From: Glycomyces buryatensis
GTDB taxonomy: Bacteria; Actinomycetota; Actinomycetes; Mycobacteriales; Micromonosporaceae
Direction of reading: 5' to 3'
Assembly: GCF_004912275.1 (NCBI RefSeq)
Contig: NZ_STGY01000067.1
Location: 245,401-309,400, forward strand
DNA: 64,000 bases
Position numbers and translations under genes: made by a program. The notes beneath the pieces are model-generated. The model was not told the DNA's origin, searched no databases, and worked only from the letters and a program-made list of their open reading frames with translations. Positions within the stretch are counted from its first letter, which is position 1; each line of letters begins with the position of its first letter. Shown here in pieces: positions 1 to 64,000 of the stretch.

Positions 1-1
1 C

Positions 2-985
2 ACCTACTCGCTCGACACCATCGACGCCGGCAACGACGAGGCGATCCTCGACTTCCTCGACACCAAGCAGGGCTACTGCCAGCAGTACGCCGCCGCGATG
101 GCGTGGATGCTGCGCGAGGCCGACGTGCCCGCGAGAGTCGCCATCGGACTGTCCCAAGGCACCAAGATCGACGGCGAGTGGAGCTTCTCCACCTCCGACT
201 TCCACGCCTGGGTCGAGGTCTACTACGAGGACTCCGGCTGGGTCACCTACGACCCCACCCCGTCCGGCGGCGTCGCCGGTTCGGTGGCCTTCCCGTGGGC
301 GTCGGAGCCGACCGATACGGACGAGCAGCCGAACCCGGACGAGACCGATGAACCCACCGACGAGGCCAGCTCCGCGGCCCCCGACGACCAGGACCCCTCG
401 GCGAACGCCGACCCGACCGACGGCGTGACGCAGGACGCCGCGCCCGACTCCGAGAGCGGCGGCTTCGGATTCAATCCGGCCTGGCTGGCGCTCCTGCTGC
501 TGGCCGTCCCGCCGTTCATACCGATGCTGTGGCGAGGGGCCATCCGCCGCTCCCGCCTGTCTCCGGGACGCCTGAGCGCCACCACCGCCTGGGACGAGGC
601 CCGCGACCTCGCCCGCGACTACGGTGCGCCCCTTGCCGACTCGCTCACGCCCCGGCAGGCGTCGGTGAAGCTCGCCGCCGCCGCCCCGGGCGCCGCGCCC
701 GCCGCGGAGGCACTCGGTTCGGCGATGGAGGCCCATCGCTACTCACCGCGGGGCGCCGACCCGGCCGGGCTCGGCGACGCCGTCGCCGACCTGCGGACCG
801 AATTGGACCGCGGGGCCGAGCCGACGCGCCGGTGGCGGGCCCGGCTCTGGCCGGCGTCCCTCGCGACCTGGCTCGTCGCCTGGCGAGAAAGCGCCGCCGA
901 CCGCCTGTCCGGGGCACAAAGCCGAATGGGGCGAACGCGACGTTCGAACGAACACCCGAACGGGACTGTCACAGGCCGCCCGTAG
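2..985 (+). CDS. Transglutaminase-like (TgpA-type) membrane protein, 3' part
   Basis: The frame is open from the left window edge, so this is the C-terminal 327 residues of a longer gene. A transglutaminase-like core is visible: Cys in GYCQQY (about residue 26 of the fragment), His in DFHAWVEV (about 68) and Asp in TYDPTP (about 84) form the expected Cys-His-Asp triad. An acidic, Pro/Thr/Asp-rich linker follows (about 95-150), then one membrane helix (about 158-178) and a basic cytoplasmic domain with a DUF4129-like stretch (AWDEARDLARDYG). In actinobacteria such proteins usually have several N-terminal membrane helices and lie near MoxR/DUF58 genes; that side is outside the window. The substrate is unknown. 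Confidence 0.85.
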   Translation, partial: TYSLDTIDAGNDEAILDFLDTKQGYCQQYAAAMAWMLREADVPARVAIGLSQGTKIDGEWSFSTSDFHAWVEVYYEDSGWVTYDPTPSGGVAGSVAFPWASEPTDTDEQPNPDETDEPTDEASSAAPDDQDPSANADPTDGVTQDAAPDSESGGFGFNPAWLALLLLAVPPFIPMLWRGAIRRSRLSPGRLSATTAWDEARDLARDYGAPLADSLTPRQASVKLAAAAPGAAPAAEALGSAMEAHRYSPRGADPAGLGDAVADLRTELDRGAEPTRRWRARLWPASLATWLVAWRESAADRLSGAQSRMGRTRRSNEHPNGTVTGRP

Positions 986-995
986 TCTTTGAGCC

Positions 996-2723
996 GTGAT
1001 TGAGAGCGGAGCAACGGGCACCGGATACGAGCAACCGGCTCTGACCGACCTCGGCACCCCGCTGTCCGAGGTCACCTTCTGCGTGGTCGACCTCGAGACC
1101 ACCGGGCTGGCCGCCGACGCCTGCGGCATCACCGAGATCGGGGCCGTCAAGGTCAAGGGCGGACAGGTCCTCGGCGAGTACTCCACCCTGGTCGATCCGG
1201 GCGAGCCGATCGACCCGCGCGTCACCCGCCTGACCGGCATCACCGACGAGATGGTCGCGGGCGCCCCCGCCATCGGCGCCGTCCTGCCCTCGTTCCTCGA
1301 ATTCGCCTCGGGCGCGACCTTGGTAGCGCACAACGCCGGCTTCGACGTCGGATTCCTGCGCAACGCCTGCGAGTTGACCGGTACGCGCTGGCCACGGCCG
1401 CCGATCGTCGACACGGTCGTGCTGGCGCGCAAGCTGACCGAGAAGAGCGAGGTCCCCAACCGGAGGCTCGGGAGCCTGGCGCGGCTGTTCGGTTCTCCGG
1501 TGACCCCGAACCACCGGGCCCTGGACGACGCCCGCGCCACCGTGACCGTCCTGCACGGACTCATCGAGCGGGCCACCGGCCACGGCGTGGTCACCGACAC
1601 CGACCTGGTCGAGTTCTGCCGCGCCATCCCCTCCGAACTCCAGCGGCGCAAGCGGCACCTGGCCGAGGGACTGCCGCACAAACCGGGCGTCTACATCTTC
1701 CGCGACGCCGACGACCGGGCGCTGTACATCGGCGTCTCGGTCGATGTCGCCGCCCGCGTCCGCTCCTACTTCTCGGCGGGCGAGCAGCGGCGCCGGCTGC
1801 GCGACATGATCGCGTCGGCCGAACGCGTCGAGGTCATCGAGTGCGCCCACCGGCTGGAGGCCGGGGTGGCCGAGCTGCGGCTCATCTCCGGCGGCAAGCC
1901 GCCGTACAACCGGGCCGGAAAGAACCTGGAGTTCCGCAGCTGGGTGCGATTGACCGACGAGCCGTACCCGCGCCTCCAGATCTCGCGCAAGCCCCCCGAG
2001 CCCGGTGAGCCGCGGCTCGGCCCGGCCTCGGGCTCCCAGGCGCAGGCGGCGATCGCGGCCATCGAGGCGGCCCTGCCGATCCGCTCGTGCCGGACCAGGC
2101 TCTCGCCGAAGCGGACCTCGGCCACGTGCATCCTCGGTGAGATCGGCAAGTGCGCCGAGCCGTGCCGCCACACCGTTTCAGTCGAGGAGTACGCCGCGAT
2201 CGCCGCCGATGCCGCGCGGGCGTTGGACTCCGACCCCGCGCCGGTGGCGGAGGCCGTCGCCGGGCGACTGGCCGAGCTGTCCGAATCGGAGCGGTTCGAG
2301 GCCGCCGCCGAGCGGCGCGACGAACTGGCGGCGTTCCTGGAACTGTCGGCGTCCACGCAACGCGTCAGGGGCCTCGTCGCCGCCGGAGAGATCGTCGCCG
2401 CGGGCCGGGCCCGGGGCGGCGGCTGGGAGGTCGCCCTGATCCGCCACGGCACCCTCGCCGGGGCCACCCGCACTCCCCCGCGGGCCGACCCGATGCCGCA
2501 CATCGAGCGCCTGCGCGCCACGGCCCGCTCGGTCGAGCCCGTCGCCGACGTGGTCGACGCCGCGCACGCCGCCGAGGCCCGGCTGCTGCTCGACTGGCTC
2601 TCGCGCGACGAGGTCCGCCTCGTCGACGTCGACCAGCCCTGGGCCTGCCCGCTCGACGGCGCCGAACGCTGGACCGGAGCCGTCACCTCCGAGCCGGGAG
2701 TGCGGCGCGGTCCGTTCGGCTGA
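996..2723 (+). CDS. DEDDh exonuclease / GIY-YIG nuclease fusion protein
   Basis: A 575-residue protein joining two nuclease folds. Residues about 25-190 form a DnaQ-like 3'-5' exonuclease: DLETTGL gives the first Asp/Glu pair, HNAGFDVGFL the second Asp, and HRALDDA the His/Asp of the DEDDh set. Residues about 225-305 form a GIY-YIG domain like that of UvrC/Cho (PGVYIF, LYIGVS, Arg and Glu downstream, PPYN). A UvrC-like Cys-containing segment follows (about 360-400), then a helical tail. It lacks the UvrC C-terminal RNase H and HhH domains. The likely role is DNA repair, probably incision or end trimming; this is inferred from the domains. The GTG start lies 10 nt after the preceding stop. Confidence 0.9.
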   Translation: MIESGATGTGYEQPALTDLGTPLSEVTFCVVDLETTGLAADACGITEIGAVKVKGGQVLGEYSTLVDPGEPIDPRVTRLTGITDEMVAGAPAIGAVLPSFLEFASGATLVAHNAGFDVGFLRNACELTGTRWPRPPIVDTVVLARKLTEKSEVPNRRLGSLARLFGSPVTPNHRALDDARATVTVLHGLIERATGHGVVTDTDLVEFCRAIPSELQRRKRHLAEGLPHKPGVYIFRDADDRALYIGVSVDVAARVRSYFSAGEQRRRLRDMIASAERVEVIECAHRLEAGVAELRLISGGKPPYNRAGKNLEFRSWVRLTDEPYPRLQISRKPPEPGEPRLGPASGSQAQAAIAAIEAALPIRSCRTRLSPKRTSATCILGEIGKCAEPCRHTVSVEEYAAIAADAARALDSDPAPVAEAVAGRLAELSESERFEAAAERRDELAAFLELSASTQRVRGLVAAGEIVAAGRARGGGWEVALIRHGTLAGATRTPPRADPMPHIERLRATARSVEPVADVVDAAHAAEARLLLDWLSRDEVRLVDVDQPWACPLDGAERWTGAVTSEPGVRRGPFG

Positions 2724-2732
2724 GCCGAACGG
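2712..2732 (+). terminator. Hairpin built over the stop codon of the nuclease fusion gene
   Basis: CCGTTCGGCT and AGCCGAACGG form a perfect 10-bp stem around a single G. The TGA stop of the upstream gene (2721-2723) sits at the apex, so the gene's last codons form half of the hairpin. There is no T-run. A 14-bp copy of the left side, GTCCGTTCGGCTGA, recurs at 2760-2773. Confidence 0.5.
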
Positions 2733-2977
2733 TCACCGCCCGGCCCGAGCCACGTCGCCGTCCGTTCGGCTGATCCGGATCGAGCCGCGTGTCCGAGTCG
2801 CACATCACCGAATGTGACCGAGGACTAGTCGACAATTCGGACCTGTGCGATTTCTAATCCACTTCCGCCCCTTGCCTTTCGGGGGTGCTGCCGAAATCCG
2901 ACAGTGTCTAGTGTCGATTCCCTCCGAGAATCGTTGTACATCTAGAATGCGGTCAACCTTGGGCATCGGAGGCTTTC

Positions 2978-4705
2978 ATGTTGCGCGCATTGCTTTCGGC
3001 TACTCGGTCTGCGAAGCAGGACGACCCGTGGGATCTCGCGGGCCGTGTCGCGGAGCTCGAGTCCGCCCACCGTGCCCACTGCGAGCAGCCCGACCTGCTG
3101 CTGGTTCGCCGCGCCTATCGCATTGCGGAACAGATGCACCGGGGGCAGGCCCGCAAATCCGGCGAACCGTACATCACCCATCCGATCGCGGTGGCCACCA
3201 TCCTCGCCGACCTGGGGGTGGACACCGCCACGGTCGCGGCCGGCCTCCTCCACGACACCGTCGAGGACACCAGCTATTCGCTCGAGGCGCTGCGCTCGGA
3301 CTTCGGCGGCGAGATCGCCGTCATGGTCGACGGGGTCACCAAGCTCGACAAGATCCACCTCGGATCGGCCGCCGAGGCGGAGACGTTCCGCAAGCTCGTG
3401 CTCACGGCCGGGCGGGACATCCGCGTCATGGTCATCAAGCTCGCCGACCGCCTCCACAACATGCGGACCATCAAGTTCAAGAAGCGCCCCAGCCAGATCC
3501 GCATCGCCGAGGCCACCCGCGACGTCCTCATCCCCCTGGCCGACCGGCTCGGCCTGTACGTCATCAAGCGCGAGCTCGAGGACATCGTCCTGGAGACCCT
3601 GGAGCCGGAGATCTTCCAGAAGATCCAGGAGCACATCGGCTCCGACACCGACCGCAACCGGCAGGTCGCCGCGATCGTCCCCCAGGTGCGGCGCGCGCTG
3701 CGCGGCTACAAGGTGAACGCGCGCCTGCTCGACCGGCCCCGCCACCCGTATTCGGTCTACCGCGAGATGCAGAAGCACCCCGGGACCGGCCCGGCCGACC
3801 CGCCCCGCCTGGTCGTGGTGGTCGAAGGCCCGCCCACCGAGTGCTATGCGGCGCTGGGCGCGATCCACCAGCAGTGGAAGCCGATCGGCGGCAAGTTCCG
3901 CGACCTCATCGCGACGCAGAAGTTCAACCTGTACCAATCGCTGCACACGGCGGTGAACGGCCCGGCCGGCGCGAACGTCGAGTTCCTCATCCGCACCAAG
4001 GAGATGCACCAGACCGCCGAGATCGGCATCGTGGCCGGCCTTTCCGACCCCGACTCGAACCCGGCCGAGGTGCAGCTGCCGTGGCTGCGGCGGCTCCTGG
4101 ACTGGCAGCACGAGGTCGCCGACTCCGGCCAGTTCCTCGACTCCCTGCGCTGCGACTTGGCCGACCAGGACATCCTGGTCTTCGCCGGCGACGGCGACCA
4201 GGTGCTGGTGCCGAAGGCGTCGACCCCCGTGGACGTCGCCTACTGCACCGGCCCGGCCACGGGCCACCGCCTCATCGCCGCCTACGTCAACGGCGAGATC
4301 GCCCCGCTCTCGCAGGCGCTGCGCGACGGCGACTCGGTGGAACTGGTCCTGACCAACGAACAGCCCTACGGGCCCTCGAAGCAGTGGCTCGAGCACACGA
4401 AGACGCCCGAGGCGCAGCTCCACATCAACGGCTGGTTCGACTCCGCGGTCGACATCGACAGCACCGGAGAACTCCCGGTCATTCCGATGCAGCGCTTCGA
4501 GGACGAACTGAAGGCGGGCAAGAACCGCCTGTGGCGCTCCCTGATCGCCCGGGGGCGGGGACTGGCTGGAGACCGACCACTGCACAATATGGCGTCCTCC
4601 CTCGGCTTCCCAGACCTCGATTCCCTGTACCTGGCCCTCGCCAGAGAAAAGCTCGACCCAGATGAGTTGGCGGAGAAGCTCATCACCACAGTCGACCGCT
4701 TCTGA
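2978..4705 (+). CDS. Short RelA/SpoT homologue, hydrolase intact, synthetase degenerate
   Basis: A 575-residue RSH protein expected to act on (p)ppGpp in the cytoplasm. The HD hydrolase half looks complete: His in YITHP (68), the HD pair in LHDTVEDT (92-93) with Glu96/Asp97, and Asp/Asn in LADRLHNMRT (157, 161). The synthetase half keeps KFNLYQSLHT (315-324) and Glu335. However, the segment that normally carries the RGRDFADIYDL-type catalytic arginine and Mg-binding aspartate is replaced by a proline-rich stretch (265-283). A TGS domain follows (about 400-465), then about 110 residues without ZFD or ACT domains; full-length Rel is usually 740-800 residues. I infer a ppGpp hydrolase with little or no synthetase activity. 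The ATG start has GGAGG 6 nt upstream. Confidence 0.88.
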   Translation: MLRALLSATRSAKQDDPWDLAGRVAELESAHRAHCEQPDLLLVRRAYRIAEQMHRGQARKSGEPYITHPIAVATILADLGVDTATVAAGLLHDTVEDTSYSLEALRSDFGGEIAVMVDGVTKLDKIHLGSAAEAETFRKLVLTAGRDIRVMVIKLADRLHNMRTIKFKKRPSQIRIAEATRDVLIPLADRLGLYVIKRELEDIVLETLEPEIFQKIQEHIGSDTDRNRQVAAIVPQVRRALRGYKVNARLLDRPRHPYSVYREMQKHPGTGPADPPRLVVVVEGPPTECYAALGAIHQQWKPIGGKFRDLIATQKFNLYQSLHTAVNGPAGANVEFLIRTKEMHQTAEIGIVAGLSDPDSNPAEVQLPWLRRLLDWQHEVADSGQFLDSLRCDLADQDILVFAGDGDQVLVPKASTPVDVAYCTGPATGHRLIAAYVNGEIAPLSQALRDGDSVELVLTNEQPYGPSKQWLEHTKTPEAQLHINGWFDSAVDIDSTGELPVIPMQRFEDELKAGKNRLWRSLIARGRGLAGDRPLHNMASSLGFPDLDSLYLALAREKLDPDELAEKLITTVDRF

Positions 4706-4804
4706 CACACCCCCGGCCTACGTTTGAAAATGGGGGGGGTCGCGAACCCGACGCTTCCTCGCGATCACAACCACCCCCGCTCTCCAAGCCAACCGCGGGG
4801 TACG

Positions 4805-4846
4805 ACGACGGCGGGGCCGCTCCCGAAGGAGCGGCCCCGCCGTCGT
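4805..4846 (-). terminator. Strong inverted repeat between convergent RSH and qcrB
   Basis: A perfect 19-bp stem (4805-4823 with 4828-4846) closes a CGAA tetraloop. It lies 16 nt past the qcrB stop on the minus strand and 100 nt past the RSH stop on the plus strand, so it can act as a bidirectional terminator. There is no T-run, as is common in high-GC actinobacteria. Confidence 0.8.
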
Positions 4847-4861
4847 GCTTTGCCGACCTGC

Positions 4862-6448
4862 CTACTGGTGCTTGCCGGCTTCGATCTCGTCTCGGTGCTC
4901 GCCACCGTTCTCGGTGGGCTCCTCGATCGACTTGAAGAAGCCCTTGTCCGTGGGCGCCAAGGCGCCGACACGGTTCATCTTCTTCGGAACCACCCAGCCG
5001 TTGTACTCCAGCTCGGTGTGCCCGTGCTCGTCCGGCTCGGCCAGCGGCTGGTGCACCTCGTAGAAGCGGCCCTCCGGGTCGCGCATGAGGATGCCCGTCT
5101 CCAGGCCGTGCGCCAGGACCTCGCGGTCGTGCTGCTGCAGGCCCAGGCAGATCCGGTAGGTGATGTAGTACAACGCCATCGGGATCACCACGATGCCGAT
5201 GCGGCCGAACCACGTCATCGCGTTCAGGCTGATGTCGAACTTCTCGGCGAACACGTCGTTGCCGCCGGAGAGGACGCCGATCAGCCAGAACGCCACGACC
5301 ATGACGCCCAGACCGGTGCGGTGCGGTGCGTCCCGGGGACGCTGCAGCAGGTTGTGGTGCGCGCGGTCCTTGGTGAATCGTCGCTCCAGCGCCGGATACA
5401 GCAGCGGCAGCACGATCGACAGGCCCATGCCCACGACGCCCGGCCAGAACACCGGCGGCAGCGAGAAGTACGGCGGGATCCTGAACTCCCAGGCCGGGAA
5501 GAGCCGGATGAGTCCGTCCAGGAACATGACGTAGAAGTCCGGCTGCGAGCCCGAGGAGACCACGGAGACGTCGTACGGGCCGAACAGCCAGATCGGGTTG
5601 ATCTGGAACAGGCCCGCCATCGCGGCGGTCACGCCCCAGATGAACAGCATGAAGCCGACCTGCTTCATGATGTAGTTCGGGAACATGCGGAAGCCGACCA
5701 CATTGTGCTCGGTGCGTCCCGGCCCCGGCCACTGCGTGTGCTTCTGCGCGAACACGAGTCCGACGTGGACCACGATGAGCCCGAGCATGATCAGCGGGAT
5801 CAGGAACACGTGGAAGATGTAGAGCATCGAGATGACCGACGTGCCCGGGAACTGGCCGCCGAACAGCGCCGCCGAGGCCCACGGGCCGATGAACGGAACC
5901 GACTCGGTCATGCCCTCCATGATGCGCAGACCGGTACCGGACAGGCCGTCGTCGGGCAGCGAGTAGCCGAAGAAGCCCTCGAAGAAGCCCAGCCAGAACA
6001 GCACGATGCCGATCATCCAGTTGGTCTCGCGCGGCGCGCGGAACGCGCCGGTGAAGAAGATCCGGAGCATGTGGACCAGGATCGCCGCCATGAACAGCAG
6101 CGCCGCCCAGTGGTGCATCTGGCGCATGACCAGTCCGCCGCGGATCTCGAAGGAGATGTCCAGCGAGGACTCGTAGGCCTTCGACATCTCTATACCCTGC
6201 AGCGGCACGTACGCGCCGTCGTAGGTCACGTGGGTCATGGACGGTTCGAAGAACAGCCCCAGGAAGGTGCCGGTGAGCAGCAGCAGGATGAACGAGAACA
6301 GCGCAATCTCGCCCAGCAGGAACGACCAGTGGTCCGGGAAGACCTTGTTCATCAGGACCCGGGTGGGACCGGCGAGCTTGAAGCGGTCGTCCAGCTCCCC
6401 GCCCGCCTTGATCATCAGGCTCTCGTTAGTGCCTTTGCGGCGTTTCAC
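4862..6448 (-). CDS. qcrB: Cytochrome bc complex cytochrome b subunit
   Basis: A 528-residue integral membrane cytochrome b of the actinobacterial menaquinol:cytochrome c oxidoreductase. Visible features are the b-type core with paired heme histidines on two helices (MHHWAALL and HMLRIFF near residues 110-130; MLGLIVVHVGLVF further on), the quinol-site PDDGLSGTG region, a second half with the IPPYFS motif, and a long hydrophilic C-terminal extension typical of actinobacteria. The last gene of ctaE-qcrC-qcrA-qcrB; its GTG start overlaps the qcrA stop by 3 nt (GTGA), indicating translational coupling. It probably sits in a supercomplex with the aa3 oxidase. Confidence 0.97.
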   Translation of the reverse strand: MKRRKGTNESLMIKAGGELDDRFKLAGPTRVLMNKVFPDHWSFLLGEIALFSFILLLLTGTFLGLFFEPSMTHVTYDGAYVPLQGIEMSKAYESSLDISFEIRGGLVMRQMHHWAALLFMAAILVHMLRIFFTGAFRAPRETNWMIGIVLFWLGFFEGFFGYSLPDDGLSGTGLRIMEGMTESVPFIGPWASAALFGGQFPGTSVISMLYIFHVFLIPLIMLGLIVVHVGLVFAQKHTQWPGPGRTEHNVVGFRMFPNYIMKQVGFMLFIWGVTAAMAGLFQINPIWLFGPYDVSVVSSGSQPDFYVMFLDGLIRLFPAWEFRIPPYFSLPPVFWPGVVGMGLSIVLPLLYPALERRFTKDRAHHNLLQRPRDAPHRTGLGVMVVAFWLIGVLSGGNDVFAEKFDISLNAMTWFGRIGIVVIPMALYYITYRICLGLQQHDREVLAHGLETGILMRDPEGRFYEVHQPLAEPDEHGHTELEYNGWVVPKKMNRVGALAPTDKGFFKSIEEPTENGGEHRDEIEAGKHQ

Positions 6449-7560
6449 TGTTCATCCTCCTCGGGGAGGGACGGGCGGTTCCAGTAGCCCGGCCCCGGGG
6501 GCACCAGGAAGTCGGACTTCGCGAAGAAGTGACCGTCCTCGTCGACTGACAGCGGCAGCATCGGCAGGTGGCGGGTCGCCGGGCCGAAGATCGGGGCCGC
6601 ATTGTCGACCACGTTGAACTGCGACTGGTGGCATGGGCACAGCAGGCGCTGGCTCTGCTGCTCGTACAGGCTCGCCGGGCAGCCGACGTGCGTGCAGATC
6701 TTCGAGTAGGCGACGTAGTTGCCCCAGAGCGCGTCGACGTCCTGGTACATCGGGTACAGGTTCTCGCGCAGCAGCTCCGCATCCTGCTCGCGCAGGTGGA
6801 TGAGGAGGCTCGGCGCGGTCGGGAACTCGTTGGAGGCCCCGTGCTCGATCGCCGGGTAGACGGTGATCTGGCCGCCGGCCGAGACCATGTCCGGACGCAC
6901 CAGGGCGCCGTCCTTCATCATCAGGCGGACCGGGTTGCCCTCGTTGTACTTCTCGGCGTTCCACCCGGTGACCGTGAGCATGTCGGCCGGGTCCTTGATC
7001 AGGGCCCCCAGCGGCGCCACGGCAGCCAGTCCGAGCGGTGCGGCGCCGAGCAGCGCGGCCTTCACCAGGAAGGGGCGACGCCGGATGCCCATGTCGTCCA
7101 CCGTGGTGTCCACGGTGGACTCGGCGAACTTGCGGTCCTCCTTGGCGGAGCCGCCGTCGTGCCGGTCCTGGACCAGTTCCTCGATGGGCAGCAACTTCTT
7201 CGCCCAGGTGAGCACCCCCACGGCGAACAGCAGGAGCGAGAGGCCGAGCGTGATGCCGATGACCGGCGTGTACCAGGTCTGCGGTTCGCGCCAGGACGCC
7301 GCGCCCTCGTACTCCCAGGGCCAGAAGATGTACGCCGCCACGAACGCCGTCGCGAAGAGGCCGCTCAGCAGGAACAGGCCGCTGACGATGCGCTCCATGC
7401 GCTTCTCGGCGGCGGTTCCGGGCTTCGCGAAGCGCGGCTCGTAGTGGATGATCTCGATGCCGTCTTTGCGCAGGCCTTCGCGGTAGACGTCGAAGCGGCT
7501 GAGCTTCGGGTCGTCCAGGTCGACCTTTTCCGGCTGGCTGTCGTCGTTGTGGGCACTCAC
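6445..7560 (-). CDS. qcrA: Rieske iron-sulfur subunit of the cytochrome bc complex
   Basis: A 371-residue Rieske protein carrying the 2Fe-2S cluster that takes electrons from menaquinol. A charged N-terminus is followed by three membrane helices (two near residues 55-115, the third at about 165-185, just after an RRRPF twin-arginine-like stretch), the actinobacterial form rather than the usual one. The cluster ligands are in CTHVGC and CPCHQSQF, with the following G-P-A-R-L-P region intact. The GTG start overlaps the qcrC stop by 3 nt and the gene's own stop overlaps qcrB, so the three qcr genes form a coupled operon. Confidence 0.97.
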   Translation of the reverse strand: MSAHNDDSQPEKVDLDDPKLSRFDVYREGLRKDGIEIIHYEPRFAKPGTAAEKRMERIVSGLFLLSGLFATAFVAAYIFWPWEYEGAASWREPQTWYTPVIGITLGLSLLLFAVGVLTWAKKLLPIEELVQDRHDGGSAKEDRKFAESTVDTTVDDMGIRRRPFLVKAALLGAAPLGLAAVAPLGALIKDPADMLTVTGWNAEKYNEGNPVRLMMKDGALVRPDMVSAGGQITVYPAIEHGASNEFPTAPSLLIHLREQDAELLRENLYPMYQDVDALWGNYVAYSKICTHVGCPASLYEQQSQRLLCPCHQSQFNVVDNAAPIFGPATRHLPMLPLSVDEDGHFFAKSDFLVPPGPGYWNRPSLPEEDEQ

Positions 7561-8363
7561 GATTTACCTGCAATCCAGAGCGTGGCCAGCAGCAGAGTGC
7601 TCATGCCGACCAGGAAGATGGCAAGCCCTTCGGTGGACGGGCCGTATCGTCCGAGGCTGAACACGCCGCCCGGGTCCTTGTCATCGTTGACCAGGTACTG
7701 GACGTACGCGATGATGTCGGCCTTCTGCTCGGGGGTGAGCTCGTTGTCGGCGAAGACCGGCATGTTCTGCGGTCCGGTCAGCATCGCCTGGTACAGCTCG
7801 TCGTCGGTGACGCCGCTCAGCTCGGGGGCGTGGGCGCCCGAGGAGAGCGCGCCGCCGCCGCCGGCATAGCCGTGGCAGGAGGAGCAGTTGACCCGGTAGA
7901 GCTCGCCACCCTCGCCGACGCTGGCGTCCTCGACCAGGATCTCGAGATCGTCCGGCACGGCGGCGCCGCCGCCGAGGTAGTCGATGTAGGCGCCGAGCCA
8001 CTCGGCCTCTTCCTCGGTGAAGACGGCTTCACCTGCGGGGGCCTGAGCGCCCTGCGCCGCCATCGGCATGCGGCCGGTGTTCACCTGGAACTCGACGGCC
8101 GCCGACCCGATGCCGATGAGGCTCGGGCCGCGTCCCTCGACGCCTTCCCCGTTGTCGCCGTGGCAGGTGATGCAGCTCGTGGAGTAGAGCTCCTCGCCTT
8201 TGACGACCTCGGAGTCGATCGCGTTGTCTTCGGCCTCTTGGGCGTACAGACTCGGCGAGAACACCGAGTAGAGCCCGCCGACTATGACCAACGCGCCGGT
8301 GAACCTGGCCAGCGCGCCAAGGCGCTTGCGCCAGCCTCGCCGGCGTTTCGCTGATGCAGCCAC
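7557..8363 (-). CDS. qcrC: Diheme cytochrome c subunit of the cytochrome bc complex
   Basis: A 268-residue cytochrome cc anchored at both ends. An N-terminal helix (about 17-38) exports the chain, two class I heme domains carry CITCH (about residue 67) and CSSCH (about 160), and a C-terminal helix (about 245-263) anchors it. In actinobacteria this protein replaces a soluble cytochrome c and hands electrons directly to the aa3 oxidase. It lies 185 nt after ctaE in the same direction and overlaps qcrA. Confidence 0.96.
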   Translation of the reverse strand: MAASAKRRRGWRKRLGALARFTGALVIVGGLYSVFSPSLYAQEAEDNAIDSEVVKGEELYSTSCITCHGDNGEGVEGRGPSLIGIGSAAVEFQVNTGRMPMAAQGAQAPAGEAVFTEEEAEWLGAYIDYLGGGAAVPDDLEILVEDASVGEGGELYRVNCSSCHGYAGGGGALSSGAHAPELSGVTDDELYQAMLTGPQNMPVFADNELTPEQKADIIAYVQYLVNDDKDPGGVFSLGRYGPSTEGLAIFLVGMSTLLLATLWIAGKS

Positions 8364-8548
8364 GGTTGTTGCCTCACCTTTATCTAGCTCTGTGACCGGT
8401 GAGGGCTGTGGAGAGTCCTCGACCGGCCGTGCGGCCGCCTCCGGGCGACGGCCGTCGCGTTTCTCGGATATCCGCCCCGACCCTAGTCGGGGCCTTCACT
8501 TTCGTTGAGCCGGAGCCGCGCCGGGCGCGGACGGCCGAATTGTCGTCT

Positions 8549-9169
8549 CTACTGGAGGAAGTAGATCATCGCGAACAACGCGATCCACACCACGTCGACG
8601 AAGTGCCAGTAGTAGGACACCACGATGGATGCGGTGGCCTGCGCGGGGCTGAAGCGCCCCATCGTCGAACGGATGAGGAAGAAGATGAACGCGGCCAGCC
8701 CGCCGGTCACGTGCAGACCGTGGAAGCCGGTCGTCAGATAGAACATCGACCAGTACCCGTCGGAGGCGATGGTGTGCCCCTCGTGGACCAGGTTGCGGTA
8801 CTCGTTGACCTGGCCGAGTACGAAGACCAGCCCCATGATGAACGTGAGGGCGAACCAGCGGCGGAGCGCGTGCACGTCGCCGCGCTCGGCGGCGAATACT
8901 CCGAGCTGGCAGGTCACCGAGGAGGCCACCAGGATCACGGTGAACGCCAGGGCGTACGCCACGTTGAGGTGAGCGGGCCCGCCCTCGACGGCTTCGGTCC
9001 CGGTCCACTGTTCCGGTGCGGAGGCGCGGATCGAGAAGTACATCGCGAAGAGTCCCGCAAAGAACATCAGTTCGCTGCTCAACCACACGATGGTGCCGAC
9101 ACTGACGACATTGGGCCTCGTCAGTGAGTGAATTCGGCTGGGGTCGATAGTTGCTTCGGCGGCAGTCAC
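8549..9169 (-). CDS. ctaE: Cytochrome c oxidase subunit III
   Basis: A 206-residue heme-copper oxidase subunit III with five hydrophobic helices and the family motifs [24 protein letters not shown] and [14 protein letters not shown]. The start chosen is GTG 9169, because a TAATAAT -10-like element ends 6 nt before it (9176-9182), consistent with a leaderless mRNA. An upstream in-frame ATG at 9208 has no ribosome site. The gene leads the ctaE-qcrCAB cluster, the standard actinobacterial order. Confidence 0.95.
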
Positions 9170-9175
9170 GCGCAC

Positions 9176-9182
9176 ATTATTA
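9176..9182 (-). promoter_or_regulatory. -10 element, leaderless-type, ctaE
   Basis: TAATAAT on the minus strand lies 6 nt before the ctaE GTG. No Shine-Dalgarno is present. No clear -35 is seen at the usual distance. Confidence 0.5.
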
Positions 9183-9365
9183 CGGTCCGGCGGGCCCAAG
9201 CTGCGCATGGGGTGTGTTTTTCGCGCGTGTCGGTCGGGAGTAGGCTCCCATTCCCTTCACACCGTGTTCCCAGGTCACGTTAGGTTTGGACACTGTAGGC
9301 GGAACCGGAGCGGACCTGGTTTCGGAAGCGGCCGCGCCGGGCTTCCCATTTCGGTGTGGCCGGTT

Positions 9366-9371
9366 TAATAT
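9366..9371 (+). promoter_or_regulatory. -10 element, leaderless-type, receiver-like gene
   Basis: TAATAT followed by exactly 7 nt and then GTG 9379. This spacing places the transcription start at the start codon. No -35 consensus is evident. Confidence 0.6.
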
Positions 9372-9378
9372 GCGTGGG

Positions 9379-9804
9379 GTGAATACCTCAACGACTGAGT
9401 ATGCAGTGCTGCTCTACAGTCATCAACCCTCGGTCATCGAACAGATGCGCGCTGCGATCGGCGATGAGCCGGTCGAGGGCGTCAAAATCGAGTTCGCGGT
9501 CGCCGGCGAGTACGACGAGGCGGTGTCCCTGATCGATAAGTACGAGATCGATCTGGTGCTCCTCGACGGCGAGGCCCAGCCCGCCGGCGGACTCGGGATC
9601 GCCCGCCAGTTGCGCGATGAATTCTCCGCTCCGCCGACGCTGGCGGTGGTCCTGGCGCGGGCCGCCGATCGCTGGCTGGCGGCGTGGTCGCGGGCCGATG
9701 CGGTGCTGATGCACCCCCTTAACCCCGTGACAACCGGCCAGACGGTAGTAGACTTGCTGGTCAACCGCGATTCCAACGCGGTCCCGGCGCAGCGCGCCGC
9801 CTGA
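9379..9804 (+). CDS. Receiver-like (CheY-fold) protein, no output domain
   Basis: A 141-residue protein with an alternating alpha/beta pattern resembling a response-regulator receiver: YAVLLYSH for beta-1, IDLVLLDGEA for beta-3 with the Asp at the phosphorylation position, and a final VDLLVN helix. The acidic pair normally following beta-1 is absent and no DNA-binding domain follows, so it may be a pseudo-receiver. GTG 9379 is preferred because of the TAATAT -10 element 7 nt upstream; ATG 9370 lies within that element. It lies 23 nt upstream of trpD and opposite ctaE, an arrangement I recall from other actinomycetes. Function unknown. Confidence 0.7.
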   Translation: MNTSTTEYAVLLYSHQPSVIEQMRAAIGDEPVEGVKIEFAVAGEYDEAVSLIDKYEIDLVLLDGEAQPAGGLGIARQLRDEFSAPPTLAVVLARAADRWLAAWSRADAVLMHPLNPVTTGQTVVDLLVNRDSNAVPAQRAA

Positions 9805-9827
9805 ATTCGACCTCCCCTGGAGTCCTT

Positions 9828-10898
9828 ATGTCTAACGCGACCTGGCCTGATGTCCTCGCGCGCCTGTCCGGCGGCGACCACCTCGACAAGGCCAGCGCCG
9901 ACTGGGCCATGTCCGAGATCATGGCCGGCAAGGCCGATCCGGCGCAGTTGGCGGCGTTCGCGGTGCTGCTGCGTTCAAAGGGTGAGACGCCGGAGGAGAT
10001 CGCGGCCATCGCCGGGCGGATGCTCTCGGAGACGACGCGCATCGACGTGTCGGACCTCGGCGTGGCGGTGGACATTGTCGGCACCGGTGGTGACGGCTCG
10101 AACAGCGTGAACATCTCCACGATGGCGGCGATCATCGTGGCGGCCTCCGGAGTGCCGGTCATCAAACACGGCAACCGGTCGGCGTCGTCTTCGGTCGGTT
10201 CGGCCGATCTGCTCGAGGCGCTGGGCGTGGATCTGGAGGCCGAAGCGGTCCGGGTCGAGGCGTCGGTGCGCGAGGTCGGGATCGGTTTCTGCTTCGCGAA
10301 GACGTTCCACCCGGGCATGCGCCACGCGGGCCCGGTGCGATCGGCGCTGGGAATTCCCACGGTGTTCAACCTGCTTGGGCCGCTGACGAACCCGGGCCAG
10401 CCGGCGGCGGGCCTGATCGGCTGCGCCGACCCGAAGATGGCGCCGCTGATGGCGGAGGTGTTCGCCGGGCGCGGCGCTTCGGTGTTCGTGGTCCGCGGGG
10501 ACGACGGGCTGGATGAGATCTCGACGTCGTCGACGACCACCGAATGGGTGGTCTCGGCGGGGCGGGTCTCGGAGGGCTCGATCGACATCGAGGAGTTCGG
10601 TCTGGTGCAGGCGGGCGCGGATGCGTTGCGCGGTGGGGACATCGAATTCAATACGGCGGTCGCCCGGGACGTGTTCGCGGGCAAGTCCGGTCCGGTCCGG
10701 GATGCGGTCCTGATCAATGCGGCGGCGGCTCTGGCGTCGCGCCAGGGGCTGGTCGACGGAATCGACCTGCACGACGAGGCGCGCCGGCGCGATCTGCTGA
10801 AGCGGGGCCTGGAACAGGCCGCGTCGGCGGTCGACCGGGGCGAAGCGGTCAAGCTGGTCGAACGCTGGACGGAGTTCACGCGTTCGCAGAAGGCCTGA
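9828..10898 (+). CDS. trpD: Anthranilate phosphoribosyltransferase
   Basis: A 356-residue cytoplasmic enzyme that joins anthranilate to PRPP in tryptophan synthesis. The N-terminal helical domain has the LRSKGETPEEIA segment. The PRPP-binding glycine-rich motif DIVGTGGDGSNSVNIST is at about residues 82-98, followed by HGNRSASS, and FAKTFHPGMRH and FNLLGPLTNP complete the family signature. The ATG has GGAG 5-6 nt upstream. Other trp genes are not adjacent, as is usual for this locus in actinobacteria. Confidence 0.97.
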   Translation: MSNATWPDVLARLSGGDHLDKASADWAMSEIMAGKADPAQLAAFAVLLRSKGETPEEIAAIAGRMLSETTRIDVSDLGVAVDIVGTGGDGSNSVNISTMAAIIVAASGVPVIKHGNRSASSSVGSADLLEALGVDLEAEAVRVEASVREVGIGFCFAKTFHPGMRHAGPVRSALGIPTVFNLLGPLTNPGQPAAGLIGCADPKMAPLMAEVFAGRGASVFVVRGDDGLDEISTSSTTTEWVVSAGRVSEGSIDIEEFGLVQAGADALRGGDIEFNTAVARDVFAGKSGPVRDAVLINAAAALASRQGLVDGIDLHDEARRRDLLKRGLEQAASAVDRGEAVKLVERWTEFTRSQKA

Positions 10899-10978
10899 GC
10901 GCCGGACTGTGTTTAGCGGTTCAACCTGATCCGGAAGCGCGCGAGGGCATCGAGTCCCCGACGGCGCTTCTGACATGA

Positions 10979-11023
10979 CGTGAGGGGGGCGGCCCGCGCA
11001 TTGCGCGGGCCGCCCCCCTCACG
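10979..11023 (+). terminator. Terminator after trpD
   Basis: A 20-22 bp perfect inverted repeat (10979-11000 with 11002-11023) with a CATTG apex, followed by TTTCCTC. It lies 80 nt past the trpD stop. Confidence 0.85.
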
Positions 11024-11125
11024 TTTCCTCATGCTTTCGGGGGAACTCCCCGGCTGCGGCGCGCTCCGGGCCGGATTCCTGTCGGACCCGCCTGCGAGGA
11101 TCGCCGCTACGGTGGTGTTCCCTTG

Positions 11126-11155
11126 GGTGGGTGGGAATCCCCTTCCCCACCCACC
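11126..11155 (-). terminator. Hairpin downstream of the zinc-ribbon gene
   Basis: GGTGGGTGGG and CCCACCCACC pair across a 10-nt loop, 41 nt past the stop of the minus-strand zinc-ribbon gene. A second G/C-rich palindrome (CCCCCC-AGGGGGG) lies beside it at about 11168-11181. Confidence 0.55.
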
Positions 11156-11195
11156 AAAGCCACCCACCCCCCAGGGGGGTGCCTGCGCTGGTGCC

Positions 11196-11981
11196 TCAGC
11201 TGTTGTACTTCTTGAGCTCGTCTTCCGATGCGGGCCTGGCCGGTCCGGCGCCGGGGAGTTCGGTCCGGATGAGGACGCAGCCGCATTCCTCGCAGCGCAG
11301 GACCTCGTCGATCGGGGCGGCCTTGATCGGCTGCATGTCGGCCGGTGACTTCTCGATCCGGCACGAACCGCAGCGGCGGCCCACCAGTTCGGCGGCGGCG
11401 ATCGGCTGCTTCGCGTGGATGCGCTCGTACAGCTCCACCAACCGGTCCGGGATCGCGATCGTCAGCGCGCGGCGGTCGCCCTCGGCGTCCAGGGTCTCGG
11501 CCTCGATCTCGCTCATGGCGCGGGCCCGATCGGCCTCGGCGCTCGCGATGGCCGATTCGGCCTCGGCCGTCTGGCCGCGGAGGGTCTCGAGCTGGCCTTC
11601 CAGTCCCTCGCGGCGCTCCATGTATTCGAGCTCGTCGTCCTCGAGCGTGCCCTGGCGCCGGGCCAGCGACTCCAGTTCGCTCTGCAGGCCTTCGAGTTCC
11701 TTCGGGCTGGCGGCGCCCGAACCCATCCGCTCGCGATCGGCGGCGGCACGCTTGGACACCAGCTCGACCTCCTGCTCGATCCGCTTGATGTCGCGTTCGA
11801 GGTCGGCGATGTCCCCGGTCAGCGAGGCGGCCCGATCGGCCAGCGCCTGCGAGTGGCGGCGGGCGTCGTCGAGCGCGGTGTCGGCCTCGAGCTTGCGGCG
11901 CCGCTGGGCGAGCTGGGTGAGGCCCGTGTCAACGGCTTGCAGTTCAAGCAGTCGTCGCTGATCGAACAGGTCAGCTTTCAA
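11196..11981 (-). CDS. Coiled-coil zinc-ribbon protein (Nif3-associated)
   Basis: A 261-residue protein. Residues about 10-175 are a long helical coiled coil dominated by Glu, Arg, Ala and Leu. The C-terminus is a C4 zinc ribbon with CGSC at about 201 and CEEC at about 228. This family is widespread next to nif3-like genes in actinobacteria and has been linked to nucleic-acid or rRNA-related functions, but its role is not established. Its start lies inside the nif3-like gene (11-bp overlap), so the two are co-translated. Confidence 0.88.
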   Translation of the reverse strand: MKADLFDQRRLLELQAVDTGLTQLAQRRRKLEADTALDDARRHSQALADRAASLTGDIADLERDIKRIEQEVELVSKRAAADRERMGSGAASPKELEGLQSELESLARRQGTLEDDELEYMERREGLEGQLETLRGQTAEAESAIASAEADRARAMSEIEAETLDAEGDRRALTIAIPDRLVELYERIHAKQPIAAAELVGRRCGSCRIEKSPADMQPIKAAPIDEVLRCEECGCVLIRTELPGAGPARPASEDELKKYNS

Positions 11982-12807
11982 CTCGGTTCACCCCGGAATT
12001 CTGATGGATGGTCCATGGATCGGTGTCGAGGTCGGAGACGAATACCTCGTCTGCCAGTTCCGACAGTTGCTCTGCAACAGTATCGAGCCAGGGTCGCTCG
12101 GTAGCCCAGTGGGCGGCGTCGATGAGGGCCGGGCCGCTCCGGGCGAGGTGTTCGCTGGCCGGGTGGTGGCGGAGGTCGGCGGTCAGATACGCGCCGGCAC
12201 CGGTGGCGGTCGCGTCGGCCAGGTAGGTGTCCCCCGCGCCGCCGCAGACGGCGACGACGCTGACGAGGGCGTCGGCCCGCCCCGCGCCCCGCACGCCCCA
12301 GGCGGTGGGCGGAAGGGCTTTCGCGACTCGGGCGACCAGATCGCTGAGCGTGAGTGGTTCGGGGAGGCGTCCGACGCGGCCGATGCCCCGGCCGGCGGCG
12401 TGGTGCTCCGGATCGGACGACGGGCGCAGGGGCCGCAGGTCGATCAGGCCGAGCCGGTCGGCCAGCGCGTCGGAGACGCCGGGGTTGGCGATGTCGGCGT
12501 TGGTGTGCGCGACGTAGAGGCCGATGCCGTTCTCGATGAGGGTGTGGACGAGGTCGCCCTTGTAGTCGGCGACGGGGTCGAGGCTGGAGACGCCGCGCAG
12601 CAGGAGGGGGTGGTGGGCGACGATGAGGTCGCAGCCGAGTTCGTTGGCTTCGATGACGGTCTCGGGGACGACGTCGACGACGCAGAGGATCTTGCGCACC
12701 GAGTAGTCGGCCCTTCCGCAGATGAGCCCGACCCGGTCCCAGTCCTCGGCCCAGTGGCGCGGATAGATCTCGTCCAGTGCTGCGATGACCTCGCGGAGCG
12801 TACGCAT
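11971..12807 (-). CDS. Nif3-like dinuclear metal centre protein
   Basis: A 278-residue protein of the NIF3/YbgI family. The metal-binding histidines occur in LIVAHHPLLLRG (about residues 62-73) and HTNAD (about 101), and C-terminal His and Glu residues occur in DLRHHPASEH (about 214) and AAHWATE (about 237), so the site looks complete. The family forms toroidal hexamers with two metal ions. A GTP cyclohydrolase type 1-like label is often attached to it without strong support. It is the first gene of a pair with the zinc-ribbon protein. Confidence 0.92.
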   Translation of the reverse strand: MRTLREVIAALDEIYPRHWAEDWDRVGLICGRADYSVRKILCVVDVVPETVIEANELGCDLIVAHHPLLLRGVSSLDPVADYKGDLVHTLIENGIGLYVAHTNADIANPGVSDALADRLGLIDLRPLRPSSDPEHHAAGRGIGRVGRLPEPLTLSDLVARVAKALPPTAWGVRGAGRADALVSVVAVCGGAGDTYLADATATGAGAYLTADLRHHPASEHLARSGPALIDAAHWATERPWLDTVAEQLSELADEVFVSDLDTDPWTIHQNSGVNRVES

Positions 12808-12889
12808 GGCTTGCAGTCTATTTCAGGGCGAGGGCGGGGCGGCCCTGCGGAGGCGCATTCGTAGGTGGCGGGCCCGGCGGTGCGGGTGG

Positions 12890-12933
12890 GGGTGCGTTCC
12901 GGAGCCCAGCTGCTCGGACCCCGGAACGCACCC
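12890..12933 (-). terminator. Terminator after the XRE-TPR regulator
   Basis: A perfect 13-bp stem, GGGTGCGTTCCGG with CCGGAACGCACCC, closes an 18-nt loop 38 nt past the stop of the minus-strand regulator gene and 83 nt before nif3. Confidence 0.7.
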
Positions 12934-12970
12934 TCTCCGGCGAGGGCCGGCCTGTTCCACCGGACAGGCC

Positions 12971-14209
12971 CTAGTTCAAGGCGCCCACCTCTTCTGCCAG
13001 CCTTCGCACCTCGGGGGTCGGCGCCCCCTTGGAGCGGTGCAGGATCTGGTCAATGAGCTCGACTGCTATCGGGCGGCACCGGATTTCGGACGGGGCCGTG
13101 CGGTCGGCGCTGGCGAGGGCGAGTCCGGCGCGGTCGATGTCGCCGGTCTGGACGCAGGCGCGGGCCATGTCGAGGTAGTGGTGCGCGCGCCTTTCGGCGA
13201 CGAGGTCGCCGAGGGCGGCGCGGTCGATGCCGTCGTGGATGGCGAGTGCGTCGGCGCCTTCGCCGAGTTCGACGAGGGCGGCGGCGCGGTGCAGTTTGAC
13301 GTTGGTCGGTCCGAACGAGGTGTAGTAGTGGTTGGCGTCGCGGCCGAGGATCGTGGCCGCGCGGTCGGCACTGTCGAGTAGGTCGTCGGAGGTGGTGGCG
13401 TCGCCGCCGAGGGCGGCGGCCATGGCACCTTGCAGGAGAAGCGCGCCGTAGACGCTGATGGCCGCGGGGCTGGCGGCCTCGCCGCCGGTCTCCGAGATGA
13501 GGCCGTGGGCGACTTGGACATTGAGGTCGAGTGCGGCTTGGTACCGGCCGAGTGCCCTGAGCGCGTTGGAGACCCGGGTGGTGGCGATGCCGGCCAGGAG
13601 CGGGTCGTTGCCCCTTTGGGCGGCGGAGATGGCGCGGTCGGCGGCGAGCCAGGCCAGTTGCGCCTCACCGAGTTTGCGCAGCACCGTGGAGGCGATCTGG
13701 TAGACCTGGGTCATCAGTTCGGCGGCGTCGGCGCTGGTCCCGCCGACGGGGTTCTCTTCGGCCACGGGGGTGTCCCGCAGCAGTTGGATGAGCGAGCGGG
13801 CGACGACCGGGTAGTGGCCCTTCTCGAAGGCGAGCCAGGCGTAGCTGACGGCGCCGCGCAGTTCGGGGATCGGAGTCGGGTCGATCGGGGCGGCTTCGAG
13901 GAAGCGGCCGAGTCGTTCGTAGCGTTCGAGGGACTGGCGGATGGACTCGACCTCCACCTGATCGAGACACCCCCCGAGTCCCGGCCTGCGCCGCGGTTCG
14001 CGGCCGAGCAGTTGTCCGGCGTCGACGCTGAGCGCTTCGGCGAGTTCGGTGATGACCGAGTACTTGTCGAGTCGGCGGACCCCCCGTTCGATCTTGTCGA
14101 CCCAGCTTTTGGACTTGCCGATCCGATCGGCGAATACCTGTTGCGACATGCCGCGGCGCTGTCGCCAATAGGCGACCCGCCGCCCCATGGGTTGCGTTTC
14201 GGACTCCAT
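12971..14209 (-). CDS. XRE-family regulator with TPR-like repeats
   Basis: A 412-residue cytoplasmic protein. Residues about 9-70 are a helix-turn-helix of the Xre/Cro type (MSQQVFADRIGKSKSWVDKIERG). The remainder is an all-helical repeat region (about 110-405) with TPR-like signatures (AWLAADRAISAAQRGN, ALRALGRYQAALDLN, ADALAIHDGIDRAALGDL). This layout is common among mycelial actinomycete regulators that sense a small ligand or peptide, though no ligand can be assigned here. It is monocistronic, with its own terminator. Confidence 0.88.
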   Translation of the reverse strand: MESETQPMGRRVAYWRQRRGMSQQVFADRIGKSKSWVDKIERGVRRLDKYSVITELAEALSVDAGQLLGREPRRRPGLGGCLDQVEVESIRQSLERYERLGRFLEAAPIDPTPIPELRGAVSYAWLAFEKGHYPVVARSLIQLLRDTPVAEENPVGGTSADAAELMTQVYQIASTVLRKLGEAQLAWLAADRAISAAQRGNDPLLAGIATTRVSNALRALGRYQAALDLNVQVAHGLISETGGEAASPAAISVYGALLLQGAMAAALGGDATTSDDLLDSADRAATILGRDANHYYTSFGPTNVKLHRAAALVELGEGADALAIHDGIDRAALGDLVAERRAHHYLDMARACVQTGDIDRAGLALASADRTAPSEIRCRPIAVELIDQILHRSKGAPTPEVRRLAEEVGALN

Positions 14210-14537
14210 CAGACCCCACCGTCCTCATAGGAGTTGCATTGAAATTTCGAAGTTCGGTTCTCGGTCGTGGCGGAGGCGGCCGCTTCCGCGGCCAGACGGT
14301 CGCGACCGCCGCAGCCCGCCACCACCGACCCCGACAGCTATGTATTTACCGCTTATCGCGCTTCCGCACAACTGTCAGCTGCATCGATGACGCAGAGCGG
14401 ACAACCGCTTACAGTATTTACCCTCCTGGCCAGTAACCCGTCTCCTATCAGGTCCTATGCCGGGTTTCGGCCACCCGAACGCGTTAAATCTGCACATGCA
14501 ACGTGTCTGTTCGGGGTTGCCGATCGTTGTGTCGGAT

Positions 14538-14795
14538 ATGAGACACAAGGAATTCCCGAGCGCGCGCAGGCACCGTCGCTCGTTCGTCACCGCCCTCTGG
14601 ACCGCCGCCGCCTCGACCGGAGCGGCCGCACTGCTGGGGTACCTGATGGCCCTCTCGGCCCTCGCCGGATGGGTCCTGGCCGCCATCATCACGGCCGTCG
14701 CCGTCAGCGTGTGGCTGGAGTCGCGGCTGGCGCGGCACACCGCTCCCCCGCCGGCCCCGTTCTACTTCCTCCCGCAGCAGCGCAGCACCGACTGA
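14538..14795 (+). CDS. Small basic membrane protein, unknown function
   Basis: An 85-residue product with an Arg/His/Lys-rich N-terminus (residues 2-15), two closely spaced hydrophobic segments (about 17-34 and 37-55) and a proline-rich tail. The frame extends upstream to ATG 14457 or GTG 14529, and none of the three starts has a convincing ribosome site; 14538 was chosen because it leaves a short positive N-terminus before the first helix. It sits alone between a divergent regulator and a convergent phosphatase gene. The hydrophobic pattern supports a real gene, but I recognise no family. Confidence 0.45.
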   Translation: MRHKEFPSARRHRRSFVTALWTAAASTGAAALLGYLMALSALAGWVLAAIITAVAVSVWLESRLARHTAPPPAPFYFLPQQRSTD

Positions 14796-14844
14796 CGCCC
14801 CGGAATCGCGACCCGAGCGAACCCCGAACGTGCCGGCGGCCCGG

Positions 14845-15639
14845 TCAGTTGAGCCGGACCACCAGGCACTTGCCGCCCTGATAGACGCCGCCGTCGACAT
14901 TGAGGACCAGGCCGTCGCAGTAGCGCCTCGCCTGCGTCACCTGGGAGGGTTCGAGTTCGGTGGTGTCGGGGATCGTCGAATGGCCGTGGACGAGCTCCTC
15001 GCCGCCGAAGGCCCGCAGCATCCCCCGCACCCGCGCCGGGCCCTCGTCGCCCATGAACTCGTGGCGCCGCGTCAGCTCCCTGAACAGCTGCCACCACTCC
15101 TCGGGCTCTCCGCCGGCGAACACCGAGCGCACGGCCGTGTTGACCGTTTCCTCGCTACGCCCGTAGGCGAGATACGACTCGGTGTCGGCGTGCACCAGCA
15201 GCGTCTTGCCGACCACGTGCACCACCCGGCGCGATTCCAGCCAGCTGACCTCGTCGTCGGTCAGGTCGCCCAGCTCCTCCTCGAAGCCGCCGTTGAGCAC
15301 CCACCAGTGCAGGAAGTGCCGCTCCTGGCCGTCGGCGTCGACGAAGACGTGATCGCCGAAGCGCTTGGAGCCCAGCAGGAGCACCTCGTGGTTGCCGATC
15401 AGGGTGTCGACCAGGCCGCCCTCGGCGGCCGCCTGCCCCGCCAGCTTGCGCAGCAGCCGCACCACCGCCACGCCCTCCTCGCCGCGGTCGAACAGGTCGC
15501 CCAGAATCCACAGGCGAGTGTCACCGCCCGTCCAGGCCGCATCCGCGTCCACCAGTCCGCGTCCCCGCAGCGCCTCCACCAGCGCGTCGTAGTGGCCGTG
15601 GATATCGCTGGCCACGAACAGCGGACTCGTATCAGACAT
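14845..15639 (-). CDS. PPP-type metallophosphoesterase / protein phosphatase
   Basis: A 264-residue calcineurin-like phosphatase with the PPP-family set of metal-binding motifs: DIHGHYD (residues 12-18), GDLFDRG (about 47-53), GNHE (about 81-84), a later His in LLVHAD and HGHS near the C-terminus. Bacterial relatives dephosphorylate proteins or diadenosine tetraphosphate; the substrate here is unknown. The ATG at 15639 is chosen because TAATAT lies exactly 7 nt upstream (15647-15652). The frame continues upstream, but without a ribosome site. Confidence 0.85.
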   Translation of the reverse strand: MSDTSPLFVASDIHGHYDALVEALRGRGLVDADAAWTGGDTRLWILGDLFDRGEEGVAVVRLLRKLAGQAAAEGGLVDTLIGNHEVLLLGSKRFGDHVFVDADGQERHFLHWWVLNGGFEEELGDLTDDEVSWLESRRVVHVVGKTLLVHADTESYLAYGRSEETVNTAVRSVFAGGEPEEWWQLFRELTRRHEFMGDEGPARVRGMLRAFGGEELVHGHSTIPDTTELEPSQVTQARRYCDGLVLNVDGGVYQGGKCLVVRLN

Positions 15640-15646
15640 GGCCTCG

Positions 15647-15652
15647 ATATTA
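15647..15652 (-). promoter_or_regulatory. -10 element, leaderless-type, PPP phosphatase
   Basis: TAATAT, a 7-nt spacer, then ATG, on the minus strand. The spacer contains GAGG, but too close to the ATG to act as a ribosome site. Confidence 0.6.
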
Positions 15653-15797
15653 ATGGGACGGCCCACGCTCCGGTGAGGTTGTCGGTCCCTGCCCAATGCA
15701 CTTGCCCCGCGGCTAGCGCCCGGAATAGGATTCGGCCACCGCCAGAGCACTCCGAGCTGCCCTCAGGGCATGCCGGCACAGCAGACAGGGAGCCTCC

Positions 15798-17849
15798 GTG
15801 ACCGAAGCCAACCCGTTCCTGACCGTCTCCGAACTCCCCTTCCACCTCCCACCGTTCGCGGACGTCGCCACGGAGCACTACCTCCCCGCGTTCAAGATCG
15901 GGATGGAGCAGCACCTCGCGGCCGCCCGCGCCATCGCCGCCGACGAGGCCGAACCGACCTTCGACAACACGATCGTCGCCCTCGAGCGCGCCGGGCAGGG
16001 CGTATTGTCCCGGGTCAGCATGGTGTTCTTCAACAAGAACACCTCCGACACCAGCGATGAGCTCCAGGCCATCGAGACCGAGATCAGCCCCAAGCTCGCC
16101 GAGCACCACGACCAGGTGCTGCTCGACCCGGCCCTGTTCGCGCGCGTCGACGCGCTGTGGCAGAAGCGCGCCGAGCTCGGCTTGGACGAGCAGGACGAGC
16201 GCCTCCTCGAGCGGTACCACACCGAGTTCGTCCGCAGCGGCGCCGCGCTCGACTCCGGCGGGAGGGCCCGCCTCTCCCAGATCAATACCGAGCTCGCCGA
16301 ACTCTCGGCCAAGTACAACCAGCAGGTCCTCGCCGACATCAACGACGGCGCCGTCCACCTCACCGACGTCTCCGAACTCGCCGGCCTCGGCGACGACGCC
16401 ATCAGCGCCGCCGCGGCGGCCGCCGCCGACCGCGGCCTCGAGGGCCACCTGCTCACCCAGAACCTCTTCTCCAACCACCCCCAACTCGAACAGCTCACCG
16501 ACCGCGCCGTGCGCGAACGCCTCTGGCGCGCCTCCACTTCGCGCGGCGGCGCCACCAACGCCGCCACCCTGCTGGCAATGGTGGGGCTCCGCGCCGAGAA
16601 GGCCGGCATGCTCGGCTTCGACCACCACGCGGCCTACATCGCCTCTGACCAGACCGCCCGCGACGCCGGTGCCATCGCCGACCGCCTCGCCTCCCTTGCG
16701 GCCGCCTCCGTGCGCAATGCCCGCAGCGAGGCCGAGGAGCTCCAGCAGGTCATCGACGCCGAGGGCGGCGACTTCAAGCTGGCCGCCTGGGACTGGTCCC
16801 ACTATGCCGCGAAGGTCCGACAGTCCAAGTACGGTTTCGACGCCGACGCCCTGCGCCCCTACCTCGAGCTCAACCGGGTCCTGTTCGACGGCGTCTTCTG
16901 GGCCGCCGAGAAGGCGTTCGGGCTGACGTTCTCCGAACGCGAAGACCTCGTCGGCTACCACCCGCAGGTGCGAGTCTTCGAGGTCTTCGACCGCGATGGC
17001 GAGGCCCTGGGCCTGTTCCTGGCGGACTTCTTCACGCGCGACTCCAAGAAGGGCGGGGCGTGGATGAACCCCGTGGTCGTCCAGTCGGAACTGACCGGGA
17101 ACCGGCCGGTGGTGGTCAACAACCTCAATATCGTCGGCCCCGCCAAGGGCCAGCCCGCGCTGGTCACCGTCGACAATGTGCGGACGATGTTCCACGAGTT
17201 CGGGCACGCCCTCCACGGGCTGATGTCGGCCTGCCGCTACCCGAAGACGTCGATGACGTCGACGCCGCGGGACTTCGTCGAGTACCCCTCGCAGGTCAAC
17301 GAGATGTGGATCCTGTGGCCCGAGGTCGTCGCGAACTACGCTCGCCACCACGTCACCGGGGAGGCCGCACCGGCCGAGCTGCTGGAGCAGTGGGAGTCCT
17401 CGGGCAAGTTCGGCGAGGGCTTCGCCTCCACCGAGTACCTGGCGGCCGCCATCCTCGACCAGGCCTGGCACCGGCTGGCCCCCGAGGACGTCCCCGAGGC
17501 CGGCGACGACGCGGCCGCGGTGGTCGAGTCCTTCGAGCGCGCAGCGCTCGAGGAGGCCGGTATCGCCATGGACGAGATCGCCCCGCGTTACCGCTCGGGC
17601 TACTTCGCGCACATCTTCGCGGGCGGCTACTCGGCCGGGTACTACTCGTACATCTGGTCGGAGATCCTCGACGCCGACACCGTGGAGTGGTTCAAGGAGC
17701 ACGGCGGGCTCAGCCGCGACAACGGCGACCACTTCCGGGAGTTCCTGCTCTCCAAGGGAGGGTCGATCGACCCGATGGAGTCGTACCGGCGCTTCCGCGG
17801 CCGCGACGCCGAAATCGAGCCGCTGCTCGAACGCCGCGGCCTGAAGTAG
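15798..17849 (+). CDS. M3-family metallopeptidase (oligopeptidase / dipeptidyl carboxypeptidase type)
   Basis: A 683-residue zinc peptidase of the M3 family (oligopeptidase A / Dcp group), normal in length. The HEFGHALHG zinc motif is at about residue 465, followed by the third-ligand Glu in a P-S-Q-V-N-E segment (about 500). The C-terminal FAHIFAGGYSAGYYSYIWSE stretch is diagnostic for the family. No signal peptide is present, so it is probably cytoplasmic and degrades short peptides. The GTG start is preceded by GGGAG at 6-7 nt. Confidence 0.95.
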   Translation: MTEANPFLTVSELPFHLPPFADVATEHYLPAFKIGMEQHLAAARAIAADEAEPTFDNTIVALERAGQGVLSRVSMVFFNKNTSDTSDELQAIETEISPKLAEHHDQVLLDPALFARVDALWQKRAELGLDEQDERLLERYHTEFVRSGAALDSGGRARLSQINTELAELSAKYNQQVLADINDGAVHLTDVSELAGLGDDAISAAAAAAADRGLEGHLLTQNLFSNHPQLEQLTDRAVRERLWRASTSRGGATNAATLLAMVGLRAEKAGMLGFDHHAAYIASDQTARDAGAIADRLASLAAASVRNARSEAEELQQVIDAEGGDFKLAAWDWSHYAAKVRQSKYGFDADALRPYLELNRVLFDGVFWAAEKAFGLTFSEREDLVGYHPQVRVFEVFDRDGEALGLFLADFFTRDSKKGGAWMNPVVVQSELTGNRPVVVNNLNIVGPAKGQPALVTVDNVRTMFHEFGHALHGLMSACRYPKTSMTSTPRDFVEYPSQVNEMWILWPEVVANYARHHVTGEAAPAELLEQWESSGKFGEGFASTEYLAAAILDQAWHRLAPEDVPEAGDDAAAVVESFERAALEEAGIAMDEIAPRYRSGYFAHIFAGGYSAGYYSYIWSEILDADTVEWFKEHGGLSRDNGDHFREFLLSKGGSIDPMESYRRFRGRDAEIEPLLERRGLK

Positions 17850-17878
17850 CACGAATCGGGCACACGCGGACAAGCCTT

Positions 17879-17907
17879 GGCCCCCACCGGCATTGCCGGT
17901 GGGGGCC
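17879..17907 (+). terminator. Bidirectional terminator between M3 peptidase and Stealth gene
   Basis: GGCCCCCACCGGCA and TGCCGGTGGGGGCC (14 bp) form a hairpin between two convergent genes, 29 nt past the peptidase stop and 21 nt past the Stealth stop. Confidence 0.8.
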
Positions 17908-17927
17908 GAATCGCAGGAGATCTCGCT

Positions 17928-19664
17928 TTAGATCGACATCGTCCGCTCGTACGGCGAGGGCACCGGGAAGTACGCCTCCAGGAAGTGCCGCATCAGCGTC
18001 GAGCGTTCCTCGGCCAGGCCCGGGGCCAGTCCCGCGTCATTGATGCAGAACGTCTCCCGGTCGCGCAGGTCCAGCAGCTCCGACAGTTGCTCGGCCAGAT
18101 CCGGGCTCCCCAGCTCCAGATACGAGTCGTAGCACTTGCCGGCCACGGCCCGCCCCGACAGGAACGCGTAGTAGTGCTGGAGCGTCACCGTCGAAATGTC
18201 GGTGACGTTCCTGAAGGCACTCGCCGCCGTCCGGGCGCTGGCCTCGTCGAACTCCTTCTCCATCTCCGCGAGCACGCTGCGCTGCATCGGATACGGCACG
18301 TGCTTGACCATCCGCGAGATGGTCCGCCCGAAGGCCTGCTCGACCAGCGCGCGGTCGTTCTTGAACGCCGCGTTCGGCGGAGTGTCCGCCGCGCTGACCG
18401 GGTCGAGCCCGATGAACGTCTCGGCCGGGAAGAACCGCGCCAACCCGTTCGGCTCGAAGAACGCCTGCGGCGACAGCGGCCGCCCCAGGAACATGTCGTC
18501 GTTGAAGTACAGGAAGTGCTCGCTGAGCCCCTCGATGCGGTGCAGTTGCGACTCGATCGCGTGCGAGTTGAACGTCGGCAGGTTCTCCAGGTCCTCGAAC
18601 AGGTCGCGGTGGTCGACCACCGTGAGCCCCGGGACCGACTCGTCGAGCCAGTGGGGGCGCTGCTGGTCGGTCACCAGGTACACGTGCCGCACCCACGGCG
18701 CGTTCATGTGCAGCGACCGCAGCGAGAACCGCAGCTCCTCGCGGTCGATGAAACGCGCGTCGTTGGCCGATTCGGCGTGGTACGGGGACTGGTCGGCCTC
18801 GGAACGGCGACGCAGCCACGCGTGGTCGGCGCCGTCCACCCAGGTGTAGACGACATCGATCGGGAAGCTGACGAAGTCCGGTCCGGGCCTTGCGAACTCG
18901 GCCCGCGTGATCACGGTCGGCAGTTCGGTGCCCGGCCCGGTTCCGAGCGCGGAGAACAGCTCCCCGGGCGCGGTGACGCTCGCGCCGTCGCGGCGGACGA
19001 GCGGGCTGATGCGGTTGTGGCGCGGGGCCAGCAGGTGGCCGTCGCCGGTGTCGCTCCAGAACTCGACGTCGCAGCCGTACTCGGCGCCGTACACCAGGTT
19101 GCGCGACGGCTCGGTCCACAGCCAGTCGGCGCGGACCAGCGGCACGTCGCCCATGTCGGTGCGGCGGGCCCAGACCGGGTGGTCCAGACCGAGTTCGGAC
19201 TGGCGGAAGGACGGTTCGGGAGCCGAGAGCCGCCCGCCGGTGGTATCGCACAGCATCGCCAGCGCGGTGCAGACACGGGCGCGGTCGGCGGCGTCGACGC
19301 CCAGGACGGGCCTGGTGAGGCTGAATCCGGGGATGGCGAAGAAGTCGACGCCGGCGGCGGTGAGGATCGCGGTGACGATTTCGAGGTTGCGCCGCCACAC
19401 CTCCAGCGGGGTGGGCGCGGCGAGCGCGTAGGCGGGCCGGATCTGCTGGGAGTAGAGGATGTGGCTGGTGGCCAGGTCGGTGAAGAAGCCGTAGGGTTCG
19501 GTGACTTCGCTTGAGGCGGAGGGAGGTTCGACCCGGCAGGGTTCGGTGAGGTTCACCGCTTCTTCGAGCGGGTGGTAGAGCGGTGAGTTTGCAATGGGGG
19601 CAAAGCCCTCGTTGCGGGATCCGGTCGTTCGGGTTGCGATACGGCGGTCGTTCTCAGCAAACAT
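17928..19664 (-). CDS. Stealth-family sugar-phosphate transferase
   Basis: A 578-residue protein of the Stealth family. The conserved regions appear in order: IDVVYTWVDG (CR1, about residue 268), the D-REELRFSLRSL and WVRHVYLVTD region (CR2, about 305-335), the FLYFNDDMFLG block (CR3, about 395) and a C-terminal AYFPVPSPYE region (CR4). Family members move hexose-1-phosphate onto cell-surface polysaccharides. About 200 N-terminal residues precede CR1 and are not recognised. ATG 19664 has AGGAGG 5 nt upstream; a GTG two codons earlier overlaps that site. No other glycan genes are adjacent. Confidence 0.9.
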   Translation of the reverse strand: MFAENDRRIATRTTGSRNEGFAPIANSPLYHPLEEAVNLTEPCRVEPPSASSEVTEPYGFFTDLATSHILYSQQIRPAYALAAPTPLEVWRRNLEIVTAILTAAGVDFFAIPGFSLTRPVLGVDAADRARVCTALAMLCDTTGGRLSAPEPSFRQSELGLDHPVWARRTDMGDVPLVRADWLWTEPSRNLVYGAEYGCDVEFWSDTGDGHLLAPRHNRISPLVRRDGASVTAPGELFSALGTGPGTELPTVITRAEFARPGPDFVSFPIDVVYTWVDGADHAWLRRRSEADQSPYHAESANDARFIDREELRFSLRSLHMNAPWVRHVYLVTDQQRPHWLDESVPGLTVVDHRDLFEDLENLPTFNSHAIESQLHRIEGLSEHFLYFNDDMFLGRPLSPQAFFEPNGLARFFPAETFIGLDPVSAADTPPNAAFKNDRALVEQAFGRTISRMVKHVPYPMQRSVLAEMEKEFDEASARTAASAFRNVTDISTVTLQHYYAFLSGRAVAGKCYDSYLELGSPDLAEQLSELLDLRDRETFCINDAGLAPGLAEERSTLMRHFLEAYFPVPSPYERTMSI

Positions 19665-19898
19665 CGACACCTCCTGACAAACGGCGGTTGGCCGCTCCGG
19701 CGCACCGGAGACTGCATGCCGGCGTTGTGGGGAGCGGGTCGTCGCTGACCACGCCTGAACATCACGTGGCCGGACTTTGACACATGTCCCAACAGTAGGC
19801 CACAGGCCAGTGACGAAATAGTGTCAGATATGCGTCCCAAGCGTCAACTGATTCGCCGTTCATCCCGCGTTCATGCGGGCTGGGAGTCGAGAGTTGTT

Positions 19899-20561
19899 CT
19901 ACCCCAACGGAATTCGCGCGACGGTCTCCCACGTGTACTGGGAGGCGTCGTCCGATTGGATGACTCGGACGAGATCCACCCCGGTGATGTTGACTTCGAC
20001 ACGTCCGGGGCGGACATCCCTGAGGTGGTTCTGGATGGCGCCTCGGGCGCGGTCGACGCCGACGATGTCGGAGCGGTAGGAGAGCGAGACGTGGCCGGGC
20101 CCGCCGCAGGGGCGGCCGACATTGCCGTCGACGGTTTCGTTGATGGCCTCGACGCTGGAGCGGATGAGCTTGCGGAAGGCCGAGTCGGGGAAGGTGTCGA
20201 GCATGATCGCGCCGGTGGCGGCGAGGGCCGGGCCGACGGTGAGGTCGAAGGCGGGGACGCGGCCGACGCGTTCGCGGAGGCGCTCGATGAGGCGCTGACG
20301 GGTCGCCGCCGAAATGGTCGCGGCGTCGCATTCGACCGATGCGATGGTGGCGTGGAGCCATTCGTGCGGGACCGGCTTGTCGCCCGCTGCTTCGTCGATG
20401 ACGGGGCGGTAGGAGTCGGCGATCGGCTTGACCTCTTCGAGGTCGGTGAGGTAGACGTGGAGTTTCGTCCAGCCGTCCGGCCAGCGCTGTCCTGAGCTGG
20501 GAGGTTTGCTCGGAGCCTGGGCGACTCTGTGATTCGTGGGCTCGCCCGCAGATGTCTTCAC
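19899..20561 (-). CDS. 2H phosphoesterase (2'-5' RNA ligase-like) protein
   Basis: A 220-residue protein with the two His-x-Thr/Ser motifs of the 2H phosphoesterase fold: HATIASVE (about residues 70-77) and HVSLSYRS (about 156-163), with the spacing typical of 2'-5' RNA ligase/cyclic phosphodiesterase relatives. The GTG start has only a weak GAGG upstream. Its RNA or nucleotide substrate cannot be assigned. It lies downstream of, and in the same direction as, cydC (99-nt gap). Confidence 0.7.
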   Translation of the reverse strand: MKTSAGEPTNHRVAQAPSKPPSSGQRWPDGWTKLHVYLTDLEEVKPIADSYRPVIDEAAGDKPVPHEWLHATIASVECDAATISAATRQRLIERLRERVGRVPAFDLTVGPALAATGAIMLDTFPDSAFRKLIRSSVEAINETVDGNVGRPCGGPGHVSLSYRSDIVGVDRARGAIQNHLRDVRPGRVEVNITGVDLVRVIQSDDASQYTWETVARIPLG

Positions 20562-20659
20562 TGCTGAATGCCTCGGAGAAAATCGAAAGAAACGGCTGCC
20601 CGGATGGGCGCCGTGGGTTGTCGTCCACCACGTGAAGTCAGTGCCACCGTGAAGGGAGT

Positions 20660-22378
20660 CTACACAGCGGGCGCGATGTCGACAGTGCTGCTGTTCGGCG
20701 CGTCACGTGGAGCGGGGACGGGAGGCGGGTCGAGGCTGATGACGCGGTCGACGACTCCGGCGGGGAGCGGCCGGTGGGTGATGATGATGGCGGTCTTGCC
20801 TTCCAGCGCTGCGGCAGTGGTGCGCAGGACGCGTTCGGCGGTGGCGGCGTCGAGGTGGGCGTCGGGTTCGTCGAGGATGAGGACTTCGCGGTCGGCCAAA
20901 AGGCAGCGGGCGAGGGCGATGCGGCCGCGTTCGCCGCCGGAGACGGCCCGGCCGTGTTCGCCGAGGAGGGTGTCGAGGCCGGTGCCGTTCGCGTTGGCGC
21001 GGTCGAGGGCGTCGAGCCAGTCGCGCAGGCCGGCCCAGCGCAGGGCGCGGGCGAGTTCGGTCTCGGGGGCTCCCGGCCTGGCGAGGCGGAGGTTCTCGGC
21101 GAGGGTGGTGTCGAATATGTGGGCGTTCTGTGAGCACAGGCCGACGGTCTGGCGGATGGTGTCGCCGTCGAGTTCGGACAGTTCGACGCCGCCGAAGCGG
21201 AGGTTCCCTTCGTAGGGAAGGAATCCCATGAGGGCGGCGGCGAGGGTGGATTTGCCGGAGCCGGAGGGGCCGGTGATGCCGACGCGTTCGCCGGGTTGGA
21301 TCGTCAGGTCGAGGCCCTTGAGGGCCGGGGCCGGGCTGCCCGGCCAGGTGACGGCGAGCCGCTTGATCTCGATGTACGGCGGTCCGCCGGCCGGATTCGG
21401 TTCGACTTCGAGGGGTTCGACCGGGTCGGGGCGGGGTTCGGCGGTCTCGGTGATCTCGACCAGGCGTCGCCCGCAGTCCTTCGCGATGCCGGCCTGCTGG
21501 ACGGCGGCGGGCAGTGCCAGGACCGGTTCGAATGCGGCGAGCGGGACGAGCGTGATGACGGCGAGGAGGACGCCGTCGAGGGTTCCTGCGCCGAGGGCGG
21601 GGATGCCGGTGGCGAGGGCGCCGAGGACGGCGACGGCCATGGCGAGGAGCCCGGCGCCCTGGCCGAGTCCGGCGGTCCAGGCGATGCGGGCGTGGGCGGC
21701 GCGCAGCTGCGCGTCGGTGTGGAGGACGCGTTCGAGCGCGACGGTGTCGGTGCCGGTGGCGACGAGTTCCTCGCGGCCGTGGAGGCAGCTCTGGACGCCA
21801 TGTGTGAGGTCGGCGCGGGCGGCGGCGGTGGTGCGCATGGCGAGCCGGGAGGACCAGGCCGCCAGCGCGGGCGCGAGCAGTGCGGCGGCGCCGAGCGATG
21901 CGGCGAGGATGATCCCGGCGGCGGGCAGGAGCGTGAATTGGAGGGTGACGGCGGCGATGGCGACGATGGCGGCGCTGATGGCCGGAAGGGTGCCGCGCAG
22001 CCAGCGGTCGCCCACGCCGTCGACGTCGTCGATGAGGCGGGCCTGGAGGTCGCCGGAGCGCCATACGGGGAGTCCGGCGGGGGCGAGGCGGACGAGTTTG
22101 CGCCACACGGCGAGGCGGAGGCGTTCGAGGCCGCGGAAGGCGGCGTCGTGGGAGACGAGTCGTTCGGCGTATCGCAGGACGCCGCGGCTGATCCCGAAGA
22201 GCCGTACCGAGGTGACGGCCCACATCAGGTAGAGGATCGGCGGCTGCTGCCAGGCGCGGGAGATGAGGTAGCCGGAGACGGCGAGGAGGGCGAGGGCGCT
22301 GAGTTGGGAGAGGGCGCCGAGGGCGGCGCCGGCGCCGAGGCGCAGGGCGATGGTGTTGCGGATCCTCGCGGTGTTCAC
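20660..22378 (-). CDS. cydC: CydDC-type ABC exporter, CydC subunit
   Basis: A 572-residue half-transporter: a six-helix domain (about 1-310) then an ATPase domain with Walker A GPSGSGKST (about 367), signature VSGGERGRIALARC and Walker B VLILDEPDAHLD. CydDC exports thiols or affects heme and is needed for assembly of cytochrome bd. The last gene of cydABDC; its GTG start overlaps the cydD stop (GTGA). Both nucleotide-binding motifs look functional. Confidence 0.93.
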   Translation of the reverse strand: MNTARIRNTIALRLGAGAALGALSQLSALALLAVSGYLISRAWQQPPILYLMWAVTSVRLFGISRGVLRYAERLVSHDAAFRGLERLRLAVWRKLVRLAPAGLPVWRSGDLQARLIDDVDGVGDRWLRGTLPAISAAIVAIAAVTLQFTLLPAAGIILAASLGAAALLAPALAAWSSRLAMRTTAAARADLTHGVQSCLHGREELVATGTDTVALERVLHTDAQLRAAHARIAWTAGLGQGAGLLAMAVAVLGALATGIPALGAGTLDGVLLAVITLVPLAAFEPVLALPAAVQQAGIAKDCGRRLVEITETAEPRPDPVEPLEVEPNPAGGPPYIEIKRLAVTWPGSPAPALKGLDLTIQPGERVGITGPSGSGKSTLAAALMGFLPYEGNLRFGGVELSELDGDTIRQTVGLCSQNAHIFDTTLAENLRLARPGAPETELARALRWAGLRDWLDALDRANANGTGLDTLLGEHGRAVSGGERGRIALARCLLADREVLILDEPDAHLDAATAERVLRTTAAALEGKTAIIITHRPLPAGVVDRVISLDPPPVPAPRDAPNSSTVDIAPAV

Positions 22379-24084
22379 CAGTTCACCTCTCGGTCGGCAA
22401 TCGCGCGCACCGCGGCTCGGTGGGAGGCGATCAGGACGGTGCGGTTCTCGGTGAGGGGCGCGAGGGCGGTCAGGATGGACTGTTCGGTGTCGGCATCGAG
22501 GTGGGCGGTGGGTTCGTCCAGGAGCAGGATCGGGGTGTCGAGGAGCCTGGCGCGCAGGAAGAGCCGGGCCAGGCCGACTCTGGCGGCCTCGCCGGCGGAG
22601 ATGCCGGAGCCGTCGGCGGCGACGGTGCGGTGCGGCTCGGGGGCGCGGGCGTCGGTGATGGCGCGCTGGACGTCGGCGTCGGTGACCGCTGCGGCGACCG
22701 CGAGCCGGACATTGTCGGCGACGGTCCCATCGATAAGGACCGGGCGCTGCGGCATCCAGGCGATCGAGCGGCGCAGCCGGGCGAGGTCGATCTGGTCCAG
22801 GTCGGTGTCGTCGATGGTGATGGTGCCCGAGGCGGGTTCGCGGAAGCCGAGCAGGGACGCCATGAGCGTCGATTTCCCGGCGCCGGAGCGGGCGGTGAGG
22901 ACGGTGACGCGTCCGGCCGGAACGGTCAGGCTCAGCTCTGGGAGCGGTTCGCGGCCGGGGTAGGCGAAGACGGTGCGGCGGAACATGATCATGGGGGCAC
23001 TGTCAAGCAGGGCACGGTCGAACTGGGCACGGTCGAACTGGGCACGGTCGAGTGGAGCCGCGGCCCCGGCGGTCTGCGCGGTGCCCGCGGAGGAGCGTTC
23101 GGGGGTTTCACCGAGGATCGCGAAGAGCCGCCGCGCGGTGGCCAGGCCCTCGGCGCTGGCGTGGTAGTGGGTGCCGACGGCGCGCAGCGGCAGGTAGGCC
23201 TCGGGGGCGAGAATGAGGACCAGGAGCGCGGTCTGGAGGCCCAGTTGCCCGCTCAATCCGCCGTCGATGAGCTGGATGCCGACGGTGACGGCGACGATGG
23301 CGACCGACAGGCTCGCGGCCAGTTCGAGGACGAGTGCCGAGCAGAACGCGATGCGCAGCAGCGACATCGAGCGGCGGCGGTATTCGCCGGTGGTGACGCG
23401 GATGGCGCCGGCCTGCTTGGCGGCGCGCCCGAAGGCCTTGAGGGTCGGCAGGCCGGCCACCAGGTCGGCGAAGTGGTGGGCGAGCGTTGCCGTTGACTCC
23501 CATTGGGATTCGGCCCGGCGCCGGGTGTACAGGCCGATGAGGATGCCGAACATGGGGATCAGCGGGAGCGTGACGAGCACGATCAGGGCCGCGGGCGGGT
23601 AGGTGAGCGCCATGACGACCAGGACGCCGACCGGGACGATGGCGGCGAGGACCAGCTGCGGCAGGTAGCGGGCGAAGTAGGCGTCGAGCGCGTCGATGCC
23701 GCGGACCAGGAGCGCCGCCGTCTCGCCCGAGTGGTGCCTTCCCGAGGGCAGCCGCATGAGCTGCGCGAGGACCTGGCGCCGCAGCGCGGTCTTGACGCCG
23801 GCGCCGGCTCGGTGCGCGGCGCTTTCCTGGACCGAGGCGAGCAGCGCCCGCGCGGCCAGTACCGCCGCGAGGGCGATGAGCTGCGGCGTCAGGGCGCCGA
23901 GGCCCACGCCGCCCGCGAAGGCGGCGGCGATGATGGTCGCCATGAGCCAGGCGCCGGCGATGACGCACGCGGTCTGGGCCGCGCCGAGCGCGGCGCAGAC
24001 GGCGATGTAGGGGGCCGCCCCGTGCGCGCGGTGCAGCAGCCGGCGGTCGAAGGCGGCGTTGGGTGTCGGTGTCAGTGCGGTCAT
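22375..24084 (-). CDS. cydD: CydDC-type ABC exporter, CydD subunit
   Basis: A 569-residue half-transporter. Its ATG shares one base with the cydB stop (TGATG), so the true start is 24084 even though the frame stays open far upstream. Membrane domain about 1-310; ATPase domain with Walker A ARSGAGKST, a slightly divergent signature ISAGEAARVGLAR and Walker B ILLLDEPTAHLD. The linker between the domains contains an unusual in-frame tandem repeat (RAQFD repeated; see 22996-23051). It works with CydC in cytochrome bd biogenesis. Confidence 0.93.
   Translation of the reverse strand: MTALTPTPNAAFDRRLLHRAHGAAPYIAVCAALGAAQTACVIAGAWLMATIIAAAFAGGVGLGALTPQLIALAAVLAARALLASVQESAAHRAGAGVKTALRRQVLAQLMRLPSGRHHSGETAALLVRGIDALDAYFARYLPQLVLAAIVPVGVLVVMALTYPPAALIVLVTLPLIPMFGILIGLYTRRRAESQWESTATLAHHFADLVAGLPTLKAFGRAAKQAGAIRVTTGEYRRRSMSLLRIAFCSALVLELAASLSVAIVAVTVGIQLIDGGLSGQLGLQTALLVLILAPEAYLPLRAVGTHYHASAEGLATARRLFAILGETPERSSAGTAQTAGAAAPLDRAQFDRAQFDRALLDSAPMIMFRRTVFAYPGREPLPELSLTVPAGRVTVLTARSGAGKSTLMASLLGFREPASGTITIDDTDLDQIDLARLRRSIAWMPQRPVLIDGTVADNVRLAVAAAVTDADVQRAITDARAPEPHRTVAADGSGISAGEAARVGLARLFLRARLLDTPILLLDEPTAHLDADTEQSILTALAPLTENRTVLIASHRAAVRAIADREVNW
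22996..23051 (-). repeat. 15-bp tandem repeat in the cydD linker
   Basis: The plus-strand unit GGCACGGTCGAACTG is perfect at 23011-23025 and 23026-23040, partial at 23041-23051, and preceded by a diverged copy at 22996-23010. On the coding strand it gives the pentapeptide pattern Asp-Arg-Ala-Gln-Phe repeated between the membrane and ATPase domains. Because the unit is a multiple of three, copy number can change without a frameshift. Confidence 0.85.
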
Positions 24085-25079
24085 CAGGTCGGAATCTGCT
24101 CCACGGTCACGCGCTTGCGGAAGACCCAGTACGTCCAGCCCTGGTAGAGCAAAACGATTGGCAGGAAGATCGCGGCCGCCCACGTCATGATGCCGAGCGT
24201 CTTGTCGGTGGCGGCGGCGTTGACGGCAGTGAGGCCGTTGGCCGGATCCGAGGTGGACGGCAGGACGTCGGGCCACAGGGCCGCGAACAGCCCGGAGGCG
24301 GCGAACGCGACCGTCGCGCAGGTCGAGGCGAATGCGAGCCCGCCACGCCCGGAGTAGTCGAGCAGGAACGCCGCCACCAGCGAGAGCACGCACAGGACGA
24401 TGAGGACCAGGCTCAGGCCGCTGCCGTAGGCCGCCTGGGTCCAGATCAGGAACGCGGCGGCCGGGACGGCCGTGGCGACGGCAAGCCGCAGCCCGAGCGC
24501 CCGGGCCCGCTCCGAGATCTCCCCCGCGGTCTTCAGGTGCAGGAAGTAGGCGCCGTGGGTGGTGAACAGCAGCAGCGTCGTCAGCCCGCCGAGGAGCGCG
24601 TAGCCGTTGAGCAGCTGCCAGACCGAGCCGGTGTAGTCGAAGTTCGCGTCCAGGGGGACGCCGCGGACGATATTGGCCACGACCACGCCCCAGAAGAACG
24701 CCGCCAGGACCGAGCCGGTGAAGATGCACAGGTCCCAGCCCTGCCGCCATTTGTCAGTCGTTCCCTTGCCGCGGTATTCGAAGGCCACGCCCCGGATGAT
24801 CAGTCCGATCAGGATGGCGAACAGCAGCAGGTAGAAGCCGGAGAACAGGCTCGCGTACCAGTGCGGGAAGGCCGCGAACATGGCCGCGCCGGCGGTGATC
24901 ACCCATACCTCGTTGCCGTCCCAGATCGGCCCGATCGTATTGATCATGGCCCTGCGCTCACGATTGCTGCGGCCCAGGACCGGCAGCAGCACGCCCACTC
25001 CGAAGTCGAAGCCCTCCAGGATGAAATAGCCGGTGAACAGGACCGCGATGGCCAGAAACCAGATCGTCGTCAATTCCAT
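24084..25079 (-). CDS. cydB: Cytochrome bd ubiquinol/menaquinol oxidase subunit II
   Basis: A 331-residue membrane protein with the CydB N-terminal motif GYFILEGFDFGVG, IGPIWDGNEVWVI, and eight to nine hydrophobic helices. It forms the bd-type terminal oxidase with CydA, giving a high-affinity oxygen branch beside the bc-aa3 chain encoded at 5-9 kb. It starts 9 nt after cydA and shares a base with cydD. Confidence 0.96.
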   Translation of the reverse strand: MELTTIWFLAIAVLFTGYFILEGFDFGVGVLLPVLGRSNRERRAMINTIGPIWDGNEVWVITAGAAMFAAFPHWYASLFSGFYLLLFAILIGLIIRGVAFEYRGKGTTDKWRQGWDLCIFTGSVLAAFFWGVVVANIVRGVPLDANFDYTGSVWQLLNGYALLGGLTTLLLFTTHGAYFLHLKTAGEISERARALGLRLAVATAVPAAAFLIWTQAAYGSGLSLVLIVLCVLSLVAAFLLDYSGRGGLAFASTCATVAFAASGLFAALWPDVLPSTSDPANGLTAVNAAATDKTLGIMTWAAAIFLPIVLLYQGWTYWVFRKRVTVEQIPT

Positions 25080-25088
25080 AGTTCGTCC

Positions 25089-26498
25089 TTAGTAGGCGAA
25101 GGCCATCGGTTTCTCGGGGTCGGTGCCGGGCCCGGAGGCCCCGGCCAGCGCGTCCTCCTCGCTCGGTGGACCCGCCTTGGCGTACTTGAGGAACAGCTTG
25201 AGCGCGATGACGGCGAGCATTAGGTAGACGAGGGTGAAGCCGATCAGCGACATCGCGACCGTGCGGACCCCGACGCTGGGCGAGACCCCGACTTCCGTCT
25301 CCAGGAGGCTGAACACCACCCACGGCTGGCGACCCATCTCGGTGAAGATCCATCCGGCGCTGTTGGCCAGGAACGGGGTCAGGACCATCCACATCGCGAT
25401 GGGCCAGAACAGGCGGTGGGTGGGGTTGCCGCCCTTGCGGGTGAACCACCAGACGATGACGGCCATGGCGATGGCGAGCAGTCCGAAGCCGATCATGAGC
25501 CGGAACGACCAGTAGGTCAGCGGGATGTACGGGACGTAGTCGCCGGCGCCGTACAGCGTCTGATACTGGGCGTTGAGGTCGTTGATGCCCTGGACCTCCC
25601 CGTTGAACGAGCCGGTGCCCAGGTAGGACAGCAGGCCGGGGATCTCGATGATCGGGGTGCCGTGGCGCCCGTCGAGCGATCCGATGGTGAGCACGGAGAA
25701 CGGCGCGTTGTACGTGGTCTGGTAGAGCGCTTCGGCGGCGGCCATCTTCATCGGCTGGGTCGAGGTCATGACCTTGCCGAGGGCGTCGCCCGACAGGGTC
25801 GTGCCGAGTCCGCCGACGAGGGTGGTCAGCACGCCCAGGCGCAGCGCCGGGCGGTGGACGTCGAGGTCGCGTCGCTGCTGGAAGTGGTAGCCGGAGACGG
25901 CGATCATGACGACCCCGGCGGTGAGCCACGAGGCGAAGATGGTGTGCGGAAAGGCCGACAGGACGACCGGGTTGGTCAGCACCGCACCGAAGTCGGTGAG
26001 TTCGGCGCGGCCGGCGGTCTCGTTGATCTGGTAGCCGACCGGGTTCTGCATGAAGGCGTTGGCGGCGAGGATGAAGTAGGCGCTGGCGACCGTGCCGATG
26101 GCCACGAGCCAGATGCAGGCGAGGTGGAGGGCGGGTTTGAGCTTGTCCCAGCCGAAGATCCAGATGCCGATGAACGTCGATTCGAGGAAGAACGCCAGTA
26201 GCGCCTCGAATGCCAGTGGGGCGCCGAAGATGTCGCCGACGAAGCGGGAGTATGACGACCAGTTCATGCCGAACTGGAATTCCTGGACGATCCCGGTGAC
26301 CACGCCCATCGCGATATTGATCAGGAACAGCTTGCCCCAGAACTTGGTGGCGCGCAGATACGCGGTCTTGCCGGTGGCGCGCCACATGGTCTGGAGGATG
26401 GCCACCAGCATCGAGAGTCCGATGGTGACGGGAACGAACAGGAAGTGGTAGACGGTCGTGACGCCGAATTGCATCCGCGCCAAGTCGAGTACGTCCAT
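25089..26498 (-). CDS. cydA: Cytochrome bd oxidase subunit I
   Basis: A 469-residue membrane protein that binds hemes b558, b595 and d. ATG 26498 gives the family-typical N-terminus MDVLDLARMQFGVTTVYHF with the heme histidine at residue 19. The GRQPWVV motif of the Q-loop region is present (about residue 345). Upstream in-frame TTG 26537 and GTG 26528 exist; a GATAAT element 8 nt before the GTG could make that the transcript start, so the N-terminus is the one uncertain point. First gene of cydABDC, divergent from proC. Confidence 0.95.
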   Translation of the reverse strand: MDVLDLARMQFGVTTVYHFLFVPVTIGLSMLVAILQTMWRATGKTAYLRATKFWGKLFLINIAMGVVTGIVQEFQFGMNWSSYSRFVGDIFGAPLAFEALLAFFLESTFIGIWIFGWDKLKPALHLACIWLVAIGTVASAYFILAANAFMQNPVGYQINETAGRAELTDFGAVLTNPVVLSAFPHTIFASWLTAGVVMIAVSGYHFQQRRDLDVHRPALRLGVLTTLVGGLGTTLSGDALGKVMTSTQPMKMAAAEALYQTTYNAPFSVLTIGSLDGRHGTPIIEIPGLLSYLGTGSFNGEVQGINDLNAQYQTLYGAGDYVPYIPLTYWSFRLMIGFGLLAIAMAVIVWWFTRKGGNPTHRLFWPIAMWMVLTPFLANSAGWIFTEMGRQPWVVFSLLETEVGVSPSVGVRTVAMSLIGFTLVYLMLAVIALKLFLKYAKAGPPSEEDALAGASGPGTDPEKPMAFAY

Positions 26499-26675
26499 AC
26501 CGCCCCAATCGCCGTGCTTCAAGGTCACTCCGGACAATTATCGTGGCAGGGACGCGGCGCCCCCAGTGACGAAACGCCAGACATCGCATGACTTTCGTCC
26601 GGTTCTGAAGGAGGCCGGCCGGCTCGGAGCGAGGCACAATCGGTAGGGCGACCGAAACGTGACGGGAGACGGATT

Positions 26676-27482
26676 TTGAAGACAGTGGCGATCCTCGGGA
26701 CCGGGAAGATGGGTTCGGCGATCCTTTCAGGACTGCTGCGGGCGGGCTGGGCGAGAGACTCTGTGATCGCGACGGCGCGCAGCGCCGAGCGGGCGAAGTC
26801 CCTGCGCGAGGCCTATGGCGTGGCGGTCGAATCGAATACCGATGCGGTGCTGCGGGCCGACGCGGTGGTGGTCGCGGTCAAGCCGCAGGACGCCGGGGCG
26901 CTGCTGGAGGAGCTGACCGGATCGTTCGCGGCGGGCACCCCGGTGGTGAGCATCTGCGCCGGGCTTCCGGTGGCGTTCTTCGAGAAGCGGCTGCCGGATT
27001 CGACGCCGGTGGTGCGGGCGATGCCGAACACCCCGGCACTGGTGGATGAGGCGATGACGGTGCTCTCGCCGGGCACCCACACCGACGACGCCTGCCTGGC
27101 CGCGGTCGAGGAGCTGTTCAAGCCGTTGGGACGCACCCTGGTCGTGGACGAGAAGCACCAGGACGCGGTCACGGCGATCTCCGGTTCGGGCCCGGCCTAC
27201 TTCTACTACCTCGCCGAGGCCATGACCGAGGCCGGCGTCCTGATGGGGCTGCCGCGGGACGTCGCGGCGGACCTGGTCACCCAGACGGCGCTCGGCGCGG
27301 CGCGGATGCTGCGCGAGGCCGACTCCTCGCCGGTCGAGCTGCGCGAGGCCGTCGAGTCCCCCGCCGGCACCACCATCAATGCGGTCCGCCAGCTCGACAA
27401 CCATCGCGTCCGTTCGGCGATGACCGATGCGATCGAGGCCGCCCGCGACCGGGCCCGCGAGATCGCCGACGAATACGCCTGA
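26676..27482 (+). CDS. proC: Pyrroline-5-carboxylate reductase
   Basis: A 268-residue cytoplasmic enzyme performing the last step of proline synthesis with NAD(P)H. It has an N-terminal Rossmann motif AILGTGKMGSA, VRAMPNTPALV in the middle, and the C-terminal family block AISGSGPAYFYYLAEAM plus ESPAGTTI. The TTG start is supported by GGGAG 7 nt upstream. It is monocistronic, divergent from cydA. Confidence 0.96.
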   Translation: MKTVAILGTGKMGSAILSGLLRAGWARDSVIATARSAERAKSLREAYGVAVESNTDAVLRADAVVVAVKPQDAGALLEELTGSFAAGTPVVSICAGLPVAFFEKRLPDSTPVVRAMPNTPALVDEAMTVLSPGTHTDDACLAAVEELFKPLGRTLVVDEKHQDAVTAISGSGPAYFYYLAEAMTEAGVLMGLPRDVAADLVTQTALGAARMLREADSSPVELREAVESPAGTTINAVRQLDNHRVRSAMTDAIEAARDRAREIADEYA

Positions 27483-27554
27483 GCAGCTTGAGGCCTTGCC
27501 GACGCAGCCGCGTTTATCAAGCGCGGACGCGATTCAGATCACTGCACACAAAAC

Positions 27555-27567
27555 AGAGCAGTGCTCT
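27555..27567 (+). promoter_or_regulatory. Palindromic operator O1 before the epimerase gene
   Basis: AGAGCAGTGCTCT is a perfect palindrome around a central G and abuts the -35 hexamer TTGACA (27567-27572). It shares the nine bases AGAGCACTG (reverse strand) with the second site at 27609-27617. A dimeric repressor site is likely; no cognate regulator gene is adjacent. Confidence 0.55.
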
Positions 27568-27596
27568 TGACAAAGCCGGATCGGGCGTGCGATCGT
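27567..27596 (+). promoter_or_regulatory. Promoter of the epimerase gene
   Basis: A perfect -35 TTGACA (27567-27572), an 18-nt spacer and a weaker -10 GATCGT (27591-27596). Operators flank it on both sides. Confidence 0.45.
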
Positions 27597-27607
27597 TGTT
27601 CCATAAC

Positions 27608-27624
27608 GAGAGCACTGATCTCTC
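27608..27624 (+). promoter_or_regulatory. Palindromic operator O2 before the epimerase gene
   Basis: GAGAG, a 7-nt CACTGAT centre, CTCTC, located just downstream of the expected transcription start and 18 nt before the GTG. It shares AGAGCACTG with O1; the centres are about 55 bp apart. Confidence 0.5.
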
Positions 27625-27642
27625 ATTGTGAAGGGAACCATC

Positions 27643-28587
27643 GTGACCGACCACGTCATCCTCGGCAAGGGCCAGATCGGCTCGACCGTCGCCGCCATCC
27701 TCGCCGAGCGCGGCGAGAGCGTCCGCGTCCTCAGCCGCTCCGGCGGCACCGACACCCCCGGCATCACCCACATCAAGGTCGACGCCCGCGACGCTGCCGC
27801 CCTCACCGCCGCCAGCGCCGGAGCCGACGTCTTCTACAACTGCGCCAACCCCGGCGGCTACCACCGGTGGGCCGAGGAATGGCCGCCCATGTTCGCCGCG
27901 ATCCTCGCCGCCGCCAAAGCCAACGGGGCCAGTCTGGTCCAGACCGGCAACCTCTACGGCTACGGCCCCGTCTCCGAGCCGATGCACGAGCGGACGCCCC
28001 TGCGCTCCCCCGGTCACAAGGGGCGGCTGCGCATCCAGATGTGGAAGGACGCGCTGGCGCTGCACGAGGCCGGCGACATCCGCTTCACCGAGGCGCGCGG
28101 CTCGGACTTCTTCGGCCCCGGCGCCCTGGCCGACGCCATGCTCGGCGAGCGCTTCGTCCGACCGCTCATCGAGGGCAAGCACCTCTCCATCGTCGGCGAC
28201 CCCGACGCGCCCCACACCTTCACCTACATTCCGGACGTGGCCCGGACGCTGGTGCGCCTGGCCGGGGACGACCGCTCGTGGGGCCGGCCCTGGCACGTCC
28301 CCTCGGCTCCGGCCGTGTCCCAGCGGGAGATGGCCGAGATCGTGTGCCGCCTGCTCGGTCGCGACCCCGCCGTGATCCGCCGCCTCCCATGGTGGGTCCT
28401 CATCAGAGTCATCGGTACTTTTCAGCCGGCCATGCGCGGCATGACCGAGACCCGCCACCAATGGGATGGTCCGTACATCATGGAGTCCTCGGACTTCACC
28501 TCCACCTTCGGCGACGAGCCCACCGATACCGAGACCGCGCTTGGCGAAACCATCGAATGGTGGCAGCGCCGACTGGTGCCGGCATAG
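27643..28587 (+). CDS. NAD-dependent epimerase/dehydratase family protein
   Basis: A 314-residue extended short-chain dehydrogenase-like protein with an N-terminal nucleotide-binding turn, VILGKGQIGSTVA. The usual Tyr-x3-Lys region is altered: TGNLYGYGP is present, but a clean YxxxK is not visible, so it may be an atypical, non-catalytic or NmrA-like member. GTG 27643 is preferred because GAAGGGAA lies 6-7 nt before it; an in-frame GTG at 27628 is further upstream. The twin operators suggest induction by a small molecule. Confidence 0.75.
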   Translation: MTDHVILGKGQIGSTVAAILAERGESVRVLSRSGGTDTPGITHIKVDARDAAALTAASAGADVFYNCANPGGYHRWAEEWPPMFAAILAAAKANGASLVQTGNLYGYGPVSEPMHERTPLRSPGHKGRLRIQMWKDALALHEAGDIRFTEARGSDFFGPGALADAMLGERFVRPLIEGKHLSIVGDPDAPHTFTYIPDVARTLVRLAGDDRSWGRPWHVPSAPAVSQREMAEIVCRLLGRDPAVIRRLPWWVLIRVIGTFQPAMRGMTETRHQWDGPYIMESSDFTSTFGDEPTDTETALGETIEWWQRRLVPA

Positions 28588-28645
28588 GGCACACTTCTGG
28601 ACGCGGGGTCGCCGCCGAACGCAATTCGCTGCTCTAATGGCCGAC

Positions 28646-29128
28646 ATGCACCAAATACAGCACGGGCGCTTCGCCGAGCTCGACGGCGCGACGGTGTTCG
28701 CCCTGGCACGGCTCCGGCAAACGATCTTTGTCGTCGAGCAGGAATGCGCCTACCCCGACCTGGACGAGCACGACACCCACCCCGACACGACCCATTTCTG
28801 GATCGGCGCCGCGGGCGAGGCGATCGCATGCCTGCGGCTGCTGCGCGACGGTGAACGGTGGCGGATCGGGCGGGTCTGCTGCGCGGTCGATTCGCGCGGG
28901 CGGGGTCTGCCCGGGTCGCTCATGGCCGCCGCGATCGAGTCGGTCGGGCCGGAGGCCGAGATCGTCCTCGACTCGCAGATCTACGCGGCCGGGTTCTACC
29001 GGCACTACGGCTTCGCCGAGGACGGGCCCGAATACGTCGAGGACGGCATTCCCCACGTGCCGATGCTCCGGACGGGCAAGGAGCAGTGCGAGAGCGGGGC
29101 ACCCGGTCCGGGCGCCCCGCTCTCATGA
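28646..29128 (+). CDS. ElaA-type GNAT acetyltransferase
   Basis: A 160-residue GNAT-fold protein. The ElaA N-terminal signature is present (LRQTIFVVEQECAYPDLDEHD), then the acetyl-CoA-binding strand and helix IGRVCCAVDSRGRGLPGSLM and the C-terminal FYRHYGF. The ATG at 28646 has TCTAAT 7 nt upstream, suggesting a leaderless start; ATG 28637 is three codons earlier. The substrate is unknown. The 3' end of the gene doubles as half of a hairpin. Confidence 0.85.
   Translation: MHQIQHGRFAELDGATVFALARLRQTIFVVEQECAYPDLDEHDTHPDTTHFWIGAAGEAIACLRLLRDGERWRIGRVCCAVDSRGRGLPGSLMAAAIESVGPEAEIVLDSQIYAAGFYRHYGFAEDGPEYVEDGIPHVPMLRTGKEQCESGAPGPGAPLS
29090..29124 (-). terminator. Hairpin encoded inside the end of elaA-like gene, terminator for GH10
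   Basis: GAGAGCGGGGC and GCCCCGCTCTC (11 bp, 13-nt loop) lie wholly within the last codons of the acetyltransferase gene and begin 8 nt past the GH10 stop on the other strand. A bidirectional terminator sharing coding sequence is the simplest reading. Confidence 0.6.
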
Positions 29129-29132
29129 TCGG

Positions 29133-30755
29133 TTATTCGGGCAGCGGTTCGAGCTTCGTCGGATCCACGATGCCCCAGTACGCCGCCTTCGCCTGGAGGT
29201 CGTCGTCGAAGATCAGCGGCGCCTCGTGCGGCCGCGAGACCGGCCAGGTCCGCAGCCACGAGACCGCGTCGTACAGGCCCCACATCGTCACCGACTCCAG
29301 GTGCTCGGAGCGCTCGCGCAGCATCTCGAACAGCTCCTTGTAGTACCAGCCCAGCTCGATCAGCCGCTCCGGCGGCGTCTCGGGGAGGCTCTCGTCCATC
29401 GAATCCGAGATGGACACGTCGAGTTCGGTGACCGTCTGGAGCAGCCCGAAGGTAGTGAACTGGTCGATGGATTCGGCGAGCAGCTCGATCGGGCGCTTGT
29501 AGTCGACGTGCGCCTGGTGGCCGATGCCGTCGATCGGGACACGGCGGCGCAATAGCCCCTGGACCAGGTTGTACATCGCTTCACGCTTGTCGGGGAACTC
29601 GGTGTTGTAGTCGTTGATGAAGAGCTTGACGTCCCTGGGGAAGGCCTTGCGGGCGATCTTGAACGCCTTGGCGATGTACTGGCCGCCGCCGAAGATCTCA
29701 TACCAGCGCGAGTGGCGCAGTCCGTCCTCCTGCTCGGGGTCGACCACCTCGTTGACGACGTCCCAGGCCCAGATCCGGTTGCCGTAGTGCGCGGCGATGG
29801 CCTCGACGTGGGATTTGAGCCGCCCCAGGATGAGGTCCTGGTCCTCGGTGTTGTTCTCCAGCGGGCGCCCGTCGGCGTCCTCGAACCACCAGGCCGGGGT
29901 CTGGTTGTGCCACAGCAGGGTGTGGCCCCAGATCTGCATGCCGTTCGCCTCGGCGAAGTCGACGATCTGGTCGGCGCGGGAGAAGTCGAAGGTCCCCTCG
30001 ACCGGCTGGATCGATTCGGGTTTCATCTGGTTGCCGGTGGTGACCTGCGCGAAGTGCTTGGCCAGGAGCTCGGCCGGCCTGCCGACCACCTCGGGCGGCT
30101 CGACGGCCGCACCGAAGCGGAAGTCGGCGGCCAGGAAGTCCGCCAGCGGGGGAATGTCTTCGATCTCGGGTTCCTCGATTCGGGTCAGGGCGAAGTCGTC
30201 CAGCAGGATCGGGGTGAGGCTGGAGGCGGACTCGACATAGAACTGGAGCTGGTCCGCGGGTGCGGAGATCGAGTACGTGCCGGTGAGCTCGATCCACGCG
30301 GCGTCGTCCACCGCCGTGTTCCACACGACCGAGTCGTAGCTGGAGGCGCCGCCGACATCGCGCTGCACCGTGACGCGCAGGTCCGCGGCGGGATTGCCCT
30401 CCGGCAGGCGCAGGCGCACCGTGATCTGGTAGCGGACGCCAACCTCGATGTGGGAGGTGATGTCGATGGCGGCGCCGTTCCAGCTGGCGGTGCGGCCCTC
30501 GATGAGCAGCTGCTCCTCGGGGGTGACCGAGACGGTGGCGGCGCCGCGGCCCGTCCAGCCCTCGGCGGTGCCGGAGGAGAAGTCGGTGGTCAGCAGCAGC
30601 TCGTCGGCGCTGGCCGGGCCGGCGCCGAGGGCGAGGAACCCGACCGGCAGGACGGCCGCGCCTCCGACGGCGGCCGCGGTGGTCAGAACGGTGCGGCGGG
30701 TCGCGAACGGACCCGTCCGCCTGGGAATTGGACCGTGGTCGGCAGGGGTTTGCAT
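29133..30755 (-). CDS. Secreted GH10 endo-beta-1,4-xylanase with N-terminal CBM-like domain
   Basis: A 540-residue exported enzyme. The N-terminus has a twin-arginine motif (TRRTVLTTAAA) and hydrophobic stretch, with a likely cut after about residue 45. Residues about 55-190 resemble a CBM4/9 or CBM22 jelly roll. The GH10 barrel follows: GHTLLWHNQTP, acid/base Glu in WDVVNEV (about 336), NDYNTE, GIGHQAH and nucleophile Glu in TELDVS (about 443). It cleaves internal xylan bonds outside the cell. ATG 30755 has AAAGGAG 6-7 nt upstream. Expression is probably controlled by the palindrome at 30835-30854. Confidence 0.93.
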   Translation of the reverse strand: MQTPADHGPIPRRTGPFATRRTVLTTAAAVGGAAVLPVGFLALGAGPASADELLLTTDFSSGTAEGWTGRGAATVSVTPEEQLLIEGRTASWNGAAIDITSHIEVGVRYQITVRLRLPEGNPAADLRVTVQRDVGGASSYDSVVWNTAVDDAAWIELTGTYSISAPADQLQFYVESASSLTPILLDDFALTRIEEPEIEDIPPLADFLAADFRFGAAVEPPEVVGRPAELLAKHFAQVTTGNQMKPESIQPVEGTFDFSRADQIVDFAEANGMQIWGHTLLWHNQTPAWWFEDADGRPLENNTEDQDLILGRLKSHVEAIAAHYGNRIWAWDVVNEVVDPEQEDGLRHSRWYEIFGGGQYIAKAFKIARKAFPRDVKLFINDYNTEFPDKREAMYNLVQGLLRRRVPIDGIGHQAHVDYKRPIELLAESIDQFTTFGLLQTVTELDVSISDSMDESLPETPPERLIELGWYYKELFEMLRERSEHLESVTMWGLYDAVSWLRTWPVSRPHEAPLIFDDDLQAKAAYWGIVDPTKLEPLPE

Positions 30756-30834
30756 GGATCGCTCCTTTGCGAAGGTGAGGGACATCGCGGCCGGTCAGGG
30801 GTCGGAGAAGGCCGGTCCACAAGGGGCTTGGACT

Positions 30835-30854
30835 GAAAGTTTCGCGAAACTTTC
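30835..30854 (-). promoter_or_regulatory. LacI-type operator of the xylanase gene
   Basis: GAAAGTTTCGCGAAACTTTC is a perfect 20-bp palindrome. It starts about 8 nt after the predicted transcription start, a position suited to roadblock repression. GAAA/TTTC-type inverted repeats are known near actinobacterial xylanase genes and are bound by LacI-family repressors. A related site precedes the Opp importer (44082-44093). Confidence 0.8.
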
Positions 30855-30869
30855 ATTCGAAGTATCGAT

Positions 30870-30899
30870 ATGTTACGATCCCTAAGTCGGCGCTGTCAA
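30870..30899 (-). promoter_or_regulatory. Promoter of the xylanase gene
   Basis: Minus strand: -35 TTGACA (30894-30899, perfect), an 18-nt spacer, -10 TAACAT (30870-30875). The transcription start is expected near 30862. Confidence 0.75.
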
Positions 30900-30958
30900 G
30901 GCCAGCGGCGACCTACCAACGCAGTGGGGATGTGAGGGGCCCCGCCGCGCGGAAGAAG

Positions 30959-30987
30959 GAGGGGGCCGGCGCAATGCCGGCCCCCTC
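30959..30987 (-). terminator. Terminator after bfr
   Basis: A perfect 12-bp stem, GAGGGGGCCGGC with GCCGGCCCCCTC, and a 5-nt loop, 23 nt past the bfr stop, followed on the minus strand by CTTCTTCC. Confidence 0.8.
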
Positions 30988-31010
30988 TCACATTCCGATC
31001 TCGCTGAGTA

Positions 31011-31493
31011 TCAGGCTTCCTTGGGCTGCTCGATCAGCGACTGGATGTACAGCTCCTCACCGATCTTCTCGATGATCTCGAGCTGCGTGTCCAGGTAGTC
31101 GATGTGGTGCTCTTCGTCCTTCAGAATGCTGGCGAAGAGGTCGCGGGAGATGTAGTCCTTGACCGATTCCATGTACTCGATGCCGCGCTTGAGGCGGTCG
31201 ATCGCCTCGACCTCGATCTCGCGGTCGCACTGGAAGATCTCGGGCACCGACTGGCCGATCCGCAGCGGGAACAGGCGCTGGTAGTTCGGGAGCCCGTCCA
31301 GGAAGAGAATCCGGTCGGTCAAGATGTCCGCGTGGCGCATCTCGTCCATCGACTCGGCCCGCGTGTACGCCGCCAATTTCGTGTAACCCCAGTTGTCCTG
31401 CATCTTGTAGTGCAGGAAGTACTGGTTGATGGCGGTCAGCTCGGCGGTCAGCTGCTCGTTCAGAAATTCAATGACTCGCTTGTCGCCCTGCAT
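31011..31493 (-). CDS. bfr: Bacterioferritin
   Basis: A 160-residue four-helix iron-storage protein that forms a 24-mer cage. The ferroxidase-centre residues are in LTAELTAINQYFLHYKM (Glu18), E-SMDEMRHAD (Glu51, His54) and the ILKDEEHHIDYLD segment (Glu127, His130), and a heme-binding Met occurs near residue 52. The ATG at 31493 has GGGAAGGA upstream; the longer reading adds an unrelated leader. It lies 114 nt downstream of the ferredoxin gene, with an iron-box-like site between. Confidence 0.96.
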   Translation of the reverse strand: MQGDKRVIEFLNEQLTAELTAINQYFLHYKMQDNWGYTKLAAYTRAESMDEMRHADILTDRILFLDGLPNYQRLFPLRIGQSVPEIFQCDREIEVEAIDRLKRGIEYMESVKDYISRDLFASILKDEEHHIDYLDTQLEIIEKIGEELYIQSLIEQPKEA

Positions 31494-31577
31494 GTCTCGG
31501 TGTCCTTCCCCGGTTTTCAACGTCGGCCGCAACGGTCGACGTTTCCACACTAAGACCAGGTCAGCAGGGGTTTTCAC

Positions 31578-31592
31578 TCAGGAATACCTAAA
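31578..31592 (-). promoter_or_regulatory. Iron-box-like site before bfr
   Basis: Plus strand TCAGGAATACCTAAA resembles the IdeR/DtxR box (consensus TTAGGTTAGSCTAACCTAA) and aligns with the better site at 31833-31851: both begin ACTCAGG-ATNCCTAA. Confidence 0.45.
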
Positions 31593-31607
31593 ATAGGACA
31601 AGCTTGC

Positions 31608-31799
31608 CTAACCGGAGGCGACCGCGACGGGCTCCGAAGCGAAGTGGTGCTCGATCATGTCGGTAATGCGATCGAGGCAGTTGCCGCAGCCGGTACCGGC
31701 CTCGCAGGCATCGCCGATGGCCTCTTCGGTGCGCGCCCCGGCGCGGATGCAATCACGGACTTCGTGGTCTTGAACGCCGTGGCAGATGCAGGCATACAT
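31608..31799 (-). CDS. bfd: Bacterioferritin-associated ferredoxin
   Basis: A 63-residue 2Fe-2S protein. Cys4 and Cys6 (CIC) and Cys38 and Cys41 (CGNC) match the Bfd ligand set, and a further Cys occurs at 31. It donates electrons to bacterioferritin to reduce and release stored iron. It is directly upstream of bfr in the same direction, with an iron box about 35 nt before its start. Confidence 0.95.
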   Translation of the reverse strand: MYACICHGVQDHEVRDCIRAGARTEEAIGDACEAGTGCGNCLDRITDMIEHHFASEPVAVASG

Positions 31800-31832
31800 C
31801 CGCGGACCTCCAGGGACTTAGGTTCGACTTAC

Positions 31833-31851
31833 TCAGGTATGCCTAACCTAC
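31833..31851 (-). promoter_or_regulatory. IdeR/DtxR-type iron box before bfd
   Basis: On the minus strand the 19-mer reads GTAGGTTAGGCATACCTGA, about 15 of 19 matches to the iron-box consensus. Iron-loaded IdeR acts at storage genes in related actinobacteria, which fits the ferredoxin/bacterioferritin pair. Confidence 0.7.
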
Positions 31852-31925
31852 CCCCGGTGTCGGCGGGCGGCAACCGTCGACTCGGTGATATCCGCCCGCC
31901 CGAACGGCCCCGGCGCGGGGTCCGG

Positions 31926-32936
31926 TCAGCGGACCAGGTCGCTGAGGACCTTGACGGCGCGCTCGATTCCCGCGTCGTCCACGTCGAGATGCGTCAGGAG
32001 CCGGGCCCGGTCGGGACCCATGGCGCCGAACTTGACGCCCTGCTCGGCCGCGGCCGCGGCGAGCTTCGGCATGTCGGGGCCGTGGAACAGCACGATATTG
32101 GTGTCCACCTGCTCGGCCTCGCAGATTCCGTACGGTTCCAGGGACTCGGCGAGGTGCCTGGCGCGGGCGTGGTCGTCGGCGAGGCGCTCGATGTGGTTCG
32201 CCAGCGCGTAGCGTCCGGCGGCGGCGAGGTAGCCGGCCTGACGCATCCCGCCGCCCAGGCGCTTGCGGATGATGCGGGCGCGGGCGGCCCGCTCGGCGTC
32301 GGTGATGATGATCGAGCCCGCCGGGGCGCCCAGGCCCTTGGAGAGGCACACCGAGACGGTGTCGAACAGCGTCCCGTACTCGCGCAGGGAGACCCCGGTG
32401 GCGGCGTGGGCGTTCCAGATGCGGGCGCCGTCCAGGTGGAGGGCCAGGCCGTACGAGTCGGCGAGTTCGCGCAGCGCGCGCAGTTCGGCGAGCGGCTGGA
32501 TGGTGCCGCCGCCGATGTTGTGGGTGTTCTCGATCGCGATGGCGCGGGTGGGCGTCACGTGCGGGCTGATCGGGTTGATCAGCGGTTCGATGAGGGAGGC
32601 GTCGAGGCGACTGCGTTCGGTCGTCCAGGTGCGGGTGGAGATCCCGCCGAGCGCGGCGGCGGCGCCCATCTCGAAGTTCACGATGTGCGCTTTGATGTCG
32701 CACAGCAGTTCCTCGCCGGGCGGCACCGCGAGTTGCAGGCCGATCTGGTTGGCCATGGAGCCGGTCGGGGTGAAGACGGCAGCCTCGTGGCCGAAGAGCG
32801 CGGCCGCCTCGGCTTCGAGTGCGTTCACGGTCGGGTCTTCGCCGTAGACGTCGTCGCCGACCTCGGCGTGCATCATGGCGTCGAGCATGTCCGCGGTGGG
32901 ACGGGTCAGGGTGTCGGAGCGGAGATCAACGATCAT
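31926..32936 (-). CDS. Low-specificity threonine aldolase
   Basis: A 336-residue PLP enzyme that splits threonine or allo-threonine to glycine and acetaldehyde. The family N-terminus DLRSDTLTRPT, the GDDVYGEDPTVN motif, HLDGARIWNA (Asp that contacts PLP) and the PLP lysine in VCLSKGLGAPAGS (about residue 199) are all present. The ATG at 32936 has TAGGGT 6 nt upstream (32943-32948), so the mRNA is probably leaderless. Beta-eliminating lyase relatives are the alternative. Confidence 0.92.
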   Translation of the reverse strand: MIVDLRSDTLTRPTADMLDAMMHAEVGDDVYGEDPTVNALEAEAAALFGHEAAVFTPTGSMANQIGLQLAVPPGEELLCDIKAHIVNFEMGAAAALGGISTRTWTTERSRLDASLIEPLINPISPHVTPTRAIAIENTHNIGGGTIQPLAELRALRELADSYGLALHLDGARIWNAHAATGVSLREYGTLFDTVSVCLSKGLGAPAGSIIITDAERAARARIIRKRLGGGMRQAGYLAAAGRYALANHIERLADDHARARHLAESLEPYGICEAEQVDTNIVLFHGPDMPKLAAAAAEQGVKFGAMGPDRARLLTHLDVDDAGIERAVKVLSDLVR

Positions 32937-32989
32937 GCCGAAACCCTAACTTCGCGTCGCCCGGGACGCCGTCGCGGACGAGGCCGTAT

Positions 32990-34114
32990 CTAGTAGGGGT
33001 TGGCGCCGTTTCCGATGCCGAGGACGGGCAGGTACATGCGTTCGCCGTCGGCGGTGAAGCCGTCGTAGACGATGTCGAACAGGTCCTGGATGCCGAAGGC
33101 CCGCAAGGCGTCGACCATCATGTGCGCGGCCTGATTGGTGGCGGTCCGGTCGGTCGAGGGGAAGGTTCGCGACCAGTTCGGCTGGGCGCCCGAGGGGGCC
33201 CGGAATCCCATGTTGGGCAGGTTCGACAGGCCGCCGCGCCAGCTGCCCTTGACGGCGGCGGAGGCCTCGACGCGGAGCCCGCCGTCGACGAACGCGGCCA
33301 CGTAGCGGGCCGACCAGTCGCCGGTGCGCAGCAGGACGGTGCCGGCGGTGTCGATGGTGGGGACGTCGGCGGACATGTCGCCGAGGAGGGAGCTGAGCCG
33401 CTCGGTGAACTCGCCCAGGTCGTAGCAGGCGGGCTCGGTCGGGTGGTTGGACTGGCGGGCGTAGGCCTGCCATCCGGAGACGTCGCCCTTGCCGACCGCG
33501 TGGGCCTCCAGCTGGTCGAACAGCTCGGGTGAGAGCAGGCGGAGGGTGACGCCGCCGTGGAAGCGGCGCAGGTGGAGTTCGAAGACGAGATTGTCGCGGT
33601 ACCAGCGGATCCAGGGGCCGCCGTCGCCGCCGCGGATGTCAGGCGCGCCAAGCTCGCTGAGCACGGTGGCCATGACCTCGCGGAAGACCTTGGTGCGGTG
33701 ACTCTCACCCTGTCGGCCGCGCTCGGCGGAGCGGAGCACCAGGACTTCGATCGAGTAGAAGTCGGCCCGTCCGTAGAGCGGGGTCTGCGGGGGAACCGAG
33801 TCGATGATGGCGTCGCCGGTGGCATAGCCGGTGTCGGCCCGCCACATGCCGATGTCGACCTCTGAGGACCTGATCTTCCAACCGAGACCGGGAACCGCCC
33901 GCTCGAGATCGGCCTTGCTCCATCGCCCGAAGTCGGTTTGGCGGGCGCGGCGGATGAGGTCGAGGAGCTGCGGTTCGTCCATCCCATGTGTGCCGAGCAT
34001 CCGGTACTGCGCCAATCCATCCGTGGGTCGGGCCACGCTGAGCGATGCCCGGCGGCCCCCTGCCGTTAGGGTAGCCTTGCCTGTTGTAACGGGTCTAGAA
34101 GTGAGGGTTGGCAT
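32990..34114 (-). CDS. Uncharacterised two-part protein
   Basis: A 374-residue soluble protein with no signal peptide or membrane helix. Two regions can be told apart: residues about 45-215, with a strand-rich core (FYSIEVLVLRSAERG, WIRWYRDNLVFELHLRRF, GVTLRLLSPELFDQLE), and about 235-370, with further strands (GTVLLRTGDWSARYVAAFVDGGLRVEASAAV). I recognise no catalytic motif; the pattern recalls actinobacterial DUF6301-like or immunity/chaperone-like folds. The start is uncertain: ATG 34114 has no ribosome site, and an internal ATG at 34000 would remove an arginine-rich leader. It is divergent from the DUF3159 gene. Confidence 0.65.
   Translation of the reverse strand: MPTLTSRPVTTGKATLTAGGRRASLSVARPTDGLAQYRMLGTHGMDEPQLLDLIRRARQTDFGRWSKADLERAVPGLGWKIRSSEVDIGMWRADTGYATGDAIIDSVPPQTPLYGRADFYSIEVLVLRSAERGRQGESHRTKVFREVMATVLSELGAPDIRGGDGGPWIRWYRDNLVFELHLRRFHGGVTLRLLSPELFDQLEAHAVGKGDVSGWQAYARQSNHPTEPACYDLGEFTERLSSLLGDMSADVPTIDTAGTVLLRTGDWSARYVAAFVDGGLRVEASAAVKGSWRGGLSNLPNMGFRAPSGAQPNWSRTFPSTDRTATNQAAHMMVDALRAFGIQDLFDIVYDGFTADGERMYLPVLGIGNGANPY
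34066..34084 (+). promoter_or_regulatory. Weak iron-box-like sequence before the DUF3159 gene
   Basis: TTAGGGTAGCCTTGCCTGT matches about 14 of 19 positions of the IdeR consensus, mostly in the left half. It lies inside the 5' end of the divergent gene, so it may be chance. Confidence 0.25.
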
Positions 34115-34809
34115 TGTCTACAGCGTCCGATACTGTGCGGCAAGACACGCTCGTCAGCCTACTAGGCGGCAAGCGAGGAGCCTTCGACGCCACCGCCCCA
34201 TTGGTGGTGTTCATCCTCACCTGGTTGCTCACTGGAAACTCGATCGCTTGGGGCGTAACGGCTTCGCTCGCCTGCGCGGCACTGATCGCGGCGGTGCGAC
34301 TGCGGCAGAAATCCAAGCCGAGAGCCGTCGTGCTCGGACTGCTGAGCGTCTGCGTCGCCTGCCTCGTGGTCATCTACACCGGACGCCCGCAGGACATCCT
34401 CCTCCCCCGCATCCTCTCCAACGCCGCCAGCGCTCTCGTCTGGGCGGCGTTCATCATCTTCCGCAGGCCGCTGCTCGGCCTGATCGTGGGAGCCATGGTC
34501 GGCCAGAAGACCCGCTGGCGCCTGGACCCCGAGCTCGTCCGCGCCTACAGCGTCGCGTCCTGGATCTGGGTGGCGATGTACGCCCTTCGGGTCGCGATCC
34601 TGACCCCGTTCTGGATCGCCGACCGCGAGGTCGTGGCGGTCCTCGGCGGCACGCTGGCGCAAGTCCTCCTCTCCTGGCCGCTCCTCCTCCTGTGCCTGGT
34701 CGTCTCCGGCTGGGCCATCAAGGCGGTCCTCCCCGACGACCACCCCGGTCTCCTCCACCCGGTCACCCCGGAACCGACAGCGCCGGTCGACGATCAGGCA
34801 GCTCGGTGA
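34114..34809 (+). CDS. DUF3159 membrane protein
   Basis: A 231-residue actinobacterial membrane protein with about five to six hydrophobic helices. The DUF3159 features are LLGGKRGAFDATAPLVVF near the N-terminus, a YTGRPQDILLPRILSNA loop and DPELVRAYSVASWIW. The second TTG (34114) is favoured because GAGGG lies 7 nt upstream; TTG 34108 is two codons earlier. The function of the family is unknown. Its 3' end overlaps the convergent nucleotidyltransferase-like gene by 47 bp. Confidence 0.85.
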   Translation: MSTASDTVRQDTLVSLLGGKRGAFDATAPLVVFILTWLLTGNSIAWGVTASLACAALIAAVRLRQKSKPRAVVLGLLSVCVACLVVIYTGRPQDILLPRILSNAASALVWAAFIIFRRPLLGLIVGAMVGQKTRWRLDPELVRAYSVASWIWVAMYALRVAILTPFWIADREVVAVLGGTLAQVLLSWPLLLLCLVVSGWAIKAVLPDDHPGLLHPVTPEPTAPVDDQAAR

Positions 34810-35308
34810 TCGCCAGTCCCGCGGTCCTGGAACGGATGCGGGCCAGATCCTGACGATCCTTGGGGCGCCCGAGCTTCCGTTTGTAGGCGACGACGTCGGC
34901 CACCGACATGTGCCGGAGCCCGCTGATGACATCGGCATGGTCGATGAGCTCGTCGGCGTCGAAGCGGTCGCCGACCCAGCTGGGGCAGACGTCGATTCGC
35001 TTCCCGTAAAGCTGGACCACCGGTGCGCCGGTGTTCTCTCCGCTGTATGTCCCGTTGTGCAGATAGTTGTGGGCGATCTTCTGGGCCCGTTCCCAGGTCT
35101 CGTTCCGGGCGACGATGTCGATGTCCGCCAGCCGACCGACAATGCCTTCGAGCCACAGCCGGGCACTGCCCACGAGCACGAAGTCATTCGGGTCGAATCG
35201 GTGGTCCCGGACGAGCCGCCACACCAACTTGTAGAGCAGCACACCGTCGTAGGCGGCCGATCTGTCAACGGCCACGTGCCGTCCCTCTCGTTTGTGTCGC
35301 TCAATCAT
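34763..35308 (-). CDS. Nucleotidyltransferase-fold protein (AbiEii-like)
   Basis: A 181-residue protein. FVLVGSARLWLEG-(4)-LADIDIVARN (about residues 42-68) matches the G-S/G ... D-x-D arrangement of AbiEii/MNT-type nucleotidyltransferases, with a further acidic strand KRIDVCPSWVGDRFDAD (about 99-115) offering the third carboxylate. SVADVVAYKRKLGRPKDRQDL (about 140-160) resembles the helix after the catalytic core in the AbiEii/DUF1814 group. The ATG shares one base with the preceding stop (TGATG), so translation is coupled. Substrate and reaction are unknown; a toxin, RNA-modifying or signalling role is possible. Confidence 0.6.
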   Translation of the reverse strand: MIERHKREGRHVAVDRSAAYDGVLLYKLVWRLVRDHRFDPNDFVLVGSARLWLEGIVGRLADIDIVARNETWERAQKIAHNYLHNGTYSGENTGAPVVQLYGKRIDVCPSWVGDRFDADELIDHADVISGLRHMSVADVVAYKRKLGRPKDRQDLARIRSRTAGLAITELPDRRPALSVPG

Positions 35309-35556
35309 CAATTGGAGGGAGGCGGCCGACGGATCTCCTCGCGGCCGTCGGGTTCACCGTCGCCGAGCGCGCGCAGGATGTCAGCGCGGGAGTCGGGATC
35401 GGTGCCTTCAATGCTGCGGGTGAGCAGTTCGAGTCGCGCCCGGGATCGGTTCCGGTCGCTCAGGTAGGCGAAGAGGTGCTTGGTGACCAGTGCCAGCGGG
35501 ATCGCCGCCAGGAAGTAGGTCGCATAAGGGAGGAGGTCTCCGATTACTGCGTTCAT
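35308..35556 (-). CDS. One-helix membrane protein in Crp operon
   Basis: An 82-residue protein with one N-terminal hydrophobic helix (about 8-30, YATYFLAAIPLALVTKHLFAYL) and an Arg/Asp-rich cytoplasmic tail (SRARLELLTRSIEG, DSRADILRALGDGE). Its ATG overlaps the Crp-like stop by 4 nt (ATGA) and its stop shares a base with the next ATG. This strict coupling indicates a functional unit with its neighbours. I recognise no named family. Confidence 0.65.
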   Translation of the reverse strand: MNAVIGDLLPYATYFLAAIPLALVTKHLFAYLSDRNRSRARLELLTRSIEGTDPDSRADILRALGDGEPDGREEIRRPPPSN

Positions 35557-36233
35557 AACGGTTCCGATGTCCGGTAGCTGCGGTGGGCGACGCGTTCGAT
35601 CTCGGCGAGATCAAGGATCGTGAAGCAGTTCCGGCCGGTGCTGATCGCACCCCGCTCTCGCAGCGGCCTGAGCCCGATGGATACCGATTCACGCGAGATG
35701 TCGCTGAGGTACCCCAGTTCCCGCTGTGAGATCCCGCTGATGCGATGTCCTTCGGGCACCGCCTGCCCGAGTCCACTTTCGAGCAGCCTGATCAGTGCCG
35801 AGGCGACCTTGAATTCGACCGTTGAAGCGGAGGCGGATCGCGAGGGTTCCCGCGATTCGAGTCGGTCGAGCGTGGCGCGGTAGAGCTTCATCAGCACTGC
35901 AGGACGCTGTTCGATGAACCGGCGCCACTCTCTTCCGGGGATGAAGTAGGCCTCGACCTCGTCGAAGGCGACCAGATCGGCGCTCCGCAGTTTACCGGTG
36001 ACACTGGCACGTTCACCGGCTATGTCTCCGGGACCGTAGATGCGGATGATTTCGGGAGGCTTACCCGTGACCACTTGGATGTGGCCGTCCATCAGATAGA
36101 GGACGAAGTCGGAGTTGTCCCCTTCCTGAACCACTTTCGACCGCGCAGGGTACCGGACACGATGGCCGAGCTCGGCGAGTTCGCCGAGCTCGGCCTCGTT
36201 CAGCAGACCGGTTTCCTGTGTCGGATTCTCCAT
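35553..36233 (-). CDS. Crp/Fnr-family transcription regulator
   Basis: A 226-residue regulator. Residues about 10-120 form a cyclic-nucleotide-binding beta barrel (GDNSDFVLYLMDGHIQVV, YGPGDIAGERASVTG). The GERASVTGK segment keeps the Gly-Glu and Arg pattern of the phosphate-binding cassette (consensus GE-x-RSA), so nucleotide binding is possible. A dimer helix and a winged HTH follow (SQRELGYLSDISRESVSIGLRPL). No Fnr-type cysteine cluster is present. ATG 36233 has TACACT exactly 7 nt upstream, inside a palindrome that is a likely autoregulatory site. It is the first gene of a three-gene coupled operon. Confidence 0.88.
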   Translation of the reverse strand: MENPTQETGLLNEAELGELAELGHRVRYPARSKVVQEGDNSDFVLYLMDGHIQVVTGKPPEIIRIYGPGDIAGERASVTGKLRSADLVAFDEVEAYFIPGREWRRFIEQRPAVLMKLYRATLDRLESREPSRSASASTVEFKVASALIRLLESGLGQAVPEGHRISGISQRELGYLSDISRESVSIGLRPLRERGAISTGRNCFTILDLAEIERVAHRSYRTSEPL

Positions 36234-36240
36234 AGAGATA

Positions 36241-36255
36241 AGTGTATTTCTACAC
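36241..36255 (-). promoter_or_regulatory. Crp-like palindrome over the -10 of its own operon
   Basis: GTGTA-TTTC-TACAC (36242-36255) is a perfect inverted repeat with a 4-nt centre. The minus-strand -10 hexamer TACACT (36241-36246) lies in one arm, 7 nt before the ATG. A regulator bound here would block RNA polymerase, so autorepression is likely. Confidence 0.6.
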
Positions 36256-36410
36256 ACTCAAGATCGGGCGTCTCAACACACAGTCTGTCGCAAATCCGAC
36301 TGATCATGTTGCGCCAGTGACGGATTGGGCGAGTGAGCGTGATCAATTCTCGCGAATGGCGGCAGCGGCTCCCGGTCGGAGGGTTGCTTCGGGGATCCAG
36401 CCGGTGCCGA

Positions 36411-37091
36411 TTAGGGCAGGAAATCGGTCAGGGTCCGATTGAAGCCGTCGGGGTCCCGGAGGTTCCAGATGTGACCGGCTTCGGGGATGGTCTTCAGTTC
36501 GGCGTTCGGCAGCCCTGCGGCGAGTGCTTCGGCCGGTTTCAGGTTCTCCTTGTCCTTGGCGCCGCATAGGACCAATGCCGGCTGGGTCAGCTCGGACAGG
36601 CGGGGGCGAAGGTCGAGCTCGCCGAGCTGCGATAGGCCGGTCATGAACGCCTCCTTGCCGGCCCGCCGGAGGTCCTCGGCGGCCTGGGCTTTGTACTCCG
36701 CTTTCCCACCCGCATACATGCCGCTCATGAGCCCCACGATCAGACCCGTCGGCATCAGGCGCATCATGTTGCGCTGCGCCGCGATGCCCGGAGCATGCGC
36801 CACGCCGCCGGAGAGGACGAGGCGCGAGACCCGGTCCGGTTCGGCCAGGGCGGCGAGCATCGCCACCGTGGCGCCGACCGAAATCCCGACGAGCGTCACC
36901 GGCTCGGATTCGGCGGCGATGACCTCGCCGATGGCGTCCGCACCGCCGTCGAGGGTGAAGCGGCCCTCGGCCTCACCGTGCCCGGGCAGGTCGGGTGTCA
37001 GGACCCGGTACTGGTCGCCGAGCGCGGCGCGCTGCGGCTCCCAGGCCCGGCTGCTCGATCCGAGGGCGTGAACGAAGACGATCGTGGGCAT
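36411..37091 (-). CDS. Alpha/beta hydrolase
   Basis: A 226-residue hydrolase close to 3-oxoadipate enol-lactonase/esterase types. The oxyanion segment is FVHALGSSSRAW (about 6-17), the nucleophile Ser is in GISVGA (about 69), the acid is in CGAKDKEN (Asp about 181), and the His is in EAGHIWNLRDP (about 208). No signal peptide is present. The natural substrate is not predictable from context. Confidence 0.85.
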   Translation of the reverse strand: MPTIVFVHALGSSSRAWEPQRAALGDQYRVLTPDLPGHGEAEGRFTLDGGADAIGEVIAAESEPVTLVGISVGATVAMLAALAEPDRVSRLVLSGGVAHAPGIAAQRNMMRLMPTGLIVGLMSGMYAGGKAEYKAQAAEDLRRAGKEAFMTGLSQLGELDLRPRLSELTQPALVLCGAKDKENLKPAEALAAGLPNAELKTIPEAGHIWNLRDPDGFNRTLTDFLP

Positions 37092-37148
37092 TGTGGCTCC
37101 TCCACAGGAATGGCTGAATCTGTGACGGTAGCCGACGGGTGTGACAGT

Positions 37149-37640
37149 TCAGGACTCGTGAATGACCGCGATACCTCCGGGAGGGATGGGGGTCTCTGCG
37201 GTCCAGTCGGCGCCGGTGAGGAGATCGGTTCCGGTCGCCGGGACTCGCGACTCCGTTTCGGTGTGGTTGATGGCGAAGAGGTAGCTTCTGCCGTCCTCAT
37301 GGGATCGGCGGACCAGTTCCAGGCCCGGCGGAGCGTCCGGGAAGTCCGGCTCGATTGCCAGGCGGTCGAGGAACGGGTTGAGATCGGTCGGGCGGGTCGC
37401 CAGGTCGGCCTTCACGCCGTTCGCGGCAAGGTGGTCCATAATGGCGTCGAGCTGCCCGAACTCCCACTGGCCGGGACCGGGATTGACTCTGGCCCAAGAG
37501 AAGACGTTGACGGTCGCGAGGTTCACCCCGGCCTCGCCCATGAGACGGGCGTCCTCGTCCCAGACCTTCCGGCCCCACTGCTCAGGGTTGTAATCGCCGC
37601 CGAAGGCGAGTCCCTCGACAGTGGGAATGATGTCGGTCAT
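37149..37640 (-). pseudogene. GH42 beta-galactosidase remnant with internal deletion
   Basis: A 163-residue open frame. Residues 1 to about 82 match the start of a GH42 beta-galactosidase (LAFGGDYNPEQWGRKVWDEDARLMGEAGVN, then SWARVNPGPGQWEFGQLDAIMD). Residues about 83-163 match the extreme C-terminus of the same family (RRSHEDGRSYLFAINHTETE, LPPGG-like end). About 500 residues of the normal 660-700, including both catalytic glutamates, are missing, yet the frame is intact, so a clean in-frame deletion happened near 37395. It lies 11 nt after the importer ATPase gene as the last member of the operon. Confidence 0.8.
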
Positions 37641-37651
37641 CGACTGCGCCT

Positions 37652-38650
37652 TCAGTTCGTCTTCGCGGTCAGGCCCTGGAGTTTCAGTTCGCCGGAGCGC
37701 ACGCAGCGCACGCCGCCCTCGAGCGGGATCATGCCGGTGTCGCAGCGTCCGGTCAAGGCGTGGCGGCAGCGCCCGGCGAACGCGCAGCCGGGCGGCGGGC
37801 TGGTCGGGTCGGGCAGTTCGTCCGGCAGCAGGATCCGCCCGCCCCTCCCCCGCAGTGCCGGGTCGGGGATCGGCACGGCCGACATGAGCGCCTCGGTGTA
37901 CGGGTGGTGCGGCGTCTCGTACAGCTCGGCGGTGCCGGCGAGTTCGACGATCTTCCCGAAGTACATGACCGCGACCCGGTCGGCGATGTTCTCCACCACC
38001 GACAGGTCGTGCGAGATGAACAGGTACGTCAGGCCGAACTCGGCCTGGAGTTCGCGCAGGAGATTCAGGATCTGGGCGCGCACCGACACGTCGAGGGCGC
38101 TGACCGGTTCATCGGCGACGACCAGTTCGGGGCCGACGATGAGGGCGCGGGCGATATTGACGCGCTGGCGCTGGCCGCCGGAGAACGAGTGCGGATACCG
38201 CTCCATGTAGTCCGGGGAGAGTCCGACGCGGCGCATCATCTCCGCGATTCGTTCCTCCAGTTCGGATCCGCGGGCCTCGCCGGTGGCGACGAGCGGGTCG
38301 CCGATGATCTGGCGGAGCGTCATGCGCGGGTTGAGCGAGGAGAACGGGTCCTGGAAGACCAGGCGGATGCGCCGTCGCGAGGCGGCCTGTTCGCGGCGGC
38401 TGAGGTCCGCGAGGTCCTTGCCGTCGTAGAGGATCGAGCCCGAGGTGGGCTTCTGGGCGCCGACGATGGTGCGTCCGAGCGTGGTCTTGCCGCAGCCGGA
38501 TTCGCCGACCAGGCCGAGTGTCTCACCCTTGTAGAGGGTGAGGTCGACGCCTGAGACGGCGTGGTTCTCCACGGTGACGCGCCCGAGGAGGTTGCGCCGC
38601 ACCGGGAAGCGGACGTGGAGGTCACTTACCTCCAGCAGCTGCTCGCTCAT
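37652..38650 (-). CDS. Opp/Dpp-type ABC importer ATPase (OppF-like)
   Basis: A 332-residue ATPase with Walker [11 protein letters not shown]-loop in [12 protein letters not shown], signature [15 protein letters not shown] and Walker [13 protein letters not shown]. The C-terminal oligopeptide-transporter region with Cys residues ([18 protein letters not shown]) is typical of OppF/DppF. ATG 38650 overlaps the preceding ATPase stop by 4 nt. It powers import of the ligand bound by the 41.9-44.0 kb binding protein. Confidence 0.94.
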
Positions 38651-39663
38651 GCGGTGGCCCCTTCTCGGTCGGCGTAGAGAACGCATTGGGCGGTGCGGCC
38701 GCCGCCGAAGTCGATCTCGGGCGGCTCATCCAGGTCGCAGGTCCCGGCGATGGCCTCGGCACACCGCGGGTGGAAGGAGCAGCCCTTCGGGCGGTGCAGC
38801 GGATTGGGGACGGTGCCGGGGATGGTCGGCAGGTCGCGTCCCCGGTCGCGGCCGAGCACCGGCACGGAGTGGAGCAGCCGTTTTGTGTAGGGGTGCTTGG
38901 GATCGGCGAACAATTCCTCCACACCGGCGCGTTCGACGACCTTGCCGAGATACATGACGGCGACCTCGTCGGCCAGCTCGGCCACGACGCCCAGGTCGTG
39001 GGTGATGAACATGACCGCCATCCGGTATTCGGCCTGGAGCGAGCGGATGAGGTCGAGGATGCGCGCCTGCGTGGTGACGTCGAGCGCCGTGGTGGGTTCG
39101 TCGGCGATGAGCAGGGACGGGTTGGCGCACAGGGCGATCGCGATCATGGCGCGCTGGCACATGCCGCCGGAGAGCTGGAACGGAAAGGCGTCGACCCGCT
39201 GCTCGGGCCGGGGAATGCCGACCTGGTCGAGCAGGTCGATGGCGCGGGCCCGGGCGGCCTTCTTGTCGGCCCCGGTGTGGATGCGGATCGTCTCGATCAG
39301 CTGGGCGCCGATGGTGCGCAAGGGAAGCAGCGACGCGGCCGGCTCCTGGAAGATCATGCCGACGTCGCCGCCGCGCAGTTTCGCCAGCCGCTTGTCGGAC
39401 ACGTCGAGTTCGAGCACGTCGAATGGCTCCGGGTCGCCGCGCCACACGATCGAGCCGGCGTCGATGCTGCCGGGCGCCTCGACCAGCCGCAGGATCGAGC
39501 GGGCGGTGACGGACTTGCCGCAGCCGGACTCGCCGACCACGCACAAAGTCTTGCCGGCGTGGACCGTGAGATCGACGCCGTCGACGGCCCTGACTCTGCC
39601 GTCGTAGGTGTCGAAGCCGGTCTTGAGGCCGGAGATTTCAAGGAGCGGTTCACTCATCGGCAT
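38647..39663 (-). CDS. Opp/Dpp-type ABC importer ATPase (OppD-like)
   Basis: A 338-residue ATPase with Walker [11 protein letters not shown]-loop [12 protein letters not shown], signature [15 protein letters not shown] (Cys where Arg is usual in this family) and Walker [13 protein letters not shown]. The Opp C-terminal region [11 protein letters not shown] is present. ATG 39663 starts 2 nt after the permease stop; ATG 39657 is an equally possible start. It pairs with the downstream OppF-like protein. Confidence 0.94.
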
Positions 39664-39665
39664 GC

Positions 39666-40775
39666 CTAATGCTTGTAGGGGTCGGCGGCGTCGCGCAGGC
39701 CGTCGCCGACGAAGTTGAACGCCAAGACCACGATCACCACGCACAGGCCGGGGATGAGCAGCCACGGCGCGCCCGAGAGGACGCTCCACTTGCTCGCGTC
39801 CTGGAGCTGCACGCCCCAGGAGACCACCGGCGGGCGCAGCCCCATGCCGAGCCACGACAGCGCGGTCTCGGCCAGGATCATCGTCGGGATCGACAGGGAG
39901 AGCGCCGCGATGATGTGGGAGGAGAAGGACGGGAGCATGTGCCGGAACATGACCCGCCCGTGGCTGGAGCCGTCCAGGCGCGCCGAGGTCACGAACTCCT
40001 CGCTCCGCATCGCCAGGAAGCGCCCGCGCACCTCCCTGGCGAGGCCGGTCCACGCCACCAGCGCCAGCAACGTCGTGATGATGAAGTATCTGGTCAGCGG
40101 GTTCATCTCCACCGGCAGCGCGGCGGTCAGGCCGAGCCACAGCGGAATCGCGGGGACGGCCATGATGAGTTCGATGACGCGTTGGATGCCGTTGTCGGCC
40201 CAGCCGCCGAAGTAGCCGGAGATCGCGCCGAGCACGATGCCGAGGATGAACGCCAGCAGCACGCCGATGACGCCGACCGAGGCCGAGACGCGGGTGGCGT
40301 AGATGAGCTGGCTGAACAGGTCCTGGCCGTCGGTGGTGGTCCCCATGAGGTACATCGGGTCCTCCGGGTCATGGGGCCCCATGAAGTGCCGCTCCATCGG
40401 AATGAGGCCGAAGAGCTCGTACTCCTCGCCCTTGACGAAGAACCCGACCTCCACGCGATCGTCGGGGTCGGCCTCGTAGCTGATCCGCAGCGACTCGGGA
40501 TCCTGAGTGGAGGTGTAGCCGTCGACGTGGAGGCCCCACCGGAATCCCTCCTCTCCGTCGGTGTCCCACAGCTTGAGGACCTGCGGCGGCGCGGTGGTGT
40601 ACGCGGAATCGCGGTGGCGGTCGTCGAACGGCGCCAGGAACTCGCACAGGGCGATCACGAAGAACATGAAGGCCAGCAGCCAGGCCGAGATCAGCGCCAG
40701 GCGGTGCTTCTTGAACGCCCACCACACCAGTTGCCGCTGGGAGGCGGTAGGGCGCGTGTCTACGGTGACACTCAC
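39666..40775 (-). CDS. Opp/Dpp-type ABC importer permease (DppC-like)
   Basis: A 369-residue permease. One helix (about 25-47) is followed by an unusually long extracytoplasmic insert (about 50-140) before the core, then five helices and the EAA-type coupling loop (SARLDGSSHGRVMFRHMLPSF). GTG 40775 has GGAG 6 nt upstream and is preferred over ATG 40823. The large external loop is typical of some sugar-oligomer Opp systems, which fits the operator shared with the xylanase gene. Confidence 0.92.
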   Translation of the reverse strand: MSVTVDTRPTASQRQLVWWAFKKHRLALISAWLLAFMFFVIALCEFLAPFDDRHRDSAYTTAPPQVLKLWDTDGEEGFRWGLHVDGYTSTQDPESLRISYEADPDDRVEVGFFVKGEEYELFGLIPMERHFMGPHDPEDPMYLMGTTTDGQDLFSQLIYATRVSASVGVIGVLLAFILGIVLGAISGYFGGWADNGIQRVIELIMAVPAIPLWLGLTAALPVEMNPLTRYFIITTLLALVAWTGLAREVRGRFLAMRSEEFVTSARLDGSSHGRVMFRHMLPSFSSHIIAALSLSIPTMILAETALSWLGMGLRPPVVSWGVQLQDASKWSVLSGAPWLLIPGLCVVIVVLAFNFVGDGLRDAADPYKH

Positions 40776-40820
40776 TTTTGCTCCAGGGGAAGTATGGGGT
40801 GAATGGGGTGCGTCAGGGGG

Positions 40821-40904
40821 CAATCTGGCAAGGGTCGTGAGGAGCTAGTACGTATGCGGAGCTTGCGGAGCGTACTTGCGACGAGCGAGCCGCAGTCCAG
40901 ATTG
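40821..40904 (-). repeat. Nested inverted repeats between the two permease genes
   Basis: An outer pair CAATCTGG (40821-40828) with CCAGATTG (40897-40904) encloses an inner pair AGTACG (40847-40852) with CGTACT (40871-40876). In the mRNA this makes a two-part stem just after the first permease stop. It fills the only sizeable gap (130 nt) in an otherwise tight operon and may stabilise or partially terminate the transcript. Confidence 0.5.
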
Positions 40905-40905
40905 T

Positions 40906-41913
40906 TCACTGGCGTGCTCCATTCATCCCCATAAGGCGGATGCGGGGATCTAGCCAGCCCAGGAGCAGGTCCGAGATCAGGGTGCCGATCACGGTGAGCA
41001 TGCTGAGGATCATGATGATCGAGCCGGCCAGGTACATGTCCTGACTTCGCAAGGCCCCCAAAAGGATCGGCCCCAACGTCGGCAGGCTCAGGATCTGCCC
41101 GACGACGATGTCGCCGACCAGCAGCAGCGGCAGCACCCATCCGATCGTGGAAACGAACGGGTTGAGCGCGACCCGCAGCGGATAGCGCCGCAGCAGCTGC
41201 TTCTCGGGGACGCCCCGGGCGCGGGCGGCGGTCACGTACGGGCGGTGCAGCTCGTCCAGCAGGTTATTGCGGATGATGCGCACCACCCCGGCCACGCCCG
41301 CGGTGCCGATGACGATCATCGGAATCCACAAGTGCCCCAGCAGGTCCAGCAGCTTGCCCAGGTTCCACGCCGAGTCGCACCATTCGGGCGAGCACAGTCC
41401 TGAAGGGACCGACCCGAACCAGGAGACGCTGAAGTAGATGAACACCAGCGCGATCAGGAAGTTCGGGGTCGCCAGGCCGAGGAAGCCGACCGTCGTCGCC
41501 GTGTAGTCGCCGATCGAGCGCTGCTTGACCGCCGAGTAGACGCCGATGGGGAAGGCGATCGCCCACGTCACGATCAAGGTCGCCAGCGAGACGCCGATCG
41601 TGGCCCCCAGGCGGGGGCCCACGATATCGGCGACGGGCTTCTCGAACTCGAAGGACGTCCCCAGGTCGCCGTGCAGCACGATCTGTGAGAACCAGTGCCC
41701 GTACTGGGCGAGGATATTGCCGTCCAGGCCGTATCTGACCCGCAGGTTCTCGAGGTCGTCGGCGGAGAGCCCTTGGCCCTGCGTCGAATACTTGGCCTGC
41801 AGGGCCGTTACGAAGTCCCCCGGCGGCAGGCTGATGACGACGAACACCACCAGCGAGATCGCCAAGAGGGTGGCCGCCATGTACAGGACACGGCGGCCCA
41901 GGTAGCGCAGCAT
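40906..41913 (-). CDS. Opp/Dpp-type ABC importer permease (DppB-like)
   Basis: A 335-residue permease with six helices, the N-terminal MLRYLGRRVLYMAATLLAISLVVF signature of DppB, and the coupling loop AARARGVPEKQLLRRYPLRVALNPF. A Cys-containing extracytoplasmic loop (LCSPEWCDSAW, about 170-182) is present. It starts 9 nt after the binding-protein gene. Confidence 0.94.
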   Translation of the reverse strand: MLRYLGRRVLYMAATLLAISLVVFVVISLPPGDFVTALQAKYSTQGQGLSADDLENLRVRYGLDGNILAQYGHWFSQIVLHGDLGTSFEFEKPVADIVGPRLGATIGVSLATLIVTWAIAFPIGVYSAVKQRSIGDYTATTVGFLGLATPNFLIALVFIYFSVSWFGSVPSGLCSPEWCDSAWNLGKLLDLLGHLWIPMIVIGTAGVAGVVRIIRNNLLDELHRPYVTAARARGVPEKQLLRRYPLRVALNPFVSTIGWVLPLLLVGDIVVGQILSLPTLGPILLGALRSQDMYLAGSIIMILSMLTVIGTLISDLLLGWLDPRIRLMGMNGARQ

Positions 41914-41922
41914 GTCGAGTCC

Positions 41923-43968
41923 CTAAGCCTCGTTGAGGAACCACTGCTCGGGGCGCGACGGCGAGGGCGTTCCGTACGTGGGGTTCTCCGGCATCTCGCC
42001 GCCGACATTGTGGAGCCGGTTCGAGACGATGGCCCACGAGCCCGCGCCGCGGACGGTGCCGATCGCGTAGAACTGCTCCTTGGCGATCTCGAGGATCTGC
42101 CGGAAGATGTCGTCTCGTGACGCCGGGTCGGGTTCGAGCCGCCACTGGTTGTACAGCTCCTGCTGCTCGACGATGTGGGCGGGGAGTTCTTGGACCAGCG
42201 CCTCGTCGGTCTCACCGCCGCGTTCGTAGTACTCCGACCACTGCCTGGCGAAGAACGCGCCGCCGCCCGGCCCCGCGGCCATGTACCAGTAGACCGAGAT
42301 GGTCTCGTCGATCGCGCCGCCGTCGCCGGTCCACACGGTCAGGTCGAAGTCGAATTCGTTGACCGCGGTCTGCCAGTTCTCGCGGGGCTGGCCGTTGATG
42401 TGCAGCGTGACGCCGACGGCCTCCCAATAGGTCTTGATCATGTCCATCGCGTCGATCCAGATGGTGCCCAGGAGCGCGTCGTCGGCGATGGAGCAGGTGA
42501 ATTCCAACGGCGTCCCGTCCGGGGAGGTGCGCATGCCGCCCGATCCGGCCTCGTAGCCGGCATCGTCGAGGATCTGGTTGGCCAGGTCCGCGTCGAACTC
42601 GAGGTACTGGGTGGCGAACTCCTCGTCGTAGAAGTCGGAGTCGGGCGTGGGGGCGGGCTGCGCGGGCTCGCCGACGCGATTCCACAGCACGTCGATCAGC
42701 TCCTGCCGGTCGATCGCGTGGGACATGGCGATGCGGAACTGCCTGTCCTGGAAGATCTTCCGCAACCCGGCGTCGTGGTGGTTCATATTGAACGCGATGT
42801 TCATGTCGCTGGAGTAGGTCGAGGTCAGGTCGAGGACGGTGTAGTTCCCGGCCTCCTGGGCGTCGACCGCATCGGCCCGGTGGGCGTTGTCGTTGAAGTG
42901 GCGCGAGTGGAAGTCGTAGTCGCCGTTGATCGCGTGGGCGAACATGGTCTCGACGTCGGCGATGATGTTGTAGCGGACCTCGTCGATGTAGGGCAGCTGG
43001 CTGCCCTCCTCGTCCACCTTGTAGTAGTAGGGGTTGCGCTCGAAGGAGGCGTAATCGGCGGAGGAGATGGGCTGCCTGCAGGTCCAGGCCATGAGGCTCG
43101 GAAGGTCCGGATTCTCCCATTGGAAGCTCCACAGGTTGCCCAGCGAGGTGAAGCGGGCGACCCACCCGTCGTAGCCCTCCTCGACGGCCTCGTCGTCGGC
43201 CTTGTCGTTGTAGTCGAGGTGGAACTGCTCCAGGTAGTGGCGTGGGTACCAGGTGAAGCGCTGCCCGGAGATGCCGCCCGCCATGTTCTCGCGGAACATC
43301 GGAGTGGGTCCGGAGAAGCGGACGATGAAGGTGAGCTCGTCGACGATCTCCAGCTCGCAGGCGTTGCCGTCGGGGCCGGTCAGCTCGGTGGGGACCGCGG
43401 TGGTGAGGGCTTCGTTGAGATTGACGTCGTTGAAGGCGAACTCGACGTCGGAAGTGGTCACCGGCTCACCGTCGGACCACTTCAGGCCCTCGCGGAGCGT
43501 GATGGTGAATTCGCTGGCGTCGTCGTTGGCCTCGAAGGCGGAGGCGAGGTTGAGCTCGATCTCCTCCCAGTCGCGGGTGCGCTTGAGCAACGGCTCGTAG
43601 TTGATGGTGCGGAAGAGCCACGGGCCGTCGGAGGCGCCGGTGATGGCGGTGTTCCAGGTGCCGCCGTAGGCGCCCATCTCCTCGGAGACCTTGATGACGA
43701 CCGGTTCGGTGGGGAGGCGCTCCTCGACCGGCGGGAGGTCGCCTGCCTCCACTCGCTCGGCGAGCATGGGGGCCTCCAGGCCCTTCTCCCCGCCCGCCGC
43801 GCCGTCGGATTCGGGGTCGGTGGAGAACCAGCTGCAACCGGCGGCGCTGGCGGTGAGCGCGGTGGCACCGGTGACGACCAGGCCGCGTCGGGAGAGGGCG
43901 GGGTCGGGCCACGCAATGGCCCCCGAGGACTTCTTGAAGGGATTGGACTGCGGGGCTCGAGTGCTCAT
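41923..43968 (-). CDS. Family-5 solute-binding lipoprotein of the Opp-type importer
   Basis: A 681-residue exported binding protein, longer than typical 530-600. It has a twin-arginine-like SRRGLVVTG and lipobox SAAGC (Cys about residue 44), so it is a lipoprotein. The SBP_bac_5 core is recognisable: ITLREGLKWSDGEPVTTSDVEFAFND, then SHAIDRQELIDVLWN. Such proteins bind peptides, nickel or, in several actinobacteria and Thermotoga, oligosaccharides. The shared operator and the GH42 remnant point to an oligosaccharide. First gene of a six-gene operon. Confidence 0.93.
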   Translation of the reverse strand: MSTRAPQSNPFKKSSGAIAWPDPALSRRGLVVTGATALTASAAGCSWFSTDPESDGAAGGEKGLEAPMLAERVEAGDLPPVEERLPTEPVVIKVSEEMGAYGGTWNTAITGASDGPWLFRTINYEPLLKRTRDWEEIELNLASAFEANDDASEFTITLREGLKWSDGEPVTTSDVEFAFNDVNLNEALTTAVPTELTGPDGNACELEIVDELTFIVRFSGPTPMFRENMAGGISGQRFTWYPRHYLEQFHLDYNDKADDEAVEEGYDGWVARFTSLGNLWSFQWENPDLPSLMAWTCRQPISSADYASFERNPYYYKVDEEGSQLPYIDEVRYNIIADVETMFAHAINGDYDFHSRHFNDNAHRADAVDAQEAGNYTVLDLTSTYSSDMNIAFNMNHHDAGLRKIFQDRQFRIAMSHAIDRQELIDVLWNRVGEPAQPAPTPDSDFYDEEFATQYLEFDADLANQILDDAGYEAGSGGMRTSPDGTPLEFTCSIADDALLGTIWIDAMDMIKTYWEAVGVTLHINGQPRENWQTAVNEFDFDLTVWTGDGGAIDETISVYWYMAAGPGGGAFFARQWSEYYERGGETDEALVQELPAHIVEQQELYNQWRLEPDPASRDDIFRQILEIAKEQFYAIGTVRGAGSWAIVSNRLHNVGGEMPENPTYGTPSPSRPEQWFLNEA

Positions 43969-44081
43969 CGGTGAGCGCTCCTTCCGAGGTCGTCATGGCC
44001 CGAGGACCAAAAGGGGTCCGACGGGGCCCGGCTCGATCCCGCCGAATACCGATATAACGCTTTCAATTTCCGGAACTAAAT

Positions 44082-44134
44082 CGAAAACTTTCGGTAATGA
44101 CGGTGAGATTACGGCAACACTATTGGAGGGTCAA
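44082..44134 (-). promoter_or_regulatory. Promoter and CGAAA/TTTCG operator of the importer operon
   Basis: Minus strand: -35 TTGACC (44129-44134), 17-nt spacer, -10 TAATCT (44106-44111), then CGAAAGTTTTCG (44082-44093) 12 nt further on, just after the expected transcription start. The operator core and its position mirror the xylanase promoter at 30835-30899. Confidence 0.7.
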
Positions 44135-44206
44135 GGCTGGTGAACCGCCCCGAAGGTCACGATCGGGTCACAAATGGCAATCGCATTCCTTCAATGCCTA
44201 CTCAAA

Positions 44207-44223
44207 GGTTTTCGGAACTTTCG
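44207..44223 (-). promoter_or_regulatory. Possible auxiliary operator upstream of the importer promoter
   Basis: The minus strand contains CGAAAGTTCCGAAAACC, a half-conserved copy of the CGAAAGTTTTCG operator, with its centre about 128 bp from the main site. Spaced pairs are common for looping LacI-type repressors. Confidence 0.35.
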
Positions 44224-44259
44224 GGTCCGCGCCGGAAACAATCCAGTGAAGATCGTCGA

Positions 44260-44754
44260 TCAGTCGGTACGCGGGGGCACCGCCCCGTGGCGGTGGACCT
44301 CCCACAACGTCCGCATGACGAAGATCTTCTCGTCCAGCTGCTCGTCGACCGCCAGCGCTCGTCCGGAGTAGGGCGCGCGCAGCCGCCAGGTGCCCCCGGC
44401 GGGGCCGGTCAGGTAGACGACCGGGACGGCGCGGGTGCCGCGGCGTTCGGCGCGGATGTCGGCGACCTGCGTCCACGGGACGCTGCGGGGACTCTCGAAG
44501 GGGTGGATGCCCTCGTCGTCCACGACGACTCCGAGCTTGCGCGAACCCAGCAGCGCGAAGGCGAAGGCGACGAGGCCGGCGACCGCCGCCACGGCCGCCA
44601 GGACGATGAGGTTCCAGTCGCCGCTCAGGACCATGTAGGCGAGGGCGGGCGTGAGGGCGGCGGCCCCTGCGATGGCGGCAATGAAGATGGTGCGGCCGAG
44701 CACTTGGCGCGGCGTTGGCCGGAATGTGATCTTGACAGCCACACTCACCACCAT
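44260..44754 (-). CDS. PH-like domain membrane protein A
   Basis: A 164-residue protein. Two hydrophobic helices (about 22-42 and 48-68) precede a beta-rich C-terminal domain (KLGVVVDDEGIHPFESPRSVPWTQVADIRAERRG) typical of bacterial PH-like (bPH) membrane proteins of actinobacteria. Function unknown. It is divergent from a second protein of the same design (44879-45316), 124 nt apart. AAGGGAA lies 8 nt before the ATG. Confidence 0.75.
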   Translation of the reverse strand: MVVSVAVKITFRPTPRQVLGRTIFIAAIAGAAALTPALAYMVLSGDWNLIVLAAVAAVAGLVAFAFALLGSRKLGVVVDDEGIHPFESPRSVPWTQVADIRAERRGTRAVPVVYLTGPAGGTWRLRAPYSGRALAVDEQLDEKIFVMRTLWEVHRHGAVPPRTD

Positions 44755-44878
44755 TGGTCTCGTTCCCTTGCCTCTGGGGTGATCGTGCCACGTGAGAGGG
44801 GACAGTCAAGCGGCAATCCGACAGAAACCGGACCGCGCCTGATTCGCGCCCCGCGGCCGGGTGTGTCAGGATCAGTCC

Positions 44879-45316
44879 ATGACCCTTGCCTCGCCTGCCT
44901 CGTCTCCCCGCCTGCGGATTCGCCGATCCGCGGCGATCACAGTGGCCGCTTTCGTCGGCTGGCTGGCGGGTGCGCCGCTGGCGTTCTCGCTGATGGCCGA
45001 GCAGCCCCTGTGGGGCGCCTTCTCGGTCGTCATCGGGGCGGTGCTGCTGCTGGCGCCGCTGGCCGTCTCCTCCTGGGCCTGGCGCTCCGGCCTGGACGTG
45101 ACCCGCGAGGGCATCATCGTGCGGAGTTTCCTCTCGCGCAGGCTCATCGAGTGGAACCACATCGACGGCTTCGCCACTGACGACGACGGAGTGGCGGCCA
45201 TACTGGACGACCAGTCCCAGGTCCGCCTGCGCCCGCTCAAGGCCGAGAACCTCCCGCAGGTGCTGCACGTCGGCGGCCAGGACCTCCGCGGGGACGGCTC
45301 CGACTCGAGTCAGTAG
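44879..45316 (+). CDS. PH-like domain membrane protein B
   Basis: A 145-residue protein with the same layout as its divergent neighbour: two helices (about 20-38 and 50-70), then a beta domain (GLDVTREGIIVRSFLSRRLIEWNHIDGFATDDDGVA). ATG 44879 is chosen, with AGGA 7-8 nt upstream; the frame opens 6 codons earlier. Its stop overlaps the convergent dehydrogenase stop by 7 bp. No specific role can be given. Confidence 0.75.
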   Translation: MTLASPASSPRLRIRRSAAITVAAFVGWLAGAPLAFSLMAEQPLWGAFSVVIGAVLLLAPLAVSSWAWRSGLDVTREGIIVRSFLSRRLIEWNHIDGFATDDDGVAAILDDQSQVRLRPLKAENLPQVLHVGGQDLRGDGSDSSQ

Positions 45317-46221
45317 CCTTCGCTGACCACGTTCTCCAACGGTTCCCCGGCCGCGTAGCGGCGAATCTGAGCGCCCACCGGGGCGTAGGCGCGGGTGATC
45401 AGGCCGTCCGTCGAGGCTCCCACGTGCGGAGTGATGAGCGCGCCCTCCAGGCCCCAGAGCGGGTGGTCTTCGGGCAGCGGCTCGGGGTCGACCACGTCGA
45501 CCGCGCAGCGCAGGCGGCCCGCGGCGACCTCCGCCACGAGTGCGTCGGTGTCGACGATCGGGCCTCTGGCGGCATTGACCAACAGGGCGCCGTCCTTCAT
45601 GCGGGCCAGGAACTTCGCGTCGACCATGCCGCGGGTGGCGTCGGTCAGCGGGAGGATGAGGACGACGATGTCGGCCTCGGGCAGCAATGCGTCGATCTCG
45701 TCGATGGCGTGCACGCCGGGGCGAGCGCGGCGGGCCACCTTCACGACTTCGGTGCCGAGCACCGTCAAGGTCTCGGCGACCTTCTCCCCGATGTCGCCGG
45801 CGCCGACGATCAGGGCCCGCTTGTCGCACACCGTGGTCGTGAACTCGACCTTCCACTCCCGGCGTTCCTGCCGGCGGGCGAAGACGTCGAAACCGCGCAT
45901 GGAGGCGATGATCGCGCCGATCGTCCATTCAGTGGTCACTCCGGTGTGGACGCCCTGGGCGTCGCAGAGCGCCACCCCCTCGGGCAGGACCGGCACCCAG
46001 ACCTCTGCGCCCGCGCTCAGCAGCTGGATCGTCCGCAGCGCGGGCATGTCCCGCAATGGGAGGGTGACCTTCGACTGGGCCAGGAACGGCGGCACCCAGA
46101 ATTCGACGGTGGCCGGGTCCGAGGGATAGCCGGAGCGTCCGTCGAACACCTCGAGCTCAACATTCGCCGGGAGTTCACCGAGGTGCTCGCGACCTGATTC
46201 ATGACCGATCCAAACCTTCAC
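45310..46221 (-). CDS. D-isomer-specific 2-hydroxyacid dehydrogenase
   Basis: A 303-residue NAD(P)-dependent dehydrogenase. The nucleotide-binding motif is VGAGDIGEKVAETL (about 141-154). The catalytic Arg is in NAARGPIVDTDAL (about 222), the Glu in the VDVVDPEPLPEDHPLW block (about 251) and the His in ITPHVGAST (about 272). GTG 46221 is chosen because TAGGCT lies exactly 7 nt upstream (46229-46234); the longer frame begins with an unrelated leader. Glyoxylate or phosphoglycerate-like substrates are possible. Confidence 0.9.
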   Translation of the reverse strand: MKVWIGHESGREHLGELPANVELEVFDGRSGYPSDPATVEFWVPPFLAQSKVTLPLRDMPALRTIQLLSAGAEVWVPVLPEGVALCDAQGVHTGVTTEWTIGAIIASMRGFDVFARRQERREWKVEFTTTVCDKRALIVGAGDIGEKVAETLTVLGTEVVKVARRARPGVHAIDEIDALLPEADIVVLILPLTDATRGMVDAKFLARMKDGALLVNAARGPIVDTDALVAEVAAGRLRCAVDVVDPEPLPEDHPLWGLEGALITPHVGASTDGLITRAYAPVGAQIRRYAAGEPLENVVSEGY

Positions 46222-46228
46222 GCGGCAC

Positions 46229-46234
46229 AGCCTA
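46229..46234 (-). promoter_or_regulatory. -10 element, leaderless-type, dehydrogenase gene
   Basis: TAGGCT, 7-nt spacer, GTG on the minus strand. Confidence 0.55.
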
Positions 46235-46313
46235 GTGCAGCGCAGAAGGGAACGAAAACGACTGGGGCCGACGGCACCGGATCGGGGCGGGTGGCTTTCC
46301 ATTGCCGGATAGA

Positions 46314-46319
46314 TAGGGT
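46314..46319 (+). promoter_or_regulatory. -10 element, leaderless-type, sugar dehydrogenase gene
   Basis: TAGGGT, 7-nt spacer, ATG 46327. It forms a divergent promoter pair with the dehydrogenase -10 at 46229-46234. Confidence 0.55.
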
Positions 46320-46326
46320 GGGGCCT

Positions 46327-47478
46327 ATGCGCCGATGGATATCGGCCGCCTCCGCGGCGGCGGTCACGTTCTCGCTCGCCTCGTGCTCGTTCGGCCAGCC
46401 GCCCGAGCCGACCGGCGGCGAGCCGCCGAACCTGCCCACCCCCAGCGGCGCCCCCGAGGAACCGGCGACCCTCCTCGACGTCGTCGCCGAAGGCCTCGAG
46501 GTCCCCTGGGGCCTGGGCTTCCTGCCCGACGGGACCGCCCTGCTCGGCGAGCGCGACTCCGGGCGGCTGCTGTCCATCTCCCTGGCCGAGGACGGCACCA
46601 CCGGCGACCCCGAAGAACTGCGCACCATCGAAGTCGACCCCGCGGGCGACGGCGGCCTCATGGGCATCGCCGTCTCCCCCGAATTCGACTCGGACTCCAC
46701 GATCTTCCTCTACTACTCCAGCGAGGACGATAACCGGATCGCCAGCCTGGATCTGGACGCCGAGGGTGAGCCCGAACCGATCCTCACCGGCATCCCCTCC
46801 GGCAGCACCAACAATGGGGGCGCGCTCGCCTTCGGCCCCGACGGCTACCTGTACGCCGCCACCGGCGACGCCGGGAACAGCCAGAACTCCCAGGACGAGG
46901 ACTCGCTGGGCGGCAAGATCCTCCGCATCGACTCAGGCGGCGAGCCCGCCGCGGACAACCCCGACCCCGACTCCCCCGTCTACTCCAGCGGCCACCGCAA
47001 TATCGAGGGCCTGACCTGGAACGCCTCCGAAGAGCTGTACGCCACCGAGTTCGGCACCGACATCGCCGACGAGATCAACCTGATCGAGCCCGGCGGCAAC
47101 TACGGCTGGCCCCTGAACGAGGGCGCCGGCAACGACGGCGACTACATCGATCCCGTCCTCACCTGGGAACCCTTCGAGGCCTCTTGCTCCGGCGCCGTCT
47201 TCGCCGAGTCCACCCTCATCACCGCCTGCCTGCGCGGCCAACGACTGTGGACGGTCGAATTCGACTCCTCCGGTGCGGTCAGCGGCGAGCCGCAAGCCGC
47301 GCTCCAGAGCGAGTTCGGCCGACTACGATCGGTCGTCATGGGCCCCGACGGGATGCTGTGGGTGACCACGTCCAACCGCGACGACGAATGCGTCGAAGAA
47401 CGCGGCTGCGTCGCCGACGACACCGATGACCGCGTCATCCGCTTCGCCACCTCCTATGCCGCGCAAGGAAGGGTCTGA
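46327..47478 (+). CDS. PQQ-dependent aldose sugar dehydrogenase-type lipoprotein
   Basis: A 383-residue exported beta-propeller. Signal peptide and lipobox SLASC (Cys about residue 20), then a Pro/Gly-rich linker. The soluble aldose dehydrogenase (YliI/Gdh-B) pattern is clear: VPWGLGFLPDGTALLGERDSG, GLMGIAVSPEF, NNGGALAFGPDGYLYAATGDAG, GHRNIEGLTW (catalytic His region) and PGGNYGWPLNEG. It oxidises sugars in the cell envelope if PQQ is supplied; actinobacterial homologues are often annotated only as glucose/sorbosone dehydrogenases. The stop shares a base with the next ATG. Confidence 0.9.
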   Translation: MRRWISAASAAAVTFSLASCSFGQPPEPTGGEPPNLPTPSGAPEEPATLLDVVAEGLEVPWGLGFLPDGTALLGERDSGRLLSISLAEDGTTGDPEELRTIEVDPAGDGGLMGIAVSPEFDSDSTIFLYYSSEDDNRIASLDLDAEGEPEPILTGIPSGSTNNGGALAFGPDGYLYAATGDAGNSQNSQDEDSLGGKILRIDSGGEPAADNPDPDSPVYSSGHRNIEGLTWNASEELYATEFGTDIADEINLIEPGGNYGWPLNEGAGNDGDYIDPVLTWEPFEASCSGAVFAESTLITACLRGQRLWTVEFDSSGAVSGEPQAALQSEFGRLRSVVMGPDGMLWVTTSNRDDECVEERGCVADDTDDRVIRFATSYAAQGRV

Positions 47479-49139
47479 TGAACCACCGGCTCCGCTCTGC
47501 ACTGGACTTCCTCAGGAACCTCGGCGACGCCGCCCTGCGCCGCGCCTCCAGGACCAGACACAGATTCGACGGAGCCTGGCACCGGCTGGAGGCCTCACGG
47601 CCCGGCCGCGCGATCATCGCCACCTGGTACCACGCCGGACGGACCTGGACGCGCCTCCGCGCCTCCCACCGCGCCCAGCGCCTCGCCTCGGTCGCGTCGA
47701 TCCTCCTCGTCGGCACCGTCGCCGCCGCTGGCGGACTGCTGCTGGTCGGCAACACCGAGGCCGACATCGGGCCGTTCGAGACCACCATGTCGCTGCGCCC
47801 CGACGTGCACGGCGAGACCGTCGTCAACATCCCCCCGCTCGGCGACGTCGTCTTCGACAGCCACGACGGCCCGATCGGCGTCAACCTCACCCTCAACTCG
47901 GTCGATCCCGAAGCGGCCCAGACCATCGTCAACACCTCCGACGGGGTCTCCTCCGCCTCTGAGGGCCTCGCCTCGGAGGTCACCGAGGCCGTCGGCCGCG
48001 TCGTCTTCGCCGCGCTCGCGATCGTCACGCTGTGCGGCCTGCTGGTCGGCGCACTGGTCTTCCGCACCATGCGCCGCACCCTCTTCACCGCCATCACCTC
48101 GCTCGCGGTCACGGCCGCGATGATGGGCTACGCCGCGTCCACCCTGCGGCCCGAGTCGATCTCGCAGCCTCGCTATGAGGGCCTGCTCGCCTACGCCCCC
48201 AGCGTGGTCGGCAATGCCGAGGACATCGCGGTGAACTACGAGGAGTACGTCGCCAACCTCCAGAAGTTCGTCACCAACATCTCGGAGTTCTACGCGCTGG
48301 CGATGGACATGCCGCAGTTGGGCATCAACGACGACTCGATCAAGGTCCTGCACGTCTCCGACATCCACCTCAACCCCTCCGCCTGGCACGTCATGGAATC
48401 GGTCGTCGACCAGTTCGACATCGACGCCGTGGCCGACACCGGCGACATGAACGACTGGGGCTCCGAGCAGGAGGCCGAGATCTTCTCGCGCGGAGTCGAG
48501 CAGATCGACTGCCCCTACGTGTTCGTCAAGGGCAACCACGACTCGGCCATCACCGTCGCCGCGCTCGCCGCCTACGACAATGTGGTGATCCTCGACGGCG
48601 AAGTCCAGGAGGTCGAAGGGCTGCGGTTCGGCGGCGTCGGCGACCCTCGCTTCACCCAGGACAAGGGCAACCTGCCCACCAGCGAGTACGCCCAGCAGAT
48701 GCTGACCGAGTCCGGCGAGCGGCTGAACACCGCGATCGAGGACGCCGGCGGGGCCGACCTGGCAATGGTCCACGAACCCGAGATGGCGGTGCCGCTCACC
48801 GGCAGTGTGCCGCTGGTGCTGGCCGGCCACACCCACGAGCGGGCCGTCCAGGACCTCGGTGAGGGCACCACGCTCATGGTCGAGGGCTCCACGGGCGCGG
48901 CCGGGATCCGCACCTTCCAATCCGAGACGCCGTTGAAGATGCAACTCGACGTCCTCTACTTCAATCCGGACTCGAAGGCGCTCACGGCGTACGACTCGAT
49001 CGACCTCGGCACCGTCGGCGAATCCGACGTGACGCTGGAACGGACGGTCATCCCGACCGAGGAACAGGTCGGCGAGACCGATGTCCATGATGAGCAGAGC
49101 CAGGACGGCTCGGAAAGCTCAGAGTCACCTCAGGATTAG
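47478..49139 (+). CDS. Membrane-anchored calcineurin-like metallophosphoesterase
   Basis: A 553-residue protein. An N-terminal amphipathic region and a helix (about 73-93), an extracytoplasmic segment, and two helices (about 172-220) precede a phosphoesterase domain with HVSDIHLNP (about 293), DTGDMNDWG (about 317), KGNHDS (about 354), MVHEPEM (about 431) and AGHTHER (about 451). The metal site is complete. Substrate unknown. It is translationally coupled to the sugar dehydrogenase gene (TGATG), suggesting a shared envelope function. The tail is acidic and Ser-rich. Confidence 0.88.
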   Translation: MNHRLRSALDFLRNLGDAALRRASRTRHRFDGAWHRLEASRPGRAIIATWYHAGRTWTRLRASHRAQRLASVASILLVGTVAAAGGLLLVGNTEADIGPFETTMSLRPDVHGETVVNIPPLGDVVFDSHDGPIGVNLTLNSVDPEAAQTIVNTSDGVSSASEGLASEVTEAVGRVVFAALAIVTLCGLLVGALVFRTMRRTLFTAITSLAVTAAMMGYAASTLRPESISQPRYEGLLAYAPSVVGNAEDIAVNYEEYVANLQKFVTNISEFYALAMDMPQLGINDDSIKVLHVSDIHLNPSAWHVMESVVDQFDIDAVADTGDMNDWGSEQEAEIFSRGVEQIDCPYVFVKGNHDSAITVAALAAYDNVVILDGEVQEVEGLRFGGVGDPRFTQDKGNLPTSEYAQQMLTESGERLNTAIEDAGGADLAMVHEPEMAVPLTGSVPLVLAGHTHERAVQDLGEGTTLMVEGSTGAAGIRTFQSETPLKMQLDVLYFNPDSKALTAYDSIDLGTVGESDVTLERTVIPTEEQVGETDVHDEQSQDGSESSESPQD

Positions 49140-49164
49140 GCCCTTATCCACGTCCGGTCGCGGA

Positions 49165-50505
49165 TTACAGCGCCGAACCGAGGACGGCTGCGGCTATCGA
49201 GAAGTAGATGACCAGGCCGGTCGCGTCGCAGAGGGTCGAGATCATCGGGGCCGAGACGACCGCCGGGTCGATGCCGACCTTCTTGGCCATCAGCGGCAGG
49301 AAGGATCCGACGAGCGTCGACCAGGTACAGATCACCAGCAGGGTCAGGGCGATAATCAGGCCGATCTGCCACCCGTAGACGAGGCCGACGATCGGCCCGC
49401 CGACGACCGACAGCAGCACACCGAGCATGAGCCCGACCCGGCCCTCGCGCCAGATGATCTTGAAGGTGTCGGAGAAGCGGACCTCGCCGACGGCCATGGC
49501 GCGAATGATCATCGCCGACGCCTGGGAACCGGAGTTGCCGCCCACGCCGGTGAGCAGGGAAATGAACACCGCCAAGACGGTGACCTGCGAAAGCGAGGCC
49601 TCGTAGTGGTTGAGCACCGAGACGGTGAGGATGCCGGCGAAGCCCAGCATCAGCAGCCACAGCGCCCGCTTGCGGGCGAGCATGAACACGCCCGCCGCCA
49701 GGTAGGGCCGCTCCAGCGGCTCGGCCGCACCGGCTCGCGTGGCGTCCTCGGTGTCCTCGGCCTCGAGGATCTCCATGGCGTCGTCGAAGGTGATGAGCCC
49801 GACCAGGCGGTCGTCGTGATCGACCACGGGGAGCGCGTTGAGGTTCGCCTCCTGGATGAGGCGGGCGGCCTGCTCCTGGTCGGCGTCGGTGGTGATCTGG
49901 TGCAGCTCGTCGGCCATGAGCTCGGCGACCAGCGACTCGGGGTCGGCCGCCACCAAGTCGGGAAGGACGACGGTCCCGATGAGCTTGCGGTGCCCATCGG
50001 TCACCGGGAGGACGTCCAGATGACGAGGGCGGGCCCGCAGGTGCCGGATGCGCTCGATCGCGGCGGCCGCGGTCATGGAGGCGCGCAGCGACACGTAGTC
50101 GGGGGTCATGATGCGCCCGGCCGACTCGGGGTCGTAGCCGAGGAGCTGGGCGGTGCGGCGGCGCTCGGCCGGGCTCAGCTGTCCCTGGAGCCGGGTGGCG
50201 ACCATCGCCGGCATCTCGTCGAACAGCTTGGCGCGGTCGTCGGCCTCCATCGAGTCGAGCAGGTCGTGCACGGTCTCGGTCTTGAGTCCGTCGAGCAGTT
50301 CCTGTTGGTGGACCGTGTCGAACTCCTCGAATACGGCGAGAGCGCGGTCTTTGGGGAGCAGGCGAAAACGCAAAGCCTGCTCGGCCAGGTCCATGCGCGG
50401 GAGTTCATCGGCCAATGTAAGGGTCGAAGTATCGGCGAGTTCCGAACGGAGCGCGGTAAGCGAATCCATGGCCGCGGGCGAAATCGGCTGAACAGTCTGC
50501 TGCAT
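49165..50505 (-). CDS. mgtE: Magnesium transporter MgtE
   Basis: A 446-residue Mg2+ channel/transporter. Order of domains: MgtE N-domain (about 20-125, LFDEMPAMVATRLQGQLSPAERR), paired CBS domains (about 135-255), a plug helix, and five membrane helices (about 280-445) with SLLTGVGGNSGSQASAM and a C-terminal DATGLVIYFSIA segment containing the pore acidic residue. ATG 50505 has AGGAGG 8 nt upstream; the in-frame GTG 50514 overlaps that site. A 150-nt leader with a small ORF and alternative hairpins precedes it. Confidence 0.95.
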   Translation of the reverse strand: MQQTVQPISPAAMDSLTALRSELADTSTLTLADELPRMDLAEQALRFRLLPKDRALAVFEEFDTVHQQELLDGLKTETVHDLLDSMEADDRAKLFDEMPAMVATRLQGQLSPAERRRTAQLLGYDPESAGRIMTPDYVSLRASMTAAAAIERIRHLRARPRHLDVLPVTDGHRKLIGTVVLPDLVAADPESLVAELMADELHQITTDADQEQAARLIQEANLNALPVVDHDDRLVGLITFDDAMEILEAEDTEDATRAGAAEPLERPYLAAGVFMLARKRALWLLMLGFAGILTVSVLNHYEASLSQVTVLAVFISLLTGVGGNSGSQASAMIIRAMAVGEVRFSDTFKIIWREGRVGLMLGVLLSVVGGPIVGLVYGWQIGLIIALTLLVICTWSTLVGSFLPLMAKKVGIDPAVVSAPMISTLCDATGLVIYFSIAAAVLGSAL

Positions 50506-50521
50506 GCCAGCCACCTCCTAA

Positions 50522-50609
50522 CACGAGGAAACAGCCGTGCCCCTCGTGCGAGCGAAATCGCCGCAGGTCAGGCCGTCCGCCTCACAATGTAAGAGGACGC
50601 GGGGCACGG
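50522..50609 (-). promoter_or_regulatory. Alternative-pairing leader of mgtE
   Basis: In the mgtE leader RNA (minus strand) CCGTGCCCC (50609-50601, inside the small ORF) can pair with GGGGCACGG (50543-50535). CACGAGG (50548-50542) can instead pair with CCTCGTG (50528-50522), a hairpin ending 2 nt before the AGGAGG ribosome site of mgtE. The two stems share 50542-50543 and compete. The arrangement resembles a translation-controlled switch. No match to the classical M-box or other riboswitch core was found. Confidence 0.55.
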
Positions 50610-50666
50610 GTGGGAGAAATGAGAGAACACGTCGGTATCTCGACTAGATCCGGGGTCATCGCCCAT
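50568..50666 (-). CDS. mgtE leader peptide (small upstream ORF)
   Basis: A 32-codon ORF with a 10-nt perfect anti-16S match, AAGGAGGTGA (50684-50675), exactly 8 nt before its ATG, among the strongest ribosome sites in the window. The peptide begins MGDDPGSSRDTD: acidic residues and an early proline, the composition known to destabilise translating ribosomes at low Mg2+ in enterobacterial MgtL. The remainder is His/Ser/Pro-rich, then VRRTA. The stop lies 62 nt before the mgtE ATG. A regulatory leader peptide is inferred; no homologue search was possible. Confidence 0.6.
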   Translation of the reverse strand: MGDDPGSSRDTDVFSHFSHPCPASSYIVRRTA

Positions 50667-50865
50667 TTGGTCTCTCACCTCCTTCGGTCGTGCGCCATTA
50701 GCTTTGCGCAGAACTGCGGATCGAAGAACTGATCCGGCTGGCGCGGTCAAGGGTAGCAAGATCGCGTGAACAACATCTCCAATCGACTACCCGGAGGACT
50801 CGTGGCTCACACCATCGGAAAACGGGAGGAGAACGAGCGGTTGCCAGAAAAAGCGCGATTGCTAC

Positions 50866-50912
50866 AAAAAGGCCGAGGGGCCGTGCGACTCCTGGTCGTC
50901 CCGGCCCCTCGG
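50866..50912 (-). terminator. Intrinsic terminator after gatB
   Basis: CCGAGGGGCCG (50873-50883) pairs with CGGCCCCTCGG (50902-50912), 11 bp, 18-nt loop, followed on the minus strand by a T-run (the plus-strand AAAAA, 50866-50870). It starts 12 nt past the gatB stop. Confidence 0.9.
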
Positions 50913-50923
50913 TGTCTCGAATC

Positions 50924-52414
50924 CTACCCGGCCAGCTTGTCCAGAATGATCTGGCGGACCGAGCCGGCGTCTGCCTGGCCCTTCGTGGCCTTCATGACCG
51001 CGCCGATGAGGACTCCGGCGGCGGCGTGCGCGCCACCGCGGATCTTGTCGGCCACGGCCGGGTTGGCGGCGATGGCCTCGTCGACGGCGGCTTCGAGCGC
51101 GCCGGTGTCGGAGACGACCTCCAGGCCGCGCTTCTGGGCGACCTCGGCGGGCGAGCCCTCCCCGACGAGGACGCCGTCGATGACCTGACGGGCCAGCTTG
51201 TCGTTGAGCCGCCCGTCGTCGACCATGCCCTGGAGCTCGGCGACCTGCGCGGGCGTGATCTGCAGCGCGCCGAGTTCCTCGCCGGCCTCGTTGGCGCGCC
51301 GCGACAGCTCGCCGAGCCACCACTTGACGGCGGACGAGGAGGCGGCACCGGCGGCGATGGTCGACTCGATGAGTTCGACGGCGTCGGCGTTGACCACCGA
51401 CTGCATCTCCTTGTCCGCCAGGGACCATTCGGCCTGGAGGCGCTCGCGGCGCTGGCGGGGCGGCTCGGGGAGGCTGGCGCGCAGCTCCTCGACCCATTCG
51501 CGCGAGGGCTCCATGACGGCCAGGTCGGGCTCGGGGAAGTACCGGTAGTCGGTGGCTTCCTCTTTGGACCGGCCGGGGCTGGTCTCGCCGGTGCCCTCCT
51601 GGAAGTGGCGGGTCTCCTGGATGATCTTGATGCCCTCGTCCAGCAGCGCGGACTGGCGGCGGACCTCGTGGCGGACGGCCCGTTCGACGCTGCGCAGCGA
51701 GTTGACGTTCTTGGTCTCGGTGCGGGTGCCCCACTCCGCGCCGGGCTTGTTCAGCGAGAGGTTGACGTCGCAGCGCATCGAGCCCTGCTCCATGCGGACG
51801 TCGGAGACGCCGAGGGAGCGGACGATGTCGCGCAGTTCGGTGACGTAGGCGCGGGCGACCTCGGGGGCGAGGGCGCCGGTGCCGGGCACGGGCTTGGTGA
51901 CGATCTCCACGAGCGGGATGCCGGCCCGGTTGTAGTCCACGAGGGACTCGGTGGCGCCGTGGATGCGGCCGGTGGCGCCGCCGACGTGGAGGGTCTTGCC
52001 GGTGTCCTCTTCGAGGTGGACGCGCTCGATCTCGACGCGGTAGGGCTTACCGTCGACGGTGACGTCGACGTAGCCCTCCTCGCAGAGCGGCTCCTCGTAC
52101 TGGGTGGTCTGGAAGTTCTTCGGCATGTCCGGGTAGAAGTAGTTCTTCCGGGCGAAGCGGGTCCATTCGGCGATGGAGCAGTTGAGCGCGAGGCCGATCT
52201 TGATGGTGGCCTCGATGGCGGCCCGGTTGGCGACCGGGAGGGCGCCGGGCAGGGCCAGGCAGACCGGGCAGACCTGGGTGTTGGGCTCGCCGCCGAAGGT
52301 GGTGGAGCAGCCGCAGAACATCTTGGTCCGGGTGTCGAGCTCGATGTGCGTCTCGAGTCCGAGGACGGGCTCGTAGGCGGCCACGGCGTCTTCGTAGGTG
52401 TTGAGCTTGCTCAT
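50924..52414 (-). CDS. gatB: Asp/Glu-tRNA amidotransferase subunit B
   Basis: A 496-residue subunit that recognises mischarged Glu-tRNA(Gln)/Asp-tRNA(Asn) and activates the glutamyl group with ATP. It has the family start [13 protein letters not shown], the zinc-site cysteines in MFCGCST and [25 protein letters not shown] and RYFPEPDLA, and the C-terminal YqeY-like tRNA-binding tail. Last gene of gatC-gatA-gatB, 5 nt after gatA. Confidence 0.97.
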
Positions 52415-52419
52415 TGTCG

Positions 52420-53922
<1,503 letters not shown>

Positions 53923-53924
53923 GT

Positions 53925-54224
53925 CTAGGCCTCCTCGTCCAGGATGCGCGGGACGCGGAAGCGGTCCTCGAAGGTGTCGGGGCCGCCGGCCAGTGCGGCG
54001 TCGCGGGGCAGGGAGGGCTGAGGCTGGTCTTCCCGGAACACGTTCACCAGCGGCACCGCCTGCGAGGTCGGCTGGACGCCGTCCGTGTCGACCTCGGCGA
54101 GCGTCTTCATCGATTCGAGGATGACGTCGAGCTGGCCCGCGAAGGCGTCGAGCTCGTCATCGGTGACTTCGAGGCGGGCCAGCCGCGCCAGGTGCGCGAC
54201 TTCCTCGCGTGAAATCGTACTCAC
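53925..54224 (-). CDS. gatC: Asp/Glu-tRNA amidotransferase subunit C
   Basis: A 99-residue stabilising subunit with the family pattern [32 protein letters not shown] and the conserved [19 protein letters not shown] region. GTG start with a weak AGGA upstream. First gene of the gatCAB operon. Confidence 0.96.
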
Positions 54225-54280
54225 GACAGGTGTTTCCTAACGGTTACTAGCTGCGGGAAGACCTGTCGAGTCTAGGTCGT

Positions 54281-54315
54281 CACAGGGCGGGGCCGAATCT
54301 CGGCCCCGCCCTGTG
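54281..54315 (-). terminator. Terminator after the methyltransferase gene
   Basis: A perfect 16-bp stem (54281-54296 with 54300-54315) with a 3-nt loop, 48 nt past the methyltransferase stop and 57 nt before gatC. Confidence 0.85.
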
Positions 54316-54362
54316 TGGCCTAAGGGAAAACCCAAGTGGGGTCGCCGAGAATCCGGACACAG

Positions 54363-55226
54363 CTACACGGCGCGCGGATCCGGGTCCGGCTCGTCGTCCG
54401 CGTTGTTGCGGAGCACGAGCGTGCCGTGGTCGTGGGTGAACCATTCGAGCCCGAAGCCGTCGTGCTCGGCGGCCCAGCGCTCTCCGATGTCGCGCTCGTC
54501 GGTGCGCCTGGCGTCATCGAGAACCACCATCGCGTCCTCGGTGAGCCGGTCGACGAGCAGCGGCACCGCGGGGTAGCGGGCCTGCGGCCCGACGCTTCCG
54601 GGAGGACCGTCGACCAACACCAGGTCGAAGGACTGGTCGGGGATCACCGCGGGGTCGTACCAGAGCTGTGTGCCGCCGCCGACGCTCACCTCGGTGAGCG
54701 GCGCGTCGACGACCTCGGCCCACTCGGACAGACCCCGCTCCTCAAGCATCTTCCTGGTGGCCGAGGCGAACCGCGGGTTATGTTCCAGCGCGAACACCCG
54801 GCCCTTGCCGACGGCGCGGCAGGCGTACGCGAGGATCACCGTGGTGCTCCCCGAGCCGCATTCGAGGACGGCGCTGCGCCCCCGCTCAACCACTTCGAGG
54901 TACAGGAACCTGGCGAGATCGGGCCCGGCCGCCCACCCGTGCATACGGGGCAGCGCCTGTTCCGGGCCGATGTCGCGGTACAGCGCCATGAGGTCCTCGA
55001 CTTCCGTGTAGACGACCTGGCTCCACTCCCGCATCAGCTTCCGGGTCGACTTGGGCATCGATGCGAGTTCCGCGCGGGTGGCCTCCTGCGCCGCCTGGAA
55101 GCGCGCCAATTTCTCGGTGAGCTCGGTGATCGCCGCCCCCCGACGTCGCCGCGCCTGCCACATCGTTCCAAGGCCGAAGGCCACGGCGCCGACCACCAAG
55201 CCGCGGTAGGGGATCCTCAAGTTCAT
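54363..55226 (-). CDS. Membrane-anchored SAM-dependent methyltransferase-like protein
   Basis: A 287-residue protein. A short N-terminal hydrophobic segment (about 8-22) and a helical region (about 28-85) precede a class I methyltransferase core: the motif I region SAVLECGSGSTTVILAYA (about 118-135), motif II acid in VFALEHNPRF (about 145), and FDLVLVDGPPGS (about 198-209). The DGPPG motif and genomic isolation suggest the group related to O-methyltransferases acting on glycan or small molecules. Substrate not assignable. Confidence 0.8.
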   Translation of the reverse strand: MNLRIPYRGLVVGAVAFGLGTMWQARRRRGAAITELTEKLARFQAAQEATRAELASMPKSTRKLMREWSQVVYTEVEDLMALYRDIGPEQALPRMHGWAAGPDLARFLYLEVVERGRSAVLECGSGSTTVILAYACRAVGKGRVFALEHNPRFASATRKMLEERGLSEWAEVVDAPLTEVSVGGGTQLWYDPAVIPDQSFDLVLVDGPPGSVGPQARYPAVPLLVDRLTEDAMVVLDDARRTDERDIGERWAAEHDGFGLEWFTHDHGTLVLRNNADDEPDPDPRAV

Positions 55227-55794
55227 TGCCTGCCTCGTGAAGGTTCGATTCAGCGAAACGGAACCGCCGCGATCTGGGGCGACGGCAGGGCCCGACGCTA
55301 ACAGCCGCAGGTGAACTCCACGGTTCCCTTGGGCACCGGTAAGTCCTGGTCGCGGTGTCTTCGCGGTGAACCGAGGAAGTGGACCAGTCCTCGCCCGCCC
55401 GTACTCGGCGCCCTATGGCAAAAGACACAATGAAATTGCCCCAGGGGCATCCGGGCGGCATCTCGACGGGTTCGATTAGGCGCCAAGGGCGCCCACCTGG
55501 AGCGCGACAGTCCCTGGCACATTTCGCCCACGACCGGTGGCCCCGTCGAGATATTCACCCGAGCGTGACGACGGGGCCCCTGCTCAAACCTGCTCTGGCC
55601 AAAGCAAGTGTGACGTGATACTCTCTCGTTGCTGGTTCGGAACGGGTTTCCTGGTTTCCTTTCTGTTTCCTTGCTAAAAACGAGTCGGTGGGTGTTCCGA
55701 CTTGTGGTGGTGTTCTCGAACCAGCGTGGGCCCCGGGCGAAAGCTCGGGGCCCAACTTCGTCTTCAGGGCCTAATACCTGGGCCCCTTGGGTTC
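55227..55794. other. 568-nt intergenic region
   Basis: No convincing gene. It holds the promoter region of the methyltransferase gene at one end and a terminator at the other. A 50-codon minus-strand frame (55298-55450) starting at ATG, with CVFC near the start and CGC at the end, has no ribosome site and is weakly supported. AT-rich pockets (about 55600-55690) contrast with the surroundings and could carry a promoter or small RNA, but no tRNA or known RNA core is visible. Confidence 0.5.
55728..55753 (-). terminator. Terminator after the ABC exporter operon
   Basis: GGGCCCCGGGC, GAAA tetraloop, GCTCGGGGCCC: an 11-bp stem with one G-T pair, 41 nt past the exporter stop. Confidence 0.75.
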
Positions 55795-57588
55795 TCAGGC
55801 CTCGGCGGAGGCGAACTCGCCGTGCCAGGCCCGCCACAGACCCGCGTAGTGCCCGTCGAGGGCGATCAACCCGTCATGGCTTCCCAACTCCGCCACCAGT
55901 CCTTCCTCCACCACCGCGATGCGGTCCGCGTCGTGGGCGGTGTGGAGCCGGTGGGCGATCGCAATGACCGTGCGCCCCTCCAGGACCGCGCCGAGCGCCC
56001 GCTCGGTGTCGCGCGCGGCCCGCGGGTCGAGCATGGCGGTCGCCTCGTCCAGAATCACCACGTCCGGGTCGGCCAAGATAATGCGGGCCAGCGCGATCTG
56101 CTGCGCCGAGGCCGCGTCTAGTTCCCTTGCGGTGCCGCCCAGTTCGGTGTCGAGCCCGTCGGGCAGGTCGAACGCCCAGTCGGCGCCGACGGCGGCCAGC
56201 GCCCGCTCCAGCTCGGCGTCGTCCGCCTCGGACTTGGCCAGGACCAGGTTGTCGCGCAGCGTCGCCGTGAACACGTGGTGCTCCTGGGTGACCAGGGTGA
56301 CGCGGCTGCGGCGCTCGGACAAAGGCAGGGCGGCCACATCGACGCCGCCGATGGTGACGGCGCCGTCACGGGGCACGTCGGCGCCGGAGATGAGCCGGGC
56401 CAGGGTCGACTTGCCCGCACCCGAGGGACCGACCACGGCCAGGCGCTGGCCGGCCGGCACCTCCAGATCCACACCGTGGAGGACATCGCCGCCGCCGGGA
56501 TAGGCGTAGCGGACGCCGTGCAGCGCAACCGCACCGTCCTCGGGACGGCGATCGGTCGCGCCCTCGTCGACGTCCTGGATGCCCGAGACGCCCTCGACCC
56601 GGGCCAGGGCCGCGAAGCCGCGCTGGACCTTCTCGATCCACATGAGGATGTGGTCGAGCGGGAACATGATCTGGCGGGTCAGGACCGCGCAGCTGGCGAC
56701 CATGCCGAGACTGACCGCGCCATCGAAGTAGAAGGCACCGCCGATGAGCAGGACGGCCGCGGTCGGCAGCGCGTAGGTGCCGTCGAGGAACGGGAAGAAC
56801 ACGCTGCGCAGGAACAGGGTGTAGCGGGCGGCGCTCCAGTGCCCGGCGACCGTGTCGTCCCCGGCCCGGTCGCGGACCGGACGCAGCCGGTAGGTCGCGG
56901 TGGTGCGGGCGCCGTCGGCCGAGGCCGCCATGGTGTCGCCGATCGTCGACTCCGCCTTGCGCTCATTGAGATACCCGGCGCGGGCCCGCTTGAGGTACCA
57001 GCGGGTGCCGATCGTGATGGTCGGGACCGCCACCAGCATGCACAGCGCCAGCAGCGGACTGACCCACACCATCGCCGAGAGATAGACGACGACCTTCAGA
57101 ACCGAGACGGTGACCTGGGGGACGCCGTCGCGGAACAGACCGCCCGCCTCGGGCACGTCACCGGAGGAGCGGGTCATCAGGTCGCCCGACCCGGCCCGTT
57201 CGACCACCGGCATGGGCAGGCGCAGACACTGGTCCACGAACCGCTCGCGCATCGTCGCAGACAGCCGCTCCCCCAGCCGGTGGGCGACGAACGTGCCCGC
57301 CCAGGTGAAGACGAGGACGGCGAGGGCGGCCGCACCGATGCCGAGGGCCAGCCGGTCGACGTCCGCGACCGAGCCCCCGGCGCCGAGGGCGTCGATGATC
57401 TCGCCCAGCAGCAGCGGAGCGACGGCCGAGGCGACCGCGGCGATCAGGTGCAGGCCGATCGCCAGCGCGACCCGCCGCTTCTCCGAGAGCAGCAGCCGCA
57501 CAAAGGCGTGCCGGACCTCGGCCCGCTCGGCGATGGGCAGCAGGTTCCCACTGGAGGCCTTGGGGGCGTTCACGGTCTGGATGCTCAT
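55795..57588 (-). CDS. ABC exporter subunit 2 (intact Walker motifs, degenerate signature)
   Basis: A 597-residue half-transporter: six-helix domain (about 30-340) then an ATPase. Walker A is GPSGAGKST (about 395) and Walker B VVILDEATAMLD, both canonical. The ABC signature, normally LSGGQ, is LDAASAQQIALARI and so is unlikely to work. Its partner has the reverse defect, so together they make one complete ATP site. It starts 3 nt after its partner. Substrate unknown; multidrug or lipid export is the usual role. Confidence 0.9.
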   Translation of the reverse strand: MSIQTVNAPKASSGNLLPIAERAEVRHAFVRLLLSEKRRVALAIGLHLIAAVASAVAPLLLGEIIDALGAGGSVADVDRLALGIGAAALAVLVFTWAGTFVAHRLGERLSATMRERFVDQCLRLPMPVVERAGSGDLMTRSSGDVPEAGGLFRDGVPQVTVSVLKVVVYLSAMVWVSPLLALCMLVAVPTITIGTRWYLKRARAGYLNERKAESTIGDTMAASADGARTTATYRLRPVRDRAGDDTVAGHWSAARYTLFLRSVFFPFLDGTYALPTAAVLLIGGAFYFDGAVSLGMVASCAVLTRQIMFPLDHILMWIEKVQRGFAALARVEGVSGIQDVDEGATDRRPEDGAVALHGVRYAYPGGGDVLHGVDLEVPAGQRLAVVGPSGAGKSTLARLISGADVPRDGAVTIGGVDVAALPLSERRSRVTLVTQEHHVFTATLRDNLVLAKSEADDAELERALAAVGADWAFDLPDGLDTELGGTARELDAASAQQIALARIILADPDVVILDEATAMLDPRAARDTERALGAVLEGRTVIAIAHRLHTAHDADRIAVVEEGLVAELGSHDGLIALDGHYAGLWRAWHGEFASAEA

Positions 57589-57591
57589 CTA

Positions 57592-59325
57592 CTAGTCCTC
57601 CCGGGTGACCAGGGCGCGGTACTCGGCATGGCCGGCGGTCAGTTCGAGGTGGGAGCCGACCGCCGCCACCTTGCCCTCGCGCACGAAGACGACCCGGTCG
57701 GCGCGGCCGAGCCACAACGGCGAGGTGGTGGCGATGGCCGTGGCCCGGCCCCGGCGGGCGGCGGTGAGGCCGTCGACGATGCGGGACTCGGTGTGGGAGT
57801 CGACCGCGGAGGTCGGCTCGTGGAGCAGCAGCACCTCGGGGTCGGCGGCGATCGCGCGGGCCAGGCGCAGGCGCTGGCGCTGGCCACCGGAGAGGGTGCG
57901 GACCTGGTTGTCCACTTCGGTATCGAGCCCGTCGGGCAGCGAGTCGACCACGTCGTTCGCGGAGGCGGCGTCGACGGCGGCCTGGACGCGGCCTGCGCCG
58001 TCGCGGGCGGCGACGACCTCGGCGAGGGTCCCGGCGAACAGGTAGGCGTCGTGTTCGGCGACCAGGACGCGACGGCGTACTTCGTCGCGATCCATCTGGG
58101 CGAGTTCGACCTCGCCGAAGCGCGCACCGGAGTCGGCATAGCCGCCGAGGCGGTCGAAGACGTCGGCGATGCCGTCGGAGTCGGAGGAGGCGACGGCGAC
58201 GAGTTCGGAGCCGGCGACGGTCAGGCCCGATTCGGGGTCGTGGAGTTCGGCGCCGGCCTGGGGGCCAGCGACGGGGTTCTCGGCCTCCGGGCGGGCGGGA
58301 ACGGCCAGCAGCGCGCACACCTTGCCGCAGGCGACGCGGCCCTCGATGACGCGGTAGGAGACGCCGATGAGCCAGTTGACGGGCATCATGAGCGCGCTGG
58401 TGTAGCCGAAGGCGGCGACCATCTGGCCGGCGCTGATGTCACCGGTGGCGACGAGCCGGGCCGACACCCACACCACGACGCCCAGCAGGATCGCCGGGGT
58501 GCCCTCGCCGAGGGCGCCCAGCCAGGCGATGGGGGTGGCGACCTTGTAGCCGGCCTTGCGCAGCTGCTGCGAGTCGCGCCGGTAGGTGGCGCTGAAGCGG
58601 GCCTCGCCGCCGATGCCGCGCAGTACTCGCAGCCCGGAGACGATGTCGGAGGCGCGGTCGGTGATGTCGCCGATGCGATCCCGGTAGGCCTCTTGGCGCC
58701 GTTGCAGTCTGGAGAGGACGGGGCCGGTGATGAGGCCGACGGCGAAGACCCCGATGAAGATCGTCAGGCCGAGGGCGACGGAGGTGTTGAACAGCAGGAT
58801 GCCGACGGCGAGGAGCCCGACGACGCAGCCGATCATCGGCGAGAGCGAGTCCACGGCCTGGGAGATGCGCTGCATGTCGCTGACGCCGACGGCGACGACC
58901 TCGCCGGTGGTGGCGCGGCGGTGCAGTTCGTCGCCGAGTCGGTTGACATGGCGGGTGACCAGTTGCAGCGCCCGGTAGGACGAGTCGGCTCGCCACCAGA
59001 CGGTGAGGCGGTGGGACCACACGATCATGACGGCCGAGGCGAACCCGGCCGCGACCAATCCGAGCGACCACAGCGTCAGGGCGCCCCAGTCCCGTTCGGC
59101 CAGACCGTAGTCGACCGCGCCCGTCAGGAAATACGGCAGCACCGGCAGCAGCCCGAGGGCGATCGCCGAAGTGAACAGCGCGGCGACCATCAGCCCCTTG
59201 CGGCGACTGGCCAGCCAGAGGAAGAAATGCCAAGGGCTGCTCGGGGGTTCGCTCGACCGACCGGTGGCCCCGTCGGACACCAGGGGATCATCGAGCGGCA
59301 GTTCGGGAGCGCGGAGGAACCTCAC
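57592..59325 (-). CDS. ABC exporter subunit 1 (intact signature, lost Walker A)
   Basis: A 577-residue half-transporter with a six-helix domain (about 40-330). In the ATPase domain the P-loop is replaced by VAVASSDSDGIAD, with no Gly-Lys-Ser/Thr, and Walker B reads LLLHEPTSAVD (His in place of Asp), while the signature LSGGQRQRLRLARA is perfect. It is therefore expected to supply only the signature face of a single active ATP site. GTG 59325 is chosen because TACGCT lies 6 nt upstream (59332-59337); ATG 59361 is unsupported. Confidence 0.88.
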   Translation of the reverse strand: MRFLRAPELPLDDPLVSDGATGRSSEPPSSPWHFFLWLASRRKGLMVAALFTSAIALGLLPVLPYFLTGAVDYGLAERDWGALTLWSLGLVAAGFASAVMIVWSHRLTVWWRADSSYRALQLVTRHVNRLGDELHRRATTGEVVAVGVSDMQRISQAVDSLSPMIGCVVGLLAVGILLFNTSVALGLTIFIGVFAVGLITGPVLSRLQRRQEAYRDRIGDITDRASDIVSGLRVLRGIGGEARFSATYRRDSQQLRKAGYKVATPIAWLGALGEGTPAILLGVVVWVSARLVATGDISAGQMVAAFGYTSALMMPVNWLIGVSYRVIEGRVACGKVCALLAVPARPEAENPVAGPQAGAELHDPESGLTVAGSELVAVASSDSDGIADVFDRLGGYADSGARFGEVELAQMDRDEVRRRVLVAEHDAYLFAGTLAEVVAARDGAGRVQAAVDAASANDVVDSLPDGLDTEVDNQVRTLSGGQRQRLRLARAIAADPEVLLLHEPTSAVDSHTESRIVDGLTAARRGRATAIATTSPLWLGRADRVVFVREGKVAAVGSHLELTAGHAEYRALVTRED

Positions 59326-59331
59326 TTGCCG

Positions 59332-59337
59332 AGCGTA
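59332..59337 (-). promoter_or_regulatory. -10 element, leaderless-type, ABC exporter operon
   Basis: TACGCT, 6-nt spacer, GTG on the minus strand. Confidence 0.45.
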
Positions 59338-59418
59338 AAGTGCGGGTCCGACAACCGGCAATCCATTAACACCGGCGCCAGGGAGACAGAGGCGGGCATC
59401 ACGTTCGGCGCCTCGGTC

Positions 59419-59655
59419 TTACGAGGAGTCAGAGCGGCGTTTGAGGAACTCGGCGAGCGCGGTGTCGAGGCCGATCGGATCGACGGCGAGTCGGTTCGCG
59501 ACGGCGATCCCGGAGGGCCTGCGGACGGCGACGGTGAGTCTCGGGTTTGGTCGGGTGCGCAGGAGCCAGAAGACTTCGAATCCGAGTTGTGCGTTGCGCA
59601 GCGACTCGACCTCGATGGTCATATCGGCGAAGACGAAGCTGCCGAGGGTGTTCAT
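59419..59655 (-). CDS. Small hypothetical protein, downstream member of pair
   Basis: A 78-residue protein with a strand-rich N-terminal half (GSFVFADMTIEVESL, GFEVFWLLRT, PRLTVAVRRPSG) and a helical C-terminus (DTALAEFLKRRS). No motif is recognised. Its ATG overlaps the upstream gene's stop by 4 nt (ATGA), so the two are translated together. Codon use is ordinary high-GC. Confidence 0.55.
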   Translation of the reverse strand: MNTLGSFVFADMTIEVESLRNAQLGFEVFWLLRTRPNPRLTVAVRRPSGIAVANRLAVDPIGLDTALAEFLKRRSDSS

Positions 59656-59960
59656 TGGCACTCCCCGAGGTAGAGGAACGCGGCGTGTGCGCGCTGGGCA
59701 TTGAGCCAGTCGCGGGGCCAGTCGGTGATGTCGCCTCGCCAAGTGACGCATAGCTGGTCGCCGGAGATCAGGACATCCCCGGCGATCTCGGCGGGGCCAT
59801 CGATGATGGAGAGGATGATGCCGTCGCCGACCGCCGGGTCTACCCACAGCTCGAATTTGACGCGCTCGGGCGTCTCCCACTCGGCCGCGAGGTCCATGCG
59901 CGGTGGGATCAATTCGCCTTGGTCGGCGGCGAGATCCGCAAGTATTCTGGTCAGTGCCAT
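59652..59960 (-). CDS. Small hypothetical protein, upstream member of pair
   Basis: A 102-residue protein from ATG 59960: a helical start (LTRILADLAADQGEL), then strands (KFELWVDPAVGDGIILSIIDGPAEIAGDVLISGDQLCVTW) and RDWLNAQRAHAAFLYLGECQ. The frame extends further upstream, but with shadow-like composition. No family is recognised. It sits 195 nt from and divergent to an XRE regulator, a position common for small actinomycete proteins controlled by XRE/DUF397 pairs. Confidence 0.55.
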   Translation of the reverse strand: MALTRILADLAADQGELIPPRMDLAAEWETPERVKFELWVDPAVGDGIILSIIDGPAEIAGDVLISGDQLCVTWRGDITDWPRDWLNAQRAHAAFLYLGECQ

Positions 59961-60138
59961 CGGAGGTCCAATCTCTGATGAGACGGGCCGCCGGGAGATG
60001 TCCAGTCGAACCGGCGGGCCGTCAGTCTTTGCGGGACTCTTCGACCGTAAGCTGCGCAACGCCGCAGGTGGAAGAGGAACCACCTTGGACATTCCGACCT
60101 AGCCATGGTGTCCATGGGGGTTGCGACCCTTGGTGTTC

Positions 60139-60149
60139 GTATGCATACT
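60139..60149 (+). promoter_or_regulatory. Palindrome and -10 of the XRE regulator
   Basis: GTATGCATAC (60139-60148) is a perfect 10-bp palindrome. The -10-like CATACT (60144-60149) overlaps it and lies 6 nt before the ATG, suggesting a leaderless mRNA with autoregulation. Confidence 0.45.
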
Positions 60150-60155
60150 GCAACG

Positions 60156-60983
60156 ATGAGTGAGCAACCGACTCTCGCCCGCAGGGCCCTCGGCCTTCGA
60201 CTCCAACGACTTCGGGACGGCACCCGAGAATCACCGGCAGCGGTAGGTGACTCCATCGGTATGAGCCGCAAGACCATCGACCGCATCGAGAAGGGCGTCC
60301 AAGGAACCAAGCGACCGGTGATCGAATCGCTGTGCCGCCATTACGATGTGGACGACAAGGAACGCAGCTATCTGCTGGCGCTGTGGGCGCGCAGTGCCGA
60401 ACGCGGCTGGTGGGAGGCGTATTTCGATGCCAGCAGCGAGGAGGTGATCAGCCCGGACTTCCCGCTGTTCCTCGAATCGGAGCAGATCGCCACCCTCATC
60501 AGGATGTTCGAGTCTGAGGTGATTCCCGGGCTGCTGCAAACTCCTGAGTACCTTCTTGCACTGCAAGCGGTGCAACTTCCGGTGCCGCCCGAGGTCGCCG
60601 AGAAGATCCGGGCTCTGCGTGTGCACCGGCAGAAGCTCATCTTCGGCCGGAAGGACAACCCGCAGATGGAGTTCCTCATCGGTGCAGGTGCGATGCACTA
60701 CCTGATGCGGCTCCCCGAACCGGTCCGCGATGGGCAGATCGCACGATTGCGGGAAGTGAACGCCCTGCCGAACGCATCAGTCCGCATCCTCACTGGCCTA
60801 CACGCGGCCGCCGGGTCTCCGTTCAAACTCCTGACAACTTCACCGGACATGCCGCCGATCGCCTACCTGGAATCAAGGGACGGCTGCCGTTACATCGAGC
60901 GCTCGGAAGTAGTCTTCTTCTTCGAGCGGCTCTTCACGAGCGCTCAAGGCAATTCGGAAGCACTGGAGGAGTATCTGGCATGA
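60156..60983 (+). CDS. XRE-family regulator with DUF5753 domain
   Basis: A 275-residue regulator of the Scr1/DUF5753 class. HTH at about residues 8-65 (ALGLRLQRLRDGTRESPAAVGDSIGMSRKTIDRIEKG). The DUF5753 region is marked by SEQIATLIRMFESEVIPGLLQTPEYLLAL (about 107-135). ATG 60156 is preferred over upstream ATGs because of the CATACT element 6 nt before it. The stop overlaps the DUF397 start (ATGA), the standard pairing in mycelial actinobacteria where the two act like a toxin-antitoxin-like or developmental regulator set. Confidence 0.92.
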   Translation: MSEQPTLARRALGLRLQRLRDGTRESPAAVGDSIGMSRKTIDRIEKGVQGTKRPVIESLCRHYDVDDKERSYLLALWARSAERGWWEAYFDASSEEVISPDFPLFLESEQIATLIRMFESEVIPGLLQTPEYLLALQAVQLPVPPEVAEKIRALRVHRQKLIFGRKDNPQMEFLIGAGAMHYLMRLPEPVRDGQIARLREVNALPNASVRILTGLHAAAGSPFKLLTTSPDMPPIAYLESRDGCRYIERSEVVFFFERLFTSAQGNSEALEEYLA

Positions 60984-61159
60984 CTACCGAGTGGCGGAAA
61001 TCGTCTCGCAGCCAGGGTGACCAGCAGTCGGACTGCGTGGAAGCCCGGGTCAGCGAGGGCGCGTTCCAGGTGCGCGACTCGAAGCTCGGCGACAACTCGC
61101 CAATCTTCGACCTGCGGGCTTCGGACTTCACGAGCCTGCTCAGCGCCGCCCAGCGGTGA
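60980..61159 (+). CDS. DUF397 protein
   Basis: A 59-residue protein, too short for many gene finders. It has the DUF397 hallmarks: WRKSSRSQGDQQSDCVEAR, VRDSKLGD and ASDFTSLLSA. The ATG overlaps the XRE stop by 4 nt. In studied pairs the small DUF397 protein counteracts or partners the XRE regulator. Confidence 0.9.
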   Translation: MTTEWRKSSRSQGDQQSDCVEARVSEGAFQVRDSKLGDNSPIFDLRASDFTSLLSAAQR

Positions 61160-61763
61160 CCTGTCGGCCCCACCGGCAGGCACCCTGAATCACGCGACTT
61201 GGCATCGCGAATCAACCTAGCGGCTCTCCCGGCACTGCGGGGAGAGCCGCAGTTCGTATCGCGGAAGCAATCGCCCACAAGGCTCGTCACCGCCGCCGCC
61301 CCCTCCGCCGCGCACGCCGCAGGTCGCGGCATCGACCAGGACGCGATCGACACCGCGACCGCAGATCGCGCGATGGCCGGCTGGCTCGCGGATCGGGTGG
61401 GCTACGGCCGCTGATCAGGTCATCTCTCCGACTAGACGATCCGCTTCCGTAGCGGTTAGAGCGGGCAGCGACGAAGAGGACGGATGCGGGGCGGGCGGAG
61501 ATGCGACGATCCGGTCGGATTACCTTGCGCCCCAATACAACCGATGTCGGCCTGGGCCGACTGGGACAACCAGACGGACCGGGCCGGACTGGCCGACCGA
61601 ACTCACCGGACTGGCCGGACCAATCGGGCCGGGCCGACCTACGAATATGACCCACGTCTCTTTGTCGTTAGTGGATCCAGATTTGCCGTAAATGGACACT
61701 TGAAACATAGAACAGAAGGACGGAAACCAGAAGCCCGTATGGATCGCGAAGGAGGTGAGCGGG
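61160..61763. other. 604-nt intergenic region before the HNH gene
   Basis: No supported gene. It contains an 11-bp direct repeat CCGGACTGGCC (61584-61594, 61606-61616) in a low-complexity GGCCGGAC-rich stretch (about 61570-61640), then a more AT-rich 100 nt before the HNH gene that probably holds its promoter. Confidence 0.5.
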
Positions 61764-63431
61764 ATGGCAACTACGACAGCAACCGCCACCGATCTCGGCT
61801 CCTCCTGCCCCGGCACCCCCACGCCCCCTTCCGCTTCTGCACCTTTGGGTTCGGATCGCCGAGCCCGGCACGAGAAGGTCACCGCTGCCCTCGATGATGC
61901 GGCCGCGCTGATCAACACGGTTCATGCCACGGCACTGTCTTCAGTGATCGAAGCGCTGAACTGGAAACTGGGCCGGGACTTCGACGGGTTCGCCGGCCCC
62001 AAGGCCTGGCTGGTCGCCAAGTTCGACTTCCACAACCGCACTGCCGCGGACATCGCCGCCATTGCCCAGCGCTCACGGAAGTTCGCGGTATTGACCGAGT
62101 CCGCACTCTCGCAGACGGCCCGGATCGACCAGGTCGCCTACGCCGTCCGGTCCCTCGACCGCACCCCTGCCATGCGCTTGTATGCCCGAACTCCCTATCG
62201 CGAGCCAGTGCCCTCTCCATTCGACCCGGAGATGCTGTGCACGACGCCTGAAACACTGGTAGCCCAGTACTGCGCGCATGCCCCGTATGCCGACCTCCGG
62301 GCTCACCTGGCCGAACTCGAAGCCTCTCTGGCAGAGTCCGCCGAACTGTTCGAGGGCCTTGGTGAGCAGTCGCTTCAGCACTTGGACCTGTGGGAGCAGG
62401 ACAACGGCATGTGGGGCCTCAATGGGCAGCTGTCGGCCGACACCGGTGCCCTCTTCGCCAAGCTGCTGACCACCTCCGTGCCCCCGCCCCGCCAGGACGA
62501 GACCGACACCGAAGGGGACCTGCCTCCCCAAGCGAACCGGAATGCCGAGGCCCTGCACCAGATGCTCGCCTCCTATGGCGCATCCGGGGACGCCCCCACC
62601 CGGCACGGCCACACTGCCACGCTCAATCTGGTCGTCGATATCGAGACATTGCAGGGCAAGGACACCGGCCGCCTCCCCCTTCTCGAAGGCCGCCCCATCA
62701 GTGTCGCCAGGGCCCGCTTGCTTGCGTGCGAGGCAGTGATCATCCCCGGGGTGTTCGACTACGCCACCGGTGAAGCCGTGGAGCTCGGTCGGGCCTTCCG
62801 CCTCCCCACCGCTGCCCTGCGCCGCAAGCTGGAACTGGAACAGCAGGGCGGGTGTGCCTGGCACGGCTGCCAGGCCCCGGTCGAATGGACCGAGGCTCAC
62901 CACCTGATCCACTGGGCGAACGGTGGCGAAACGGTCGCGGAGAACCTGATCCTCCTCTGCCGCTTCCACCACGGCCGCATCCACACTCCTGGTTGGAACG
63001 TCACCAAGACCGGCCCCGGCCAGGCGCTCATCGTCCACCACGATCACGATGCAGCCATCACGGCCGACATGGCCGAATACGACACGGACGGGTGCGGGTG
63101 CGCCGACCACCGCTCCAGTGAGGACCTCGAAGCGGACTTCAGAGACGGCCTCGAAGACGACTTCCCGACAGGCCTATACCCCGAGGAACAAACCGGGATC
63201 GGCAACCGCGACTTGAAAGACACTCTCGACGCCTACGCGATGACACAGGCCAAACAAGCTGTCGATCGAGCCAAAGCGAAACTCCGAGAACGGTTCACCA
63301 CACCCGCCGAGGTGTTAGGCCGCCCCGACGGGAGACCGTCGGGGGAGCGCACACCACATAGCGCTCAAGCCCGAATCCCCAAGAGGGATCGGGCACCCCA
63401 GCATGTCCAGGCCTTGATCCCTCAGTATTGA
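61764..63431 (+). CDS. DUF222 / HNH endonuclease domain protein
   Basis: A 555-residue protein. An N-terminal DUF222-type helical region (about 35-330) is followed by an HNH nuclease motif, WTEAHHLIHWANGGETVAENLILLCRFHH (about 372-400), with the His-His, Asn and final His in place, plus CAWHGC just before, which with the LLC cysteine suggests a zinc site. A charged tail follows. ATG 61764 has AAGGAGGTGA 5 nt upstream; GTG 61755 overlaps that site. These genes are multicopy and mobile-like in actinobacteria; the role is unclear. Confidence 0.9.
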   Translation: MATTTATATDLGSSCPGTPTPPSASAPLGSDRRARHEKVTAALDDAAALINTVHATALSSVIEALNWKLGRDFDGFAGPKAWLVAKFDFHNRTAADIAAIAQRSRKFAVLTESALSQTARIDQVAYAVRSLDRTPAMRLYARTPYREPVPSPFDPEMLCTTPETLVAQYCAHAPYADLRAHLAELEASLAESAELFEGLGEQSLQHLDLWEQDNGMWGLNGQLSADTGALFAKLLTTSVPPPRQDETDTEGDLPPQANRNAEALHQMLASYGASGDAPTRHGHTATLNLVVDIETLQGKDTGRLPLLEGRPISVARARLLACEAVIIPGVFDYATGEAVELGRAFRLPTAALRRKLELEQQGGCAWHGCQAPVEWTEAHHLIHWANGGETVAENLILLCRFHHGRIHTPGWNVTKTGPGQALIVHHDHDAAITADMAEYDTDGCGCADHRSSEDLEADFRDGLEDDFPTGLYPEEQTGIGNRDLKDTLDAYAMTQAKQAVDRAKAKLRERFTTPAEVLGRPDGRPSGERTPHSAQARIPKRDRAPQHVQALIPQY

Positions 63432-63532
63432 CACCCCGATCCCTCGGGCCCACACAAATCGGCCACCTCCCCCACAGTCCCGCGCCCCGCGTAGCGCGCC
63501 ACCACGCACCGCCGCGACGCACCGCCGCCACC

Positions 63533-63585
<53 letters not shown>

Positions 63586-63670
63586 CACGACTCGCGCACC
63601 GCTGCACCGCTGCACCCCTGTACCGCCAATCCCCCACCGCCCGCCGAACCCGCCGGAACCGCCGAACCCC

Positions 63671-63703
63671 GGGACACCGGGACACCGGGACACCGGGACA
63701 CCG
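63671..63703. repeat. 8-bp tandem repeat, four copies
   Basis: Four perfect copies of GGGACACC plus one base. Confidence 0.85.
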
Positions 63704-63900
63704 ACCCAACACCCCTACAAGACAAGGAAAGACGGGAAGAGAACTGCGACCGGAAAGCCCGAGACGGCCGCGCCGCCCACCCCCTACCTCCTCGTCGGTG
63801 CCCGCTCTGACTTCGACTATCAACCCCCGCAAGGCCGACAAGCCGACCGGCCCCACTGCCTACCTCTCGTCGCTGCCCGCTCTGACCGCGCACCGGCCCG

Positions 63901-63990
63901 ATCCGGTCCGGGCAGGTCCACGCAGGTCCACGCGGCTCCGGGCTGTTCCGGGCTGCTCCGGACTGCTCCAGGCAACTCCAGGCAGCTCCG
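63901..63990. repeat. 10-bp periodic repeat array
   Basis: About nine degenerate 10-bp units (such as GGCTGCTCCG, GGCAGCTCCG, CGCAGGTCCA) occur in perfect 10-bp register and run to near the window edge. Confidence 0.75.
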
Positions 63991-64000
63991 GTGGCTGGAC

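Follow-up and report, generated by a model that had tools for sequence, protein, structure and literature searches.

A conserved short leader ORF before mgtE in Glycomyces, a candidate ribosome-read Mg2+ switch with counterparts before corA in other actinobacteria

The gene for the Mg2+ transporter MgtE in Glycomyces buryatensis is preceded by a short open reading frame (uORF), and we moderately favor the reading that this cis-acting leader controls mgtE expression through the distance that ribosomes cover along the 32 codons of the uORF. In many other actinobacteria, similar tiny ORFs are found before two unrelated kinds of Mg2+ transporter, which suggests a built-in Mg2+ switch that is read by the ribosome. 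Mg2+ sensing via ribosome stability is known from enterobacteria. The DNA analyzed here is a stretch of 64,000 nucleotides (the window), and all positions are counted from its first letter. A search of the main texts of open-access papers found no paper on this uORF, and the accessible part of an S. lividans reannotation names eight leader peptides, none of them for a Mg2+ transporter.

On the minus strand of the window, gatA and gatB end at 50924, upstream of a separate mgtE leader. Sequence reading finds a terminator-like GC-rich hairpin and then a T run directly after gatB (50868-50912, minus strand), separating it from that leader. The mgtE gene (49165..50505, minus strand) encodes 446 amino acids plus stop, matches TIGR00400 (E, 1.9e-115) and Pfam MgtE, MgtE_N, and CBS, and its product is 77 to 82% identical to its nearest named relatives, from Glycomyces. 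Comparison with relatives places the start at ATG 50505; the GTG at 50514, taken by the ORF lister, overlaps the mgtE Shine-Dalgarno (SD2, AGGAGG, 50514..50519, minus strand, from direct reading and comparison). A plus-strand gene converging on mgtE (47478-49139) has weak YfcE-type phosphodiesterase matches, below curated cutoffs.

The uORF (50568..50666, minus strand) runs from ATG 50666 to a stop at 50570..50568 and lies 62 nt from mgtE. Its 32-amino-acid peptide, MGDDPGSSRDTDVFSHFSHPCPASSYIVRRTA, begins MGDDPGSSRDTD, and a uORF of this type is present in 24/24 aligned loci. The Shine-Dalgarno of the uORF, SD1 (AAGGAGGTGA, 50675..50684, minus strand), is a perfect 10-nt sequence located 8 nt 5' of the ATG. 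Direct reading of 50666..50568 on the minus strand thus confirmed the 32-codon ORF and perfect 10-nt Shine-Dalgarno that an earlier note on this DNA had claimed for the mgtE leader. SD1 can also base-pair with the anti-SD strand of H6, a hairpin described below. The SD1 10-mer occurs twice in the window versus 0.04 times expected from shuffles; by sequence reading, the second perfect AAGGAGGTGA (61749-61758, plus strand) stands before an ordinary 558-amino-acid ORF with an HNH-like region. Farther upstream, TGCTACCCT (50750..50758, minus strand) is, judging by TAnnCT conservation, the probable extended -10 of a leader promoter, and the transcript would be predicted to begin near 50743. In 22/24 loci, TAnnCT occurs in the 140 nt preceding the uORF, and in 17 of those 22 it begins 44 to 48 nt from the uORF start codon; the distance in the window is 89 nt.

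An mgtE search among the genomes of 151 relatives yielded loci in 22 genomes of the same genus and in two sister genera, with a second mgtE copy in G016 kept outside this 24-locus set. The uORF sits at the same place in 22/22 same-genus and 2/2 sister-genus loci, and the start, frame, and acidic N terminus, on which the earlier note had staked its proposal, are kept in all of them. The start codon is ATG in 21 loci and GTG in 3 (L002, L005, L023), and a DD..S start is common to the whole set. Codons 2 to 12 (50631..50663, minus strand) read GDDPGSSRDTD in most of the 24 loci; the divergent N termini are GDDPSSSRDTN, GDDPSPSRDTD, GDDPGPSRDTE, GDDSSSPSRDTD, NDDPGDSRGVD, and GDDPGSSCDYQ. By Nei-Gojobori counts, which omit one inserted codon of L002, pN/pS over these codons is 0.33 for all 24 sequences (276 pairs, not independent of one another) and 0.09 in a 16-member core; for codons 13 to 32 it is 0.69 in that core, the pairs of which are likewise nonindependent. 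This bears out codon-level conservation of the acidic/Pro N terminus, for which the earlier note had proposed a check. In addition, the N-terminal motif is kept despite in-frame insertions in L002 and L010. As far as sequence comparison reaches, the acidic/Pro/Ser start of the Glycomyces uORF is shown to be kept as peptide.

A model covering 68 nt at the start of the uORF (the Glycomyces type, R1), searched against a family sample of 150 genomes, gave one strong match in each of 16 same-genus genomes (E of 1.7e-15 or better), matches in two sister genera (2.0e-13 and 7.4e-12), and nothing better than 1.9e-4 in the other 132 genomes. Two R1 matches, L049 and L051 (1.9e-4 and 3.3e-3), were taken as chance because there is no mgtE among their listed ORFs. 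No Glycomyces-type uORF start turned up when viral contigs were scanned.

The DDPG codons of the window uORF are followed by a run of three rare codons, TCT AGT CGA (50640..50648, minus strand). In mgtE, gatA, and gatB together, AGT and TCT each account for 0/83 Ser codons and CGA for 1/85 Arg codons. AGT CGA is kept in 22/24 loci and AGT in 24/24. The AGT Ser codon also appears in nearly all distant leaders inspected, the exceptions being AGC in L120, GGT in L214 and L281, and uncertain cases in L080 and L081. From this we infer a slow decoding step following the acidic stretch.

The later half of the uORF carries motif a (CCGTGCCCC, 50601..50609, minus strand), which includes CCGTG in 24/24 loci and can pair, by alignment, with motif a' (GGGGCACGG, 50535..50543, minus strand), where the partner GGCACGG sits immediately upstream of the mgtE Shine-Dalgarno. 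CCGTG falls in frame 2 in 20 loci, frame 1 in 2 (L002 and L003), and frame 0 in 2 (the window and L024); since species use all three frames, it is conserved as RNA. Helix a:a' has 99.0% of cells paired in a 16-sequence alignment (A4). Two hairpins accompany it: H5 at the uORF end (CGTCC..GGACG, 50574..50599, minus strand), in which pairs vary as UG/CG/UA and UA/UG/CG, and H6 (CGGCTGTTTCCT / AGGAGGTGGCTG, 50508..50537, minus strand, from the local fold), which covers the mgtE Shine-Dalgarno. Jointly, the three helices have 98.4% of cells paired in the 16-sequence alignment, with 7 double-change cells versus 1.6 in shuffles and 2/500 shuffles as high, a result that is supportive rather than independent because the structure was taken from the same alignment. 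H6 contributes no double change because it is nearly invariant.

Such conservation raises the question of whether the leader is an RNA-only riboswitch for Mg2+ or another ligand, with the short ORF incidental to conserved RNA. In keeping with this explanation, 22/24 loci show no variation at the wobble positions of AGT CGA, the later half of the uORF is kept as RNA whatever the frame, and Nitriliruptoria-type loci have an M-box in the corresponding position before mgtE. However, Rfam finds no family at gathering score in the window, and the four matches with E values of 10 or less fall far short of the cutoffs; the window leader does not match the M-box (RF00380) covariance model. The N-terminal pN/pS (0.33/0.09), the outlasting of insertions in L002 and L010, and the related EPPS leaders described below, with synonymous changes at the Glu and Pro codons and Glu-to-Asp replacement, also weigh against it. 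On balance, we consider an RNA-only device unlikely.

The mgtE GGAGG is fully paired in the local fold in 19/24 loci versus 3/22 other genes, and the mean local-fold energy at the mgtE Shine-Dalgarno is -12.2 versus -8.9 in the controls, which are other genes of the window and the Glycomyces loci, few in number and partly orthologous. A duplex of SD1 with the anti-SD strand is weak in the window species (-10.0 kcal/mol) and reaches -16.8 to -19.5 kcal/mol in 14/24 species; a test for coevolution of the two strands is confounded by phylogeny. Constrained folding with one ribosome at five leader positions gave no consistent change in mgtE Shine-Dalgarno accessibility over the 24 species (mean opening, 5.5 to 6.4 kcal/mol with the ribosome versus 5.9 without), and therefore the folding data do not tell in which direction the switch works. 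With a strong SD1, mgtE close by, and its Shine-Dalgarno in a hairpin, the arrangement would also suit plain translational coupling, in which an efficient short ORF opens the mgtE site or supplies reinitiating ribosomes without any sensing. We hold this to be quite improbable, as coupling needs neither a conserved acidic/Pro/Ser(AGT) start that recurs phylum-wide nor a restriction of the best EPPS matches to Mg2+ transporter genes.

Outside Glycomyces, mgtE leaders with an ORF built on the plan x-[E/D]-P-x-S(AGT) occur in Streptomyces, Nocardia, and deeper lineages. The Streptomyces and Nocardia leaders are MRSEPPS[HR].. ORFs, with Glu-to-Asp in L112 and L113, and these EPPS leaders show synonymous change at the Glu and Pro codons. 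Several Nocardia uORFs (L131, L133, L135, L136, L139) have nested in-frame GTG starts (VAVRSEPPS / VRSEPPS). The family-f32 group has SEPSSS, SEPASS, or SDPSSS, and Pro-less mgtE leaders carry SDSSS, SDDCS, or DGDSSR, to which L002 adds DDSSS. An SD1-anti-SD hairpin (ACCTCC pairing with GGAGGT) was rejected as the sole reason for EPPS because several leaders use CCC at the first Pro.

We scanned for a Shine-Dalgarno followed by M.{1,3}[DE]P.{1,3}S, a motif defined after some of the sequences had been seen. The strict motif occurs in 58/120 mgtE upstream regions, which are mostly nonredundant and include many close relatives, versus 2/2,511 control windows from the same loci; with the AGT Ser codon, the counts are 57/120 versus 0/2,511. 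The window uORF (L001) has both forms, its acidic-Pro-x-(x)-Ser(AGT) run lying within about 10 codons of the start as in the EPPS-type leaders. Either form is found in 65/120 regions and neither within 450 nt in 55/120, although two of the latter (L131 and L136) carry the motif farther out. At least two pairs look like duplicates of a single record (L097/L148 and L105/L169), and both pairs are without the motif. Left out before the count were L061-L078 and L084 (named copies of Glycomyces loci), L026, L028, and L030 (with a uORF of the plan), and L027, L176, L145, and L150 (without).

Rfam searches at gathering score covered 60 loci in three sets of 20, mostly loci without the uORF, and found M-boxes in ten (L082, L087, L091, L093, L096, L097, L141, L144, L148, L153); L097 and L148 appear to be a single record. 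In the Nitriliruptoria-type loci, the M-box stands before mgtE at the same place as the window leader. One locus, L091, has an M-box (1843-2028), then a GDDPGSR uORF (2127-2286), and then mgtE, in series. L091, from the Nitriliruptoraceae, gives an R1 match at its uORF start, downstream of the M-box (E, 1.6e-5), and this match before mgtE falls outside the training genera. It is 1 of 43 loci at that level, the next best being L129 at 0.094. These distant leaders bear on the possibility that there is no functional leader and that conservation reflects close relatedness. Same-genus sequences are indeed alike, and the counted loci have relatives in common, but the constraint is codon specific, the Glycomyces type recurs in the Nitriliruptoraceae, the plan recurs before corA, and none of the 2,511 control windows has the AGT form, making relatedness by itself a most implausible explanation.

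The same plan precedes the gene for an unrelated Mg2+ transporter, CorA. A pattern of a Shine-Dalgarno plus x-R-S-[ED]-P-P-S(AGT) had one match in each of 16/394 class genomes, 5 before mgtE and 11 before corA (all in one genus); one such corA product matches PF01544 (E, 5.9e-61). The reversed control pattern had no match in the 394 genomes. A model of the EPPS starts (R2), run on 388 class genomes, gave 26 best matches (E, 2.8e-13 to 8.8e-4), every one of which tblastn places before corA (21) or mgtE (5). CorA was confirmed by Pfam at L178, L211, and L216, and the corA assignment of L219 is by tblastn alone. Four of the 26 (L195, L196, L198, L208) were already in the training set; the rest are new and include corA leaders from the genus of the Streptomyces loci and from five further genera. 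The next four R2 loci that were fetched (L220-L223; E, 0.001 to 0.003) have neither mgtE nor corA in the stretch. In addition, corA loci were collected from 296 class genomes, 69 of which had a match at 1e-100. The 49 loci inspected comprise 20 from lower ranks and the top 30 except L277, which is truncated at a contig end. Among the 49, 18 have an EPPS/EPPG uORF (L281 being of the EPPG type), 5 have QPPS, and in 26 none was found. The QPPS uORFs before corA (L283, L285, L286, L288, L297) have 8 codons, MSQPPST./MGQPPSTP, with Gln in place of the acidic residue and an unchanged Pro-Pro-Ser(AGT).

Within Glycomyces, inspection of 16 corA loci found no such uORF in any of them, the CorA-like gene of the window genome being outside this count. 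Searched at a limit of E = 1 against 22 loci, including 18 from Glycomyces or sister genera, R2 finds no match, and thus what ties Glycomyces to the corA leaders is similarity of plan only. The Glycomyces and EPPS types appear alike in plan, which need not imply common descent, given that R2 finds no match. The link of the uORF to Mg2+ is drawn from the occurrence of this plan before mgtE as well as corA in other actinobacteria. The earlier note tied the leader to MgtE, which holds in the window; the plan is confined neither to MgtE nor to this genus, as the corA leaders and the other actinobacteria make plain. Its acidic and Pro N terminus is likewise kept in Glycomyces and is no absolute rule, since other lineages lose the Pro or the acidic residue. 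The QPPS and Pro-less leaders argue that probably no single residue is essential.

Another possibility is that the uORF senses some other state of translation, such as charged tRNA-Pro or tRNA-Ser, EF-P, or rare-codon supply, that is coupled to Mg2+ transport. The EPPS and QPPS leaders keep Pro-Pro and the AGT Ser even where the acidic residue is gone, Glycomyces has its rare codon run, and there is a precedent in Salmonella mgtM/mgtP (named in PMC8092293), which are reported to respond to ATP and tRNA-Pro. However, the core motif of the Glycomyces type contains no more than one Pro, displaced in L002, the g23, L173, and L175 types have none, and the acidic residue is the commoner constant. 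We therefore give sensing of this kind only a small chance. We consider classical amino acid attenuation unlikely because the uORF has no run of one amino acid.

Ribosome-read Mg2+ control remains the reading we prefer, and by analogy the plan, genes, and layout fit such control as in MgtL, mgtQ, and CorL. In enterobacterial MgtL, Mg2+-dependent ribosome destabilization goes with Rho-dependent termination. MgtL acts by drop-off at EPDP, involving Glu2, Pro3, and Asp4 in the accessible portion of its description (PMC11282234). Like MgtL, the window uORF is a short ORF with a Shine-Dalgarno in a Mg2+ transporter leader, and acidic residues and Pro follow directly after its start (Asp3, Asp4, and Pro5, to be set beside the excerpted account in PMC11282234). 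In contrast, MgtL controls the P-type ATPase gene mgtA, and the window uORF precedes mgtE, of another family and in another phylum; MgtL EPDP alternates acidic residues and Pro, whereas GDDPG does not; and the window uORF probably acts on the mgtE ribosome site. That it "independently evolved" relative to MgtL, as the earlier note proposed, is plausible.

The mgtQ ORF, between mgtC and mgtB in Salmonella, has acidic Asp2 and Glu5, an AGGAGG Shine-Dalgarno, and alternative stems, one covering the transporter ribosome-binding site, in the portion of the report available (PMC8092293); the mgtE ribosome-binding site in the window likewise folds into a stem, with no consistent effect of ribosome position on its accessibility. 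However, mgtQ has 8 codons, lies between two genes of an operon, and controls mgtB. CorL, a uORF in the enterobacterial corA leader, parallels the actinobacterial EPPS uORF before corA. In the excerpts available, CorL expression is inversely related to that of corA, and CorL differs in being enterobacterial and Rho dependent, with fewer acidic and Pro residues than MgtL (PMC11552253). Among RNA elements, the M-box (RF00380) takes the same place before mgtE in ten of the loci searched; the window leader is without this aptamer, whereas the L091 leader has both. At the M. tuberculosis pe20 M-box, the accessible text describes SD1 / anti-SD / SD2 competition with uORFs (PMC12810186), and SD1 in the window is complementary to the anti-SD. 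The SRC-65-1 mgtE motif is likewise a candidate cis element before mgtE with the Shine-Dalgarno in a stem, but in the part of the source at hand it is treated as a candidate riboswitch rather than a uORF, with Thioalkalivibrio as the only genus reported to have it (PMC11109978).

The likeliest mechanism, by inference, is the one described for MgtL or mgtQ, in which ribosome drop-off depends on Mg2+. At low Mg2+, the DDPG / rare-codon start (UCU AGU CGA) would make ribosomes stall or dissociate, leaving the remaining leader free of ribosomes. Bare motif a and/or SD1 could then pair with the strand adjoining or inside the mgtE anti-SD, H6 over the mgtE Shine-Dalgarno would open, and MgtE would be made. 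With sufficient Mg2+, the uORF would be translated through, and the mgtE site would remain closed. The sign of the switch and the operative pairing (a:a' or SD1:anti-SD) are the least certain parts of this scheme.

A broader reading, which we offer tentatively and rate a little below an even chance, is that these leaders represent an ancient actinobacterial class of nascent peptides that sense Mg2+, have the form x-[E/D]-P-x-S with an invariant, slow AGU codon for Ser, and regulate CorA as well as MgtE. Such a class would act by MgtL-like ribosome destabilization of separate origin, and in some leaders (L091) it would be stacked behind an M-box, placing RNA and ribosome sensing in series. If this is true, a leader-peptide plan before two nonhomologous Mg2+ transporters in an unrelated phylum would be a recurrent solution. 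It would also provide many natural sequences with which to ask what destabilizes the ribosome, whether acidic residues, Pro, or the slow AGU, and Mg2+ uptake regulation in Streptomyces and its relatives would become directly testable.
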